IMG/VR virus record: IMGVR_UViG_3300030329_002264
Location: 1 to 43,945 of that record
Source of the DNA: a virus
Length of the DNA: 43,945 bases
Strand: one strand, 5' to 3'
Below the pieces are notes generated by a model, which saw nothing but the letters and a program-made list of their open reading frames with translations, was not told where the DNA came from and made no database searches. Below, piece after piece: positions 1-43,945 of the stretch. A program made the translations under genes and the position numbers. Numbering within the stretch: the first letter of the stretch is position 1; each line of letters starts with the position of its first letter.

Positions 1-1911
1 GTAAAAGATTGTTGGGAAGCAGCAAAGCATGCCAAAGACCCTATCGAGCAGATAATGTTAAAGGCTTTGCGGCAGCGTAATGGTGAGTATGAGGCAGATA
101 AATTAGCAGCTATACAAAGCCAGGGTGGGTCTGAAATTTATATGATGCTTACAGAAGTTAAGTGTAGAGGGGCTGAGTCTTGGCTCCGTGATATACTATT
201 AGATGCAGGAACTCCTCCTTGGGATTTAGAGCCTACTCCTCTCCCTGAACTTACACAAATGCAACAGCAGGAAATACAGGCTGCTTTTGGTGAATCTGTT
301 CTAGATACTATAAAACGAATGGGTAAAGCTCCTACTGAAGGTGAGCTTAGTGAACTAAAAGAAATGGTAATCCAGGATTACAGATTCAAAATGCTCCAAG
401 GTGCTCAGAATAGAGCAAAACGAATGAAATTAAAGATAGAAGACCAGTTTGCTCACGGAGGCTGGGCAGATTCTTTTAATGATTTTATTACTGATCTTGT
501 TACCTACCCATGTGCTTTTATTAAAGGACCTATTATTCGACAGCAAAAAAGGGTTAAGTATAATGAGTCTATGGGCGAAATTTCTATTGAGCCAGATGAA
601 GTTATAGCTCCTGAGTTTGAGCGTGTTGATCCATTTAATATTTACCCTGAGCCAGGTATAGCTAAATTGAATGACGGATATTTATTTGAGCACCATAAAT
701 TAAGTCGTTCTGACTTAGCAGATCTTATTGATCTCCCTGGTTATGACAAGGATGCTATACGGCATTTACTAGATTTAGGTAGTAATGACTACGGAAGCTG
801 GATAACTCAAGACTTTGAGTACACCAAAGATCAGGAGGAGCGTAAGTTTTCTAGCCATAGAAGGCCTACTACTATGTACGATGCTTTAGAATTTTGGGGT
901 AAAGTAAGCGGTAAAATGCTTATTGAATGGGGTATGGATGAAGAAACAATACCTGATGAGACCAAAGAATACGATGCTAACGTTTGGGTAGTTGGCAATT
1001 TTGTTATTAAAGCTGTACTTAATTATGACCCACTAGGAGAAAAACCATATGCTAAAACATCTTTTATTAAAGCCCCTGGCGCGTTTTGGGGTAGGGGTAT
1101 ACCAGAGATTATTGAGGATGTGCAGAATGTTTGTAACGCTGCCGCTCGCGCTTTGGTCAACAATATGGGCATTTCGTCAGGTCCCCAAGTTGAAGTCAAC
1201 CTTGAAAGAATCCCGCCCAACGAAGACATCACGCAACTCCACCCGTGGAAAATCTGGCAAGTCACGAACGACCCGCTAGGAGCAAATGCTCCTGCTGTAA
1301 GGTTTAACCAGCCAGATGATAATGCTAATACGTTGGCAGCTATTTATGATAAGTTTGCGAAGCTAGCTGACGATCACTCGGGTATACCTTCCTACGTTAC
1401 GGGTGATCTGAATGTCCAGGGTGCGGGTAGAACCGCCTCTGGGCTTTCAATGTTAATGGGTTCCGCAGGAAAAGGTATAAGACAAATTGTCATGCATGTA
1501 GATAATGATATTATAAAACCAGTTATACAACGTATTTTCTTATATAATATGCGGTATGACGAAGATGAGTCTATTAAAGGAGATTTAGCAATAGTACCTA
1601 AAGGTGCAGTTAATCTTGCAGTTAAAGAGACTCTTAATGTGCGAAGAATTGAATTTCTTAATGCTACAGGCAATGATATTGACTCAGAAATTATTGGTAA
1701 AGAAGGCAGGGCTGCTATTCTTAGAGAAGTTGCTAAGAGTCTACAAATGCCTGTTGACGATATTGTTCCCTCTAAAGAAAAAGAAGGAGCCAGAACTAGA
1801 ATTATTAAAGCTGAACAGGCTAAAGTTTCTCCTCAAGCAGGTGTAACACCTCCTGAAGGAGGAATGGAAGCTAATACAGTTATGAATAGAGATACAGGAC
1901 GATCTGGATGA
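1..1911 (+). CDS. Portal (head-tail connector) protein, 5'-truncated by the window edge
   Basis: The reading frame is open to base 1, so the true start lies upstream; the first in-window ATG is at 55. The visible part is about 636 residues, the usual size for a podoviral portal of the P22/T7 kind. The portal forms the dodecameric ring at one capsid vertex through which DNA is packaged and ejected. Supporting features are an acidic early region, an internal stretch around 1120-1270 (VNNMGISSGPQVEVN, then IPPNEDITQLHPWKIW), and a helical segment around 1380-1530 (HSGIPSYVTGDLN, ASGLSMLMGSAGKG) typical of podoviral connectors. The following scaffold and coat genes support the call. Bases 1141-1260 are GC-richer than their surroundings (see findings). 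The family call rests on motif recognition and gene order. Confidence 0.85.
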   Translation, partial: VKDCWEAAKHAKDPIEQIMLKALRQRNGEYEADKLAAIQSQGGSEIYMMLTEVKCRGAESWLRDILLDAGTPPWDLEPTPLPELTQMQQQEIQAAFGESVLDTIKRMGKAPTEGELSELKEMVIQDYRFKMLQGAQNRAKRMKLKIEDQFAHGGWADSFNDFITDLVTYPCAFIKGPIIRQQKRVKYNESMGEISIEPDEVIAPEFERVDPFNIYPEPGIAKLNDGYLFEHHKLSRSDLADLIDLPGYDKDAIRHLLDLGSNDYGSWITQDFEYTKDQEERKFSSHRRPTTMYDALEFWGKVSGKMLIEWGMDEETIPDETKEYDANVWVVGNFVIKAVLNYDPLGEKPYAKTSFIKAPGAFWGRGIPEIIEDVQNVCNAAARALVNNMGISSGPQVEVNLERIPPNEDITQLHPWKIWQVTNDPLGANAPAVRFNQPDDNANTLAAIYDKFAKLADDHSGIPSYVTGDLNVQGAGRTASGLSMLMGSAGKGIRQIVMHVDNDIIKPVIQRIFLYNMRYDEDESIKGDLAIVPKGAVNLAVKETLNVRRIEFLNATGNDIDSEIIGKEGRAAILREVAKSLQMPVDDIVPSKEKEGARTRIIKAEQAKVSPQAGVTPPEGGMEANTVMNRDTGRSG

Positions 1912-2123
1912 AACGACCTGATGAAAGAACACTAAAAGCTCTAGCTTATGTTGCTAAGCAATTTCCTGAAATTAAGGAATGGCTTGACAATTGGCGTATG
2001 CATGAGTTAGAAACTTTACCTAGTGTAACTAATAACGTGACACTACAACAGGGGCGGTGTCAAGTTCTTGGAGAATTATCCAAGTTAGTTAATGAAGCCC
2101 CTCAAAATGTAGCAAAGACATAA
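1908..2123 (+). CDS. Small conserved-position protein between portal and scaffold, function unknown
   Basis: This 71-residue product starts at an ATG overlapping the portal stop (ATGA), which suggests translational coupling. It is mostly helical by composition (RTLKALAYVAKQFPEIKEWL) with no Cys cluster, signal peptide or membrane segment. I do not recognise the family. Small proteins between portal and scaffold in short-tailed phages can be head-assembly accessories, but nothing in this sequence proves that. It is accepted as real because of the stop-start overlap, the tight packing and a start in the same transcription unit. Confidence 0.7.
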   Translation: MKRPDERTLKALAYVAKQFPEIKEWLDNWRMHELETLPSVTNNVTLQQGRCQVLGELSKLVNEAPQNVAKT

Positions 2124-2159
2124 TGTCAGCTACTTAATGCATACCGAAAGGAGCAAATT

Positions 2160-3116
2160 ATGGCGTTACCAAAGCAAGTTCAAAAGCAGTCTGAGGAAGT
2201 ACAAGAATTGTATAAAGAGTTAAATGAGGATGAAGCTACTGAAGAACCAGTAGTTGATGCACCTACTTCCGACAGTGTTGAAGAGCCTGCGGCTGAGTCT
2301 TCTGATGAGCGTTCAGAAGACCACCAAGATAGTGATTGGGCCCAAAAATACCGAACACTTCAGGGTATGTACAACGCAGAAGTCCCTCAATTGCACAAGC
2401 AAGTACAGGATCAAAATGCAAAACTAGCTCAATTTGAGCAGCTTTTAGCTACAATAAATCAACAAAAACCTCAACCTCCTAAAGCAGAACCTTTAATTAC
2501 TGATAAAGATGTTGAAGAATATGGTGATTCTATTGATGTTATGCGTAAGGTTTCTAAAGAGGAACTTAATGGTGTACAGGGTGAGTTAAATTCTATGAGA
2601 GCACAGCTTGCTCAGTTAACTCAGACTACTGTTCCCCAAGTACAGCAACTTAGTAATAGGATTGGTAGTACTCAGGAACAAATGTTTTGGTCAAATCTCT
2701 CAAGTATAGCCCCCGATTGGCAGACTATAAACGAGTCTCAGGGTTTTCAAGATTGGCTGTTAGAAGTAGACCCATTATCAGGTGTCACTCGACAAGTCTA
2801 TTTAGAAGATGCTCAGAAAAAGTTTGATGTCGAGCGGGTTGCTCAATTTTTTCTAACTTGGTCTAGCTTAAACGGTACAGGATCTGCTCAACAAAAAAAG
2901 CAAGCTTCTAATAGCGAACTTAGACGGCAAATATCTCCTAAGAAAGGTAGGAGCTCTGGTACTAATGCACCTGGATCTAAGTCTACATATACGCAAGCCG
3001 ATATAGGTAAGTTCTATGCAGACATACGTAAGGGTAAGTACAAAGGTCGTGATGAGGAGCGAGCAAAAATCGAACGTGACATTTTTGCCGCACAGGCAGA
3101 GGGTCGCATAACTTAA
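2160..3116 (+). CDS. Scaffolding protein
   Basis: The start is set by a good ribosome binding site (AAAGGAG about 6 bases upstream of ATG 2160). The 318-residue product has the composition of a capsid scaffold: a very acidic disordered N-terminus (residues about 15-60, rich in E, D, S), then long Gln-rich coiled-coil helices (about 62-180) and a basic C-terminal tail (KKGRSSG, KGKYKGRDEERAKIERD). It lies directly between the portal and the coat gene, the standard place for a scaffold. In known systems such proteins form an internal core with the coat protein, often through a basic C-terminal helix, and leave before the head is mature. Function is inferred from position and composition. Confidence 0.8.
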   Translation: MALPKQVQKQSEEVQELYKELNEDEATEEPVVDAPTSDSVEEPAAESSDERSEDHQDSDWAQKYRTLQGMYNAEVPQLHKQVQDQNAKLAQFEQLLATINQQKPQPPKAEPLITDKDVEEYGDSIDVMRKVSKEELNGVQGELNSMRAQLAQLTQTTVPQVQQLSNRIGSTQEQMFWSNLSSIAPDWQTINESQGFQDWLLEVDPLSGVTRQVYLEDAQKKFDVERVAQFFLTWSSLNGTGSAQQKKQASNSELRRQISPKKGRSSGTNAPGSKSTYTQADIGKFYADIRKGKYKGRDEERAKIERDIFAAQAEGRIT

Positions 3117-3138
3117 ACTATGCATTAAGGAGGTCATT

Positions 3139-4044
3139 ATGGCTTTTGCAACATCCCCTGGGCATCCAACGTATACTGGGAATTTTATTCCTGAGATATG
3201 GTCTGGTAAGCTCATTGAGAATTTCTACGATGCCACTGTGCTCGCAGCAATCTCAAACACCGACTATGAAGGTGAAATAAAAAGTATGGGAGATACGGTT
3301 AACATTCGTACTACTCCTGAAATTACAATCCAAACCTATGTTAAAGGTCAAACTCTTACAGTAGAACAGCCTGATAAGCCAAAGCTACAGCTGCTTATTG
3401 ACAAGGGTGAGTATTTTGCATGCATCGAAGACGATGTAGACGAAGTACAAGCTGACATTAATATGATGGATCAGTGGTCTAAGGACGCTTCTGAGCGTAT
3501 GAAGATCAAAATTGACCAGCGTGTTTTAACTGACATGCTAACTGATGTACATGCTAGCAACAAAGGAATTAATGCTGGAAGAGTATCTGGCAATATTGAT
3601 ATTGGTGTAGCAGGTGATCCAGTTGCTCTTGATAAAACTAATGTCATCGAGAGCATTGTAAACATGGGTACAGTTCTTGATGAGGCTAACTGCCCTGAAG
3701 GTGATCGCTTCTTAGTGATTCCTGCAAAGGTAGGCGGCTTAATTAAGCAATCTGATCTTAAAGACGCTTCTATTACTGGAGACGGATCTTCCCCTCTACG
3801 TAATGGGCGATTAGGCATGATTGATCGTTTTACTGTTTACGTTTCTCATAACCTATATAAAAGTGGTTCTGAGTACAGCGTAATAGGCGGTCATAAAATG
3901 GGTTTCACATTTGCATCTCAAATGACAAATATGGAAACCATCAGGTCTGAAACAACTTTTGGTAACATCATTCGTGGTCTTCAAGTATACGGCTATAAAG
4001 TCGTTAAGCCTGAAGCTCTTGCCACGCTTGTGTGCACAGCATAA
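3139..4044 (+). CDS. Major capsid protein
   Basis: The product has 301 residues and is preceded by a near-perfect Shine-Dalgarno (TAAGGAGGT, ending about 8 bases before the ATG), consistent with very high expression. Family cues are the N-terminal FIPEIWSGKLIENFYDATVLA, the GDTVNIRTTPEITIQTYVK strand region, and a C-terminal part with GHKMGFTFASQMT and GNIIRGLQVYGYKVV. These are typical of HK97-fold coat proteins of the P22-like/podoviral group. It follows the scaffold and precedes a decoration-like protein and a terminator, as expected for a head operon. No signal for a protease or cleaved delta domain is seen, in line with a separate scaffold. Confidence 0.88.
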   Translation: MAFATSPGHPTYTGNFIPEIWSGKLIENFYDATVLAAISNTDYEGEIKSMGDTVNIRTTPEITIQTYVKGQTLTVEQPDKPKLQLLIDKGEYFACIEDDVDEVQADINMMDQWSKDASERMKIKIDQRVLTDMLTDVHASNKGINAGRVSGNIDIGVAGDPVALDKTNVIESIVNMGTVLDEANCPEGDRFLVIPAKVGGLIKQSDLKDASITGDGSSPLRNGRLGMIDRFTVYVSHNLYKSGSEYSVIGGHKMGFTFASQMTNMETIRSETTFGNIIRGLQVYGYKVVKPEALATLVCTA

Positions 4045-4058
4045 AGGAGGACTAAGAA

Positions 4059-4535
4059 ATGGCTACTTATACCGAAGCAACTGGTTTTGACAAAGGTTCA
4101 GCAGGTATTCCTGCTAAAGGTCTTACTAAGATCAGTATGATGGAAGTGACCCTCGATTGGTCTAATATCTCTACTAAGAGAGCAGCTGCAGGACAAACAG
4201 CAATCGGAGCTGGCGATGTACTTGAAGTATTATCTATTCCAGCTAAGACTTATGTTATGCAAGTTGGTCTTGATGTAACTACTGCAGAAGGCGGTACGCT
4301 TACTATTGATGTAGGAGACGGAAGTGACCCTGATGGGTTTCTTGATGGTGTTAATGCTAATTCAGCAACATCATATGCTACGGCTCTATCATTAGCAGAA
4401 GCAACGCCTAATACTACTGTCGGATATAGTAATGGTAAGTACTACAGTGCTGCTGATACTATTGATGTAGTTACTGTTAACGCAGCCGACACAGCTGTTA
4501 TGAGACTATGGGCGCTTGTCGCTGACTGTTCATAA
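4059..4535 (+). CDS. Probable capsid decoration or head-associated structural protein
   Basis: This is a 158-residue product with a strong AAGGAGG binding site before ATG 4059. It is beta-rich and low in charge, with runs such as LTIDVGDGSDPDGF and repeated T/A/V patches, and has no membrane segment or catalytic motif. Its place directly after the coat gene, strong translation signal and location before a terminator suggest a protein needed in many copies, such as a capsid decoration protein. I do not recognise a named family, so a minor head or tail structural role is also possible. Confidence 0.6.
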   Translation: MATYTEATGFDKGSAGIPAKGLTKISMMEVTLDWSNISTKRAAAGQTAIGAGDVLEVLSIPAKTYVMQVGLDVTTAEGGTLTIDVGDGSDPDGFLDGVNANSATSYATALSLAEATPNTTVGYSNGKYYSAADTIDVVTVNAADTAVMRLWALVADCS

Positions 4536-4544
4536 TTAAGGTGT

Positions 4545-4573
4545 AAGGAGGCTCTTAACGGGGCCTCCTTTTA
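4545..4573 (+). terminator. Rho-independent terminator after the capsid genes
   Basis: Left arm AAGGAGGC (4545-4552) pairs perfectly with right arm GCCTCCTT (4563-4570) around a 10-base loop, and the right arm runs into a short T run (TTTT to 4572). It starts 9 bases after the stop of the decoration-like gene and ends before the binding site of the next gene. The T run is short, so termination may be partial, which would favour head protein mRNA over downstream tail mRNA. The left arm itself contains AGGAGG, but no start codon follows at a useful distance. Confidence 0.8.
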
Positions 4574-4588
4574 ACAATAGGAGATATT

Positions 4589-4909
4589 ATGTCTGAGAAA
4601 AGAAGATGGCTTAGAAATATTGTCGATGGGGAAATCTATGGTTGGAATGAGATTTTAGCTGAAAATCCTAGAACTGAAGAGATTTCAGAAGAAGAAGCGT
4701 TCCCTGAGAAATTTATTTCTAAAAAACAGAAAAGTCGAAAAGCTAAAGTTAATTTAAAGACAGAAACTGTTGTAGATGACACACCAAAAGTTTCTGCTGA
4801 AGTTGAAGAAGAAGCCTCAAGAGGTTTAGAAAGAGCAAGAGATAAGAAAGGTCATTTTATTGCTGACGATCCAGCTACACCTGAAAACGAAGCATGGACT
4901 AAAAAGTGA
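4589..4909 (+). CDS. Small charged virion-region protein, unknown function
   Basis: The 106-residue product starts at ATG 4589 behind an AGGAG site. It is highly charged: WLRNIVDGEIYGWNEIL near the start, then acidic and lysine-rich segments and a tail with a KGHFIADDPATPENEAW motif. It appears largely disordered after residue 30. The next gene starts with GTG inside its stop codon (GTGA), so the pair is probably translationally coupled. The location between head genes and the neck adaptor suggests a head-tail joining or head-interior role, but the family is not recognised. Confidence 0.65.
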   Translation: MSEKRRWLRNIVDGEIYGWNEILAENPRTEEISEEEAFPEKFISKKQKSRKAKVNLKTETVVDDTPKVSAEVEEEASRGLERARDKKGHFIADDPATPENEAWTKK

Positions 4910-5553
4910 TTTTAAACGATGTAATTTCAGAAGTACGTACTTTAGTACAAGATACTGATTCTAATGCCTATAGATACAGTGATGCAATCTTGTTAAAGTT
5001 TGCTAACCAGACACTAAGACGAGCTGCAATCTTTAGGCCTGATTTATTTTCTGTACAAGCTAATTTAACTTGCGCTGCAGGTACAGTTGTACAGACTGCC
5101 CCCACTGATTCCATACGTTTGATGGAAGTTTATTATAATGTAGGCGGAAATGGCATTATTGAAACTAGTAGAGAAGCTTTAGATCAAGCTTATCCTACTT
5201 GGATGAATGATAACGCAGGTACTACAGTTAATTGGATACGTAATATCCGTAACCCAAATAAATTTTTTGTTTATCCTAAGGCTCCGTCAAACCATCAAAT
5301 TGTAATTGAGTATGCCCAAACACCGCCTACTTACGCTGGGGATGCTGCAGTTGCATTGTTACCTGATGCTTATTTCCCAGCTATTATAGATGGTACAGTA
5401 TTTTTAGCTGAATCTATTGATAATGAACATGTTAATTCTAATAGAGCTGCGTTATTCCAGCAATCTTTCTCCCAAGCTTTAGGTATATCGTCCCAAACAC
5501 GACAAATAACAGATACAGAAAGCGGTGGGTTAGCTGAAGAAGAGGTAGTATAA
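4906..5553 (+). CDS. Head-tail adaptor protein (tail tubular protein A / gp11-like)
   Basis: A GTG start at 4906 overlaps the previous stop by four bases (GTGA). The 215-residue product begins MILNDVISEVRTLVQDTD followed by YRYSDAILLKFANQTLRRA, the signature of the phage adaptor family (DUF6682-like) that binds below the portal in short-tailed phages. Further cues are the FFVYPKAP strand and a C-terminal helix with LAESIDNEHVNSNRA. In the family this protein forms the ring linking portal and tail nozzle. A second protein of about the same size follows immediately. Confidence 0.75.
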   Translation: MILNDVISEVRTLVQDTDSNAYRYSDAILLKFANQTLRRAAIFRPDLFSVQANLTCAAGTVVQTAPTDSIRLMEVYYNVGGNGIIETSREALDQAYPTWMNDNAGTTVNWIRNIRNPNKFFVYPKAPSNHQIVIEYAQTPPTYAGDAAVALLPDAYFPAIIDGTVFLAESIDNEHVNSNRAALFQQSFSQALGISSQTRQITDTESGGLAEEEVV

Positions 5554-6203
5554 TGGCAAAACGTTTTGATAGTTTAGTTAGTAGGTTGTCTCCTAGTGTC
5601 CCTGGTTGCCCGCAGCCAGTCATAGAGCAATACGTTAGAGATGCTGCAATAGAAGCCTGTGAGAAAACTCTTGCTTATAGATATGTACAACCTAAAATTC
5701 CTTTGACATCAGGAGTTTATGATTATCCTTATGATCCTCCTACTGGGACAGAGGTTCACGCTTTTCTAAGCGCAGCTATAGACGGTACTAGATTATCCCC
5801 CCTAACATTAGAGGAACTACAGGACAAATTCCCTAAATGGCCTGACTTTGTTTCTGCTGATTATAATATTCCTAGATATATTGCTCAACTTGATGCTGAT
5901 ACTTTTGTAGTAGCACCTACTCCTGACTCAGCAAAAACTTATGAGTTACGTATGGTTACTGCTTTGAAGCCATTAAGAACTTCAGTTGATATGGAATCAA
6001 CTACTTTTGATGAGCTGGAAAACATTATTGTTCATCAGGCATTACAGAATTTATTAATCCTTCCTGAACGAACATGGTCTGATAGAGAATTAGCGGCTTT
6101 TCATGCCAAACAATTTTTGCATAAAGCTGCAGAACGTAGGGCTAGAGCTAACCTAGGAGCTGCTAGGAATTCTCTTCGTGTAAAACCAGTAGCATTTGGA
6201 TGA
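5553..6203 (+). CDS. Second neck/adaptor or tail-completion protein
   Basis: The start overlaps the previous stop by one base (TAATG). The product has 216 residues, almost the same length as the preceding adaptor, and a similar plan: an N-terminal helix (VIEQYVRDAAIEACEKTLAY), a proline-rich beta region (SGVYDYPYDPPTGTEVHAF), then a C-terminal helical half (FDELENIIVHQALQNLLIL) and an Ala/Arg-rich tail. Pairs of such proteins at the head-tail joint are common in short-tailed phages. It could be a diverged paralogue of its neighbour, but identity between them is too low to see by eye. Confidence 0.65.
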   Translation: MAKRFDSLVSRLSPSVPGCPQPVIEQYVRDAAIEACEKTLAYRYVQPKIPLTSGVYDYPYDPPTGTEVHAFLSAAIDGTRLSPLTLEELQDKFPKWPDFVSADYNIPRYIAQLDADTFVVAPTPDSAKTYELRMVTALKPLRTSVDMESTTFDELENIIVHQALQNLLILPERTWSDRELAAFHAKQFLHKAAERRARANLGAARNSLRVKPVAFG

Positions 6204-6210
6204 GGTAGTT

Positions 6211-6543
6211 ATGGCAGATGTAATTAGATTAGTAAAAGGAAATGAGAAACCAGTTATAGCTGTTACTCTTACAGATGATACAACTGGAAATGCAATAGAT
6301 CTTAGCGCAGGAACTACTGTAGTTACAGTTAAGTTTCGTAAAGCAAATACCACTAATGTTCTTTCTACTATAGCTACTACTAAATTAGGTGGGGGCACTA
6401 CAGGACAATTCCAATTTGATTTTGCAGGAGGAGTTCTTGATGTAGATTCAGGAATGTATGAAGGTGAGGTTAATATTAGTTTTAATGGTGCTATACAAAC
6501 AGTTTATGACGTTATAAACTTTAGAGTGAGGACAGGTTTCTAA
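6211..6543 (+). CDS. BppU-like N-terminal domain virion protein
   Basis: A longer reading from TTG 6196 is open, but ATG 6211 is preferred because a TGAGG site lies at the right distance and the short overlap with the upstream gene disappears. The 110-residue product has a low-charge beta sandwich pattern, RLVKGNEKPVIAVTLTDD, then NAIDLSAGTTVVTVKFRK and a final GMYEGEVNISFNG strand pair. This pattern matches the Ig-like N-terminal domain of phage baseplate upper proteins (BppU type) that attaches receptor-binding proteins. Here it stands alone, just before the fibre cassette, so it may act as an attachment collar. The family call is moderately sure and the role is inferred. Confidence 0.6.
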   Translation: MADVIRLVKGNEKPVIAVTLTDDTTGNAIDLSAGTTVVTVKFRKANTTNVLSTIATTKLGGGTTGQFQFDFAGGVLDVDSGMYEGEVNISFNGAIQTVYDVINFRVRTGF

Positions 6544-6941
6544 TGCCAAATATAAAAACAAAAGCAACGGCAACAGATATATCTATGAGTATATCTCCTG
6601 GAGCTATAAAGACAACGGTTTCTGCTCCTTATATAAAGGCGAGTATATCTCCAATTGAAATAAATATGTTTACGCAGGCAGTTCCTGTAAACAATCTTGT
6701 TAGCGACCCTGTAATTATGACTGACGCATTAATTTTTAATGCCACTGTAGCAATGACTGAAGCTGTTTCTTTTTCTGAAACTGTTGCTTTTAGTACTACT
6801 AAACCTTTAACCGAGGCTATCCCACTAACTGAGTCTCTTAGTGCTAGATGGACTAGCAATCAGTTATTTAATGGTGCTAAGGCTACTTTTAATTCAGGGC
6901 TTACTTTTAATGACGAGTACACACATATTGATGAGGTTTAA
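6543..6941 (+). CDS. Small appendage-region protein with TEA-type repeats, unknown function
   Basis: The start overlaps the previous stop (TAATG). The 132-residue product has few charges and an internal repetition between residues about 60 and 105: MTDALIF, MTEAVSFSETV, LTEAIPLTESL. This suggests a short beta-repeat or fibrous segment. It is placed among tail appendage genes, so a structural role in the distal tail is likely, but I recognise no named family. Confidence 0.55.
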   Translation: MPNIKTKATATDISMSISPGAIKTTVSAPYIKASISPIEINMFTQAVPVNNLVSDPVIMTDALIFNATVAMTEAVSFSETVAFSTTKPLTEAIPLTESLSARWTSNQLFNGAKATFNSGLTFNDEYTHIDEV

Positions 6942-6943
6942 CT

Positions 6944-7384
6944 ATGTTAAATGATACACTACAATTAACAGGATCACTAAATATTATCCTCGTAAATAAA
7001 GAAGGTGTGGTTATAGAAGATCGTACTGTAGAGAATCTTGTAGTTACTACAGGTAAAAACTATGTTGCTTCTCGTATGAAAGATGCTACTGCTACTGCTA
7101 TGACTCATATGGCAATCGGTACAGGTGCAACTGCAGCTGCGGCTGGAAATACTGCACTTGAGACAGAAAATGGTAGAGTTGCTTTAGCTAGTACCAATGT
7201 ATCAAATAATGTAGTTACTTATACTGCTACATTTTCAGCAGGTACAGGTACGGGGTCTCTACGAGAAGCTGGTATATTAAATGCTAACTCGGGCGGAACT
7301 ATTTTGTGTCGTACTGTGTATGATACTATTACTAAAAGTGCAGGTGATTCGTTAACTATTTCATGGGCAGTAACGGTGGGGTAA
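6944..7384 (+). CDS. Tail appendage-associated beta protein, unknown function
   Basis: The 146-residue product begins MLNDTLQLTGSLNIILVNKE and contains VENLVVTTGKNYVASRM, then MAIGTGATAAAAGNTAL and a C-terminal REAGILNANSGGTILCR segment. This arrangement is seen in many phage proteins near tail fibre genes, where the N-terminal strand pair precedes a beta-sandwich. It lies two bases after the previous stop and directly abuts the long fibre gene (stop 7382-7384, next ATG 7385). A role as fibre adaptor or short tail protein is inferred; it has no enzymatic motif or membrane segment. Confidence 0.55.
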   Translation: MLNDTLQLTGSLNIILVNKEGVVIEDRTVENLVVTTGKNYVASRMKDATATAMTHMAIGTGATAAAAGNTALETENGRVALASTNVSNNVVTYTATFSAGTGTGSLREAGILNANSGGTILCRTVYDTITKSAGDSLTISWAVTVG

Positions 7385-10300
7385 ATGACTGCTAACCAGA
7401 AAAAATTTACAAATAGCGCAAAGACTACCCTTTCAGGTTCTGTGGCTGCAGACTCAACTACATTAACTGTAAGCGGTGGGGAAGGTGCTAAATTTCCTGC
7501 TATAAATTATTATTTAAACCCTGCAACTAATTTACCTTTTCCTATTCCCTCAAGGAATAGAGTTGGAGATGATATTAATGAATGGTTTTATATAACTGTT
7601 ACTTCAGCTGCTAATGCAGCAAATTCAGAGATTATGCGAGTTACTCAGCGTAACGCAGATACATTTACTATAACCCAACCTGATGGTACACCGCGTTCAG
7701 GGGATGGAGTTTTTTCTGCTGGGGATTCTGTAGAAATACGATTAACTGAAGAATTACTTGATAATGTATTTGATATAGATCGTATAATCCCTATTGGTGA
7801 AGAACTATTTGAAGTAGCACATGGTCCTTATGCTGCTAGGTCTAAGAGGATTCCTGATCTTTATATGTCTTCTTTTTTGCATGGTCCAGGAAGTCAATAC
7901 GAAATTAATGAGAGAGTGTTTCTTAGCGGTGAAGAAGTTGCACACCGTCTAGATCCAGGACCTACTACTACTACTCGTCCGATAGTTTTTCCCAAAGATC
8001 CAGGTGCGTTTTTGGGACATCGGTGGGGAGGTATTTCTCCAATTGCTATAACTACTTATCAGAAGAGTAGAACTTTGTTGGGGTTTCTGTATTATCCAAA
8101 TACAATTTCTGGATCAAGACCTTATGGAAGTTCTCATTCTTCTTCTTTTTGGACACAAAGCACACCAGATCCTTATAATTGGCTAGATTTTCATAATGCC
8201 AGATGGGTTATTAAAAGCGTAGACGGAGTTGTTAAACATACATATTTAACCCCTGCTGATATATCAGGTCAAGAAAACACTGCTACAAGTTATATGCAAA
8301 TGCCTCTTCGGACGCATCCGTTCCGCTATGGTACTTTTATGCATGCAGGTTATTCTGGCGGTTCAGATTCGCGTAATCCAGGGGACGGAATGTTTTATAA
8401 TACTGCTCTGGAGTATACTTCAATAAGAAATATTTTATTTGATTATGATGGAGAAGTAACAAGTGAGCCAACTAAGAAAACTCTGCAACCTCCGCCTAAT
8501 ACCCCTAGTACTTCTCTACCACAATGGAAAAATCCGTTTTCTGCTGCAGAAAAACATAAAGGTGAAATTCAGCAAGGTAGTATAGCGTATTTTGCTAACC
8601 CTAGAATGAATATTGTTCAAACTAATACTACAACATTTGAAATGGCTAGAGGTTTTGAAAGCACAGGAGTTAATTTTACAGCTGAACTTGTAAGCATTAG
8701 TTACAATGCTTCAGAAACTGTTGGTACTAATCCTGGCAATAATATTACTGCTCCTTTTACCACTATCCAAATAAAAAATATCCGCAATAGCCAACATGAA
8801 GATTTTAGTAATGGAAATCAATATGCTGGAAGAGGGGGGTTTCTAACTAACGCAAATCAATATCGGTTTGGAATGTCACACGCGTTTAGTTCAAATCCTC
8901 CTGGAACTGGTAGATGGGAGTTATTAGGTCAGAATAATGACCCTGGTAGCGGGAATCTACTAATATCGCCAAGCATACCATCACTTTCTACTGATGGGGG
9001 GACCAATAATACTCAGCGTGAAGGAAGTTTTCACGGACAAAGAATTTTACCTGTTCCAGGTGCAGTATATGATTCTGGTGAATCTCATCAAAGTAATCCT
9101 GATGGTGCTGTATTTAGTGTAAACAACTCTTTAGAATACGATCACGGAGTAGACGGCTTTAGTAGTTTTACTGCCTCAGACGCTAACAGCAATCCTGCCC
9201 CCTACACTAATCAAGGATTTGTTAAGAGGACAAGATCTTTTACGATAATTGATGACGGTACTGGAGGTGGATCTTCTACGTTTACCTTACAATTAAAAGT
9301 TCATGGGAAATTAACTGCTACTGTTGGTAATCGTTTACAATTTGCGCATAGTCATCTTTCCGATAACGGTCCTGAGTTTTCTTCAGGTTGGGTCACAGGA
9401 CCATACTATAAACGAGATGCTGGAGGTGTAAAAAATACTGGGCCTGGCCATACTATTAAAGTTAGATCTTGTAGTGCAAATTTCGACAGTAACGCTGGGG
9501 CTAATACAGCTTGGGGTGTAAGAGATAACGGTGAAGGGTTTTCTGAATTCCATATACCAAATACTCCATATGGTTCATATCAGACGATTAACGGTCCTGT
9601 ATCAAATGTCTATATAGCAAGTCATCAAGCTAGTCATACATCTACATCAGTAAATTTACAGTTGGACACAGATAGTGGAACAAGGGATGATAAACTTACT
9701 GTAAAAGTAAAACCTCTGTCGGATCAATCTGTATTCCTTATAAAAATAACTGGTGAACTCTTTTATGATGCGACTAGTTATGCTTCAATGTATTTAGTAT
9801 GTGAGCATATAACAGACCCCCAGCCAAATAATAGTAGTACGTTTAAAAACTCAGGTGATACTAGTACAGCTAATGCATGTTTTCAGGTTGGTAATATGAT
9901 GCACAACCAAAAAGGTCTCTACCCCTGTTACAATACAAATACTCTTATAATAGATGGTAGCGGTAATGCGGTGGCGCAATACGGAGAACCTCATCAAACC
10001 TCTGGAGGAACTTATTCTCAGGATTATTCTGTTAGAGCAAATGTGACTCAAGGTGCTTCTACTTTAGTTCCTGATACGTGGCCTAACAATAATACTACAG
10101 CTACAAACCAACAGCCTCATTCAAACCAGACTACACTCTATGAAGGAGCTACAGATGGTGTAGCTGTAAATAACGCTGCTATGAGAGATCAAGCTTGCGG
10201 TATTTCAAATGGTTATGCACATGTTTATCCTTTTACTTCTCCTGTTATGATGCATAGGCCAGGTGTAACAGGATTTATTAGATATTCTATACGTACGGTA

Positions 10301-10504
10301 GAAGAAACTAATGCAGGTACAGTTTATTTTGGCCATGCTGAGGATGTTGTATCAAATATGATTGTTGAAGAATTAACTCATCCTTATGGTAATTTAGGTT
10401 TTGACATTCCAGGGGGATTAGATACAACACAGAATTATGCAGGACATGAGATACAGTATGACCATACAAATGCAACAGATTATAAATCAGGACCTAGTAA
10501 TTAG
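7385..10504 (+). CDS. Long tail fibre / receptor-binding protein (1,039 aa)
   Basis: The N-terminal 125 residues match the anchor domain of the next two fibre genes: TLSGSVAADSTTLTVSGGEG, an EIMRVTQRNADTFTI strand and a DSVEIRLTEELLDN close. This copy carries an insertion of about 25 residues before the WFYITV strand. The middle is a long, low-lysine, Asn/Ser/Gly/Thr-rich beta region with no recognised enzyme motif. The last 250 residues (from about 780) resemble the end of the following fibre: SVFLIKITGELFY and GFIRYSIRTVEETNAG, then YFGHAEDVVSNMIVEEL. The likely role is host surface recognition. No S74 chaperone is present in this copy, and its start directly abuts the previous stop without an obvious binding site. 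Confidence 0.75.
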   Translation: MTANQKKFTNSAKTTLSGSVAADSTTLTVSGGEGAKFPAINYYLNPATNLPFPIPSRNRVGDDINEWFYITVTSAANAANSEIMRVTQRNADTFTITQPDGTPRSGDGVFSAGDSVEIRLTEELLDNVFDIDRIIPIGEELFEVAHGPYAARSKRIPDLYMSSFLHGPGSQYEINERVFLSGEEVAHRLDPGPTTTTRPIVFPKDPGAFLGHRWGGISPIAITTYQKSRTLLGFLYYPNTISGSRPYGSSHSSSFWTQSTPDPYNWLDFHNARWVIKSVDGVVKHTYLTPADISGQENTATSYMQMPLRTHPFRYGTFMHAGYSGGSDSRNPGDGMFYNTALEYTSIRNILFDYDGEVTSEPTKKTLQPPPNTPSTSLPQWKNPFSAAEKHKGEIQQGSIAYFANPRMNIVQTNTTTFEMARGFESTGVNFTAELVSISYNASETVGTNPGNNITAPFTTIQIKNIRNSQHEDFSNGNQYAGRGGFLTNANQYRFGMSHAFSSNPPGTGRWELLGQNNDPGSGNLLISPSIPSLSTDGGTNNTQREGSFHGQRILPVPGAVYDSGESHQSNPDGAVFSVNNSLEYDHGVDGFSSFTASDANSNPAPYTNQGFVKRTRSFTIIDDGTGGGSSTFTLQLKVHGKLTATVGNRLQFAHSHLSDNGPEFSSGWVTGPYYKRDAGGVKNTGPGHTIKVRSCSANFDSNAGANTAWGVRDNGEGFSEFHIPNTPYGSYQTINGPVSNVYIASHQASHTSTSVNLQLDTDSGTRDDKLTVKVKPLSDQSVFLIKITGELFYDATSYASMYLVCEHITDPQPNNSSTFKNSGDTSTANACFQVGNMMHNQKGLYPCYNTNTLIIDGSGNAVAQYGEPHQTSGGTYSQDYSVRANVTQGASTLVPDTWPNNNTTATNQQPHSNQTTLYEGATDGVAVNNAAMRDQACGISNGYAHVYPFTSPVMMHRPGVTGFIRYSIRTVEETNAGTVYFGHAEDVVSNMIVEELTHPYGNLGFDIPGGLDTTQNYAGHEIQYDHTNATDYKSGPSN

Positions 10505-10512
10505 GAGATACT

Positions 10513-11694
10513 ATGACAAATTATCACGACATTCAGCATAAAAATAATGCTTATGGTACATTTTCTACAGGGTATAGTAATTCTGATACAACTTTAGTTC
10601 TTACAACAGGTCATGGAGCAAGGTTTCCTGATGCTGCAGGTGATAAATATTTTTTTGCTACAGTTTTAAACACATCAAATAACCTTGAAATTATAAAAGT
10701 TACTGCCAGAAGTGGCGATAGTTTAACTGTTCAACGTGCTCAAGAAGGAACAACTGCTCAAAGTATTGCTCAAGATGATCGTATTGAACTACGTATAACA
10801 GCTGGTACATTAACAACGTTAAGTGATATTGATGAGCTTGTGCCACCTCAATCTGGCAATAATGGTAAGGTTCTTACTTCTAATGGTACTGCATTGTCTT
10901 GGCAAAACATAGAAGTTGCTAACTTTATGGGGCAAAATAATCAAAACGAAAGTTTCTTTTCTTTACCTAAAGGTACTACAGCGCAGAGACCAGGTACTCC
11001 TAACGTTGGTATGATTAGATATAATACAGATTACTATGGTGGCGCTCGTCCTGAGTTTTATTCAACAGCAAACTCATGGCTACCGCTAAACTCTCCAATA
11101 TTAAATAAATATGTAATTTGTGCGTCAGCTGGCAGCAGTGGGCAAGCTTCTAGTAGTGCAGGAAAGTTTCCTAGTTCTGGTGCTAATTGGACTACTGACG
11201 GGCATACACTAAATGAGTTTACCTTAACTCCAGTTAATACAGGAACGCATAATATATTAGCAGTAGTTTTAAAACCTGCAGCTGCAGATAGTGTATTTTT
11301 AATAGAAGTTTCAGGTGCGTTCTATTCTGGTAGTGGCTATGCTTACGCAACTATAGGTAGGTCGACAGGTGAGACTGCTTCGGCTACTTCTACTGCTGCT
11401 TCTACTTTAAACGTTGCTCACCTACTAGGAGGGGGGGACGGGACATCTGTTTCTGCAACCGCAGAAGCGTGTTCAAGGTGGCATCTTAATGCTCACGTTC
11501 ATACAGGAGGCTTTGCTGTATACGATAAACCCAATACAACTAATTTTGTTAGGTATTGTATACATTTTGCTCATAGTGCTAATGACTTAATGTATTTTCC
11601 CCATCGTGGTATAGCGTCTATGGTTGTAACTGAATTAGACGGCACAGGAACTACTAAAGTAAGTTATGATTCACCACTAGAGGTGGCAAGCTAA
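10513..11694 (+). CDS. Tail fibre protein with shared anchor and shared tip domain (393 aa)
   Basis: A TAGGAG site precedes ATG 10513. Residues 1-115 form the shared anchor (TTLVLTTGHGARFP, EIIKVTARSGDSLTVQRAQ, DDRIELR). Residues about 150-195 contain a fibre-trunk motif common in tailed phages (LPKGTTAQRPGTPNVGMIRY). Residues about 258-378 form a beta tip related to the end of the 1,039-residue fibre (SVFLIEVSGAFY, FVRYCIHFAHSAND, IASMVVTEL). It is likely a second receptor-binding protein using the same attachment site as its neighbours. Function is by homology of architecture. Confidence 0.75.
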   Translation: MTNYHDIQHKNNAYGTFSTGYSNSDTTLVLTTGHGARFPDAAGDKYFFATVLNTSNNLEIIKVTARSGDSLTVQRAQEGTTAQSIAQDDRIELRITAGTLTTLSDIDELVPPQSGNNGKVLTSNGTALSWQNIEVANFMGQNNQNESFFSLPKGTTAQRPGTPNVGMIRYNTDYYGGARPEFYSTANSWLPLNSPILNKYVICASAGSSGQASSSAGKFPSSGANWTTDGHTLNEFTLTPVNTGTHNILAVVLKPAAADSVFLIEVSGAFYSGSGYAYATIGRSTGETASATSTAASTLNVAHLLGGGDGTSVSATAEACSRWHLNAHVHTGGFAVYDKPNTTNFVRYCIHFAHSANDLMYFPHRGIASMVVTELDGTGTTKVSYDSPLEVAS

Positions 11695-13073
11695 TGGTCG
11701 CTATTGCTACAAATATTGCCGAATCTACCTTAGCTTCAGGTATAAACAATAGTGTCACTTCTCTCACCGTTGCTACTGGGCATGGAGCTAAATTCCCTAA
11801 TCCTTCAGGAGATGATTATTTTTACGTAACTCTTATAAAAGTGTCAGACTATACTGCATTAGAGATTGTTAAATGCACAGGTAGATCAGGAGATGATCTA
11901 ACCGTTGTTAGAGCGCAAGACGGTACTAGCGCATTGTCTTTTATTACTAATGACAGGGTAGAGCTTCGCCCTGTAGCTGGTATCATAAATGACTATACTT
12001 CACTAATAAATGCAGGTGTACCTAAAGTAGTTGTATCTGATAGTACAGCTAATACAGATTTTCCAGTAGCATTTCATAATGAGAGCAATGCACTTCTAGA
12101 TGATACTGGTACATTTATTTATAACCCTAGCACTGGTAGATTAAGTGCGACACAGTTAGCAGGTACATTACAAACTGCAGCCCAAGCAAATATTACCTCT
12201 GTCGGTACTTTAACTTCAGCAACAGTAAGTGGTGCTACTACTACTGGTACATTAAGAATAACAGATGAGACTGATGTTTCGGTTTCATCAACTGGACATG
12301 GGCTTCAAATAGGTCCTTCTAACGGAACTAATATTGCTATGGATGGTAATGAAATCATGGCCCGAAGCAATGGAAGTGCGGCTACCCTCAATCTTCAAGC
12401 AGAAGGAGGGAAAGTAGCTATTCAGTCTGAAGTAGAAATCGAAGGTGCGCATGGTACTAACCTTTTCATAAATCACAATACATCGAGTAATACCACTTGG
12501 AATACTGCCATTAAAGCTTATAACTCTGCATTGGCACAAGGTGACTACAATCAAATACAACTAGGTAAGGCAGGTTCTAATTATAATTCAGGCGGTATAT
12601 ATTATTATTGGGATAGTGCTGGCTCAGCATCAAATAACTGGATAGGCTTAGGTCATTATGGTAACGCTGATGTTCTAAAAGTTTATGGAGATAAAGTTAT
12701 AGCGACCCATGATTTTAACTCGACTGGTAATATTACTGCTTATTATTCTTCTGACGAACGCTTAAAAGAAAATATAACAGAGATTGATAGTGCTGTTGAT
12801 AAAGTTAAAAATATCCGTGGTGTAAACTTTGATTGGGTGGATAAAGAAATAGATAGACAAGGCGGTGAAGACGGTTATTTTGTACGAAAAAATGATGTAG
12901 GAGTTATTGCTCAGGAAATAGAGGAAGTTTTACCTGAAGTTGTTGCTGAAAGAGATGACGGCTATAAAGCAGTTAGGTATGAAAAAATTATACCATTACT
13001 AATACAAGCTATTAAAGAACAACAAATAGAAATTGATAAGTTAAAGGAGAAACTAGATGAGCAAAAAAGATAG
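11694..13073 (+). CDS. Tail fibre/spike with S74 intramolecular chaperone (459 aa)
   Basis: The start overlaps the previous stop (TAATG). Residues 1-110 are the shared anchor (SLTVATGHGAKFPNPSGDDY, EIVKCTGRSGDDLTVVRAQD). The middle has repeats of the TLQTAAQANITSVGTLTSAT kind used in many fibre trunks. The C-terminus is a Peptidase_S74 (endosialidase chaperone) domain: SSDERLKENITEIDSAVDKV, then a VGVIAQEIEEVLPEVV motif and a coiled coil. Ser353 and Lys358 are the probable self-cleavage pair, so about 107 residues would be released after trimer folding. The gene overlaps the next by 17 bases. Confidence 0.85.
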   Translation: MVAIATNIAESTLASGINNSVTSLTVATGHGAKFPNPSGDDYFYVTLIKVSDYTALEIVKCTGRSGDDLTVVRAQDGTSALSFITNDRVELRPVAGIINDYTSLINAGVPKVVVSDSTANTDFPVAFHNESNALLDDTGTFIYNPSTGRLSATQLAGTLQTAAQANITSVGTLTSATVSGATTTGTLRITDETDVSVSSTGHGLQIGPSNGTNIAMDGNEIMARSNGSAATLNLQAEGGKVAIQSEVEIEGAHGTNLFINHNTSSNTTWNTAIKAYNSALAQGDYNQIQLGKAGSNYNSGGIYYYWDSAGSASNNWIGLGHYGNADVLKVYGDKVIATHDFNSTGNITAYYSSDERLKENITEIDSAVDKVKNIRGVNFDWVDKEIDRQGGEDGYFVRKNDVGVIAQEIEEVLPEVVAERDDGYKAVRYEKIIPLLIQAIKEQQIEIDKLKEKLDEQKR

Positions 13074-13239
13074 TTTTGTATGGGGGGATCATATTGATCT
13101 TAGTAATTTTTCTGAAGATGGTAGTGATTTAGTAGATAAAAATGGAAAAGTAGTAGGAGGCGGAGCAGCTGTTCCTTTAGAAGATACAACATCTTATACT
13201 TCCGATGGGGGTGGAGACACGGGGGATGATGACGAATGA
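13057..13239 (+). CDS. Small acidic protein between fibre and adhesin, unknown function
   Basis: A 60-residue product that starts inside the end of the S74 fibre gene (17-base overlap) behind an AAAGGAG site, and whose stop overlaps the next start (ATGA). It begins MSKKDSFVWGDHIDLSNFSE and ends in a Gly/Asp-rich acidic tail (TSDGGGDTGDDDE). No family is recognised. The position suggests a small accessory, for example an assembly factor or linker for the adjacent fibre or adhesin. Coupled overlaps on both sides support it as a real gene. Confidence 0.65.
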   Translation: MSKKDSFVWGDHIDLSNFSEDGSDLVDKNGKVVGGGAAVPLEDTTSYTSDGGGDTGDDDE

Positions 13240-14546
13240 CCATAACTAGTAGTGGGCAAGTTTCTCTTAACGATCTTCATGTAGAAGTAGGCGGGACATC
13301 TGGTACTCAAGTATCAATGAATGATGCCGATATACGTTCTTTAGGGCGACACCAAAATTGTACGTCAGCTGGGCATCATCAAGGGGGCGATAGAGGAATT
13401 GCTGGTTCTACAATACCTATTAATGAGTTTTATAATACTACTTGGGCTAACGATGGGCATATTGGCAATGCTCCTTATTATTCTGATATAACAAACCCTA
13501 CAGTAAGCACTTCTCAAGGTTGGTATAATTGGTATAATTGGTATACTAATAGTTTTCCATCAGGTACTACTCATATATCTCTGTTAGTTGTAGGCCCAGG
13601 AGGCGGAGCTGCAGGTACAGGATCTAACCAAGGAGGTGCAGGTGGACATGGTGGCGGGACTTTTTGGATGTATGGATTTCCTATTGAGGGCTTGCCAGGT
13701 GGATATGCAGGTAATTGGAGCGTAGTATTTCAATTTGTTCTAGGGAGAGTAGCATCGGGTAGAAATAAAGATACCAATGGTATTAACGCTGGATGGGCAG
13801 GTTTTGGGGCATTTAATAATAGCACAGGCACCTATACTCTTATAGGAGGAGTAACAGGTGCGGGCGGAGGTCGTAAGTCAAACCCTCATAATCAAGGATA
13901 TCAAGGATCTCCTGGTGCACCTTATTTTGATCACGGTGCTTGCCAAACTTATTTAGGTGATAGAAGACCTTTAGCTATGAATGGTTCTAGAGGAGGTTAT
14001 GGAGGGCCAACAGCGAGTAATAGCGCAGGAGGCGGGGGTGGAGGTGCTGGCGGCTGGCCTAACACCAATAACGTTGTTGCGGACTTTGATACTTATCCTG
14101 GGCGAGGTTTTCCTACAACTGGCATTCAAACTTTTACAGCTCACAATGGAGGCGGTAATGGTAGGGCTAATAATGGGAACGGTTACTACGTCAATCTTTA
14201 TGCTGCAAGTAGATCAACTGGGTTTGAATATGGCGGTGGTGGCGGTAGGGGAGGTACAAGTTACAGACGCGGGGGAGGGGGGACTCATCCTGATGGCAGA
14301 ACAGGTACAGAAACAGCAGCTAGTAATAACAATATTGCAGAAGGCGGAAGTAATGGAGATAATGGTCAGACAGCTAATGGTGCTTCTCACGGAGGTAATT
14401 ATGGAGGAGGCGGAGCCGCTGATGACGATGACTATGTGGGAAATGGCGGTAATGGCGGGCAAGGAATACTTCGTATATGGTTTCATAACGCTAGACTTAG
14501 CGAAGCATGGCCTTCAACAGGAGCACTATATACTAACACACTATAA
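13236..14546 (+). CDS. Glycine-rich tail adhesin / receptor-binding protein
   Basis: The start overlaps the previous stop (ATGA). The 436-residue product begins with a conserved phage tail N-terminus (SGQVSLNDLHVEVGGTSGTQ, VSMNDADIRSLG). A WYN tandem follows at about residue 96. From about residue 108 (THISLLVVGPGGGAAG) to the end it is extremely glycine-rich, with several Gly runs (GGGGGGAGG, GGGGGRGG, GGNYGGGGAADDDD). This resembles polyglycine-helix adhesins placed at fibre tips in some phages; the match is by composition and pattern. The Gly-rich DNA leaves long open frames on other strands, which are not genes. It is likely the distal receptor-binding part or a fourth fibre. Confidence 0.7.
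   Translation: MTITSSGQVSLNDLHVEVGGTSGTQVSMNDADIRSLGRHQNCTSAGHHQGGDRGIAGSTIPINEFYNTTWANDGHIGNAPYYSDITNPTVSTSQGWYNWYNWYTNSFPSGTTHISLLVVGPGGGAAGTGSNQGGAGGHGGGTFWMYGFPIEGLPGGYAGNWSVVFQFVLGRVASGRNKDTNGINAGWAGFGAFNNSTGTYTLIGGVTGAGGGRKSNPHNQGYQGSPGAPYFDHGACQTYLGDRRPLAMNGSRGGYGGPTASNSAGGGGGGAGGWPNTNNVVADFDTYPGRGFPTTGIQTFTAHNGGGNGRANNGNGYYVNLYAASRSTGFEYGGGGGRGGTSYRRGGGGTHPDGRTGTETAASNNNIAEGGSNGDNGQTANGASHGGNYGGGGAADDDDYVGNGGNGGQGILRIWFHNARLSEAWPSTGALYTNTL
13521..13549 (+). repeat. Three tandem 9-bp units coding WYN WYN WYT
   Basis: The unit GGTATAATT follows itself at 13522-13530 and 13531-13539, and a third degenerate copy (GGTATACTA) starts at 13540, within the adhesin gene. Each unit keeps frame and adds an aromatic triplet (Trp-Tyr-Asn). 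Copy number could vary by slippage without breaking the gene, and aromatic residues are typical of carbohydrate-binding surfaces. The effect on binding is not known. Confidence 0.6.
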
Positions 14547-14561
14547 TAAAGCAGGATATAA

Positions 14562-14732
14562 ATGAGTAAACCTACCCTTAATTCACTTGATACACGTACG
14601 ACTCGCCTCGAAACTGAAACCAGTATTCAGTTTAAAGATTTGTTTAATCGTGTTAAGCGCCTTGAATCTATCATGCTTGCTTCTACTGGTGCTACTCTTC
14701 TTTTACTTATAAGTATAGTTATACGGATGTAA
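14562..14732 (+). CDS. XhlA-like small membrane protein (56 aa)
   Basis: A short gene starting at ATG 14562 behind AGCAGGAT and ending with TAA at 14730-14732, one base before the next ATG. The product is MSKPTLNSLDTRTTRLETET, then a second amphipathic stretch (FKDLFNRVKRLESIM) and a C-terminal hydrophobic helix (about residues 37-54, LASTGATLLLLISIVI) ending in RM. A short coiled-coil or amphipathic N-terminus with a single C-terminal membrane span is the plan of haemolysin XhlA-type proteins, which act with holins in some phages. It opens the lysis block. The fold call is by topology only. Confidence 0.65.
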   Translation: MSKPTLNSLDTRTTRLETETSIQFKDLFNRVKRLESIMLASTGATLLLLISIVIRM

Positions 14733-14733
14733 T

Positions 14734-15222
14734 ATGGATCCAGTTACCATAGGCGCAGCTATCTCCACAGCAACTGCCGCTTTTGGGGGGATCAAGAAAG
14801 CTTTTATGGCGGGTAGGGAACTTGAGTCTATGACGCAAGATTTGTCCCGCTGGATGGGGGCAGTTTCAGATGTAGCTAATATAGAACAACGGGCTAAAAA
14901 CCCATCAATGTTTCGGAAAGTATTTAACGGACAGTCAATCGAACAGGAAGCCATAGAGGCTTTTGCTGCTAAGAAAAAACTAGAAGCACAGAGAGATGAA
15001 CTTAAAACATTTATCATGTTTACTCACGGAACAAGAGCGTGGGATGAGTTGCTTCAAATGGAAGGGCAAATTCGTAAACGTAGACAGAAAGAAGTATATG
15101 AAGCGCAGGAACGGAAAGAAAAAATTATTATCTGGACTATTGGCATATGTACCGTTGGTATCGGTATTGCTATCCTCTTGGCTTTTACTTACGGTCTCGT
15201 CTTGCTTGACAGACGCACATGA
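14734..15222 (+). CDS. Membrane-anchored conserved phage protein, function unknown
   Basis: The 162-residue product starts one base after the previous stop. The N-terminal MDPVTIGAAISTATAAFGGI is a mildly hydrophobic Ala/Gly helix, followed by a charged helical middle (residues about 28-125, GRELESMTQDLSRWMGAVSD) and a C-terminal transmembrane helix (about 131-158, KIIIWTIGICTVGIGIAILL). I recall similar proteins in marine short-tailed phages near holins, without a proven role. The last 125 bases are overlapped in another frame by a lipoprotein gene. Topology is opposite to a classical inner-membrane spanin (span at the C-terminus), so it is not called a spanin. Confidence 0.65.
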   Translation: MDPVTIGAAISTATAAFGGIKKAFMAGRELESMTQDLSRWMGAVSDVANIEQRAKNPSMFRKVFNGQSIEQEAIEAFAAKKKLEAQRDELKTFIMFTHGTRAWDELLQMEGQIRKRRQKEVYEAQERKEKIIIWTIGICTVGIGIAILLAFTYGLVLLDRRT

Positions 15223-15484
15223 GCATAAATTTGAACCAACACTAGACAATGGACATTTAACAATATGCAGATTAAAAAAGATAGAGAAAGCACATCAAAA
15301 CGCAAATGGCAGAGATGCCCATGCGTGGTGGTGTCTATACGAGGGGGCAAATGGTAGCGGGTTTCTTGAACTTATGGACTCTTATGATCTTTGTCCTAAA
15401 CAAGTTGTGTGTAATTATGACCCAAAAGAAAAACCACCAACAGTAACAGATATGCTAAAAGCAATGAAGGATGCGTTTAAATGA
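15098..15484 (+). CDS. Lipoprotein overlapping the upstream gene out of frame; possible lysis accessory
   Basis: The frame is open from 14996, but ATG 15098 is chosen because it gives a textbook lipoprotein signal: basic start (MKRRNGKKK), hydrophobic core to residue 35, and a lipobox VSSC with the lipid-bearing Cys at residue 36. The mature part is about 93 residues with four more cysteines (HLTICRLKK, HAWWCLYEG, DLCPKQVVC) and probable disulphides. The first 125 bases lie inside the end of the preceding gene, so both encode their hydrophobic segments in the same DNA. The arrangement resembles Rz/Rz1 nesting, but the mature domain is Cys-rich rather than proline-rich, so an outer-membrane spanin role is only a possibility. 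It ends in the next gene's start (ATGA). Confidence 0.7.
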   Translation: MKRRNGKKKLLSGLLAYVPLVSVLLSSWLLLTVSSCLTDAHEHKFEPTLDNGHLTICRLKKIEKAHQNANGRDAHAWWCLYEGANGSGFLELMDSYDLCPKQVVCNYDPKEKPPTVTDMLKAMKDAFK

Positions 15485-15810
15485 GTAAAAAATTACAGAA
15501 AGATAGTAAACTTGACCCTTATGATTTTGATGGCGATGGTATAGTAACAGATGACGAAATTGATAAAGCAAAAGAAATTAGAGAATTTGAGGATATGTCT
15601 AGGAAACACCTAGCACAACTTCGTATGGCGAGGTACAGCTTAATAGGCATGGGAGTTTTTACGGTTATGTTGTTTATGCCGTTTATTCCAGATGAGCGTA
15701 TAGAATTATTGACAGATGTTAGTGATTTATTTTATATTACAGGAGCAGGTTTAGTCGGAGCTTACATGGGTGTATCGGCATGGATGTCTAAAAATGGGAA
15801 TGGTAAATGA
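15481..15810 (+). CDS. EF-hand membrane protein, holin-like
   Basis: The start overlaps the lipoprotein stop (ATGA). Residues 15-26 are a canonical EF-hand loop (DFDGDGIVTDDE) with Asp at positions 1, 3 and 5, Gly at 6 and Glu at 12. A charged helix follows (KAKEIREFEDMSRKHLAQLR), then two hydrophobic spans at about 50-68 (YSLIGMGVFTVMLFMPFI) and 83-102 (LFYITGAGLVGAYMGVSAW). Total length is 109 residues. I recall related EF-hand/two-span proteins in marine phages without proven function. Being directly before the 3TM holin suggests a role in lysis or in membrane passage, possibly calcium-dependent. It overlaps the next start by four bases. Confidence 0.75.
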   Translation: MSKKLQKDSKLDPYDFDGDGIVTDDEIDKAKEIREFEDMSRKHLAQLRMARYSLIGMGVFTVMLFMPFIPDERIELLTDVSDLFYITGAGLVGAYMGVSAWMSKNGNGK

Positions 15811-16169
15811 TAGGTACATTATTTTCATCAGTAACTTCTTTAGCTTCTTCGTATTTAGAAGGTAAGACCGCCATACAAAAGGCTGAAGCTACTATACGTA
15901 TGAAAGAAGCAACAGGCGAGATTGATTGGGATCTTGCTGCCATGCGAGCATCACAGTCCTCATGGAAGGACGAATGGTTGACCCTGCTTTTTAGTATTCC
16001 TCTTGTGCTTAGTTTTTGTGGGGAGTGGGGCCGAGGTATTGTATCTGATGGGTTTGAGGCCCTTGCGGGTATGCCCCAGTGGTATCAGATCGCTTTAGGA
16101 GCTATCGTAAGTGCGAGCTTCGCCACACGATCGGCAAGTAAACTTTTTAATATGAGGAAAAAGAAATAA
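15807..16169 (+). CDS. Holin, 3TM (gene-transfer-agent release) type
   Basis: The start overlaps the previous stop (ATGA). The product has 120 residues: an N-terminal amphipathic segment (MIGTLFSSVTSLASSYLEGK), a charged middle ending MRASQSSWKDEWLTLLFSIP, and hydrophobic spans at about 57-74 and 93-110, ending in a basic KKK tail. The WKDEW motif before a Pro-containing span is characteristic of the GTA_holin_3TM family (PF11351), as I recall it. Such holins permeabilise the inner membrane and let the endolysin out; the muramidase lies one gene downstream. Bases 16021-16140 are more GC-rich than neighbouring genes. Confidence 0.75.
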   Translation: MIGTLFSSVTSLASSYLEGKTAIQKAEATIRMKEATGEIDWDLAAMRASQSSWKDEWLTLLFSIPLVLSFCGEWGRGIVSDGFEALAGMPQWYQIALGAIVSASFATRSASKLFNMRKKK

Positions 16170-16525
16170 TGAGTACAGATCACGGAAAAAAGAAAAATAA
16201 ACCTTCAGTTAAAGTTAGAACACCTTTAAGAAAACCAAAGATCACTCAAAGTGCAAAAACAACTGTTTCAGATGCTCAGAAGAAAAGGCAAACAAAATAT
16301 TATGGTTCTTCGAAAAAAACAACTATAACAGATACGCAGAAAAGAGGACAGGTATCTCCACGATATAATTTGTTTGAAGGCAGAAGATTACCAAAAACAC
16401 CAACAAAAAAGAGTAGAAAAAACTCAATGCCTAGCACAACACCTAGCAAAAACTATATAATAAAACCGTTGTACATTCTCCCAAAAGGCGGCAAAACAAA
16501 AAAGAATAAAATAGTAGAGGCATAA
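16169..16525 (+). CDS. Small, very basic disordered protein with internal repeats
   Basis: The 118-residue product overlaps the previous stop by one base (TAATG). It is dominated by Lys, Arg, Thr and Pro, with almost no hydrophobic core. Two 12-residue units repeat: KTTVSDAQKKRQ (residues 30-41) and KTTITDTQKRGQ (50-61), and a third basic part follows (KKSRKNSMPSTTPSKN). No family is recognised. Such composition fits binding to nucleic acid or to an acidic surface such as a membrane or cell wall, but no evidence points to one of these. It is placed between holin and endolysin. Confidence 0.6.
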   Translation: MSTDHGKKKNKPSVKVRTPLRKPKITQSAKTTVSDAQKKRQTKYYGSSKKTTITDTQKRGQVSPRYNLFEGRRLPKTPTKKSRKNSMPSTTPSKNYIIKPLYILPKGGKTKKNKIVEA

Positions 16526-16527
16526 AA

Positions 16528-17031
16528 ATGAAAGAAAATTTTGATAAATGCTTAGAAATGTTATTACACCACGAAGGGGGGTATGTTAACCACCCTGAAG
16601 ATCCAGGCGGTGAAACTAATCTAGGCGTTACTAAACGTGTTTACGAAGAATGGGGCGGCACTAAAGATATGAAAGCGCTAACCGTAGAAGATGTTGCACC
16701 CATATATAAGAAAAAATATTGGGATATAGTTAAAGGAGATGAACTTCCTAGTGGTCTTGATTGGGCAGTTTTTGACTGGGCTGTTAACAGCGGTACAGGT
16801 AGAGCTGCTAAAGCAGTGCAAAAAGTATGCGGTGCAGAACAAGACGGAGCTATCGGACCTAAAACGTTAGCCTTAGTAAATGGGCAAGATACATCATATA
16901 TGATAGAACAATTTGGCAAAATACGCCAAGAATTCTACGAAGGTTTGTCAACTTTTAAAACATTTGGTAGGGGTTGGACTAGAAGAAACAGTGAGACAAC
17001 TACTAAAGCAACAGAAATGGCTAGAGTTTAA
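16528..17031 (+). CDS. GH108 N-acetylmuramidase endolysin
   Basis: The 167-residue product carries the GH108 muramidase signature near its start: HHEGGYVNHPEDPGGETNLG, with Glu16 as the expected catalytic acid, then the conserved Gly/Val/Thr (GVTKRVYEEWGG). The second half (DWAVNSGTGRAAKAVQKVCG, DGAIGPKTLALVN) matches the peptidoglycan-binding domain paired with this family. An AGAGG site precedes ATG 16528. The enzyme would cleave the glycan strand of the cell wall after the holin opens the membrane. No signal peptide or N-terminal span is seen, so export depends on the holin. The next gene abuts its stop. Confidence 0.9.
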   Translation: MKENFDKCLEMLLHHEGGYVNHPEDPGGETNLGVTKRVYEEWGGTKDMKALTVEDVAPIYKKKYWDIVKGDELPSGLDWAVFDWAVNSGTGRAAKAVQKVCGAEQDGAIGPKTLALVNGQDTSYMIEQFGKIRQEFYEGLSTFKTFGRGWTRRNSETTTKATEMARV

Positions 17032-19425
17032 ATGGCATCAGTTAAATTACTAAAGTTTTTAGGGGAAGCCCCCCGTATAGCTTCTGAGTTATTACCTGAC
17101 GGAGCTGCACAAACTGCTTATAATACTAAACTTTATTCAGGTGACCTAATGCCCTATGCTAAGCCTTGTGTAGACAGTACTGTAGGGCGTACAGGACAAA
17201 TAAAAACTATATTTCCTTTAACTGATCCTTCTGATAATTCAGTAAAATGGCTTTCTTGGGCTACAGATGTTGACGTTATACGTGCCTCTCTTGGGGATGT
17301 GTTTATTAATGACGAGCAAAGATTTTACTACACAGGCGATGGAGCCCCTAAAGTATCTACTTTTGCTCTAGCTACCGCAGGCTCTGCTCCTTATCCTAAT
17401 GATGGTGGCTATTATCAACTTGGGTTACCTTTACCTTCAGTAAAACCCACAACATCTGTAGCTGCTTTTTCTACTCTTACTACTGCTAGTTTTGCTAGAG
17501 ATGCAGCTAATACTGCTACAGTAATTACTACTGCCCCACACGGTTTAAAAAGTGGTAATATTGTATCTATCCATAGTTTTACAGGTACAGCTCCTGAAAC
17601 TTTTAATGCTACTAATACCACTATAACTGTCATAAACAGCACAACTTTTAGTTATTTTAATACAGGAGATACCGTAACAACCACTGCAGATACCAATGGT
17701 AGAGTAGATCTTGCAGGAACAACCCAAACTAGGAATTATCTTTACACTTGGATTACTCCTTGGGATGAGGAGTCTATAGGTTCTTCTCCTTCAGAAGCTG
17801 ATTTTATTAAAGAAGGACAAGCTGTAACTCTTACTAATCTTCCCCAAACAAAACCAGCTGAACCTACATATAATTTTATTAGAGGCTTACGTGTCTATAG
17901 AACTATACCTACTGCATCGGGTACTGCTTACTATAAAATAAAAGATTTGTGGTTTCCTGTCTCTGTTGCTTCTGTTGCACGTGCTTCTAATACTGCTACT
18001 TTGGTTTTTTCAGATGACCATAATTTTAACATAGGTGATAGGATTAAAGTAGCTGGGTGCACTGATACTAGCTTTAATGTTACAGATGCAGTTATTGTTT
18101 CTGTACCCAGTCCTACTTCTATAACTTATGCGAATAATGGTTCTGATAAAGTCACTACTGCAGATACTTCGGGTAAAGGGTATCACGATGTTGCTGAAAC
18201 TTTAACTGATACTGCTCGGTACTGGGGAGATCCATCTTTAGGTAACCCATTTTATTTTGTTGATGATTTTTTATACTCTAACCTTAATACTATATTAGCA
18301 AGTAGTGACAATGATGCACCTCCTGATAATATGCAGGGTTTATCTCTTGCTGCTAACGGTATATATGTAGGATTTTTTGGTAACCAAATTTGTTTTTCTC
18401 TGCCATTTAAGCCTTATGCATGGCCTATTAAATACAGACTTACAGCAGAGTATAACATAGTAGCTATAGCCGTTTCTTCTGGATTTATATTAGTATTGAC
18501 AGAAGAGTACGCCTATCAGATTACAGGTAGTACACCTGAGAATATGGATATATCCAGAATTGATACTCCCTATCCCTGCTTATCTGCTGCTTCTGTTGTT
18601 AATATGGGGTTTGGTGTAATGTATTCTACCTACGCAGGTTTGGCAGTATATAACCCAGCATCAGGATTGTCACTAGTAACTAAATTTGTGCACGACTGGG
18701 ATACATGGGGTTCTGCGTTAAACCCAGCTACTATCGTAGGAGCTTATTATAATGGGAAATACTTTGGGTCTCATTCTGGCGGGTCTTTTATATTTGAACA
18801 AGACGAACAAATAGGCGGGTATTTCACTAAAATTGATTATAAGTTTACAGCAGCGTATACTGAACCACACAGTAATAGATTTTATTTTGTTTCAGGTGAC
18901 CAAGGAACTTTATATGAGTGGGATAAAATTACAGAGCCTCTTGCTCCTCTTGAATGGAGGTCCAAAGTACTTACCCTTAAAGACTATTTAAATTTTGGTG
19001 CAGCTAGAGTTATTGCAGATTATACTCCAACTGCACAGTCTACTACTAATTTAATCGCTGCTAATGATGCAGTTCCTACTACAAACGAGACTGTATGGAC
19101 ACAGAATACTCAGCTTGCTACTATTAACGGCCCAACTTGGAACAGCAACAATAATAGTGTAGCCGAGCTTGGCACTTTAAATTCTGCCCCCCTTAATGAA
19201 GATAATATTGCTGCTTACCTTCAGGTTATTCCTACTGCATTACCTGTAACGTTTCGACTTTGGGTTAACAAAGTGTTAACTTATGAAAGTACTATAACAT
19301 CAGACGCAATATTTAGGTTGCCTACTGGGTATAGAAGTGATACATTTGAAGTTGGAGTAACTGGGTCAGCCAGGATACGAAGTATACACTTAGGTGAAAC
19401 TCCTTATGGATTGAGGGCATCATAA
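17032..19425 (+). CDS. Tail nozzle protein (tail tubular protein B-like), with two inserted beta domains
   Basis: The 797-residue product starts immediately after the endolysin stop. It opens MASVKLLKFLGEAPRIASEL and PYAKPCV, and has a propeller-like series of WLSWATDVDV, FYYTGDGAPKV, AYYNGKYFGSHSG and RFYFVSGDQGTLYEW repeats typical of the nozzle of short-tailed phages. Two related inserts stand out at about residues 152-228 (NTATVITTAPHGLKSGNIVS) and 312-390 (NTATLVFSDDHNFNIGDRIK), both ending in VTTADTNG-like turns. The gene is separated from the neck genes by fibres and lysis genes. Attribution is by architecture; the distal fibre domain is not identified. Confidence 0.72.
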   Translation: MASVKLLKFLGEAPRIASELLPDGAAQTAYNTKLYSGDLMPYAKPCVDSTVGRTGQIKTIFPLTDPSDNSVKWLSWATDVDVIRASLGDVFINDEQRFYYTGDGAPKVSTFALATAGSAPYPNDGGYYQLGLPLPSVKPTTSVAAFSTLTTASFARDAANTATVITTAPHGLKSGNIVSIHSFTGTAPETFNATNTTITVINSTTFSYFNTGDTVTTTADTNGRVDLAGTTQTRNYLYTWITPWDEESIGSSPSEADFIKEGQAVTLTNLPQTKPAEPTYNFIRGLRVYRTIPTASGTAYYKIKDLWFPVSVASVARASNTATLVFSDDHNFNIGDRIKVAGCTDTSFNVTDAVIVSVPSPTSITYANNGSDKVTTADTSGKGYHDVAETLTDTARYWGDPSLGNPFYFVDDFLYSNLNTILASSDNDAPPDNMQGLSLAANGIYVGFFGNQICFSLPFKPYAWPIKYRLTAEYNIVAIAVSSGFILVLTEEYAYQITGSTPENMDISRIDTPYPCLSAASVVNMGFGVMYSTYAGLAVYNPASGLSLVTKFVHDWDTWGSALNPATIVGAYYNGKYFGSHSGGSFIFEQDEQIGGYFTKIDYKFTAAYTEPHSNRFYFVSGDQGTLYEWDKITEPLAPLEWRSKVLTLKDYLNFGAARVIADYTPTAQSTTNLIAANDAVPTTNETVWTQNTQLATINGPTWNSNNNSVAELGTLNSAPLNEDNIAAYLQVIPTALPVTFRLWVNKVLTYESTITSDAIFRLPTGYRSDTFEVGVTGSARIRSIHLGETPYGLRAS

Positions 19426-19784
19426 TGGCTACGCGATATACTTCTATACCTGCAGTACCCCAAGGACAACTCTCAGGAGCAGCTACTATAGTACTAATTA
19501 GTGCATTAAAGGAGAACGTAGAATTGTTAACTGCACAACGAGGTGAGTCAGATTTTGCTAGTAAAGCAATAGCTATAGATCAAGTCAAAGTTGATTTTTT
19601 AGACGCTCAAAATATGCAGCAAGTATCTTCAGATGGTCTTGGTTTTACGATTAGTGGTAATAAAGTTGCTAACTTTGATGATTATATAGAACTGATACAA
19701 GATGTTCAGACTTTAGCAAATGATTTACGAGAGACACGAGATAGATTAAATTTATTAATAGCGCAGCTGCAGTTAAAAGCATAG
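19425..19784 (+). CDS. Small tail-region structural protein with C-terminal helices
   Basis: The 119-residue product overlaps the nozzle stop (TAATG). It begins MATRYTSIPAVPQGQLSGAA, with a helical segment (LISALKENVELLTAQRG), a beta region around residue 70, and a C-terminal coiled-coil candidate (YIELIQDVQTLANDLRETRD). It is conserved in place among nozzle and ejection genes, but I do not recognise a named family. It may be a tail trimer protein such as a needle or plug, judging from the helical end. Confidence in gene reality is high, in function low. Confidence 0.6.
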   Translation: MATRYTSIPAVPQGQLSGAATIVLISALKENVELLTAQRGESDFASKAIAIDQVKVDFLDAQNMQQVSSDGLGFTISGNKVANFDDYIELIQDVQTLANDLRETRDRLNLLIAQLQLKA

Positions 19785-19794
19785 GAGAAGTAGT

Positions 19795-20889
19795 ATGAAA
19801 TACGTACCAAAAAGAAGAAAAGGTGGTTTTGCTAAAAGAAGAAGTTCTTTTGGAGGAACATCTGGAAAGACAGGATTAAATGTAGGTTTAGGTGTAAGCC
19901 AAGGAAGCGGGGCTACCAAATCCCCTATAACTCCTTCTACAGGTACTACAGTAACTCCAGGATCTTCTATAGCACTTGCATCTGCTGATACACCCAGCAC
20001 TGGGATTACTTACTCCAGCGCAGGAACTCAAGATCCTATAGGTGTTCAAGCTCCCGATTTAGCACTCACTACTTCTGGTCAACCTTCAACAGACCTTCCT
20101 CCTATGCTAGAAGCACTTATACAAGGCTCTAACCTTCCTCAGATAAATGATGCAACATTAGCTAATATAAATACAGGTATAGGTAGATCTAATATAAATA
20201 CTCCAGCGTTAAATTTTAGAATGCAGCCTGGGTCATGGGGTTATACACCTATGGTTGGTAGGTTTGAAGAGGGAGGCATGGTTGGCCCAGGTGGTGTACC
20301 GATACAAGAAGGACAACCTGTTGCTGGTAGTATGCCTATGCCTCAACCAGGCGGGGGAACGCCAACTCTTTCTCCAGAAGAAATGGAAGGAGCAATAGCC
20401 CAGACAGTACAAAGAAATCCTCAGGCAATACAACAGTTAGCTTCACAAATGCAATCTGCTATTGCTAGTGGCGAGCTTAATGCAGACCAAGTTAATATGG
20501 GTCTTCAGTTATGCCAATCAGCGTTACAAGATCCTAGTCTTTACCCACAATTAAGACAATATGCGGTTCAACAAGGGTTAGCTGAAGAAGATGAATTACC
20601 TATGGAATATGACCAAGGGCTTATATTTGTTTTGATTCTAGGTTGCAGGCTTGCCTTAGGACAACCTGTTCCTGGTTTACAAGCACCAGTTGCTGCGGGC
20701 CCTACAGAGCTACCAAGTATGGCATCAGGTGGGGCGTTACCTGAGCGTAGCCCTAATCCTGGAGGCGGTATACCTATAATGGCCCATGAAGGTGAATATG
20801 TTATTCCACAAGAAGTTGTAAAAGCTAAAGGCACAGATTTTTTCGATCAAATGGTACAGAAATACAATGGCTCAAATAAATCAATCTAA
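19795..20889 (+). CDS. Virion structural protein with basic N-terminus and conserved EYVIP motif
   Basis: A GGAGAAGTAGT site precedes ATG 19795. The 364-residue product starts with a basic stretch (MKYVPKRRKGGFAKRRSS), has a Pro/Gly/Ser/Thr-rich middle, then a helical Gln-rich part (SPEEMEGAIAQTVQRNPQAI). The C-terminus has GGGIPIMAHEGEYVIPQEVV, then KGTDFFDQMVQKY, a pattern I know from many marine phage structural proteins and tape-measure ends. The middle carries a hydrophobic patch (GLIFVLILGCRLALG) that looks unlike the rest, without proof of a frameshift. It is likely an inner virion or DNA-facing protein. It overlaps the following gene by 23 bases. Confidence 0.6.
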   Translation: MKYVPKRRKGGFAKRRSSFGGTSGKTGLNVGLGVSQGSGATKSPITPSTGTTVTPGSSIALASADTPSTGITYSSAGTQDPIGVQAPDLALTTSGQPSTDLPPMLEALIQGSNLPQINDATLANINTGIGRSNINTPALNFRMQPGSWGYTPMVGRFEEGGMVGPGGVPIQEGQPVAGSMPMPQPGGGTPTLSPEEMEGAIAQTVQRNPQAIQQLASQMQSAIASGELNADQVNMGLQLCQSALQDPSLYPQLRQYAVQQGLAEEDELPMEYDQGLIFVLILGCRLALGQPVPGLQAPVAAGPTELPSMASGGALPERSPNPGGGIPIMAHEGEYVIPQEVVKAKGTDFFDQMVQKYNGSNKSI

Positions 20890-21370
20890 CGTAGTAGAAT
20901 TTCCTCCAGAATCTTTTGAGCCATTGTTGCTCTCAACAAGGGAACAGTATGATAAATACTGGGCATACACTGTCCCACATATTGAAAAGTGTCTTAAGTC
21001 AACTACATACGGAGAACTAGACGCACAGCACATTTATGAACGCGGGCTTTCCGCCCAGAATTGGGTTATTATAGTAAAGTCAGATGCAGGGCCTGAACCT
21101 AAAGTAAAATTAGTTTTAGTGTTTGAACCTTTAGATTACCCAAACTTACCTGCTCTTAGCCTTGTTGTACTTGGTGGGTCAGACTTAAGAGATTTGTCTG
21201 ATAAATACTGGGATAAACTAAAAGGATGGGCGTATATGAACGGTGCTAGAGCTATTGAGGGATTAGTTGGAAACCCAGCTATGGAGCGAGTAATAAAGCG
21301 ACTCGGATTTAAACCAGTGTATACACAGATGAGATTAGATTTAACGGAGACTACAAATGACAAAAATTGA
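20867..21370 (+). CDS. GNAT-fold (acetyltransferase-like) protein, probable internal virion protein A
   Basis: The 167-residue product starts inside the end of the preceding gene. Its C-terminal half has the GNAT plan: a central strand (LPALSLVVLGGS), a helix (DLSDKYWDKLKGWAYMNGA), strand ARAIEGLVGN, helix PAMERVIKRLGFK and strand PVYTQMRLDL. The typical Q/R-x-x-G-x-G/A acetyl-CoA loop is not obvious, so it may be structural rather than catalytic. In gene order it stands where T7 has internal protein gp13, followed by membrane and transglycosylase proteins. Either it is carried in the head and ejected, or it modifies a virion or host protein; sequence alone cannot decide. Confidence 0.6.
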   Translation: MAQINQSNVVEFPPESFEPLLLSTREQYDKYWAYTVPHIEKCLKSTTYGELDAQHIYERGLSAQNWVIIVKSDAGPEPKVKLVLVFEPLDYPNLPALSLVVLGGSDLRDLSDKYWDKLKGWAYMNGARAIEGLVGNPAMERVIKRLGFKPVYTQMRLDLTETTNDKN

Positions 21371-22679
21371 TTTACTAAGTACAACTGCGTTAACTCCTGT
21401 TGTATATGAACCTTACACTCAACACGGTGGCAAAGTTAAAAGAGTTATAAGAACTGTAGCCCAAATTGTTATACCCTTTGTGGCAGCTCCTATTGCTGGG
21501 GCAATAGGTTTATCTGCAGCTATAGGCTCTACCCTTGCAGGTGCTGCAACAGGTGCAGTATTAGGCGGTGCATCAGCCGCATTAACAGGAGGAGACTGGA
21601 AAAAAGGTGCATTAATGGGGGGGCTTTCTGGAGGAGTCGCTGGCTACTTTAACCCAGGTACAACTACTACTGCAGCAGGAGTTAAGGTTGCTAATCAACC
21701 GTTCTCAGGTTCGATGTTTAGGCCTGGTGCAGGGTATTCACAAACAATGAGTACTGTTGGTAGCAATGTTACAAATGTAGGAGGCCAACTTGTAAATGCT
21801 AACACTGGAGTACCTTTAACTGCAGACCAGATAACTGCTTTTAATCAATCAGGTGCTTCAGTAATAGAGCCAGGGAGTTTTATATCTAACACTGGTGGTA
21901 ATATTGTTGCTACATCCCCTAGCGGAGCTACTGCTAACCTGTCAAACATACCAAAAGTCGGGGGAAGTGCTGCTACTGATGTAGTTACTGCAGGATTTAC
22001 AACACAAACTTTTAATGACATGAAGAATAGAATACTAAGTCCTGAAAATGCAGCTGATGTAGCTACGCAAATGGCAGTTAATGCTTTAGGTGCTACAATG
22101 GGCGTAGGTGATCCGACACCAGAGCAACAACAAATAATTGAGGAATCAAAGGCGAGACTTGAAGAACTTAAGACACAAGATAGAGCAGCTTATGATATGG
22201 CTATAGCCACTGCTAATAGATTTTTAACTGCTGCTAAACAATATGATCCGACTTATCTTGCAAGGCAAGGATGGATGACTGCTATGAACCAAGCTGCTGT
22301 CCAGAAACGTGATGCTTTGAGTAATATAAATCCAGCAAATGAGGCTCTACGTTCTGCAGAAGCAAGAAGATTTGATATAGCAGGAACTCAATCAGGTGCT
22401 TCAGCTTATGATAAAGGAACACTAATGGGGCTAAATACACAAAGTCAGTTATATAACCAAGCTGCAGCTGCTTATCCCAAAAGCGGTCTAACAGGTTATG
22501 ACCAAGCTCTAACAGGATTACGGAATACATATGCAGATATAAACAAAATACGTTCAGATGAGAAAAAAGCTTTTAACGAAATGTTTGGGGCATATTACTC
22601 TCCTAGAAAATATGCAGGTTTAAACCTGAATTTAGGTAATTCGGGGTTTTCTCTTACTAAAAATGCTCCAGCTGGATAA
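21357..22679 (+). CDS. Internal virion (ejection) protein with glycine-zipper membrane segment
   Basis: The 440-residue product overlaps the previous gene by 14 bases. Residues about 34-105 are hydrophobic and Ala/Gly-rich with small-residue spacing (IVIPFVAAPIAGAIGLSAA, GAATGAVLGGASAALTGG), typical of membrane-inserting phage proteins such as the T7 gp14 type. The C-terminal half is helical and charged (EQQQIIEESKARLEELKTQD, RSAEARRFDIAGTQSGAS). In T7-like phages the equivalent protein is stored in the head and makes an outer-membrane channel during DNA entry. That role is inferred from composition and from the gene order with the two large proteins that follow. Confidence 0.65.
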   Translation: MTKIDLLSTTALTPVVYEPYTQHGGKVKRVIRTVAQIVIPFVAAPIAGAIGLSAAIGSTLAGAATGAVLGGASAALTGGDWKKGALMGGLSGGVAGYFNPGTTTTAAGVKVANQPFSGSMFRPGAGYSQTMSTVGSNVTNVGGQLVNANTGVPLTADQITAFNQSGASVIEPGSFISNTGGNIVATSPSGATANLSNIPKVGGSAATDVVTAGFTTQTFNDMKNRILSPENAADVATQMAVNALGATMGVGDPTPEQQQIIEESKARLEELKTQDRAAYDMAIATANRFLTAAKQYDPTYLARQGWMTAMNQAAVQKRDALSNINPANEALRSAEARRFDIAGTQSGASAYDKGTLMGLNTQSQLYNQAAAAYPKSGLTGYDQALTGLRNTYADINKIRSDEKKAFNEMFGAYYSPRKYAGLNLNLGNSGFSLTKNAPAG

Positions 22680-22684
22680 ATAAA

Positions 22685-25105
22685 ATGGGGTGGTTTAAAA
22701 ATACATTTCTTCCTTTTGATTCTAACGCTCAATCAGGTGTTACTGCAGGTGTAAGAAGCTTTGCGGAACGTCAAAAAACAGGTGAAGAACTTGACAATCT
22801 TAAAAGGCAACAAGACCAAAGGTTCTTAGATCAACAAGTTGGCGTACCTTCTTTTAATAAAGCTGCTTTTGATAACTGGGCAGTACAGACACCTAACGTT
22901 GGACTTACTTTCAAAAACCAAGTTATCCACGATTTATACTATCCTGGTAGAGATAATACGTTAATAGACGATGGCGCTGGCGGTTTAGTTAGGCGTGACG
23001 CTGTTAGTACTGTACCTGCGTCTGTTCTTGATGCAGAAAGAATGAGACTTATTAACGAAATACCTGGTTCTCCAGAAGCTCCTATGTCTCTTGAAGAAGC
23101 ACAGGAAACGTTTGAAGAAATAGATCCTCCGACTTCTGTAGCTGGTTTGTATTATCCTGGTAGAGATAATATGTTAGTAAAGGAAAGAGAACCCGCAACT
23201 GAAGCCACTAAAGAAGAAACTACAATTGCTACCATACTAGGAACTACTCTTACTACTTCTAGTGATGACGATAAAGAAGCTCTTTTTTACCAAGACATGC
23301 CGTGGAAAATTATTCTGCGTAATGGTGTACCTATTGTTTCCCATAATAGGCAACCATATATTCTAGAAAGGTTTGAAAGCGATGATGGAGGTATGGTATA
23401 TCTAGTAAAAGATCTTAACGGAACTACACATGGGCAACTCCAAACACTTGTTAATAAAGGAATTCAGAGGGGTATTATTAATACTGAGTTAGGCAAAGCT
23501 GAATTAGAAGAAATAGATATATACGAATTAGCTAAAGGAAACTCTTATGTAAGTAGTGCACTACAAGAAATAGATGCTGAGAACTTTAAGACTGCAACTA
23601 CTAATCTAACTGTGTCAATAGCTAAATCGTTAGGTGTTGATGTAGGTGAGGCTCTAGCTTTGCTAGCTAATGAGTCCAGATTTGGAAATTATACTTGGAC
23701 AGGCAAAAAAGCTAAAGGTCCTTTACAAATAGAAGAACCAGCTTGGAAAGACGTTGTTGAATTTTATGCCAAGGATGGCAATAAACCAGCTGGCATGGGA
23801 GATGGCGAGTGGAATGTGCTAAAACAACAAGCTAAGTCAGTATCAGGTTCCTTTGGCTCTTTAGCTCAAAACGAAGCAAAAGCTATAACTGCAGCGCTAT
23901 TATATTTTAGGTTAATAGGGTTTAAAGGTGTACCCCCTGAGCTTATGGGTGCTGCGTATAACGATGGTTATCCTAAATTCTTAAAAGTAAAAAGTTTAGA
24001 TGAGGTAAAGAAATTTGCTGAAGGGCATACCTTAGCAAGTGTTACTAAATACAATGATTCTTACAATGGTTTAAAACGGTTCTTGCCAGATATATATAAT
24101 AATAAAGCTACTATAGGAAAGTATACATCTACGCCAAGTGGTAATAGATTCCTTACAGTTCCTAATATAACTGAAAGCCAGAATCCAAATATCACAAATA
24201 TTTTAGACAATCTTCCAGAACTTTCTGTATCTGATATTCAAATTGATGTGGATAAAAGTTTAGAAAAAGAAGGAGACGGAAAAGGAAAAGGAAAAGGAGA
24301 AGGAGAAGGAGAAGGGGGAGCAGAAACTGATATATCAGAAATTGACAGTACTAAAAAAGCAGAAGTTTACATTAGTAGGCTTGCAGATTTTCCTGATAAA
24401 AATTCATGGCAGTTTGAACATGCTCTAGAATATAGAGATGTACAGGCTCAGTTTGCTGAGAATGCTAGACTTGTAGGTAATACTACTGAATATAAAACAA
24501 AATTAGCAGAGCTTATGAAGATTGATACTATAATGTATACACAACTTGCCTATGAAGGACTTAATTCTTTTGATGATACAGGTAATCCAAGAAGGCTAAA
24601 TGAAGTGCTTAATGCTTTTACTGCAGGTAGGTTATTTGTACAACCTAGGACTGATGGGAAATATGATTTCATTCATGCCGATGGAACTTTAGCTCAAGGT
24701 GTACCACAAGGTATGAGCAGGAATGATGTAAAAATGTACACTCGTGCAATATTTGACAAACAGTTTAAAGCTTCAATGGAAGAAGCACTAGCAAAAAAGA
24801 ACGAAGCTGAATTTGAGCATGAGTTAGCTAAAGAGTTAAAGAACGTAGAAGGCAATATTGAAATAATAAAACAGTGGCTGGCTAGTAAAGGTAAAGATAT
24901 AAAGACAGAAGGCTTACCAGATGGGCACTTTTTAATAACTGATAAGATGACAAACGAAACAAAATATGTACAAACAAGCACTGAACAATATAAATCGGTA
25001 ACAGGCGAAACGAAAAATAGGGTTGTAGTTGATAATATTATAGACATAGATTTATCAAGTGATGGGGCAGATGAGCTTGCTTCTTGGTTAGGAATTCTTC
25101 AGTAA
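22685..25105 (+). CDS. Internal virion protein with lytic transglycosylase domain (806 aa)
   Basis: Starts six bases after the previous stop with a weak binding site. Residues about 310-430 form an SLT-type lytic transglycosylase domain: LGVDVGEALALLANESRFGN with Glu330 as expected catalytic acid, then TGKKAKGPLQIEE, and a C-terminal AAYNDGYPKFLKV. This enzyme would open the peptidoglycan for DNA entry, as T7 gp16 does. Two copies of LYYPGRDN occur at residues 84-91 and 155-162. A Lys/Gly/Glu low-complexity linker (GKGKGKGEGEGEGG) lies near residue 540. The C-terminal half is helical. It overlaps the giant gene by one base (TAATG). Confidence 0.78.
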   Translation: MGWFKNTFLPFDSNAQSGVTAGVRSFAERQKTGEELDNLKRQQDQRFLDQQVGVPSFNKAAFDNWAVQTPNVGLTFKNQVIHDLYYPGRDNTLIDDGAGGLVRRDAVSTVPASVLDAERMRLINEIPGSPEAPMSLEEAQETFEEIDPPTSVAGLYYPGRDNMLVKEREPATEATKEETTIATILGTTLTTSSDDDKEALFYQDMPWKIILRNGVPIVSHNRQPYILERFESDDGGMVYLVKDLNGTTHGQLQTLVNKGIQRGIINTELGKAELEEIDIYELAKGNSYVSSALQEIDAENFKTATTNLTVSIAKSLGVDVGEALALLANESRFGNYTWTGKKAKGPLQIEEPAWKDVVEFYAKDGNKPAGMGDGEWNVLKQQAKSVSGSFGSLAQNEAKAITAALLYFRLIGFKGVPPELMGAAYNDGYPKFLKVKSLDEVKKFAEGHTLASVTKYNDSYNGLKRFLPDIYNNKATIGKYTSTPSGNRFLTVPNITESQNPNITNILDNLPELSVSDIQIDVDKSLEKEGDGKGKGKGEGEGEGGAETDISEIDSTKKAEVYISRLADFPDKNSWQFEHALEYRDVQAQFAENARLVGNTTEYKTKLAELMKIDTIMYTQLAYEGLNSFDDTGNPRRLNEVLNAFTAGRLFVQPRTDGKYDFIHADGTLAQGVPQGMSRNDVKMYTRAIFDKQFKASMEEALAKKNEAEFEHELAKELKNVEGNIEIIKQWLASKGKDIKTEGLPDGHFLITDKMTNETKYVQTSTEQYKSVTGETKNRVVVDNIIDIDLSSDGADELASWLGILQ

Positions 25106-28100
25106 TGGCTATTAATGACCTAAACCCGAATCTAAAACCAGGTGTAAGGTCTTTTGATTCTCGTACCCTTAGTGCAATGGATGCATCTCCTAACATTCCT
25201 AGGGTTGTAGATAACTATTCTTTGTATGGCCCTTCTCAGATGCGGACCTCTACAGTTGATTCTGCTGCTTTAGCTGAGGTTCTTACTACCCCAGAGTCTA
25301 CTACTCTTGCAGGCCCCAGCGTTGGCTTTAACCCAGATACTGATGAGATATTTATAAATGGGTTTACGTTTAATGCTATGGATCATCAGACTGCTTTAGA
25401 TTCCGCTAAGCCAGAACTTTTTTCCCGAACTCCTACAGGACTTCCTAGTGGATTTGAGCCAGTATCTTCTGGTGAATATGGTACTTACCTAGACAACATT
25501 AGAAACCCCAATTGGCGAAGGCTAATGGCCAAAAACTGGCAGATAGGTTGGGATAATACACAGATGTTATTTGGTGCTGGCGCTGCTATGCTGGGAGATT
25601 TTACTGAGTCTGAAGAAGGGCTAAGTAAATGGGGCCGTGATATGATGAAGCAGCAGGAGGTAGAGCTAGGCTATAACCAACCCTACCAGAGAAGAGCGTC
25701 AGGTATTGATGATATTTCAACTGCTGCCGATTGGTTTTTTTCTAATCTAGCACAGTTTGGCCCATCTCTTGTTGAATCAATATCAGCTTTTATAATTGGT
25801 GGTTTAACAGCAACTGTTCAGACTGGGGGAGTAACAGGCCCAGTTGCAGGGGCCGCTGGTGGCCTTGGTGCTATGGTAGCAAAGAGTAGCGTTAAGAAAC
25901 ATATTAAAGAAAAATTGCTTCCCGAGTGGAAGAGTGGGAAAAAACTTGCAGACTTTGATGCACAGGATCAAAAGCTAATACGTATGTTGGCAGGTGCTAA
26001 TCTTGCTTTAGTCAACAACTATCGTACAGGTGTAAGCGATGTATACCTTGAGATGTTAGAAAATGCAGAAGAAAAAGTTCCAGGAACTATGGAAAGACTT
26101 ACGGCAATGACTTTTGGTGCACCTTACGCATTAGCAGATACATTAGGAGAAGCATTTCTTTTTTCTAGGTTCTTCAATGGTAAAATTGCACCTGGCCCAG
26201 GATTATTTAATCGTTTAAAGAGAGCAGGCGGGAGTACAGTTAGCGGTCTTTTAGCCGAAGGTGGTGCGGAACTTTCACAAGAAGCTACTGTTCTGGCTGG
26301 AGCAGGTATGTTTACCGACAAAGAGTTACTTACAGCAGAAAATGGATGGCGCTTGTTTGATGCTTTCATGGCAGGTGCAGGTGCAGGAGGTCCAATAGGC
26401 GGACTAGGCGGGCTTGTTAGACAGTCGCAAGAACCCACCGACATACTAAATACTACTGACCAAAGTACTAATCCTATACCTGTTGAGCAATCTACTCAAG
26501 AAGCTCTTCCGCCACCTACTGAGACGCAAGGAGAGTTGTTCCCTGATGCAGACTTAGGACAAAGAAGAACTTTTTTACCAGTTTCACCTAAACTGCAGAT
26601 AGATTCAGGAATGCTTAATCTAGGACAGGATCCTATAATGCAAACTCCAGAAACTATTGTTGATCCTGTTGAAGATTTCAAAGCACAAAACCAACAAAAC
26701 TTTGATAATGATATAGCTACAATAGAGAATGATGCATTGGCTAATTCTATTATTTCCGATTGGCAGTCAGCTAGAACTGAAACAGAAGTTAAAGCTGTAA
26801 TACTTAGACTGCAACAAGCTATGGGTACTATGCCTAGTGGTGCTCCTAAAGGGCAAAGAAGTTTATTCAGAGGAAGAAAGTCTGTTAATCCAGACACTAG
26901 AGAAGAACAGTATCAAAGAGCATACAAACCTAGAGATGATATGCCATTTACACAACAGGGTGAGTTTTTTCCTGACGATGATCTAGGACGAGGGCCACCT
27001 GTTGCTACAGATGAAGATATAGAAGTAAGAACGCCTACAAAAGCTGAACTAGAAGATGCAGGTCAAACGCGATTACCTTTAATATACCCATTAATTACTT
27101 ATGGTCCAGATAGACTTGGGGAGTTTGAGTTAAAAAGGAAAGGCACACAGAGGAGAAAAGCTGGACCTCAGGGTGGGGCTGGACCTCAAGGTGGACCTCA
27201 GGCTGGACCTCAGGCTGGACCTCAGGCTGGACCTCAGGCTGGACCTCAGGCTGGACCTCAGGCTGGACCTCAGGGTAGCTTTGATTTCCTAGATGATCCT
27301 AATGTACAAAAAACTTACAAAGGGAAAGCTACTGACGCTGAAACAAAAAAAGCTAATGCTGTACTTAAAAAAGCTAGAGAAAAAGCAGAGAAAGAAGCTG
27401 AAAGAAAAGCAGCCAAAGAAGCAGAGGATCAAAGGCAAGCAGAAAGAAAAGCTTTGGAATCTCTTATCGTAAGGATGGCAAGCAAGAACCCTCCTGCTTT
27501 CGATGACCTTACTAAGCAAGAGCGAACGTGGATAAGACTCAAAAAAGTACAAGAGTTAATAGACAAAGAAAAAGCTAAACGTGAAGATAAAGATAATAAA
27601 CTAAAACAACAAGAGGCTGCTAAAAAAGATAAAGAAGCTAAAGAAGCTAAAGAAGCTAAAGAAGATACACTAAAGAAAGGAAAGGGGAAAAAGGATGCCG
27701 TTCCAGAGTCAGGCCCAGATAAAGTGGATGTGGGCAAACAAGCCGAAGCTGGCAAAAAAGTTTCAGAAGGAGACACCAAAGGAGGCAAAACTTCCGATAA
27801 GAAAGCCAAAGAAGAAAAAGGGAAAGGTAGTGTAAAGCCAGAAACAACGCAGACAGAAGCCCTTCAAGTAACACCAGAAGTATATAAAGCTCTAGGCGCA
27901 CGAGTCTACGAACCATCAGATAAACTTCTAAAAGCTTTTCCTACAGTTAATGAGCTTGCACCACAGCTCCATAAGATAAAAGATGGTAAACTAGAAGAAG
28001 GTTATCTTGAACTTAGCGCACTAGCTACAAAACTTAAATCTCCAAAAGATGCAATGCTTATAGCTAAAGCACGATCTAAACCAAGAAAACTTGGACAAGA

Positions 28101-31100
28101 TGAACTTGGGCTACCCTCCTATGGGGAAACTAAATTTATAGAAACTTTAGACATTATAGATATAAGCTTTAAAACAAAAACAGACGGAGAAACTTCAGCT
28201 TTAGGATTTGATATACTAGAAAATGATACAACTCCAGATGTTCTCCGAGATGCTATTGTAGAAGTGGTTCCTTTTCTTATAGAAGATGGCGATTTAAATA
28301 TGAGTTCCACTTCCAATTGGGCTAGGTTAGTAGATTCATTAGACACTACTAGTATTAATATATGGGATCGAATTAGAGATAATCTCAAAAAGAAAAAAGA
28401 TATAGATGCATTAGAAAAAGTTTCTGAAGGTTTTGCAAGAGTTAAAAGTAGGATACTAGATGACCAAAGAGATAATGCAAAACTTGTCAAAGAATTCCCT
28501 ACTTTAGGTAGTCCTGCTGCGTTGGCAGAAAAAGTTGCTGATAATATTCAAATGCTTCTAGACCTAGGGCAGTTTAAACAGAGTGAACTTCTTAGAGAAA
28601 AAAGTAACGTATCCAAACTCTACAGGAATGCTAGCAAGTGGTATGCAGGTACTGAAGATATTAAGCCTGATCCAAACTATACAATAAAAGGTAGACCACT
28701 AAGCGATTTCTTTAATAATAAAGGCGAATTAAAAATAGCTGCTACGGCAGAAGGCTTTGCTAAACTAAGCGTTGGGGATCTAACTGATAAAAATAAAACA
28801 CGACAGCAAGGTGTGGGCGCAGTTACACCTGAAAAAGTCGCAGCAAAAAAAGAAGACCTGCTACGGAAAAACTATGCTAAGTACCAGCAAGCATCAATTA
28901 GCATGGGTGTTGAACCTGACCCTTATGATGATTGGTTGCAACCTCAAAGCGACACAAAAATGCTTAGGGTAGCACCTGATAGTGGCAAGGCTAATATATT
29001 AAAAGTATTAGATGCAGACAAAGTTGCTACTCCTATGGAGTTAGGTAGAGCAAAGTTACTTGCAAAACAAATAGTTTCTAAGTATCAGGTCAAGCCAAAA
29101 GTATCTGTGTATAGAAGCAAGGCTCATCTTAGAAGTAAAGACCCAGCATTGTACAACAGGTTAGCGCAAGGCAACGAACGTTTTGAGACTGACCCAGCCG
29201 CAGGTGCTGCTATAGGTGACACTGTTGTACTTTTCACTGATGCTATATACAGTGACAAACAACTAAAGTTCACATTAGCCCATGAAGCTTTGGGGCATTT
29301 TGGGTTACGAGCAATAGTTCCATCACAGGAACTTAATAAAGTTCTTACAAATATATACAACAATGATCCCCATATACGAACTGCAACTGATGAGTATGTA
29401 ACTGTTCATAAAGTTGGTAAGCTTGAAGCTATAGAGGAAGCAATAGCTAATCATTTAGCATATGTAGAAGGTAATACATTAGCAAAAATTTGGGAGGTAA
29501 TTAAAAAATATCTCCAGAAAGTAGGACTATTTAATGATACTAGTACTGCTCCTTATTGGGTTGGTCAGGTACGAAGATACATACGTAACGGAGAAATCCC
29601 TAGCATTACATCTATTGCTCAGATAGAGCAGAACATGAGGGAACAAGAAAACTCTGAGGTTGGCAGACTTTCCACTGCAACTGTTAGACCTGCATCAGAA
29701 GCTATATCAGCTATATCAACACAAAGTACTACAGTTAACCCTACTGTATTTAACAAAATTAAAGGTGGGGCGCGGCTAGCTGGGCAAGCTCTTGAAGAAG
29801 TCCAAACGCTAGATAATATAGCAGGCAAGAGCGCAGGTATAGGAAGTATATTTGAGACAATGAGAATACAAGCGTCTCAAGCAAAAGCTATCTTAAGTAA
29901 AATGGATGGTATGTTAGATATAATAAATAGAGCTAAATGGTGGGGTTCACCTTTTGGTAAACAAGCTTTATCTAATGAAGAATACAAACAAGTCAGTGAT
30001 ATATTAGCACATTCAAACTTATTTTTTGATGACAGTCCTAATAATACTGAAGCTAAAATCCGCGAAAAACCTGATTTGATAATTAAGAATTCAGTTGGCG
30101 AACCTATGTTAAATGAAGACGCATTAGGGGAAGCTTTAATAGAAAGTACATTATTACCAGAACAAATTGCTGAAGGTGTTGAAGTACGAAGAGGGCCTGA
30201 GCAAAAAACAACGTTTAGAATACAAGGGTTTAATCCTAAATATAAACTTAATGCTGACGGTACTAGACGGCAGGATGATAAAGGTCAGTTTATACCTGAT
30301 AATAGAGATGCTTTAGTCTATGAAGCCTATGTGCAAATGCGTAAAGCAATAAACTATGGTGCTGCTATGGTAGCACTAGGTAAATATAATGGTGTAGTGC
30401 AACGTCTTAATATGGACATGAAGAAAATTAGAGAACTTCATAGTGAAATAAAAGATGCTGATGTAGATGTCCTTAAAGAAATAGCAGAAGTGTATAGAAA
30501 AATTTATTATGATGGAGCCACATCAGGTGAAGGGTTTGAAAAGAAAGCGCTAAAGAAATCTATAGCTGACGCTGAAGCTTTTATAGTAGGAATCACTCGT
30601 GCTTTCTGGCAGGACGGTGTTATTACTGACCTTAAGAATATGAAGTACACAGAGAACCCAAGTGAAAAAGCTTTTACAGATAGAGCAATAAACCTTGTTA
30701 TCGACTGGAACAAAACTGATAAAGAGAAAATAAACCTAGGTAATATTATCGGAGGTTTAGAAAGAATGCGTAAGTATAACATTAATGAATCAGTTGTTAA
30801 GTCTAATATACAGCAGCCACTAATGAACTATGTGTTCCATGATACTCAAACTTTAAACGCACAAGTAATGGCAAAGAATACTGTGTACAAATCATATGTT
30901 CCATTCAGGCGATCAGGTGCATGGCAGTTGCGGTTTGACTTAGTAGATAGCCAAGGAAATGTTATAAGAATAAAGCCTAATACTAAAGCTGCGGCAGTTC
31001 ATGCTGCACTTCCTTACTTACAACATAATAATAAAGAAGCTTTACTTGATATCCGACAAGCATACGCAGACGATTTAGTATCAGAAAACGGTAGTGACTT

Positions 31101-33429
31101 TACATTCCAAATGCCATCTGAAGATGGTGAAGGTCAAGTTACTTTTACTGTACGTCCTTCTGTTAGTGCTACAACAGGCGGTTCACCTACAACTATGAAT
31201 ATGAACTATGATGATTTTGCATCCACGCTAGCTACATTGGGTGTTGATATGAATCTACAAGATAGGGAAAGTGTTGTACTTGCTTTAACTAGACAACATG
31301 AAAAAGCCAGAGGTAGGTTGCAGAAAGAAGGTACACCAGGGTGGGATGACGTTGTTCAAGCTAGCCAAGAATGGTTAGAAACTTCAGCTTCTATTGCTGC
31401 TAAGAATGAATACAGACATAGAATTGATGACATAATGAATGATACATCTCTTTGGAGAGGTAGCCTAAAGAAATTAAAAGATCTACGAAATGCATACTAC
31501 GCAGCAATAAGAACTGGCAATAAAGAAAATATATTAATACATGAAGAAGCATTTAATAAATACGCTCGTATATGGGTAGAAACTGCTGACATGGACGGAA
31601 CAACTTTTACGTACAAGTCTCATAGAACTAATAAAGAAATTACTCTAACCCCCCTAGGAAGAGGCGATCATTACAAAGAGAAAGCAGGTGGGCTATTAAC
31701 TTTCTATGCTCAGCTTAATGATATTGCTGTATCTGCAGAAGATATGTTGTCTAAAGGTCCTGCAGCTACATTCAAATCTGCTGCAGTACTTATGCAGTTA
31801 GGAGGTAATATTGCTACAGGTGCTATCAACAGTACATCATTAGCTACTATGTCTATACCTAGTCTTGCTACATATAACAGTAAAGTTGGCAAAGGCGGAG
31901 GGTATGGATGGGGTGCAGCAATGAATGCTATAAGGAAAGCTGTAGGTAATCTGTCTGGTACTAGATGGGGTGATCCTAATTGGATCGAAGACCAAATTAT
32001 ACTTAAAAGAGCATGGGGCAAATATGGATTAACTGAAGATGAAGCTCAGTTTTTATTCCGACAAACATCTCGCGGTGTTCTAGACGCTGCACTTGTTAAC
32101 CAATTGGTAGGTTCTTCTAGAGGAAACTTCTTTAAGAGCGGTACAGTTACATCACTTAGTAAAAAATGGATGTTCTTTTTTGCCTACACTGAACAGTTAA
32201 ATAGACGAGCTACTGCCCTTGCTACATACAGACTAGAGAAGGCAAGACGTTTAGCTGCTACCCCTGGGTTACAGGACTCTGACTTTACACTAGTTCCTGA
32301 AGGTGATCTAACAAACTACAATTCAGCAGATCACTCCCAGCTTGCAGCTGTAGAAGCTAAAGTTGTTGAGATAATTAATATGTCTCAAGGTGATTACGCT
32401 ATGTACAACAGACCTAGGATTGCAAGAGGTATGTGGACTCAGTACATATATATCTATAAACAATTCTCTGTTATTGCTACTCAGTTAATGAGAACTCTAC
32501 CTCCTTGGGGACGAGTGTATTACGCTAGTATGCTTATAGCTGCGGCAGGTTTAAAAGGTCTCCCAGGTGCAGAAGATGGAATGGATATTGTAGACACTAT
32601 ATTAAAGTTTATTCCTAATGTTAATATGCGACCATTAGAACTGGTATTAGCAGATATGTTTAACGGTATACTTCCAGGGTCAGCTGATTACTTTCTTCAT
32701 GGAGGACTAGATCATTTGCTAGGGGGGTATGGTACTGTTTCTACTAGAATGAGTTTAGGTGATTTGTTTCCAATGACAGGTATAGCACTTCCTGGAGCTA
32801 GTATCCCCCAAGAGCTAAAGAACTTTGCAGGTCCTTTATTTAGTGCGGCTCATCAGAGTATTAGTACATCTTATAATATAGTGAACTCTATTGGACAACC
32901 TGATGCTCTAAGGGCGTTCATAGTTGCAAATCAAAATAACCCTATGGCAGCTATTAGAGCATTGGCTGACACGTTGATGTATGATGAGACAGGTAGGATT
33001 GTGAATTCTAAAGGACAAGTTATAAGTGCAACAGCAAATTTCTGGACTAAGATATGGAGGTTGTTAGGGTTCTATCCTTTAGCGGCTACTCAGAATAACA
33101 GAGCAGTAAGGATGGGTACTAGATTAGTAGAACATTCTAAACAAGTTACAGCACCTTATGTAGATTCTTATATGAGGTCATGGCTTTCTGGTGATATCTC
33201 TGGTATGAATGAAGTTAGACATAGTGTAAGAGACCACAACATGTTGTACAAAAATACGCCATTTGAGATATTTGATTTTGATAAAAAGATAAAGAGGAAG
33301 AAAGACTCATTGCAGTTAAGTACATCAGGTAGGTTCTTAAAGTCTGCACCTAAGAATATGAGGGAGTATCTAGTAAATAATGTAGCTGAATTGTATGGTG
33401 TTTCAGATATAGACTTGGCAGGCGTTTAA
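25105..33429 (+). CDS. Giant polyvalent internal virion protein with metallopeptidase-like and LPD38-like domains (2,774 aa)
   Basis: ATG 25105 overlaps the previous stop (TAATG) and is preferred over an upstream TTG. Order of parts by residue: 140-290, a conserved virion segment (NWQIGWDNTQMLFGAGAAML) with hydrophobic and Ala/Gly stretches; 330-435, more membrane-like Ala/Gly helices; 470-730, a disordered region with repeated Q-x-x-[LF]-F motifs and the GPQA repeat; 740-870, a Lys/Glu/Ala coiled coil; about 1340-1470, a metallopeptidase-like domain with AHEALGHFGLR (His1393, Glu1394, His1398) and Glu1444-Glu1445 in AIEEAIANHLA; 1550-2100, helical; about 2160-2500, LPD38-like (LMQLGGNIATGAINSTSLAT, KKWMFFFAYTEQLNRRATAL). 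It is presumably ejected with DNA. Homology of the zinc-site region to known polyvalent proteases is inferred. Confidence 0.75.
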   Translation: MAINDLNPNLKPGVRSFDSRTLSAMDASPNIPRVVDNYSLYGPSQMRTSTVDSAALAEVLTTPESTTLAGPSVGFNPDTDEIFINGFTFNAMDHQTALDSAKPELFSRTPTGLPSGFEPVSSGEYGTYLDNIRNPNWRRLMAKNWQIGWDNTQMLFGAGAAMLGDFTESEEGLSKWGRDMMKQQEVELGYNQPYQRRASGIDDISTAADWFFSNLAQFGPSLVESISAFIIGGLTATVQTGGVTGPVAGAAGGLGAMVAKSSVKKHIKEKLLPEWKSGKKLADFDAQDQKLIRMLAGANLALVNNYRTGVSDVYLEMLENAEEKVPGTMERLTAMTFGAPYALADTLGEAFLFSRFFNGKIAPGPGLFNRLKRAGGSTVSGLLAEGGAELSQEATVLAGAGMFTDKELLTAENGWRLFDAFMAGAGAGGPIGGLGGLVRQSQEPTDILNTTDQSTNPIPVEQSTQEALPPPTETQGELFPDADLGQRRTFLPVSPKLQIDSGMLNLGQDPIMQTPETIVDPVEDFKAQNQQNFDNDIATIENDALANSIISDWQSARTETEVKAVILRLQQAMGTMPSGAPKGQRSLFRGRKSVNPDTREEQYQRAYKPRDDMPFTQQGEFFPDDDLGRGPPVATDEDIEVRTPTKAELEDAGQTRLPLIYPLITYGPDRLGEFELKRKGTQRRKAGPQGGAGPQGGPQAGPQAGPQAGPQAGPQAGPQAGPQGSFDFLDDPNVQKTYKGKATDAETKKANAVLKKAREKAEKEAERKAAKEAEDQRQAERKALESLIVRMASKNPPAFDDLTKQERTWIRLKKVQELIDKEKAKREDKDNKLKQQEAAKKDKEAKEAKEAKEDTLKKGKGKKDAVPESGPDKVDVGKQAEAGKKVSEGDTKGGKTSDKKAKEEKGKGSVKPETTQTEALQVTPEVYKALGARVYEPSDKLLKAFPTVNELAPQLHKIKDGKLEEGYLELSALATKLKSPKDAMLIAKARSKPRKLGQDELGLPSYGETKFIETLDIIDISFKTKTDGETSALGFDILENDTTPDVLRDAIVEVVPFLIEDGDLNMSSTSNWARLVDSLDTTSINIWDRIRDNLKKKKDIDALEKVSEGFARVKSRILDDQRDNAKLVKEFPTLGSPAALAEKVADNIQMLLDLGQFKQSELLREKSNVSKLYRNASKWYAGTEDIKPDPNYTIKGRPLSDFFNNKGELKIAATAEGFAKLSVGDLTDKNKTRQQGVGAVTPEKVAAKKEDLLRKNYAKYQQASISMGVEPDPYDDWLQPQSDTKMLRVAPDSGKANILKVLDADKVATPMELGRAKLLAKQIVSKYQVKPKVSVYRSKAHLRSKDPALYNRLAQGNERFETDPAAGAAIGDTVVLFTDAIYSDKQLKFTLAHEALGHFGLRAIVPSQELNKVLTNIYNNDPHIRTATDEYVTVHKVGKLEAIEEAIANHLAYVEGNTLAKIWEVIKKYLQKVGLFNDTSTAPYWVGQVRRYIRNGEIPSITSIAQIEQNMREQENSEVGRLSTATVRPASEAISAISTQSTTVNPTVFNKIKGGARLAGQALEEVQTLDNIAGKSAGIGSIFETMRIQASQAKAILSKMDGMLDIINRAKWWGSPFGKQALSNEEYKQVSDILAHSNLFFDDSPNNTEAKIREKPDLIIKNSVGEPMLNEDALGEALIESTLLPEQIAEGVEVRRGPEQKTTFRIQGFNPKYKLNADGTRRQDDKGQFIPDNRDALVYEAYVQMRKAINYGAAMVALGKYNGVVQRLNMDMKKIRELHSEIKDADVDVLKEIAEVYRKIYYDGATSGEGFEKKALKKSIADAEAFIVGITRAFWQDGVITDLKNMKYTENPSEKAFTDRAINLVIDWNKTDKEKINLGNIIGGLERMRKYNINESVVKSNIQQPLMNYVFHDTQTLNAQVMAKNTVYKSYVPFRRSGAWQLRFDLVDSQGNVIRIKPNTKAAAVHAALPYLQHNNKEALLDIRQAYADDLVSENGSDFTFQMPSEDGEGQVTFTVRPSVSATTGGSPTTMNMNYDDFASTLATLGVDMNLQDRESVVLALTRQHEKARGRLQKEGTPGWDDVVQASQEWLETSASIAAKNEYRHRIDDIMNDTSLWRGSLKKLKDLRNAYYAAIRTGNKENILIHEEAFNKYARIWVETADMDGTTFTYKSHRTNKEITLTPLGRGDHYKEKAGGLLTFYAQLNDIAVSAEDMLSKGPAATFKSAAVLMQLGGNIATGAINSTSLATMSIPSLATYNSKVGKGGGYGWGAAMNAIRKAVGNLSGTRWGDPNWIEDQIILKRAWGKYGLTEDEAQFLFRQTSRGVLDAALVNQLVGSSRGNFFKSGTVTSLSKKWMFFFAYTEQLNRRATALATYRLEKARRLAATPGLQDSDFTLVPEGDLTNYNSADHSQLAAVEAKVVEIINMSQGDYAMYNRPRIARGMWTQYIYIYKQFSVIATQLMRTLPPWGRVYYASMLIAAAGLKGLPGAEDGMDIVDTILKFIPNVNMRPLELVLADMFNGILPGSADYFLHGGLDHLLGGYGTVSTRMSLGDLFPMTGIALPGASIPQELKNFAGPLFSAAHQSISTSYNIVNSIGQPDALRAFIVANQNNPMAAIRALADTLMYDETGRIVNSKGQVISATANFWTKIWRLLGFYPLAATQNNRAVRMGTRLVEHSKQVTAPYVDSYMRSWLSGDISGMNEVRHSVRDHNMLYKNTPFEIFDFDKKIKRKKDSLQLSTSGRFLKSAPKNMREYLVNNVAELYGVSDIDLAGV
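27163..27276 (+). repeat. 12-bp in-frame tandem repeat encoding GPQA/GPQG
   Basis: The core GGACCTCA occurs nine times between 27163 and 27276. After the first copy, the other eight follow exactly every 12 bases from 27181 to 27265, with unit GGACCTCAGGCT (Gly-Pro-Gln-Ala) and GGT variants at the ends. It lies in the disordered part of the giant protein (residues about 687-724). Near-identical DNA copies mean recent expansion, so copy number probably differs between relatives. The product would be a flexible spacer between a motif-rich region and a charged coiled coil. Confidence 0.9.
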
Positions 33430-33458
33430 AATTAAGCACACACTGGCGTTAATTTTTT
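33428..33458. terminator. Terminator hairpin between the converging operons
   Basis: AAAATTAA (33428-33435) pairs with TTAATTTT (33449-33456) and runs into TT, with a GC pair possible inside. It begins in the stop codon of the giant gene and a T-run of six follows on the plus strand (33453-33458). The stem is A/T-rich but symmetrical, so it could act on both strands and block read-through between the rightward virion operon and the leftward replication operon. A second short palindrome (GGTATA-CT-TATACC, 33468-33481) lies next to it. Confidence 0.6.
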
Positions 33459-33483
33459 AGGTACTTAGGTATACTTATACCCT

Positions 33484-33741
33484 TTACTTGCTCTCTCTGG
33501 TTAAATTTGGAGGGGTCTTTTTTAAAAACTCCCTCCTTTTCTCCATAACTCTAAGAGAATTGTTAAGTTTCTTATTTATTTCTTTGATTTGTTCTGGTGT
33601 ACCAAATTGATATCTAGGTGTGCCTAGTTTTAGATACAGATGCTTGTTGTTCCTAATTTTTATTTTCTTGTAGTGCTTCTGTATATCGTCTATTTCTTTC
33701 TTGCTCAATTTAGGTACATCACCTGTGACTATATAATCCAT
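33484..33741 (-). CDS. Small basic helical protein at the end of the replication operon, unknown function
   Basis: The 85-residue product starts at 33741, sharing one base with the stop of the primase-helicase (TAATG), and ends just before the converging terminator. It is Lys/Arg-rich and helical: VPKLSKKEIDDIQKHYKKIK, then TPRYQFGTPEQIKEINKKLN, and a basic tail. No Cys, signal or membrane part is seen, and no named family is recognised. Composition would allow nucleic acid binding, which fits the operon, but this is inference. Confidence 0.6.
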   Translation of the reverse strand: MDYIVTGDVPKLSKKEIDDIQKHYKKIKIRNNKHLYLKLGTPRYQFGTPEQIKEINKKLNNSLRVMEKRREFLKKTPPNLTRESK

Positions 33742-36578
33742 TACATTAGTTTTACTTTACCAAACGATAAATCATTTACGTCTGTTTCTACAGCGTCTAG
33801 TATACCCATCAATCTAGGGTGATTTAAGTTGATACCTATTACATATGACTGCCCTAGTTTAACTGGTGTATCTTTACCTAAATAAAACTTCTGAGATTTT
33901 GGTGTAGCCATAACATTCTCCTCAACAAGTTCATGTGTGAATGACTTGTAGTCCGCCCCGCGTATGGATAACCACTTTCTAAAATGTGTACGGTCTAGCA
34001 TTATAGTTCCTTTATCAAACTCTTCTACTTCAGAGTTTCTATGTATATCAAATCTAACTCTTATGTCTGCTCTAGGCATACGACTTAAATCCACAGTAGG
34101 TTTGTGTCCTGCTGTATGCATCACTGTTACTGCCGCACTAGCTGAGTCATTCAAGTACTCAGCTAATAGATCAAAAGCATCTACCTTATTGTCTTGTACT
34201 GTTCTTCGTATAGCACCAAGCTGTGCAAGTACCCATTCTGTTCCTTTGGTGTAGTCAAACTTAATTAAGTTCCAATCATCTGCTAGCTTTAATCCTAAGT
34301 CTGCTAGTATGATAGCTTGCTCCCAATATCTTTCTTCACCAGTAAATCTAGCTTTGTATTTATTTTGGAAGTCTTCAGTGGATTGTTGTATCATTCCCTG
34401 GATAACATCTGGACCAAGTTCCATCAACTTGTTTATATATGTTTGTCCTACTATACCGTAATTCGATGTGATGAAATCATATATCTTTCTACCTGCACTA
34501 GAGTCTCTTGTAAACATACGGTGTGAGGGTATAGGTATCTCTAGTAGCCTAGCCATCTGTGCATCTGTCTCTAGTCCAGAGGCAATTAGTTTACTCTGTA
34601 AGGATTTGTTGGTTGATACTATAACTGGAGTTGCCCATGTCTTAGCATCTCTCTCCTCTGCGTTACGGTTGAGTCTAGCCTTATCTCTGCCTTGTGATAC
34701 CCAGTAGCAGAAGTCGCCAACGTCTTTGTCCTGCATCATAGTAACTTCGTCTACTGTCATAGGCAGATGTCCGTATAACCCTAGCCTACTAAACAAAGTA
34801 TTCTGTGTGTACTTAGCAGTGAAGTGTAGCTTCTCAGGATCGCCATATATAGACTGTAACCAGTACTGTGCAAGTGTTTTACCTCCACCTGTAGGACCAT
34901 ACAAAGATATAGTTAATCCTTTTAGTCCTGTAAAATTGTATAGTGGTGCAGAGAAACCTAACCCTAGTGCGAACATATGCCAAGGCATGCCTGCTTTTTC
35001 CAATAGGTTAGTAAGTTCAACCCAATTCGCTAGCGTACCTTTAGTTCCGTATAGTTCTTGCCCTACTCTATTAGAAGCAGAAGTTAGAGATATAGATTCC
35101 TTAACAACCTTGGTGTCATTTTTGTCATTGCGAAAGATCGTATTACCCACAACGAATTGTGTGTTGTTCTCTTTCCATCCCATCGAGGAATACAGATTGC
35201 TCATAGCCCTTATACTCCTCAGTTCATCCATGTATGTTCTTAACATCAACTGAAAAAACTCCGTTTGTTTCTTATTATATAGTACAATCCCTTGGTCTGC
35301 TATAGCTGTAGCAAATTCTCTATGTCCTTCTGTAAGATACGCTTGTCTTAATACTAGTTCCTGCCATCCCACATGCTTCCTATTCCAGTGGTATCTAACT
35401 GTTTCATACCCTAATGACTCATCTCTACCATAAGACACAGGGTATATGTCAAATCTACATACGTCTACATCAGTTTCATCTAGTGTAATTTTTATACCTT
35501 CACTAGTTCTCTTGAATGGTTTAGGTAGCTTGACCTCTGATGCTGTCTTATCTAATGCGTTCTTTAGTTCTGTCTCTTTATAGTTAACACCTAATCGTAT
35601 AGGGCTAGCTATCTTCCCTTTATACTTACAACCTTTGCAGCCCCCTGGACGGTCAATGTCAAACTTAGCACAAGTTGTTGGTCCAGTAGCTCCGTCTTTC
35701 CAATGGCGTAACTTGGACATGGTTGCTTCTTCTGAGTATGCAGGATAACCTTCACTCCATAACTTAGCAGTATCCTCAGGGTCTATACAATAAGCGGCTA
35801 TGCCCATAAGGTTATACCATATAGGTTCTGTAACATCTTTCTGATTGTCTACTGCTTGTTGTATCTGTTGGCACTTAGAGTATACTGCGGAACTTAATGA
35901 CTGAGGAAAGTCCATAGGCACAGCCATACTAGCTAGTAGTGAACTACTTCGTGCCTTGTCTCCACGTGGTACATAGTCGATATAATTTTTGAGCCTCTCC
36001 TGTAAGCTCGCAACCGAAACAGGCTTGGCATCTAGCAACAGCTTGACTTGCTTTCCATTCTTGGGATTGTGTGTTCCAACTGGTCTTAGTACAAGTGCAT
36101 TGTTAGATGTAAGCCCTGCATCAATGTTAAATCCTTTATCAATAGCAGATGTCTTTAGTGCATTAGCTATAGGTTTCCAATCCTCAGGCTCTAGTTCCTC
36201 TGTAAGTATCCAGTATATATGTAGTCCATTACCACTAGATACTATCATAGGGGTAGGTAGTTTTGTTTTCTCTATAAAAGTATTAAGAGCTTGTAGACCT
36301 TCCTTCCAATCTGCATAAGGTTTACCTTTACCGCAGTCCACATCAATAGCTAATACTTTAGTCTTGTTAACGTTCTCTTGTTTCCTATTTCCCTTTTGTA
36401 TAAAGGAAGAAATAGCAAAGTATGTATTGTTCCCTGCCTTGTCTAGTCTTATGCAGGCTTTAGCAAGTTCTTCTATCGACTGAAAAAATCCTTGTTGTCT
36501 TCCACTAGGATTGATTACTATGGAAACATAGTATCCTTCAGAAGGTAGAACTCGTTTTAAAAATTCTATCGTATCCAT
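33741..36578 (-). CDS. Primase-helicase fusion (AEP primase plus DUF927-like helicase)
   Basis: The 945-residue product starts at ATG 36578. Residues about 40-180 are an archaeo-eukaryotic primase: AIDVDCG (Asp79, Asp81), SSGNGLHIYW (His120) and RPVGTHNPKNG. Residues about 255-325 form a PriCT-like region with a Cys cluster (GGCKGCKYKG). A C-terminal helicase of the DUF927 kind has Walker A GPTGGGKT (Lys567) and an MTVDEVT Walker B-like strand, then a TWATPVIVSTNKSLQSK arm. Such fusions prime and unwind DNA at the fork for phage polymerases. A palindromic leader lies upstream. It overlaps the following small gene by one base. All catalytic residues expected for both activities appear present. 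Confidence 0.85.
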   Translation of the reverse strand: MDTIEFLKRVLPSEGYYVSIVINPSGRQQGFFQSIEELAKACIRLDKAGNNTYFAISSFIQKGNRKQENVNKTKVLAIDVDCGKGKPYADWKEGLQALNTFIEKTKLPTPMIVSSGNGLHIYWILTEELEPEDWKPIANALKTSAIDKGFNIDAGLTSNNALVLRPVGTHNPKNGKQVKLLLDAKPVSVASLQERLKNYIDYVPRGDKARSSSLLASMAVPMDFPQSLSSAVYSKCQQIQQAVDNQKDVTEPIWYNLMGIAAYCIDPEDTAKLWSEGYPAYSEEATMSKLRHWKDGATGPTTCAKFDIDRPGGCKGCKYKGKIASPIRLGVNYKETELKNALDKTASEVKLPKPFKRTSEGIKITLDETDVDVCRFDIYPVSYGRDESLGYETVRYHWNRKHVGWQELVLRQAYLTEGHREFATAIADQGIVLYNKKQTEFFQLMLRTYMDELRSIRAMSNLYSSMGWKENNTQFVVGNTIFRNDKNDTKVVKESISLTSASNRVGQELYGTKGTLANWVELTNLLEKAGMPWHMFALGLGFSAPLYNFTGLKGLTISLYGPTGGGKTLAQYWLQSIYGDPEKLHFTAKYTQNTLFSRLGLYGHLPMTVDEVTMMQDKDVGDFCYWVSQGRDKARLNRNAEERDAKTWATPVIVSTNKSLQSKLIASGLETDAQMARLLEIPIPSHRMFTRDSSAGRKIYDFITSNYGIVGQTYINKLMELGPDVIQGMIQQSTEDFQNKYKARFTGEERYWEQAIILADLGLKLADDWNLIKFDYTKGTEWVLAQLGAIRRTVQDNKVDAFDLLAEYLNDSASAAVTVMHTAGHKPTVDLSRMPRADIRVRFDIHRNSEVEEFDKGTIMLDRTHFRKWLSIRGADYKSFTHELVEENVMATPKSQKFYLGKDTPVKLGQSYVIGINLNHPRLMGILDAVETDVNDLSFGKVKLM

Positions 36579-36599
36579 TCCACTGTCCTTCTTAAAAGC

Positions 36600-36655
36600 A
36601 GTACACCTAGAAATTCGAGCAGAATCCTAACAGGCAAATGTTGGCTAGATGTACT
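36600..36655. promoter_or_regulatory. Imperfect inverted repeat in the leader of the primase-helicase gene
   Basis: AGTACACCTAG (36600-36610) faces CTAGATGTACT (36645-36655): ten of eleven positions pair, the last being a possible G-U in RNA. They flank a 34-base spacer in the only non-coding gap (36579-36668) of the leftward operon. It could be a pair of operator half-sites for the neighbouring HTH protein, or an mRNA stem in the primase-helicase leader. The loop is too long for a standard terminator and no T-run follows. It is not a tRNA: 56 bases cannot fold as one. Confidence 0.55.
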
Positions 36656-36668
36656 ACTTGTATTTAGT

Positions 36669-36950
36669 TTACTTCTGATTCTCTAATAACTCAAGAAGTC
36701 TTTTTCTCCTTGGAACAGACTCCAATGCTATTACTTCAGGTTGAGGGTATCCTTCCTGCATAAGCTCTAGTAATTGCTTAAGTATCTTCCTTACTTTCTT
36801 GTCGTTTGTTTTTCGTAAGGGTGTACCCTTAAGCCAACTATAGTAAGTCATTCGTGATACACCTAACACTATAGCTATATCACGAACACTCATCATCATG
36901 TGCCTACGCAACGCATCAACCTTTTTAAAATCTAAAGGTTTAGCTGTCAT
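36669..36950 (-). CDS. HTH DNA-binding protein (probable regulator)
   Basis: The frame opens at TTG 36956, with ATG at 36953 and 36950. ATG 36950 is preferred for its spacing from GAGG, giving 93 residues; the choice barely changes the protein. Residues 21-42 are a helix-turn-helix (SVRDIAIVLGVSRMTYYSWL) followed by KGTPLRK, then a basic helical tail (KKVRKILKQLLELMQEGY). It resembles short regulators of the Cro/transposase-HTH type. It lies inside the replication operon, directly before the leader with an inverted repeat, so local autoregulation is plausible. It overlaps the ssDNA-binding gene's end by 11 bases. Confidence 0.7.
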   Translation of the reverse strand: MTAKPLDFKKVDALRRHMMMSVRDIAIVLGVSRMTYYSWLKGTPLRKTNDKKVRKILKQLLELMQEGYPQPEVIALESVPRRKRLLELLENQK

Positions 36951-37668
36951 CATCAACCTCGTTTATTAACTTGGCTATCTGGTCAGACAATGAATCATCT
37001 ACACTAGCCTCCTTTACAGGCTCTCCTTCAGAAGCAATTTTTTCTACTTCTTTTATTAGTGTCTGCTCAGGTGTAGGTTCAGCAACAGGTTTAGGTGTGA
37101 CTGTCTCTGTAGCAGCAGCTGCAGCAGAAGGTGTTTCATCATCCTCTATAACATCAAAGCCATAGCCTGCCGCACCATTTCCATAGTTACCCTCTACATA
37201 CTCCACAACTTGCACTGCTCGTATCTTAAGAGATACGCCAACGCCTCCTAAGGAATTATCATATGGGTATATCATACCTGCTACCTTTAACACAGAGCCT
37301 AACCCTATGTTGTGGTTCTCCATAATCTTTCCCCTATGGTCATATATAGCAGGCTTGAAGTCAGCTTTAGTTTTCAACTTCAATACCATTTTACCTGTAG
37401 GATTTCCGTCCTCGTCCAAGTGGTCTTCATAGGGTTTGAATCGGTTTTCAAGTTTAGCCTTAGGCTTTTTACTCTTAACCTTTTCTATATGCCTTAGCAG
37501 TGTCCACTCACATGCTTCTACTATAGCAGTAGCATCTTCTTTCGGTAGTACTAGATTAACTTTGTACTCTCCTTCTTCCTTGAACTTAGTGTCAGGCTTA
37601 GAAAGATAAGGATAGTATGCTATCCCTTGTGCAGTTGTAAAAAATTGTTTGCTCTTATCATATATCAT
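36940..37668 (-). CDS. ssDNA-binding protein (DUF2815-like, OB fold)
   Basis: The 242-residue product starts at ATG 37668 behind AAGGAGA. Family cues of the DUF2815 group are AQGIAYYPYLSKPDTKF, EEGEYKVNLVLPKEDA, the YDHRGKIM segment and SLKIRAVQVVEYV. The C-terminus is a long Ala/Pro/Glu-rich linker ending in an acidic tail (EVDDDS), the classical contact site of single-strand-binding proteins. It would coat ssDNA and recruit partners at the fork. The place beside the primase-helicase, nucleases and polymerase A supports it. Confidence 0.8.
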   Translation of the reverse strand: MIYDKSKQFFTTAQGIAYYPYLSKPDTKFKEEGEYKVNLVLPKEDATAIVEACEWTLLRHIEKVKSKKPKAKLENRFKPYEDHLDEDGNPTGKMVLKLKTKADFKPAIYDHRGKIMENHNIGLGSVLKVAGMIYPYDNSLGGVGVSLKIRAVQVVEYVEGNYGNGAAGYGFDVIEDDETPSAAAAATETVTPKPVAEPTPEQTLIKEVEKIASEGEPVKEASVDDSLSDQIAKLINEVDDDS

Positions 37669-37682
37669 ATAATTTCTCCTTA

Positions 37683-38330
37683 TTATGATTTGTCTATCTT
37701 AGTGAAACCATAGTCACTAAAGGTAGGTTGTCTCTCAGAGGCGGACAACTCGCCTGTTATAATCTTTACATCTTCAGACACACACAATTTGTCTATGCCA
37801 TCTTGCAAAGATTCATCTACGAAACCTGCAAATTCAAACACTAACCTTGGGAACTCTACAGTTGTATCAAAACTTACTCTGGTCTTTGCAATCTCAGGTG
37901 AGATAGATTTACTCTGTAATATTTTGTGGTATGCATTTAAGTTTTTAAGTGACGTTGGTGTAACTTGTAGTAGGTATACTTCATCTGTTGGTTTCTCCGC
38001 TAACACTACTGCAAGTCTTTTATAATCCGCACATGCTTTAATACGTTTGCCTGTGGGAGTTGTTCTAGAACCCCATGCATTTTGTGGACACAAGGCACAC
38101 ATGTCTGCCTGAGGTTCTACACTGCTCTCGTCTGGTATCTTACCATCAAAAGAAAAGCAAGAAGGGGAAAGATTATCCTCAGAGTACTCTCCTTTAATCC
38201 ACTTCTTAGAAAGATTAGGGTTAGCACCCACAACTATCACACTCAAATGTGTTGTCATAAGGTGATCTTCATTTACGCCTGGCGCTAGAGAGAACTCTTT
38301 ATTCTTTGTAGATATCTTAGGTATAATCAT
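37683..38330 (-). CDS. Conserved replication-module protein with a putative four-Cys zinc site
   Basis: The 215-residue product starts four bases inside the previous stop (ATGA). Cys58, Cys78, Cys81 and Cys100 (SCFSFDG, CALCPQNAWGS, IKACADYKRLAVVL) could bind one zinc ion. The rest is beta-rich, with LQVTPTSLKNLNAYHKIL and a FPRLVFEFAGFV segment. Proteins of this kind accompany SNF2 helicases and ssDNA-binding proteins in many phages, but I do not know a demonstrated function. A recombination mediator or ssDNA-binding role would fit; this is inference from neighbours. Confidence 0.65.
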   Translation of the reverse strand: MIIPKISTKNKEFSLAPGVNEDHLMTTHLSVIVVGANPNLSKKWIKGEYSEDNLSPSCFSFDGKIPDESSVEPQADMCALCPQNAWGSRTTPTGKRIKACADYKRLAVVLAEKPTDEVYLLQVTPTSLKNLNAYHKILQSKSISPEIAKTRVSFDTTVEFPRLVFEFAGFVDESLQDGIDKLCVSEDVKIITGELSASERQPTFSDYGFTKIDKS

Positions 38331-38722
38331 TCTACTTTACTCATTGGTTTACGTACCTGCACATCTAATAGTGTTCCATAGTTCACACCGTTAGGTACGT
38401 CCTTGTTATTATCTATGTATCCCTTTACAGCAGACTTACTTACTCGCTTCTCCAGCATATCCCATGCTTCTTCTTTCTTTATAAAAGCAAGAACAGCATC
38501 CCAATCTGCTACTTGTGCAAAGTCTTTAGTAACAATAGAAGCTGTACCCTCACTAGTTTTAAAAGAAGTAACACCATCTACATCAGCCTTTTGTTTTATG
38601 TATGCCTGAAGTTTGTTAAGGTTCTCCTTGATACCTTTAATCTTAGCTGTATGCTCACGCTCTAGCTTCTCCTTCTTGTTCCTAAGTTTAATAAATGTTT
38701 TTATTACGTCATCTATCTTCAT
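38327..38722 (-). CDS. Small conserved coiled-coil protein of the replication module
   Basis: The 131-residue product overlaps the next gene by four bases (ATGA). It starts with a strong coiled coil (FIKLRNKKEKLEREHTAKIK), followed by GVTSFKTSEGTASIVTKDFA, VADWDAVLAFIKKEEAWDML, KRVSKSAVKGYI and PNGVNYGTLLDVQVRKP. I recall this plan (helix, strand pair, W-D helix and a PPGV-like turn) as common beside phage SNF2 helicases, yet without an assigned role. It may be a helicase accessory. No catalytic motif is seen. Confidence 0.65.
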   Translation of the reverse strand: MKIDDVIKTFIKLRNKKEKLEREHTAKIKGIKENLNKLQAYIKQKADVDGVTSFKTSEGTASIVTKDFAQVADWDAVLAFIKKEEAWDMLEKRVSKSAVKGYIDNNKDVPNGVNYGTLLDVQVRKPMSKVE

Positions 38723-40272
38723 ATCTTTCCTCCCATCTCTTTGATTAAATCTAATAGTACCCCTTGTAATGCTTGCTTATTCTTCAGCCGTTCATACATA
38801 CGGTACTCAAGTTGTGTTGCCTCAATGTGTATTATGTTAGACGTATGCTTCTTACTTATTCTTTCTATACGTCCATTAGCCTGTACGTACTGTTCATTAC
38901 TAGTAATGGGTCCGTACCATATAATAGTACTAGCCGCTGTTAGTGTAAGACCATGAGCCATAGTAGCAGGGTGGGCTACGAGAACCCTTGGGTCATTGGT
39001 CTCTTGGAAGTTGTAGAATATATCGTTCCTATCCTTTGCCGATACACTCCCATTAACAACATTAACAGTATAGTGTTTGGCAAGTTCCCTCTCTAACATA
39101 TTAAGTGTGCCTGTTAAGGGTACGAATACTATAACTTTACTACCTGCCTCATCTATTATTTCTTTTGTTACTGCTACTCTATTACTGCTATCTATTTCTA
39201 TATGCCGTCCATCATCTCCGTATGCCACACCACAACTTATCTGTATAAGTTTCTGCATCTTCACTGCTTCATTAACAGCAGTTATCCTACCCTCAGCTTG
39301 TACTTCTGTAACAAAACTCCTTAGCATTTTCTTATAATGTTCTTGTTGTGGTTTAGTTAAGTCCACTTTCCTAGTCTGATATACAGTGTCAGGCAAATCA
39401 AAGCACTCATCTCTGGTGAATCTTATAGAAGGTTGTAGTACATGCTTGACTAATGCTGTACTCTCAGGTCGTGGCAACCACTTCCATTGTCCTATCTTCA
39501 TCATGGTCTTCTCTTTAAATGCTGTATATGTTTTAGTCACAACGTTGTTGTCAACCATCTTAGCTAGAGTCCATGCATCAGTAGGGTCATTAGGTGTAGG
39601 TGTACCTGTCATTAACCACAACCTTACATTAGGATTATTAAACAACCACTTCTTAAATAATTTGTACCTCCTTGTAGAAGGTGTCCTATAGACTGCGGCT
39701 TCGTCTACTATAACTAAATCAAAGTCTTTAAGTTCTTCATGTACTACTTGGAAACCATCATGGTTTAATATGTAAAAGTCAGACGGTATATTAAGTAGCC
39801 TCTTCCTTCTCTCGGCTGTACCATATAAAACTGTAGCCCTTCTACCTATAAACTCTTTAAAGATTGCATCACTCCATACTCTTTCTAGTGTAGATAAAGG
39901 AGAAAGTATCAAGCACTTCTTTACTATACCTAACTTCATTAGATAGTCTGCCGCCCATAAAGCTGAATGAGTTTTACCAGTTCCTATCTCATTAAGAACT
40001 AGACACTTCTTATGTAACGTAAGGAATGCGGCTGTCTTCTTCTGGTGGTCATAAGGTGTAAACCTACCTGACCAGTTATAGTAATGCATTATAGGAGACG
40101 GAGCAGGTATACCTAGCTTACGTAATGCCCATACTTCTACTTCTTTATGTGGGCATACAACTATATCCATACCCTCAACTGTCAACTTCTTTGCAGTCGG
40201 TATAGTTTCTGTAACTATATTAGGGTTTCTCAACTTAAGTGCTAACCCCTTTACCTTTGGTATTACTAACAT
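38719..40272 (-). CDS. SNF2-family DEAD/DEAH-type helicase
   Basis: The 517-residue product has a Q-motif region (FTPYDHQKKTAAFL), Walker A NEIGTGKT (residues 94-101, Lys100), motif II DEAA (Asp190-Glu191), motif III MTGTPTPND, and motif VI QANGRIERI (Arg468, Arg471). Spacing and the LNEIGTGKTHSAL motif fit the small SNF2-like ATPases of phages. These remodel nucleoprotein or move on DNA during replication or recombination. It overlaps the VRR-NUC gene by 38 bases. Typical length for phage members is about 450-550. Confidence 0.87.
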   Translation of the reverse strand: MLVIPKVKGLALKLRNPNIVTETIPTAKKLTVEGMDIVVCPHKEVEVWALRKLGIPAPSPIMHYYNWSGRFTPYDHQKKTAAFLTLHKKCLVLNEIGTGKTHSALWAADYLMKLGIVKKCLILSPLSTLERVWSDAIFKEFIGRRATVLYGTAERRKRLLNIPSDFYILNHDGFQVVHEELKDFDLVIVDEAAVYRTPSTRRYKLFKKWLFNNPNVRLWLMTGTPTPNDPTDAWTLAKMVDNNVVTKTYTAFKEKTMMKIGQWKWLPRPESTALVKHVLQPSIRFTRDECFDLPDTVYQTRKVDLTKPQQEHYKKMLRSFVTEVQAEGRITAVNEAVKMQKLIQISCGVAYGDDGRHIEIDSSNRVAVTKEIIDEAGSKVIVFVPLTGTLNMLERELAKHYTVNVVNGSVSAKDRNDIFYNFQETNDPRVLVAHPATMAHGLTLTAASTIIWYGPITSNEQYVQANGRIERISKKHTSNIIHIEATQLEYRMYERLKNKQALQGVLLDLIKEMGGKI

Positions 40273-40561
40273 TTATTATCCACCTTTCTAACTCCCATTG
40301 TGTATCGTTATCACATACAACAAAACATTTTCCTCCTGCCTTCTCTATGTCTTCCATAGCAATTACTTGTAGTGGTGTTGGCTTCTTACTCTTATCTGCT
40401 TTACACTCAACACCTACAAACTTACCCTCTACTATAAGGATAAAATCTGGTATGCCTGCCTTACCAAACGGTCCTGCTTGTGGCATATAGAACCATATGC
40501 CATGCTGTTTAAGCATAGTCTTTAACCTATTCTTTACTTTACCTTCAGGTGTAGTAGCCAT
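40235..40561 (-). CDS. VRR-NUC nuclease
   Basis: The 108-residue product matches the stand-alone VRR-NUC fold: basic helix (EGKVKNRLKTMLKQHGIWFY), AGIPDFILIVEGKF (Asp39), VGVECKADKSKKPTPLQ (Glu52, Lys54, Gln65), then two helices. The PD...ExK pattern is the nuclease site, with Gln of motif III intact. In phages such proteins act on branched DNA. The end of the gene overlaps the SNF2 helicase gene by 38 bases, suggesting a coupled helicase-nuclease pair. No strong binding site precedes ATG 40561; the N-terminal alignment supports it. Confidence 0.85.
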   Translation of the reverse strand: MATTPEGKVKNRLKTMLKQHGIWFYMPQAGPFGKAGIPDFILIVEGKFVGVECKADKSKKPTPLQVIAMEDIEKAGGKCFVVCDNDTQWELERWIINVSNTKGKGVST

Positions 40562-40591
40562 AGGTTAAATATAAACAACCTTACAGTAATG

Positions 40592-41269
40592 TCAAGAGGC
40601 ATACTCACAAAAATCATAGCACGGACACCATCTGCATAACCCACTTGGTTTAGCAGGGAAGTCATCATGCCTAACTGATTGTGTTATCCTATCAATCCTT
40701 CCTTGAATACTCTCCCACATCTCAGGCAACTCTGCCCTATAAAAAGTTTTAGTATCTTGTTTGTCTTCCTTTAGCCACACGAATGAAGTATGTACTTTAT
40801 TTATTTTAGGATAGTGAGAGAATACTTGCACTGCAAACATCTCTAGCTGTGTAAAGTCTGGTCTACGTTTACCAGTCTTCCAGTCTACAACTATTGCACT
40901 ACCCTTAAATAATATTAACACATCTATTATAGATCTAAGCCAAGCATTTGCATCCCACCAACCTGTTGCCATACGTTCATCTGTTAAGCACAGCTGCTGC
41001 TCCAGTAATAGCTCTTGAAAGTGTGGACGTTTCTTTACATTTTGTAATGTCACACACATATCTTCATACTGTATTGCTTCTTCTGATAGTGGGGAGTCAG
41101 AGTCTAGTCGTTCTTCCAATGCTTTATGTACACGATTGCCATACCTAGTAGCTTCACTACCACTGTCGACTACTTCTTTAGTAATCCTCTGGTGGTAGTA
41201 TCGCTTCGGACAATTCTCATACATTTTCAAAGATGAGAAAGAATGTGTTAAGTTAATTACCTCGCCCAT
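40592..41269 (-). CDS. Cas4/RecB-like PD-(D/E)XK exonuclease with probable Fe-S cluster
   Basis: The 225-residue product carries SFSSLKMYENCPKRYYH (Cys20), YGNRVHKALEE (His48), SIIDVLI (Asp116), VVDWKTGKRR (Asp129, Lys131), QLEMFAVQVF (Gln141), and a C-terminal CRWCPCYDFC group (Cys212, 215, 217 and 221). The layout of one N-terminal Cys and three or four C-terminal Cys is that of Cas4/AddB-type iron-sulphur nucleases. The activity would be 5' or 3' end processing of DNA, a recombination role. There are no CRISPR genes nearby, so Cas4-like here means fold only. It is separated by 30 bases from the VRR-NUC gene. Confidence 0.85.
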   Translation of the reverse strand: MGEVINLTHSFSSLKMYENCPKRYYHQRITKEVVDSGSEATRYGNRVHKALEERLDSDSPLSEEAIQYEDMCVTLQNVKKRPHFQELLLEQQLCLTDERMATGWWDANAWLRSIIDVLILFKGSAIVVDWKTGKRRPDFTQLEMFAVQVFSHYPKINKVHTSFVWLKEDKQDTKTFYRAELPEMWESIQGRIDRITQSVRHDDFPAKPSGLCRWCPCYDFCEYAS

Positions 41270-41430
41270 TTACTTCCTCTTCGTGTGTTCATATAAGAAT
41301 CTGAATCATACTTAATAGTATCTGTAAACTTTACTACTTTATCAGCACAATTACTACAGTAATAAAAACTTTTTATTACTTGTGTAGCTTCTTCTTTGTT
41401 ACACTTGTCGCACTTAGGTACGGTTTCCAT
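41257..41430 (-). CDS. Small zinc-ribbon protein (57 aa)
   Basis: The frame is open further up, but ATG 41430 is favoured because it sits behind AAAGGA and begins right before the ribbon. The 57-residue product has two CxxC knuckles: Cys7/Cys10 (KCDKCNKEE) and Cys25/Cys28 (YYCSNCADK), then a charged tail ending in RRGSKWAR. This is a simple treble-clef or zinc-ribbon, which usually binds nucleic acid or protein. No named family is recognised. It overlaps the nuclease gene by 13 bases and its neighbour upstream by 17. Confidence 0.65.
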   Translation of the reverse strand: METVPKCDKCNKEEATQVIKSFYYCSNCADKVVKFTDTIKYDSDSYMNTRRGSKWAR

Positions 41431-41596
41431 TATTAATCCTTTCCATTTCAAAGTGTAACTCAGCAACATACTTACCCATTGATCCATACTCAGCTTCAAC
41501 TTCTTTTATAGCTTGATCATTAGTCATAGACTTATCGTTGAGGCAATCATGTATTATCTGTTGGATGTCTGTATAGATATCTTTCATCTTACCCAT
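41414..41596 (-). CDS. Small helical protein, unknown function (60 aa)
   Basis: ATG 41596 is chosen because GGAG lies seven bases upstream and the ATG overlaps the preceding stop (TAATG); ATG 41602 would lie too close to that site. The 60-residue product is helical: KMKDIYTDIQQIIHDCLNDK, then MTNDQAIKEVEAEYGSM and an amphipathic end (YVAELHFEMERI). No family recognised. Its place among replication genes suggests an accessory or host-takeover peptide, unproven. Confidence 0.55.
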   Translation of the reverse strand: MGKMKDIYTDIQQIIHDCLNDKSMTNDQAIKEVEAEYGSMGKYVAELHFEMERINNGNRT

Positions 41597-41850
41597 TAGC
41601 ATTCTCCATCAGATACTTCATCTCTCATTCTGTTAAGTATATCAAACTTAAGTACTTCTAATTGGGCAATAAGTTCTGGTGCATTCTCTAATGTAGTTCC
41701 TCTGGTTACAAACGTACCATCTTTTCTTATTAGGATAACCATATTACTAACTGTACTAGCTGAATGTATTTCTTCCTTTGCACTTTCTAAGCAGTCGATT
41801 AGTTCTGCCTTACGTTTATCATTTGTTATTTCTCTAAATTTAATTGTCAT
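41596..41850 (-). CDS. Small conserved-position protein, unknown function (84 aa)
   Basis: Starts inside the polymerase stop (ATGA) and ends in the next start (TAATG). It has a helix (ITNDKRKAELIDCLESAKEE), a beta hairpin (NMVILIRKDGTFVTRGTT), then a second helix (APELIAQLEVLKFDIL), giving an alpha-beta-alpha plan. No catalytic motif or named family is recognised. Tight coupling to polymerase A suggests joint expression. Confidence 0.6.
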   Translation of the reverse strand: MTIKFREITNDKRKAELIDCLESAKEEIHSASTVSNMVILIRKDGTFVTRGTTLENAPELIAQLEVLKFDILNRMRDEVSDGEC

Positions 41851-43661
41851 TTGGCATCTCCATAGTTATTCCCCACACCAGACTCACATGCAACTGGCAA
41901 GTCTCTTGCCCAGCAAGGGGGGGTTGACATTATTTTCTCAATAAGTTGTTGTGCGTTTGTCGCTTCTTCATCCCGTACGTATATGATAATCTCATCATGT
42001 ACTTGAAATGCAACGTGGTGAACCCTGCCTATAGCAGTCATTTGTTCCGCTACCACTATACGTGCCAATGCTTGCACGATATTCTCTACTACTTTACCTC
42101 CGTAGATGTATGTCCACTTAGGTTTAGACCAGTATTTAAACTCGTTGTTTGTACTACACAATGAAGGGTATTGTATAGCTAAACCATTTGGTAATTGGAT
42201 ACCTGATTTATTATATGTTATATAGCTAGATATATTTCCTGCTCTACCTGCTATTAAATCTGATAGCACTGACTGGCTCTTCTGCCATAGTGCTTGGATA
42301 CGGTGGTTCTTATTTCTATATAGATAGACAATTCTTCTAGCCTCATTCATATCTATATCTACTTTGATGCCACCCATGCCTAACCCTAAGGTAGCTTGGA
42401 ATTTCTCAGCACCCATGCCGTAGCCTAGTCCTAGTATACAAGTCTTGCCAACAAATCTTTCTAGCTTATCATTCTTAGTTATAGTTCTACCATATACAGT
42501 AGATGCGAACTCACTATACACATCACGCCCTTGCCTAAAGGCTTCAACTAAATCATCTTGCCCTGCTAGGTGTGCTAGTACCCTTGCTTCTATCTGTGAC
42601 GAATCACATGCTATTAGTTTATATCCTTTAGGTACTGTAATAGCTTTACGTATTGTACCATTGCGAGGTAGGTTCTGTAGGTTTAGCTTATCACCACCAC
42701 TAAACCTCCCTGTGTGAGCGCCATAGTAGTTAAGCATTATAGGTAGCTTACCTCTACCTGCTACACCTATAAGATTCTCTGTCCTTGTTTCTTCTAGGGT
42801 AGACCTTACACCTAGTCTTGCTTCGCATATAGCTTGGACTAATGAAGAACCATTCTGCATTATATCTAAGAAACCTTTGTCTGTCTTAGCAAAGGCATAC
42901 GTTTGTTTCCCATTAGCAGGGCTAACCTTTGTAGGTGGAGTAACATCACAGCCTTGAAGAAGTTTAGCAAACTTATCATTACTCATAAGTATGTCCTTTA
43001 CCTCTTCAGGGCCCATACTTTTAGGTGTAATCCTGTCAACAAGTTGTGCTTTGTTTGTCTTTACTGCTGCCAGGTGAGTAGTCAACGCTTCCTTATTTAA
43101 TTCTACGCAAGGCTCAGTATACATACGTATAGTCTGGTCAATAACTCTTAACTCAGACGCAGGAAAATCTTCAATTAATTTTTTGAATAACTTATATGTT
43201 AGTTTAACATCATTGATGCAGTAGCTAGAGTAATTAGCAAGTTCTTCTGGTGTAAAATCTGGAAACCTTTTGCCTATAGCTTTGACAACTTCAGTACCTT
43301 TTACTCCAATATTATAATGCTCAGCTAAATTTCTTAATGCCCCCCCTATTGTTTGTCCAACTATAGGTCTACTCATAAGCATAGTATCAAGCCATAGCTT
43401 AGGTTTAATTCCATACTTCCATGCTAATATAGCACCATCAAACATAGTATTGTGTGCAAGTATAGCTGTATTTGAAAAGTCTATGGTATTAAGAAACCCC
43501 TCAATAGATGCACAGTACCATGTAGATAATCCATTGTTTAGCTTAGCACCTAAACCAATGACCTCAAACTTAGGGTCACGAATGTATGCTTCAGTTGTCA
43601 TTCGTTTAAGCGAATACTCTTTATCATAATAGGTTTCAAAATCTAAGGTTAGTATATTCAC
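41847..43661 (-). CDS. polA: Family A DNA polymerase with 3'-5' exonuclease
   Basis: A GTG start at 43661 overlaps the upstream stop (GTGA). The 604-residue product has an intact proofreading domain: LDFETYY (Asp7, Glu9), LAHNTMFDGAIL (Asp75) and YCIND (Tyr147, Asp151). The polymerase domain has motif A ACDSSQIEARVLAHLAG (Asp353), motif B RFVGKTCILGLGYGMG (Arg402, Lys406, Tyr414) and motif C QVHDEII (His555, Asp556, Glu557). The residue matching E. coli Pol I Phe762 is Leu410, which biochemical work on Pol I variants and viral ecology surveys link with slower, more accurate synthesis. Short thumb and no 5' nuclease make it T7-like. It is the replicative enzyme of this phage. Confidence 0.93.
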   Translation of the reverse strand: MNILTLDFETYYDKEYSLKRMTTEAYIRDPKFEVIGLGAKLNNGLSTWYCASIEGFLNTIDFSNTAILAHNTMFDGAILAWKYGIKPKLWLDTMLMSRPIVGQTIGGALRNLAEHYNIGVKGTEVVKAIGKRFPDFTPEELANYSSYCINDVKLTYKLFKKLIEDFPASELRVIDQTIRMYTEPCVELNKEALTTHLAAVKTNKAQLVDRITPKSMGPEEVKDILMSNDKFAKLLQGCDVTPPTKVSPANGKQTYAFAKTDKGFLDIMQNGSSLVQAICEARLGVRSTLEETRTENLIGVAGRGKLPIMLNYYGAHTGRFSGGDKLNLQNLPRNGTIRKAITVPKGYKLIACDSSQIEARVLAHLAGQDDLVEAFRQGRDVYSEFASTVYGRTITKNDKLERFVGKTCILGLGYGMGAEKFQATLGLGMGGIKVDIDMNEARRIVYLYRNKNHRIQALWQKSQSVLSDLIAGRAGNISSYITYNKSGIQLPNGLAIQYPSLCSTNNEFKYWSKPKWTYIYGGKVVENIVQALARIVVAEQMTAIGRVHHVAFQVHDEIIIYVRDEEATNAQQLIEKIMSTPPCWARDLPVACESGVGNNYGDAK

Positions 43662-43858
43662 GAATCAATATCCATATAGTTTATTACTTTAACACAGTTA
43701 CGTTTGTTTACTATTGGGTCACGCTCTTGGTTAATCATCATAGCTATACGCATGCACTCAACTCTATCAGCGAACTCAAACCTATGTAAGATTGTTTCAG
43801 ATGACATAACATCAGGTTGAGTTAAAAAGAATAGTGTATATATTATTGTTTCTTTCAT
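43658..43858 (-). CDS. Small protein upstream of the polymerase, unknown function (66 aa)
   Basis: Overlaps the polymerase start (GTGA) and the stop of the preceding gene (ATGA), so it is part of the same leftward operon. The product is MKETIIYTLFFLTQPDVMSS, then HRFEFADRVECMRIAMMINQ and a final VKVINYMDIDS. The first 14 residues are hydrophobic, but the segment is too short to call a signal peptide with certainty. No family recognised. Confidence 0.5.
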   Translation of the reverse strand: MKETIIYTLFFLTQPDVMSSETILHRFEFADRVECMRIAMMINQERDPIVNKRNCVKVINYMDIDS

Positions 43859-43945
43859 TTGTGCCTACTCACTTCTCCTGCAAGGGCTGAGTAACCACAT
43901 ATATCTATGTAGTTATCTATGTTGTCAGGGTTCTCTTTGATTCGA
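43855..43945 (-). CDS. C-terminal fragment of a MazG-like/DUF6378-type protein (5' part outside window)
   Basis: Only the last 29 codons are present, reading KENPDNIDNYIDICGYSALA and then a GEVSRHK end. The NPDNxDNYIDIxGYxALAGE pattern is common at the end of phage all-alpha nucleotide-pyrophosphohydrolase-like proteins (DUF1599/DUF6378 and relatives). Such proteins sit next to phage replication genes and are thought to affect nucleotide pools. The stop overlaps the next ATG by four bases (ATGA). The start is outside the window, so activity cannot be judged. Confidence 0.5.
   Translation of the reverse strand, partial: RIKENPDNIDNYIDICGYSALAGEVSRHK

Follow-up and report, generated by a model that had tools for sequence, protein, structure and literature searches.

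The question raised by this locus is whether an HEALGH sequence inside a giant phage protein marks the active site of a metallopeptidase and, if so, to which family that peptidase belongs. The locus lies in an IMG/VR virus record (IMGVR_UViG_3300030329_002264), the whole of which, 43,945 bases, was analysed and is referred to here as the window.

A giant protein at the end of the late module

The late module of the window is podophage-like and is encoded on the + strand. It comprises genes for a head-tail adaptor/portal, a major head protein (PHROG 267), a structural protein, tail fibres and an internal virion protein. The giant open reading frame (positions 25084-33429, + strand) closes this structural module, and the replication genes come next, on the opposite strand. 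It directly follows the gene of a protein weakly matching a transglycosylase (22685-25105, + strand; phrog_4067, E=0.0045), a likely partner of the giant in ejection. Three further late proteins (19795-20889, 20867-21370 and 21357-22679), none of which matched a PHROG, lie between the internal virion protein and the transglycosylase-like protein and are possibly ejection proteins as well. The giant has 2781 residues when read from a TTG and 2774 when the ATG at 25105 is taken as the start; this ATG and the 3' end of the upstream gene overlap. TTG-based residue numbers are thus the ATG-based numbers plus 7; the original prediction counted from the ATG.

Comparison with relatives by blastp coverage delimited a conserved N-terminal block (about residues 60-480; 25261-26523, + strand), a variable, low-complexity middle (about residues 481-1300; 26524-28983, + strand; coverage ∼0) and a conserved C-terminal block (about residues 1500-2770; 29581-33393, + strand). 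The C-terminal block is a PLxRFG-type region, for which the NCBIfam PLxRFG/tail-700 model gave E=1.2e-22 but stayed under its curated cut-off. The variable middle is Lys/Glu-rich with AGPQ repeats, and relatives share hardly any of it; the region is taken up by a tandem GPQA-type repeat at 27157-27276 (residues 692-731) and by long Lys/Glu-rich stretches. The peptidase-like domain sits between this variable linker and the conserved C-terminal block, and in blastp coverage it is the block of the giant most widely shared among relatives.

The HEXXXH motif and the downstream Glu pair

The core of the domain spans residues 1315-1476 (29026-29511, + strand), as supported by three alignments and by the AlphaFold models described below. 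Its HEALGH motif (29281-29298, + strand) contains His1400, Glu1401 and His1405 in TTG numbering, or 1393, 1394 and 1398 from the ATG, and is helical in both models. The Glu pair, within EEAIA, occupies residues 1451-1452 (1444-1445 from the ATG; 29434-29439, + strand) in the predicted second C-terminal helix, 51 and 52 residues past the first His. Both elements had been named in the original prediction, and both hold up: its HEXXXH-spaced HEALGH at residue 1393 begins at base 29281 when counted from the ATG at 25105, and its EEAIA 46 residues further on corresponds to the distance from His1398 to Glu1444, with EEAIA beginning at base 29434. A conserved Asp (1386 from the TTG; 29239-29241, + strand) follows the third strand and precedes the first His by 14 residues.

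The giant contains a single HEXXXH and no HEXXH. Its composition predicts 0.015 occurrences of HEXXXH, and only 0.14% of shuffled versions gave HEXXXH followed by EE 40-68 residues on. Because the pattern is also conserved in relatives, its origin by chance is untenable.

Conservation among relatives

A tblastn search of named phages with the window domain returned weak matches only. All five phages examined (Aeromonas phiARM81mr, a Vibrio phage, two Bacteroides phages and a Dolichospermum phage) carry HE-x-x-x-H-Y-G-L and a downstream EE. Searches of viral contigs with single sequences, either the window domain or the C-terminus, found nothing, and a close relative of the window is therefore absent from the contigs searched. 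The five-phage alignment, used as a query where single sequences had failed, recovered 180 relatives in IMG/VR.

Of the relatives recovered in this motif-based search, 80 loci were kept; all of them lie in large open frames, and in all 80 an EE pair, which was outside the search pattern, occurs 49-63 residues past the first His. A second search used only the alignment upstream of the motif, removing motif-selection bias; it returned 86 relatives, of which 80 were kept. HEXXGH and EE are both retained in 80/80 of these loci, several of which are near-identical, so that they do not amount to 80 independent events. In five of them the site is kept across an in-frame insert, with the motif following the insert in one (L156) and the EE following it in four (L164-L167). 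A search of bacterial genomes for the domain yielded 16 distant loci only.

These in-frame inserts (L156:4214-4580 and L164:4415-4990, and also in L165-L167 and L242) occupy two different loops of the domain. Each opens with a Tat-signal-like SRRxF(L/F)KG sequence, and the ligand residues persist past the insert in L156 and L164-L167. The Pfam TAT_signal family matched one of 18 giants scanned (E=0.0026), a set that included L164.

A full-length alignment of 18 giants (5206 columns) contains 10 invariant columns, six of which make up the HEXXXH/EE site. A seventh is the Asp described above, which is present in 81/95 sequences of a larger alignment of the domain. Five positions never vary in that larger alignment, namely the two His, the Glu and the Gly of the motif and the second residue of the Glu pair; the first Glu of the pair is found in 94/95. 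Because an EE pair was a condition for including a row, the unbiased measure of conservation is given by the two 80/80 counts. The original prediction expected both His and Glu1444 to be conserved in homologues. Both His are kept, but the invariant Glu (95/95) is residue 1445 rather than 1444 (94/95).

Predicted structure of the domain

Two AlphaFold models of the domain were generated, from alignments of 46 and 95 sequences, with mean pLDDT values of 83 and 91 (90.6), respectively. Both contain a helix, three strands, the HEXXXH helix, two helices and the EE helix, an order that appears zincin-like in the models and matches the core described by Iyer et al. for polyvalent metallopeptidases: an N-terminal helix, three strands and two C-terminal helices. 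Foldseek comparison of the first model with solved structures gave no significant match, the top two hits being zincins (E 0.6-0.85); with the second model, a trimmed core, it gave no zincin and only noise. Foldseek against viral models matched large polyvalent proteins. A sequence search against solved structures returned nothing meaningful, and no Pfam family matches the domain.

Relationship to phage HEXXH domains and polyvalent proteins

Profile comparison with hhalign aligned the domain to the HEXXH domains of crAss-like and Rhizobium phages over 121 columns, with a probability of 76%. The score of 38 compares with at most 16 in the controls (40 shuffles and 15 reversed), although the HEXXH profile was built from few sequences, its Rhizobium part having gained none from viral contigs. 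By this measure, the HEXXH domains in the giants of crAss-like phage cr10_1 and Rhizobium phage RHph_TM3_14A are the closest kin outside the HEXXXH group. In them the gap from HE to the second His is one residue shorter than in the window domain, and the Gly two residues after that His is missing. Their Glu falls in the column of the second EE residue. Because the single Glu of the crAss domain is placed in this way, the third metal ligand of the window domain is likely to be the second Glu (29437-29439; 1452 from the TTG, 1445 from the ATG) and not the Glu1444 originally proposed. The window major capsid protein (3139-4044) is 53% identical to that of RHph_TM3_14A, whose giant has HEATH, with HEXXH spacing, at the corresponding place (locus L233). 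As this capsid relative carries the shorter motif at the matching position, the two spacings appear to be variants of one peptidase module.

The domain composition of the relatives is consistent with this placement. They carry LPD38, LPD39, LPD5, LPD1, ART-PolyVal, InPase, MuF_C and methylase/helicase domains, and 13/18 giants match the PLxRFG family; in the window copy the sub-cut-off PLxRFG match is the one polyvalent-type domain. Since relatives carry LPD38, ART-PolyVal, InPase and methylase/helicase domains, the window giant is classed as a phage polyvalent protein as Iyer et al. use the term. The part of the original prediction that holds is a metallopeptidase-like site with HEXXXH spacing, here shown to be conserved, in a phage polyvalent protein.

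Iyer et al. 2017 (PMC5512222) already reported HEXXXH for one set of polyvalent-protein metallopeptidases. The window domain resembles that class in its HEXXXH motif, in the Glu within the second C-terminal helix, in its three-strand core and in its location in a giant multidomain phage protein whose relatives have LPD, ART and methylase companions, a comparison made with the class description and not with individual sequences. Three features of the class are found here: the His/Glu/His motif in 80/80 loci, an EE pair in a predicted helix, and a predicted helix-three-strand-two-helix core. Because that report already states HEXXXH for one metallopeptidase set, the window domain is one more case of a class known since 2017 and not a new class. 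The HEXXXH/EE pattern is real and widespread in phages.

Other virion proteins offer a looser parallel. Phage P1 DdrB and the N4 virion RNA polymerase are also large virion proteins with a metallopeptidase-like domain. Both have HEXXH (HELGH in P1 DdrB; for the N4 protein, PMC12633501), unlike the HEXXXH of the window. Neither P1 DdrB nor DarB was significantly matched by the domain profile. The ArdC-type MPTase-PolyVal family (PF18818) is similar in having a Glu-rich EELVAEL helix after its motif and in being a metallopeptidase-like domain of mobile-element proteins, but its motif is HEXXHS and its Glu pair follows about 27-30 residues on. It was rejected as a candidate, with no Pfam match and an hhalign match to the core that was not significant; a shallower profile aligned the upstream QTNL..P.LY stretch to MPTase-PolyVal with 23% probability, and this alignment was gone with a deeper profile. 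A SprT-type relation was likewise rejected, no profile match being found.

Function of the site

The site is best explained as the active centre of a zincin-like HEXXXH metallopeptidase module of the giant polyvalent protein, acting in self-processing within the virion or after ejection, a reading to which we assign a probability of roughly 0.7. From conservation and homology, His1393, His1398 and Glu1445 (ATG numbering) would bind zinc, and Glu1394 would activate water as the base. Gene order and family membership suggest that the giant travels inside the capsid and leaves it together with the DNA and the transglycosylase-like protein. The peptidase may cut its own polypeptide, either within the virion or shortly after entry, and so release the modules. 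Such self-processing, which Iyer et al. proposed for polyvalent metallopeptidases (PMC5512222), is favoured as the most likely role on account of that proposal and of the position of the domain, with a flexible variable linker on one side and a conserved block on the other; cleavage of host proteins would be the second choice. One observation weighs on the other side: the giant N4 virion RNA polymerase carries an HEXXH domain and is packaged without being processed (PMC5512222), which speaks against self-cleavage as an obligatory step in the virion. Furthermore, the N4 structural study, in the part available, describes the HEXXH domain and no protease activity (PMC12633501), and none of the HEXXXH members found has a known activity, metal or cleavage product.

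The original prediction assigned the site to the dipeptidyl peptidase III (M49) type, and the shared HEXXXH spacing and following EE do recall that family; an hhalign score of 29.8, above the shuffled controls, was even obtained, over 20 columns only. At the level of sequence profiles this assignment is refuted. PF03571 finds no match in the window record, whereas the same profile does match a Bacteroides control and 30/31 genomes of one family. Alignments of the window domain to M49 cover 6-20 columns around the motif, with no similarity beyond it, while the whole-domain match goes to the phage HEXXH domains. In addition, the M49 members fetched, Bacteroidales proteins with HECLGH, have EE(T/A)RA 27 residues on, compared with 49-63 in the relatives of the giant. 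M49 membership is hardly tenable on these data.

Two other readings concern what the site does. The domain could be an active metallopeptidase that serves as an effector, cutting host proteins, for example defence proteins, after injection instead of its own polypeptide. Iyer et al. raised this possibility for polyvalent metallopeptidases (PMC5512222), and the wide sharing of the domain among relatives would fit it. However, no substrate is known, and the site is kept across very different hosts, for which a target in the phage's own protein seems an easier explanation than variable host defences; we consider the effector reading unlikely. A more specific version, in which the HEXXXH domain is a dedicated post-injection protease on host proteins that arose from a phage HEXXH domain by a one-residue insertion reshaping the active site for a new substrate, is highly doubtful. 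It could also be argued that the site binds metal with no peptidase role, as a structural zinc site or in another metalloenzyme, since the available part of the N4 polymerase paper (PMC12633501) notes HEXXH in radical SAM-domain proteins as well and shows no proteolysis for the N4 domain. Against this, the Glu after the first His is invariant; it would be catalytic and not a ligand, and a purely structural site would have no need of such a residue. The homology also runs to phage metallopeptidase-like domains, making a purely metal-binding role rather unlikely. The preferred reading thus remains a self-processing peptidase module.

In a large and abundant group of giant phage proteins, no part is more conserved than the HEXXXH domain, and yet the domain is without a Pfam family. 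The 95-member alignment, together with the second Glu as the likely ligand, points to direct mutants with which to ask whether, on entry, these proteins cleave their own chain or proteins of the host.
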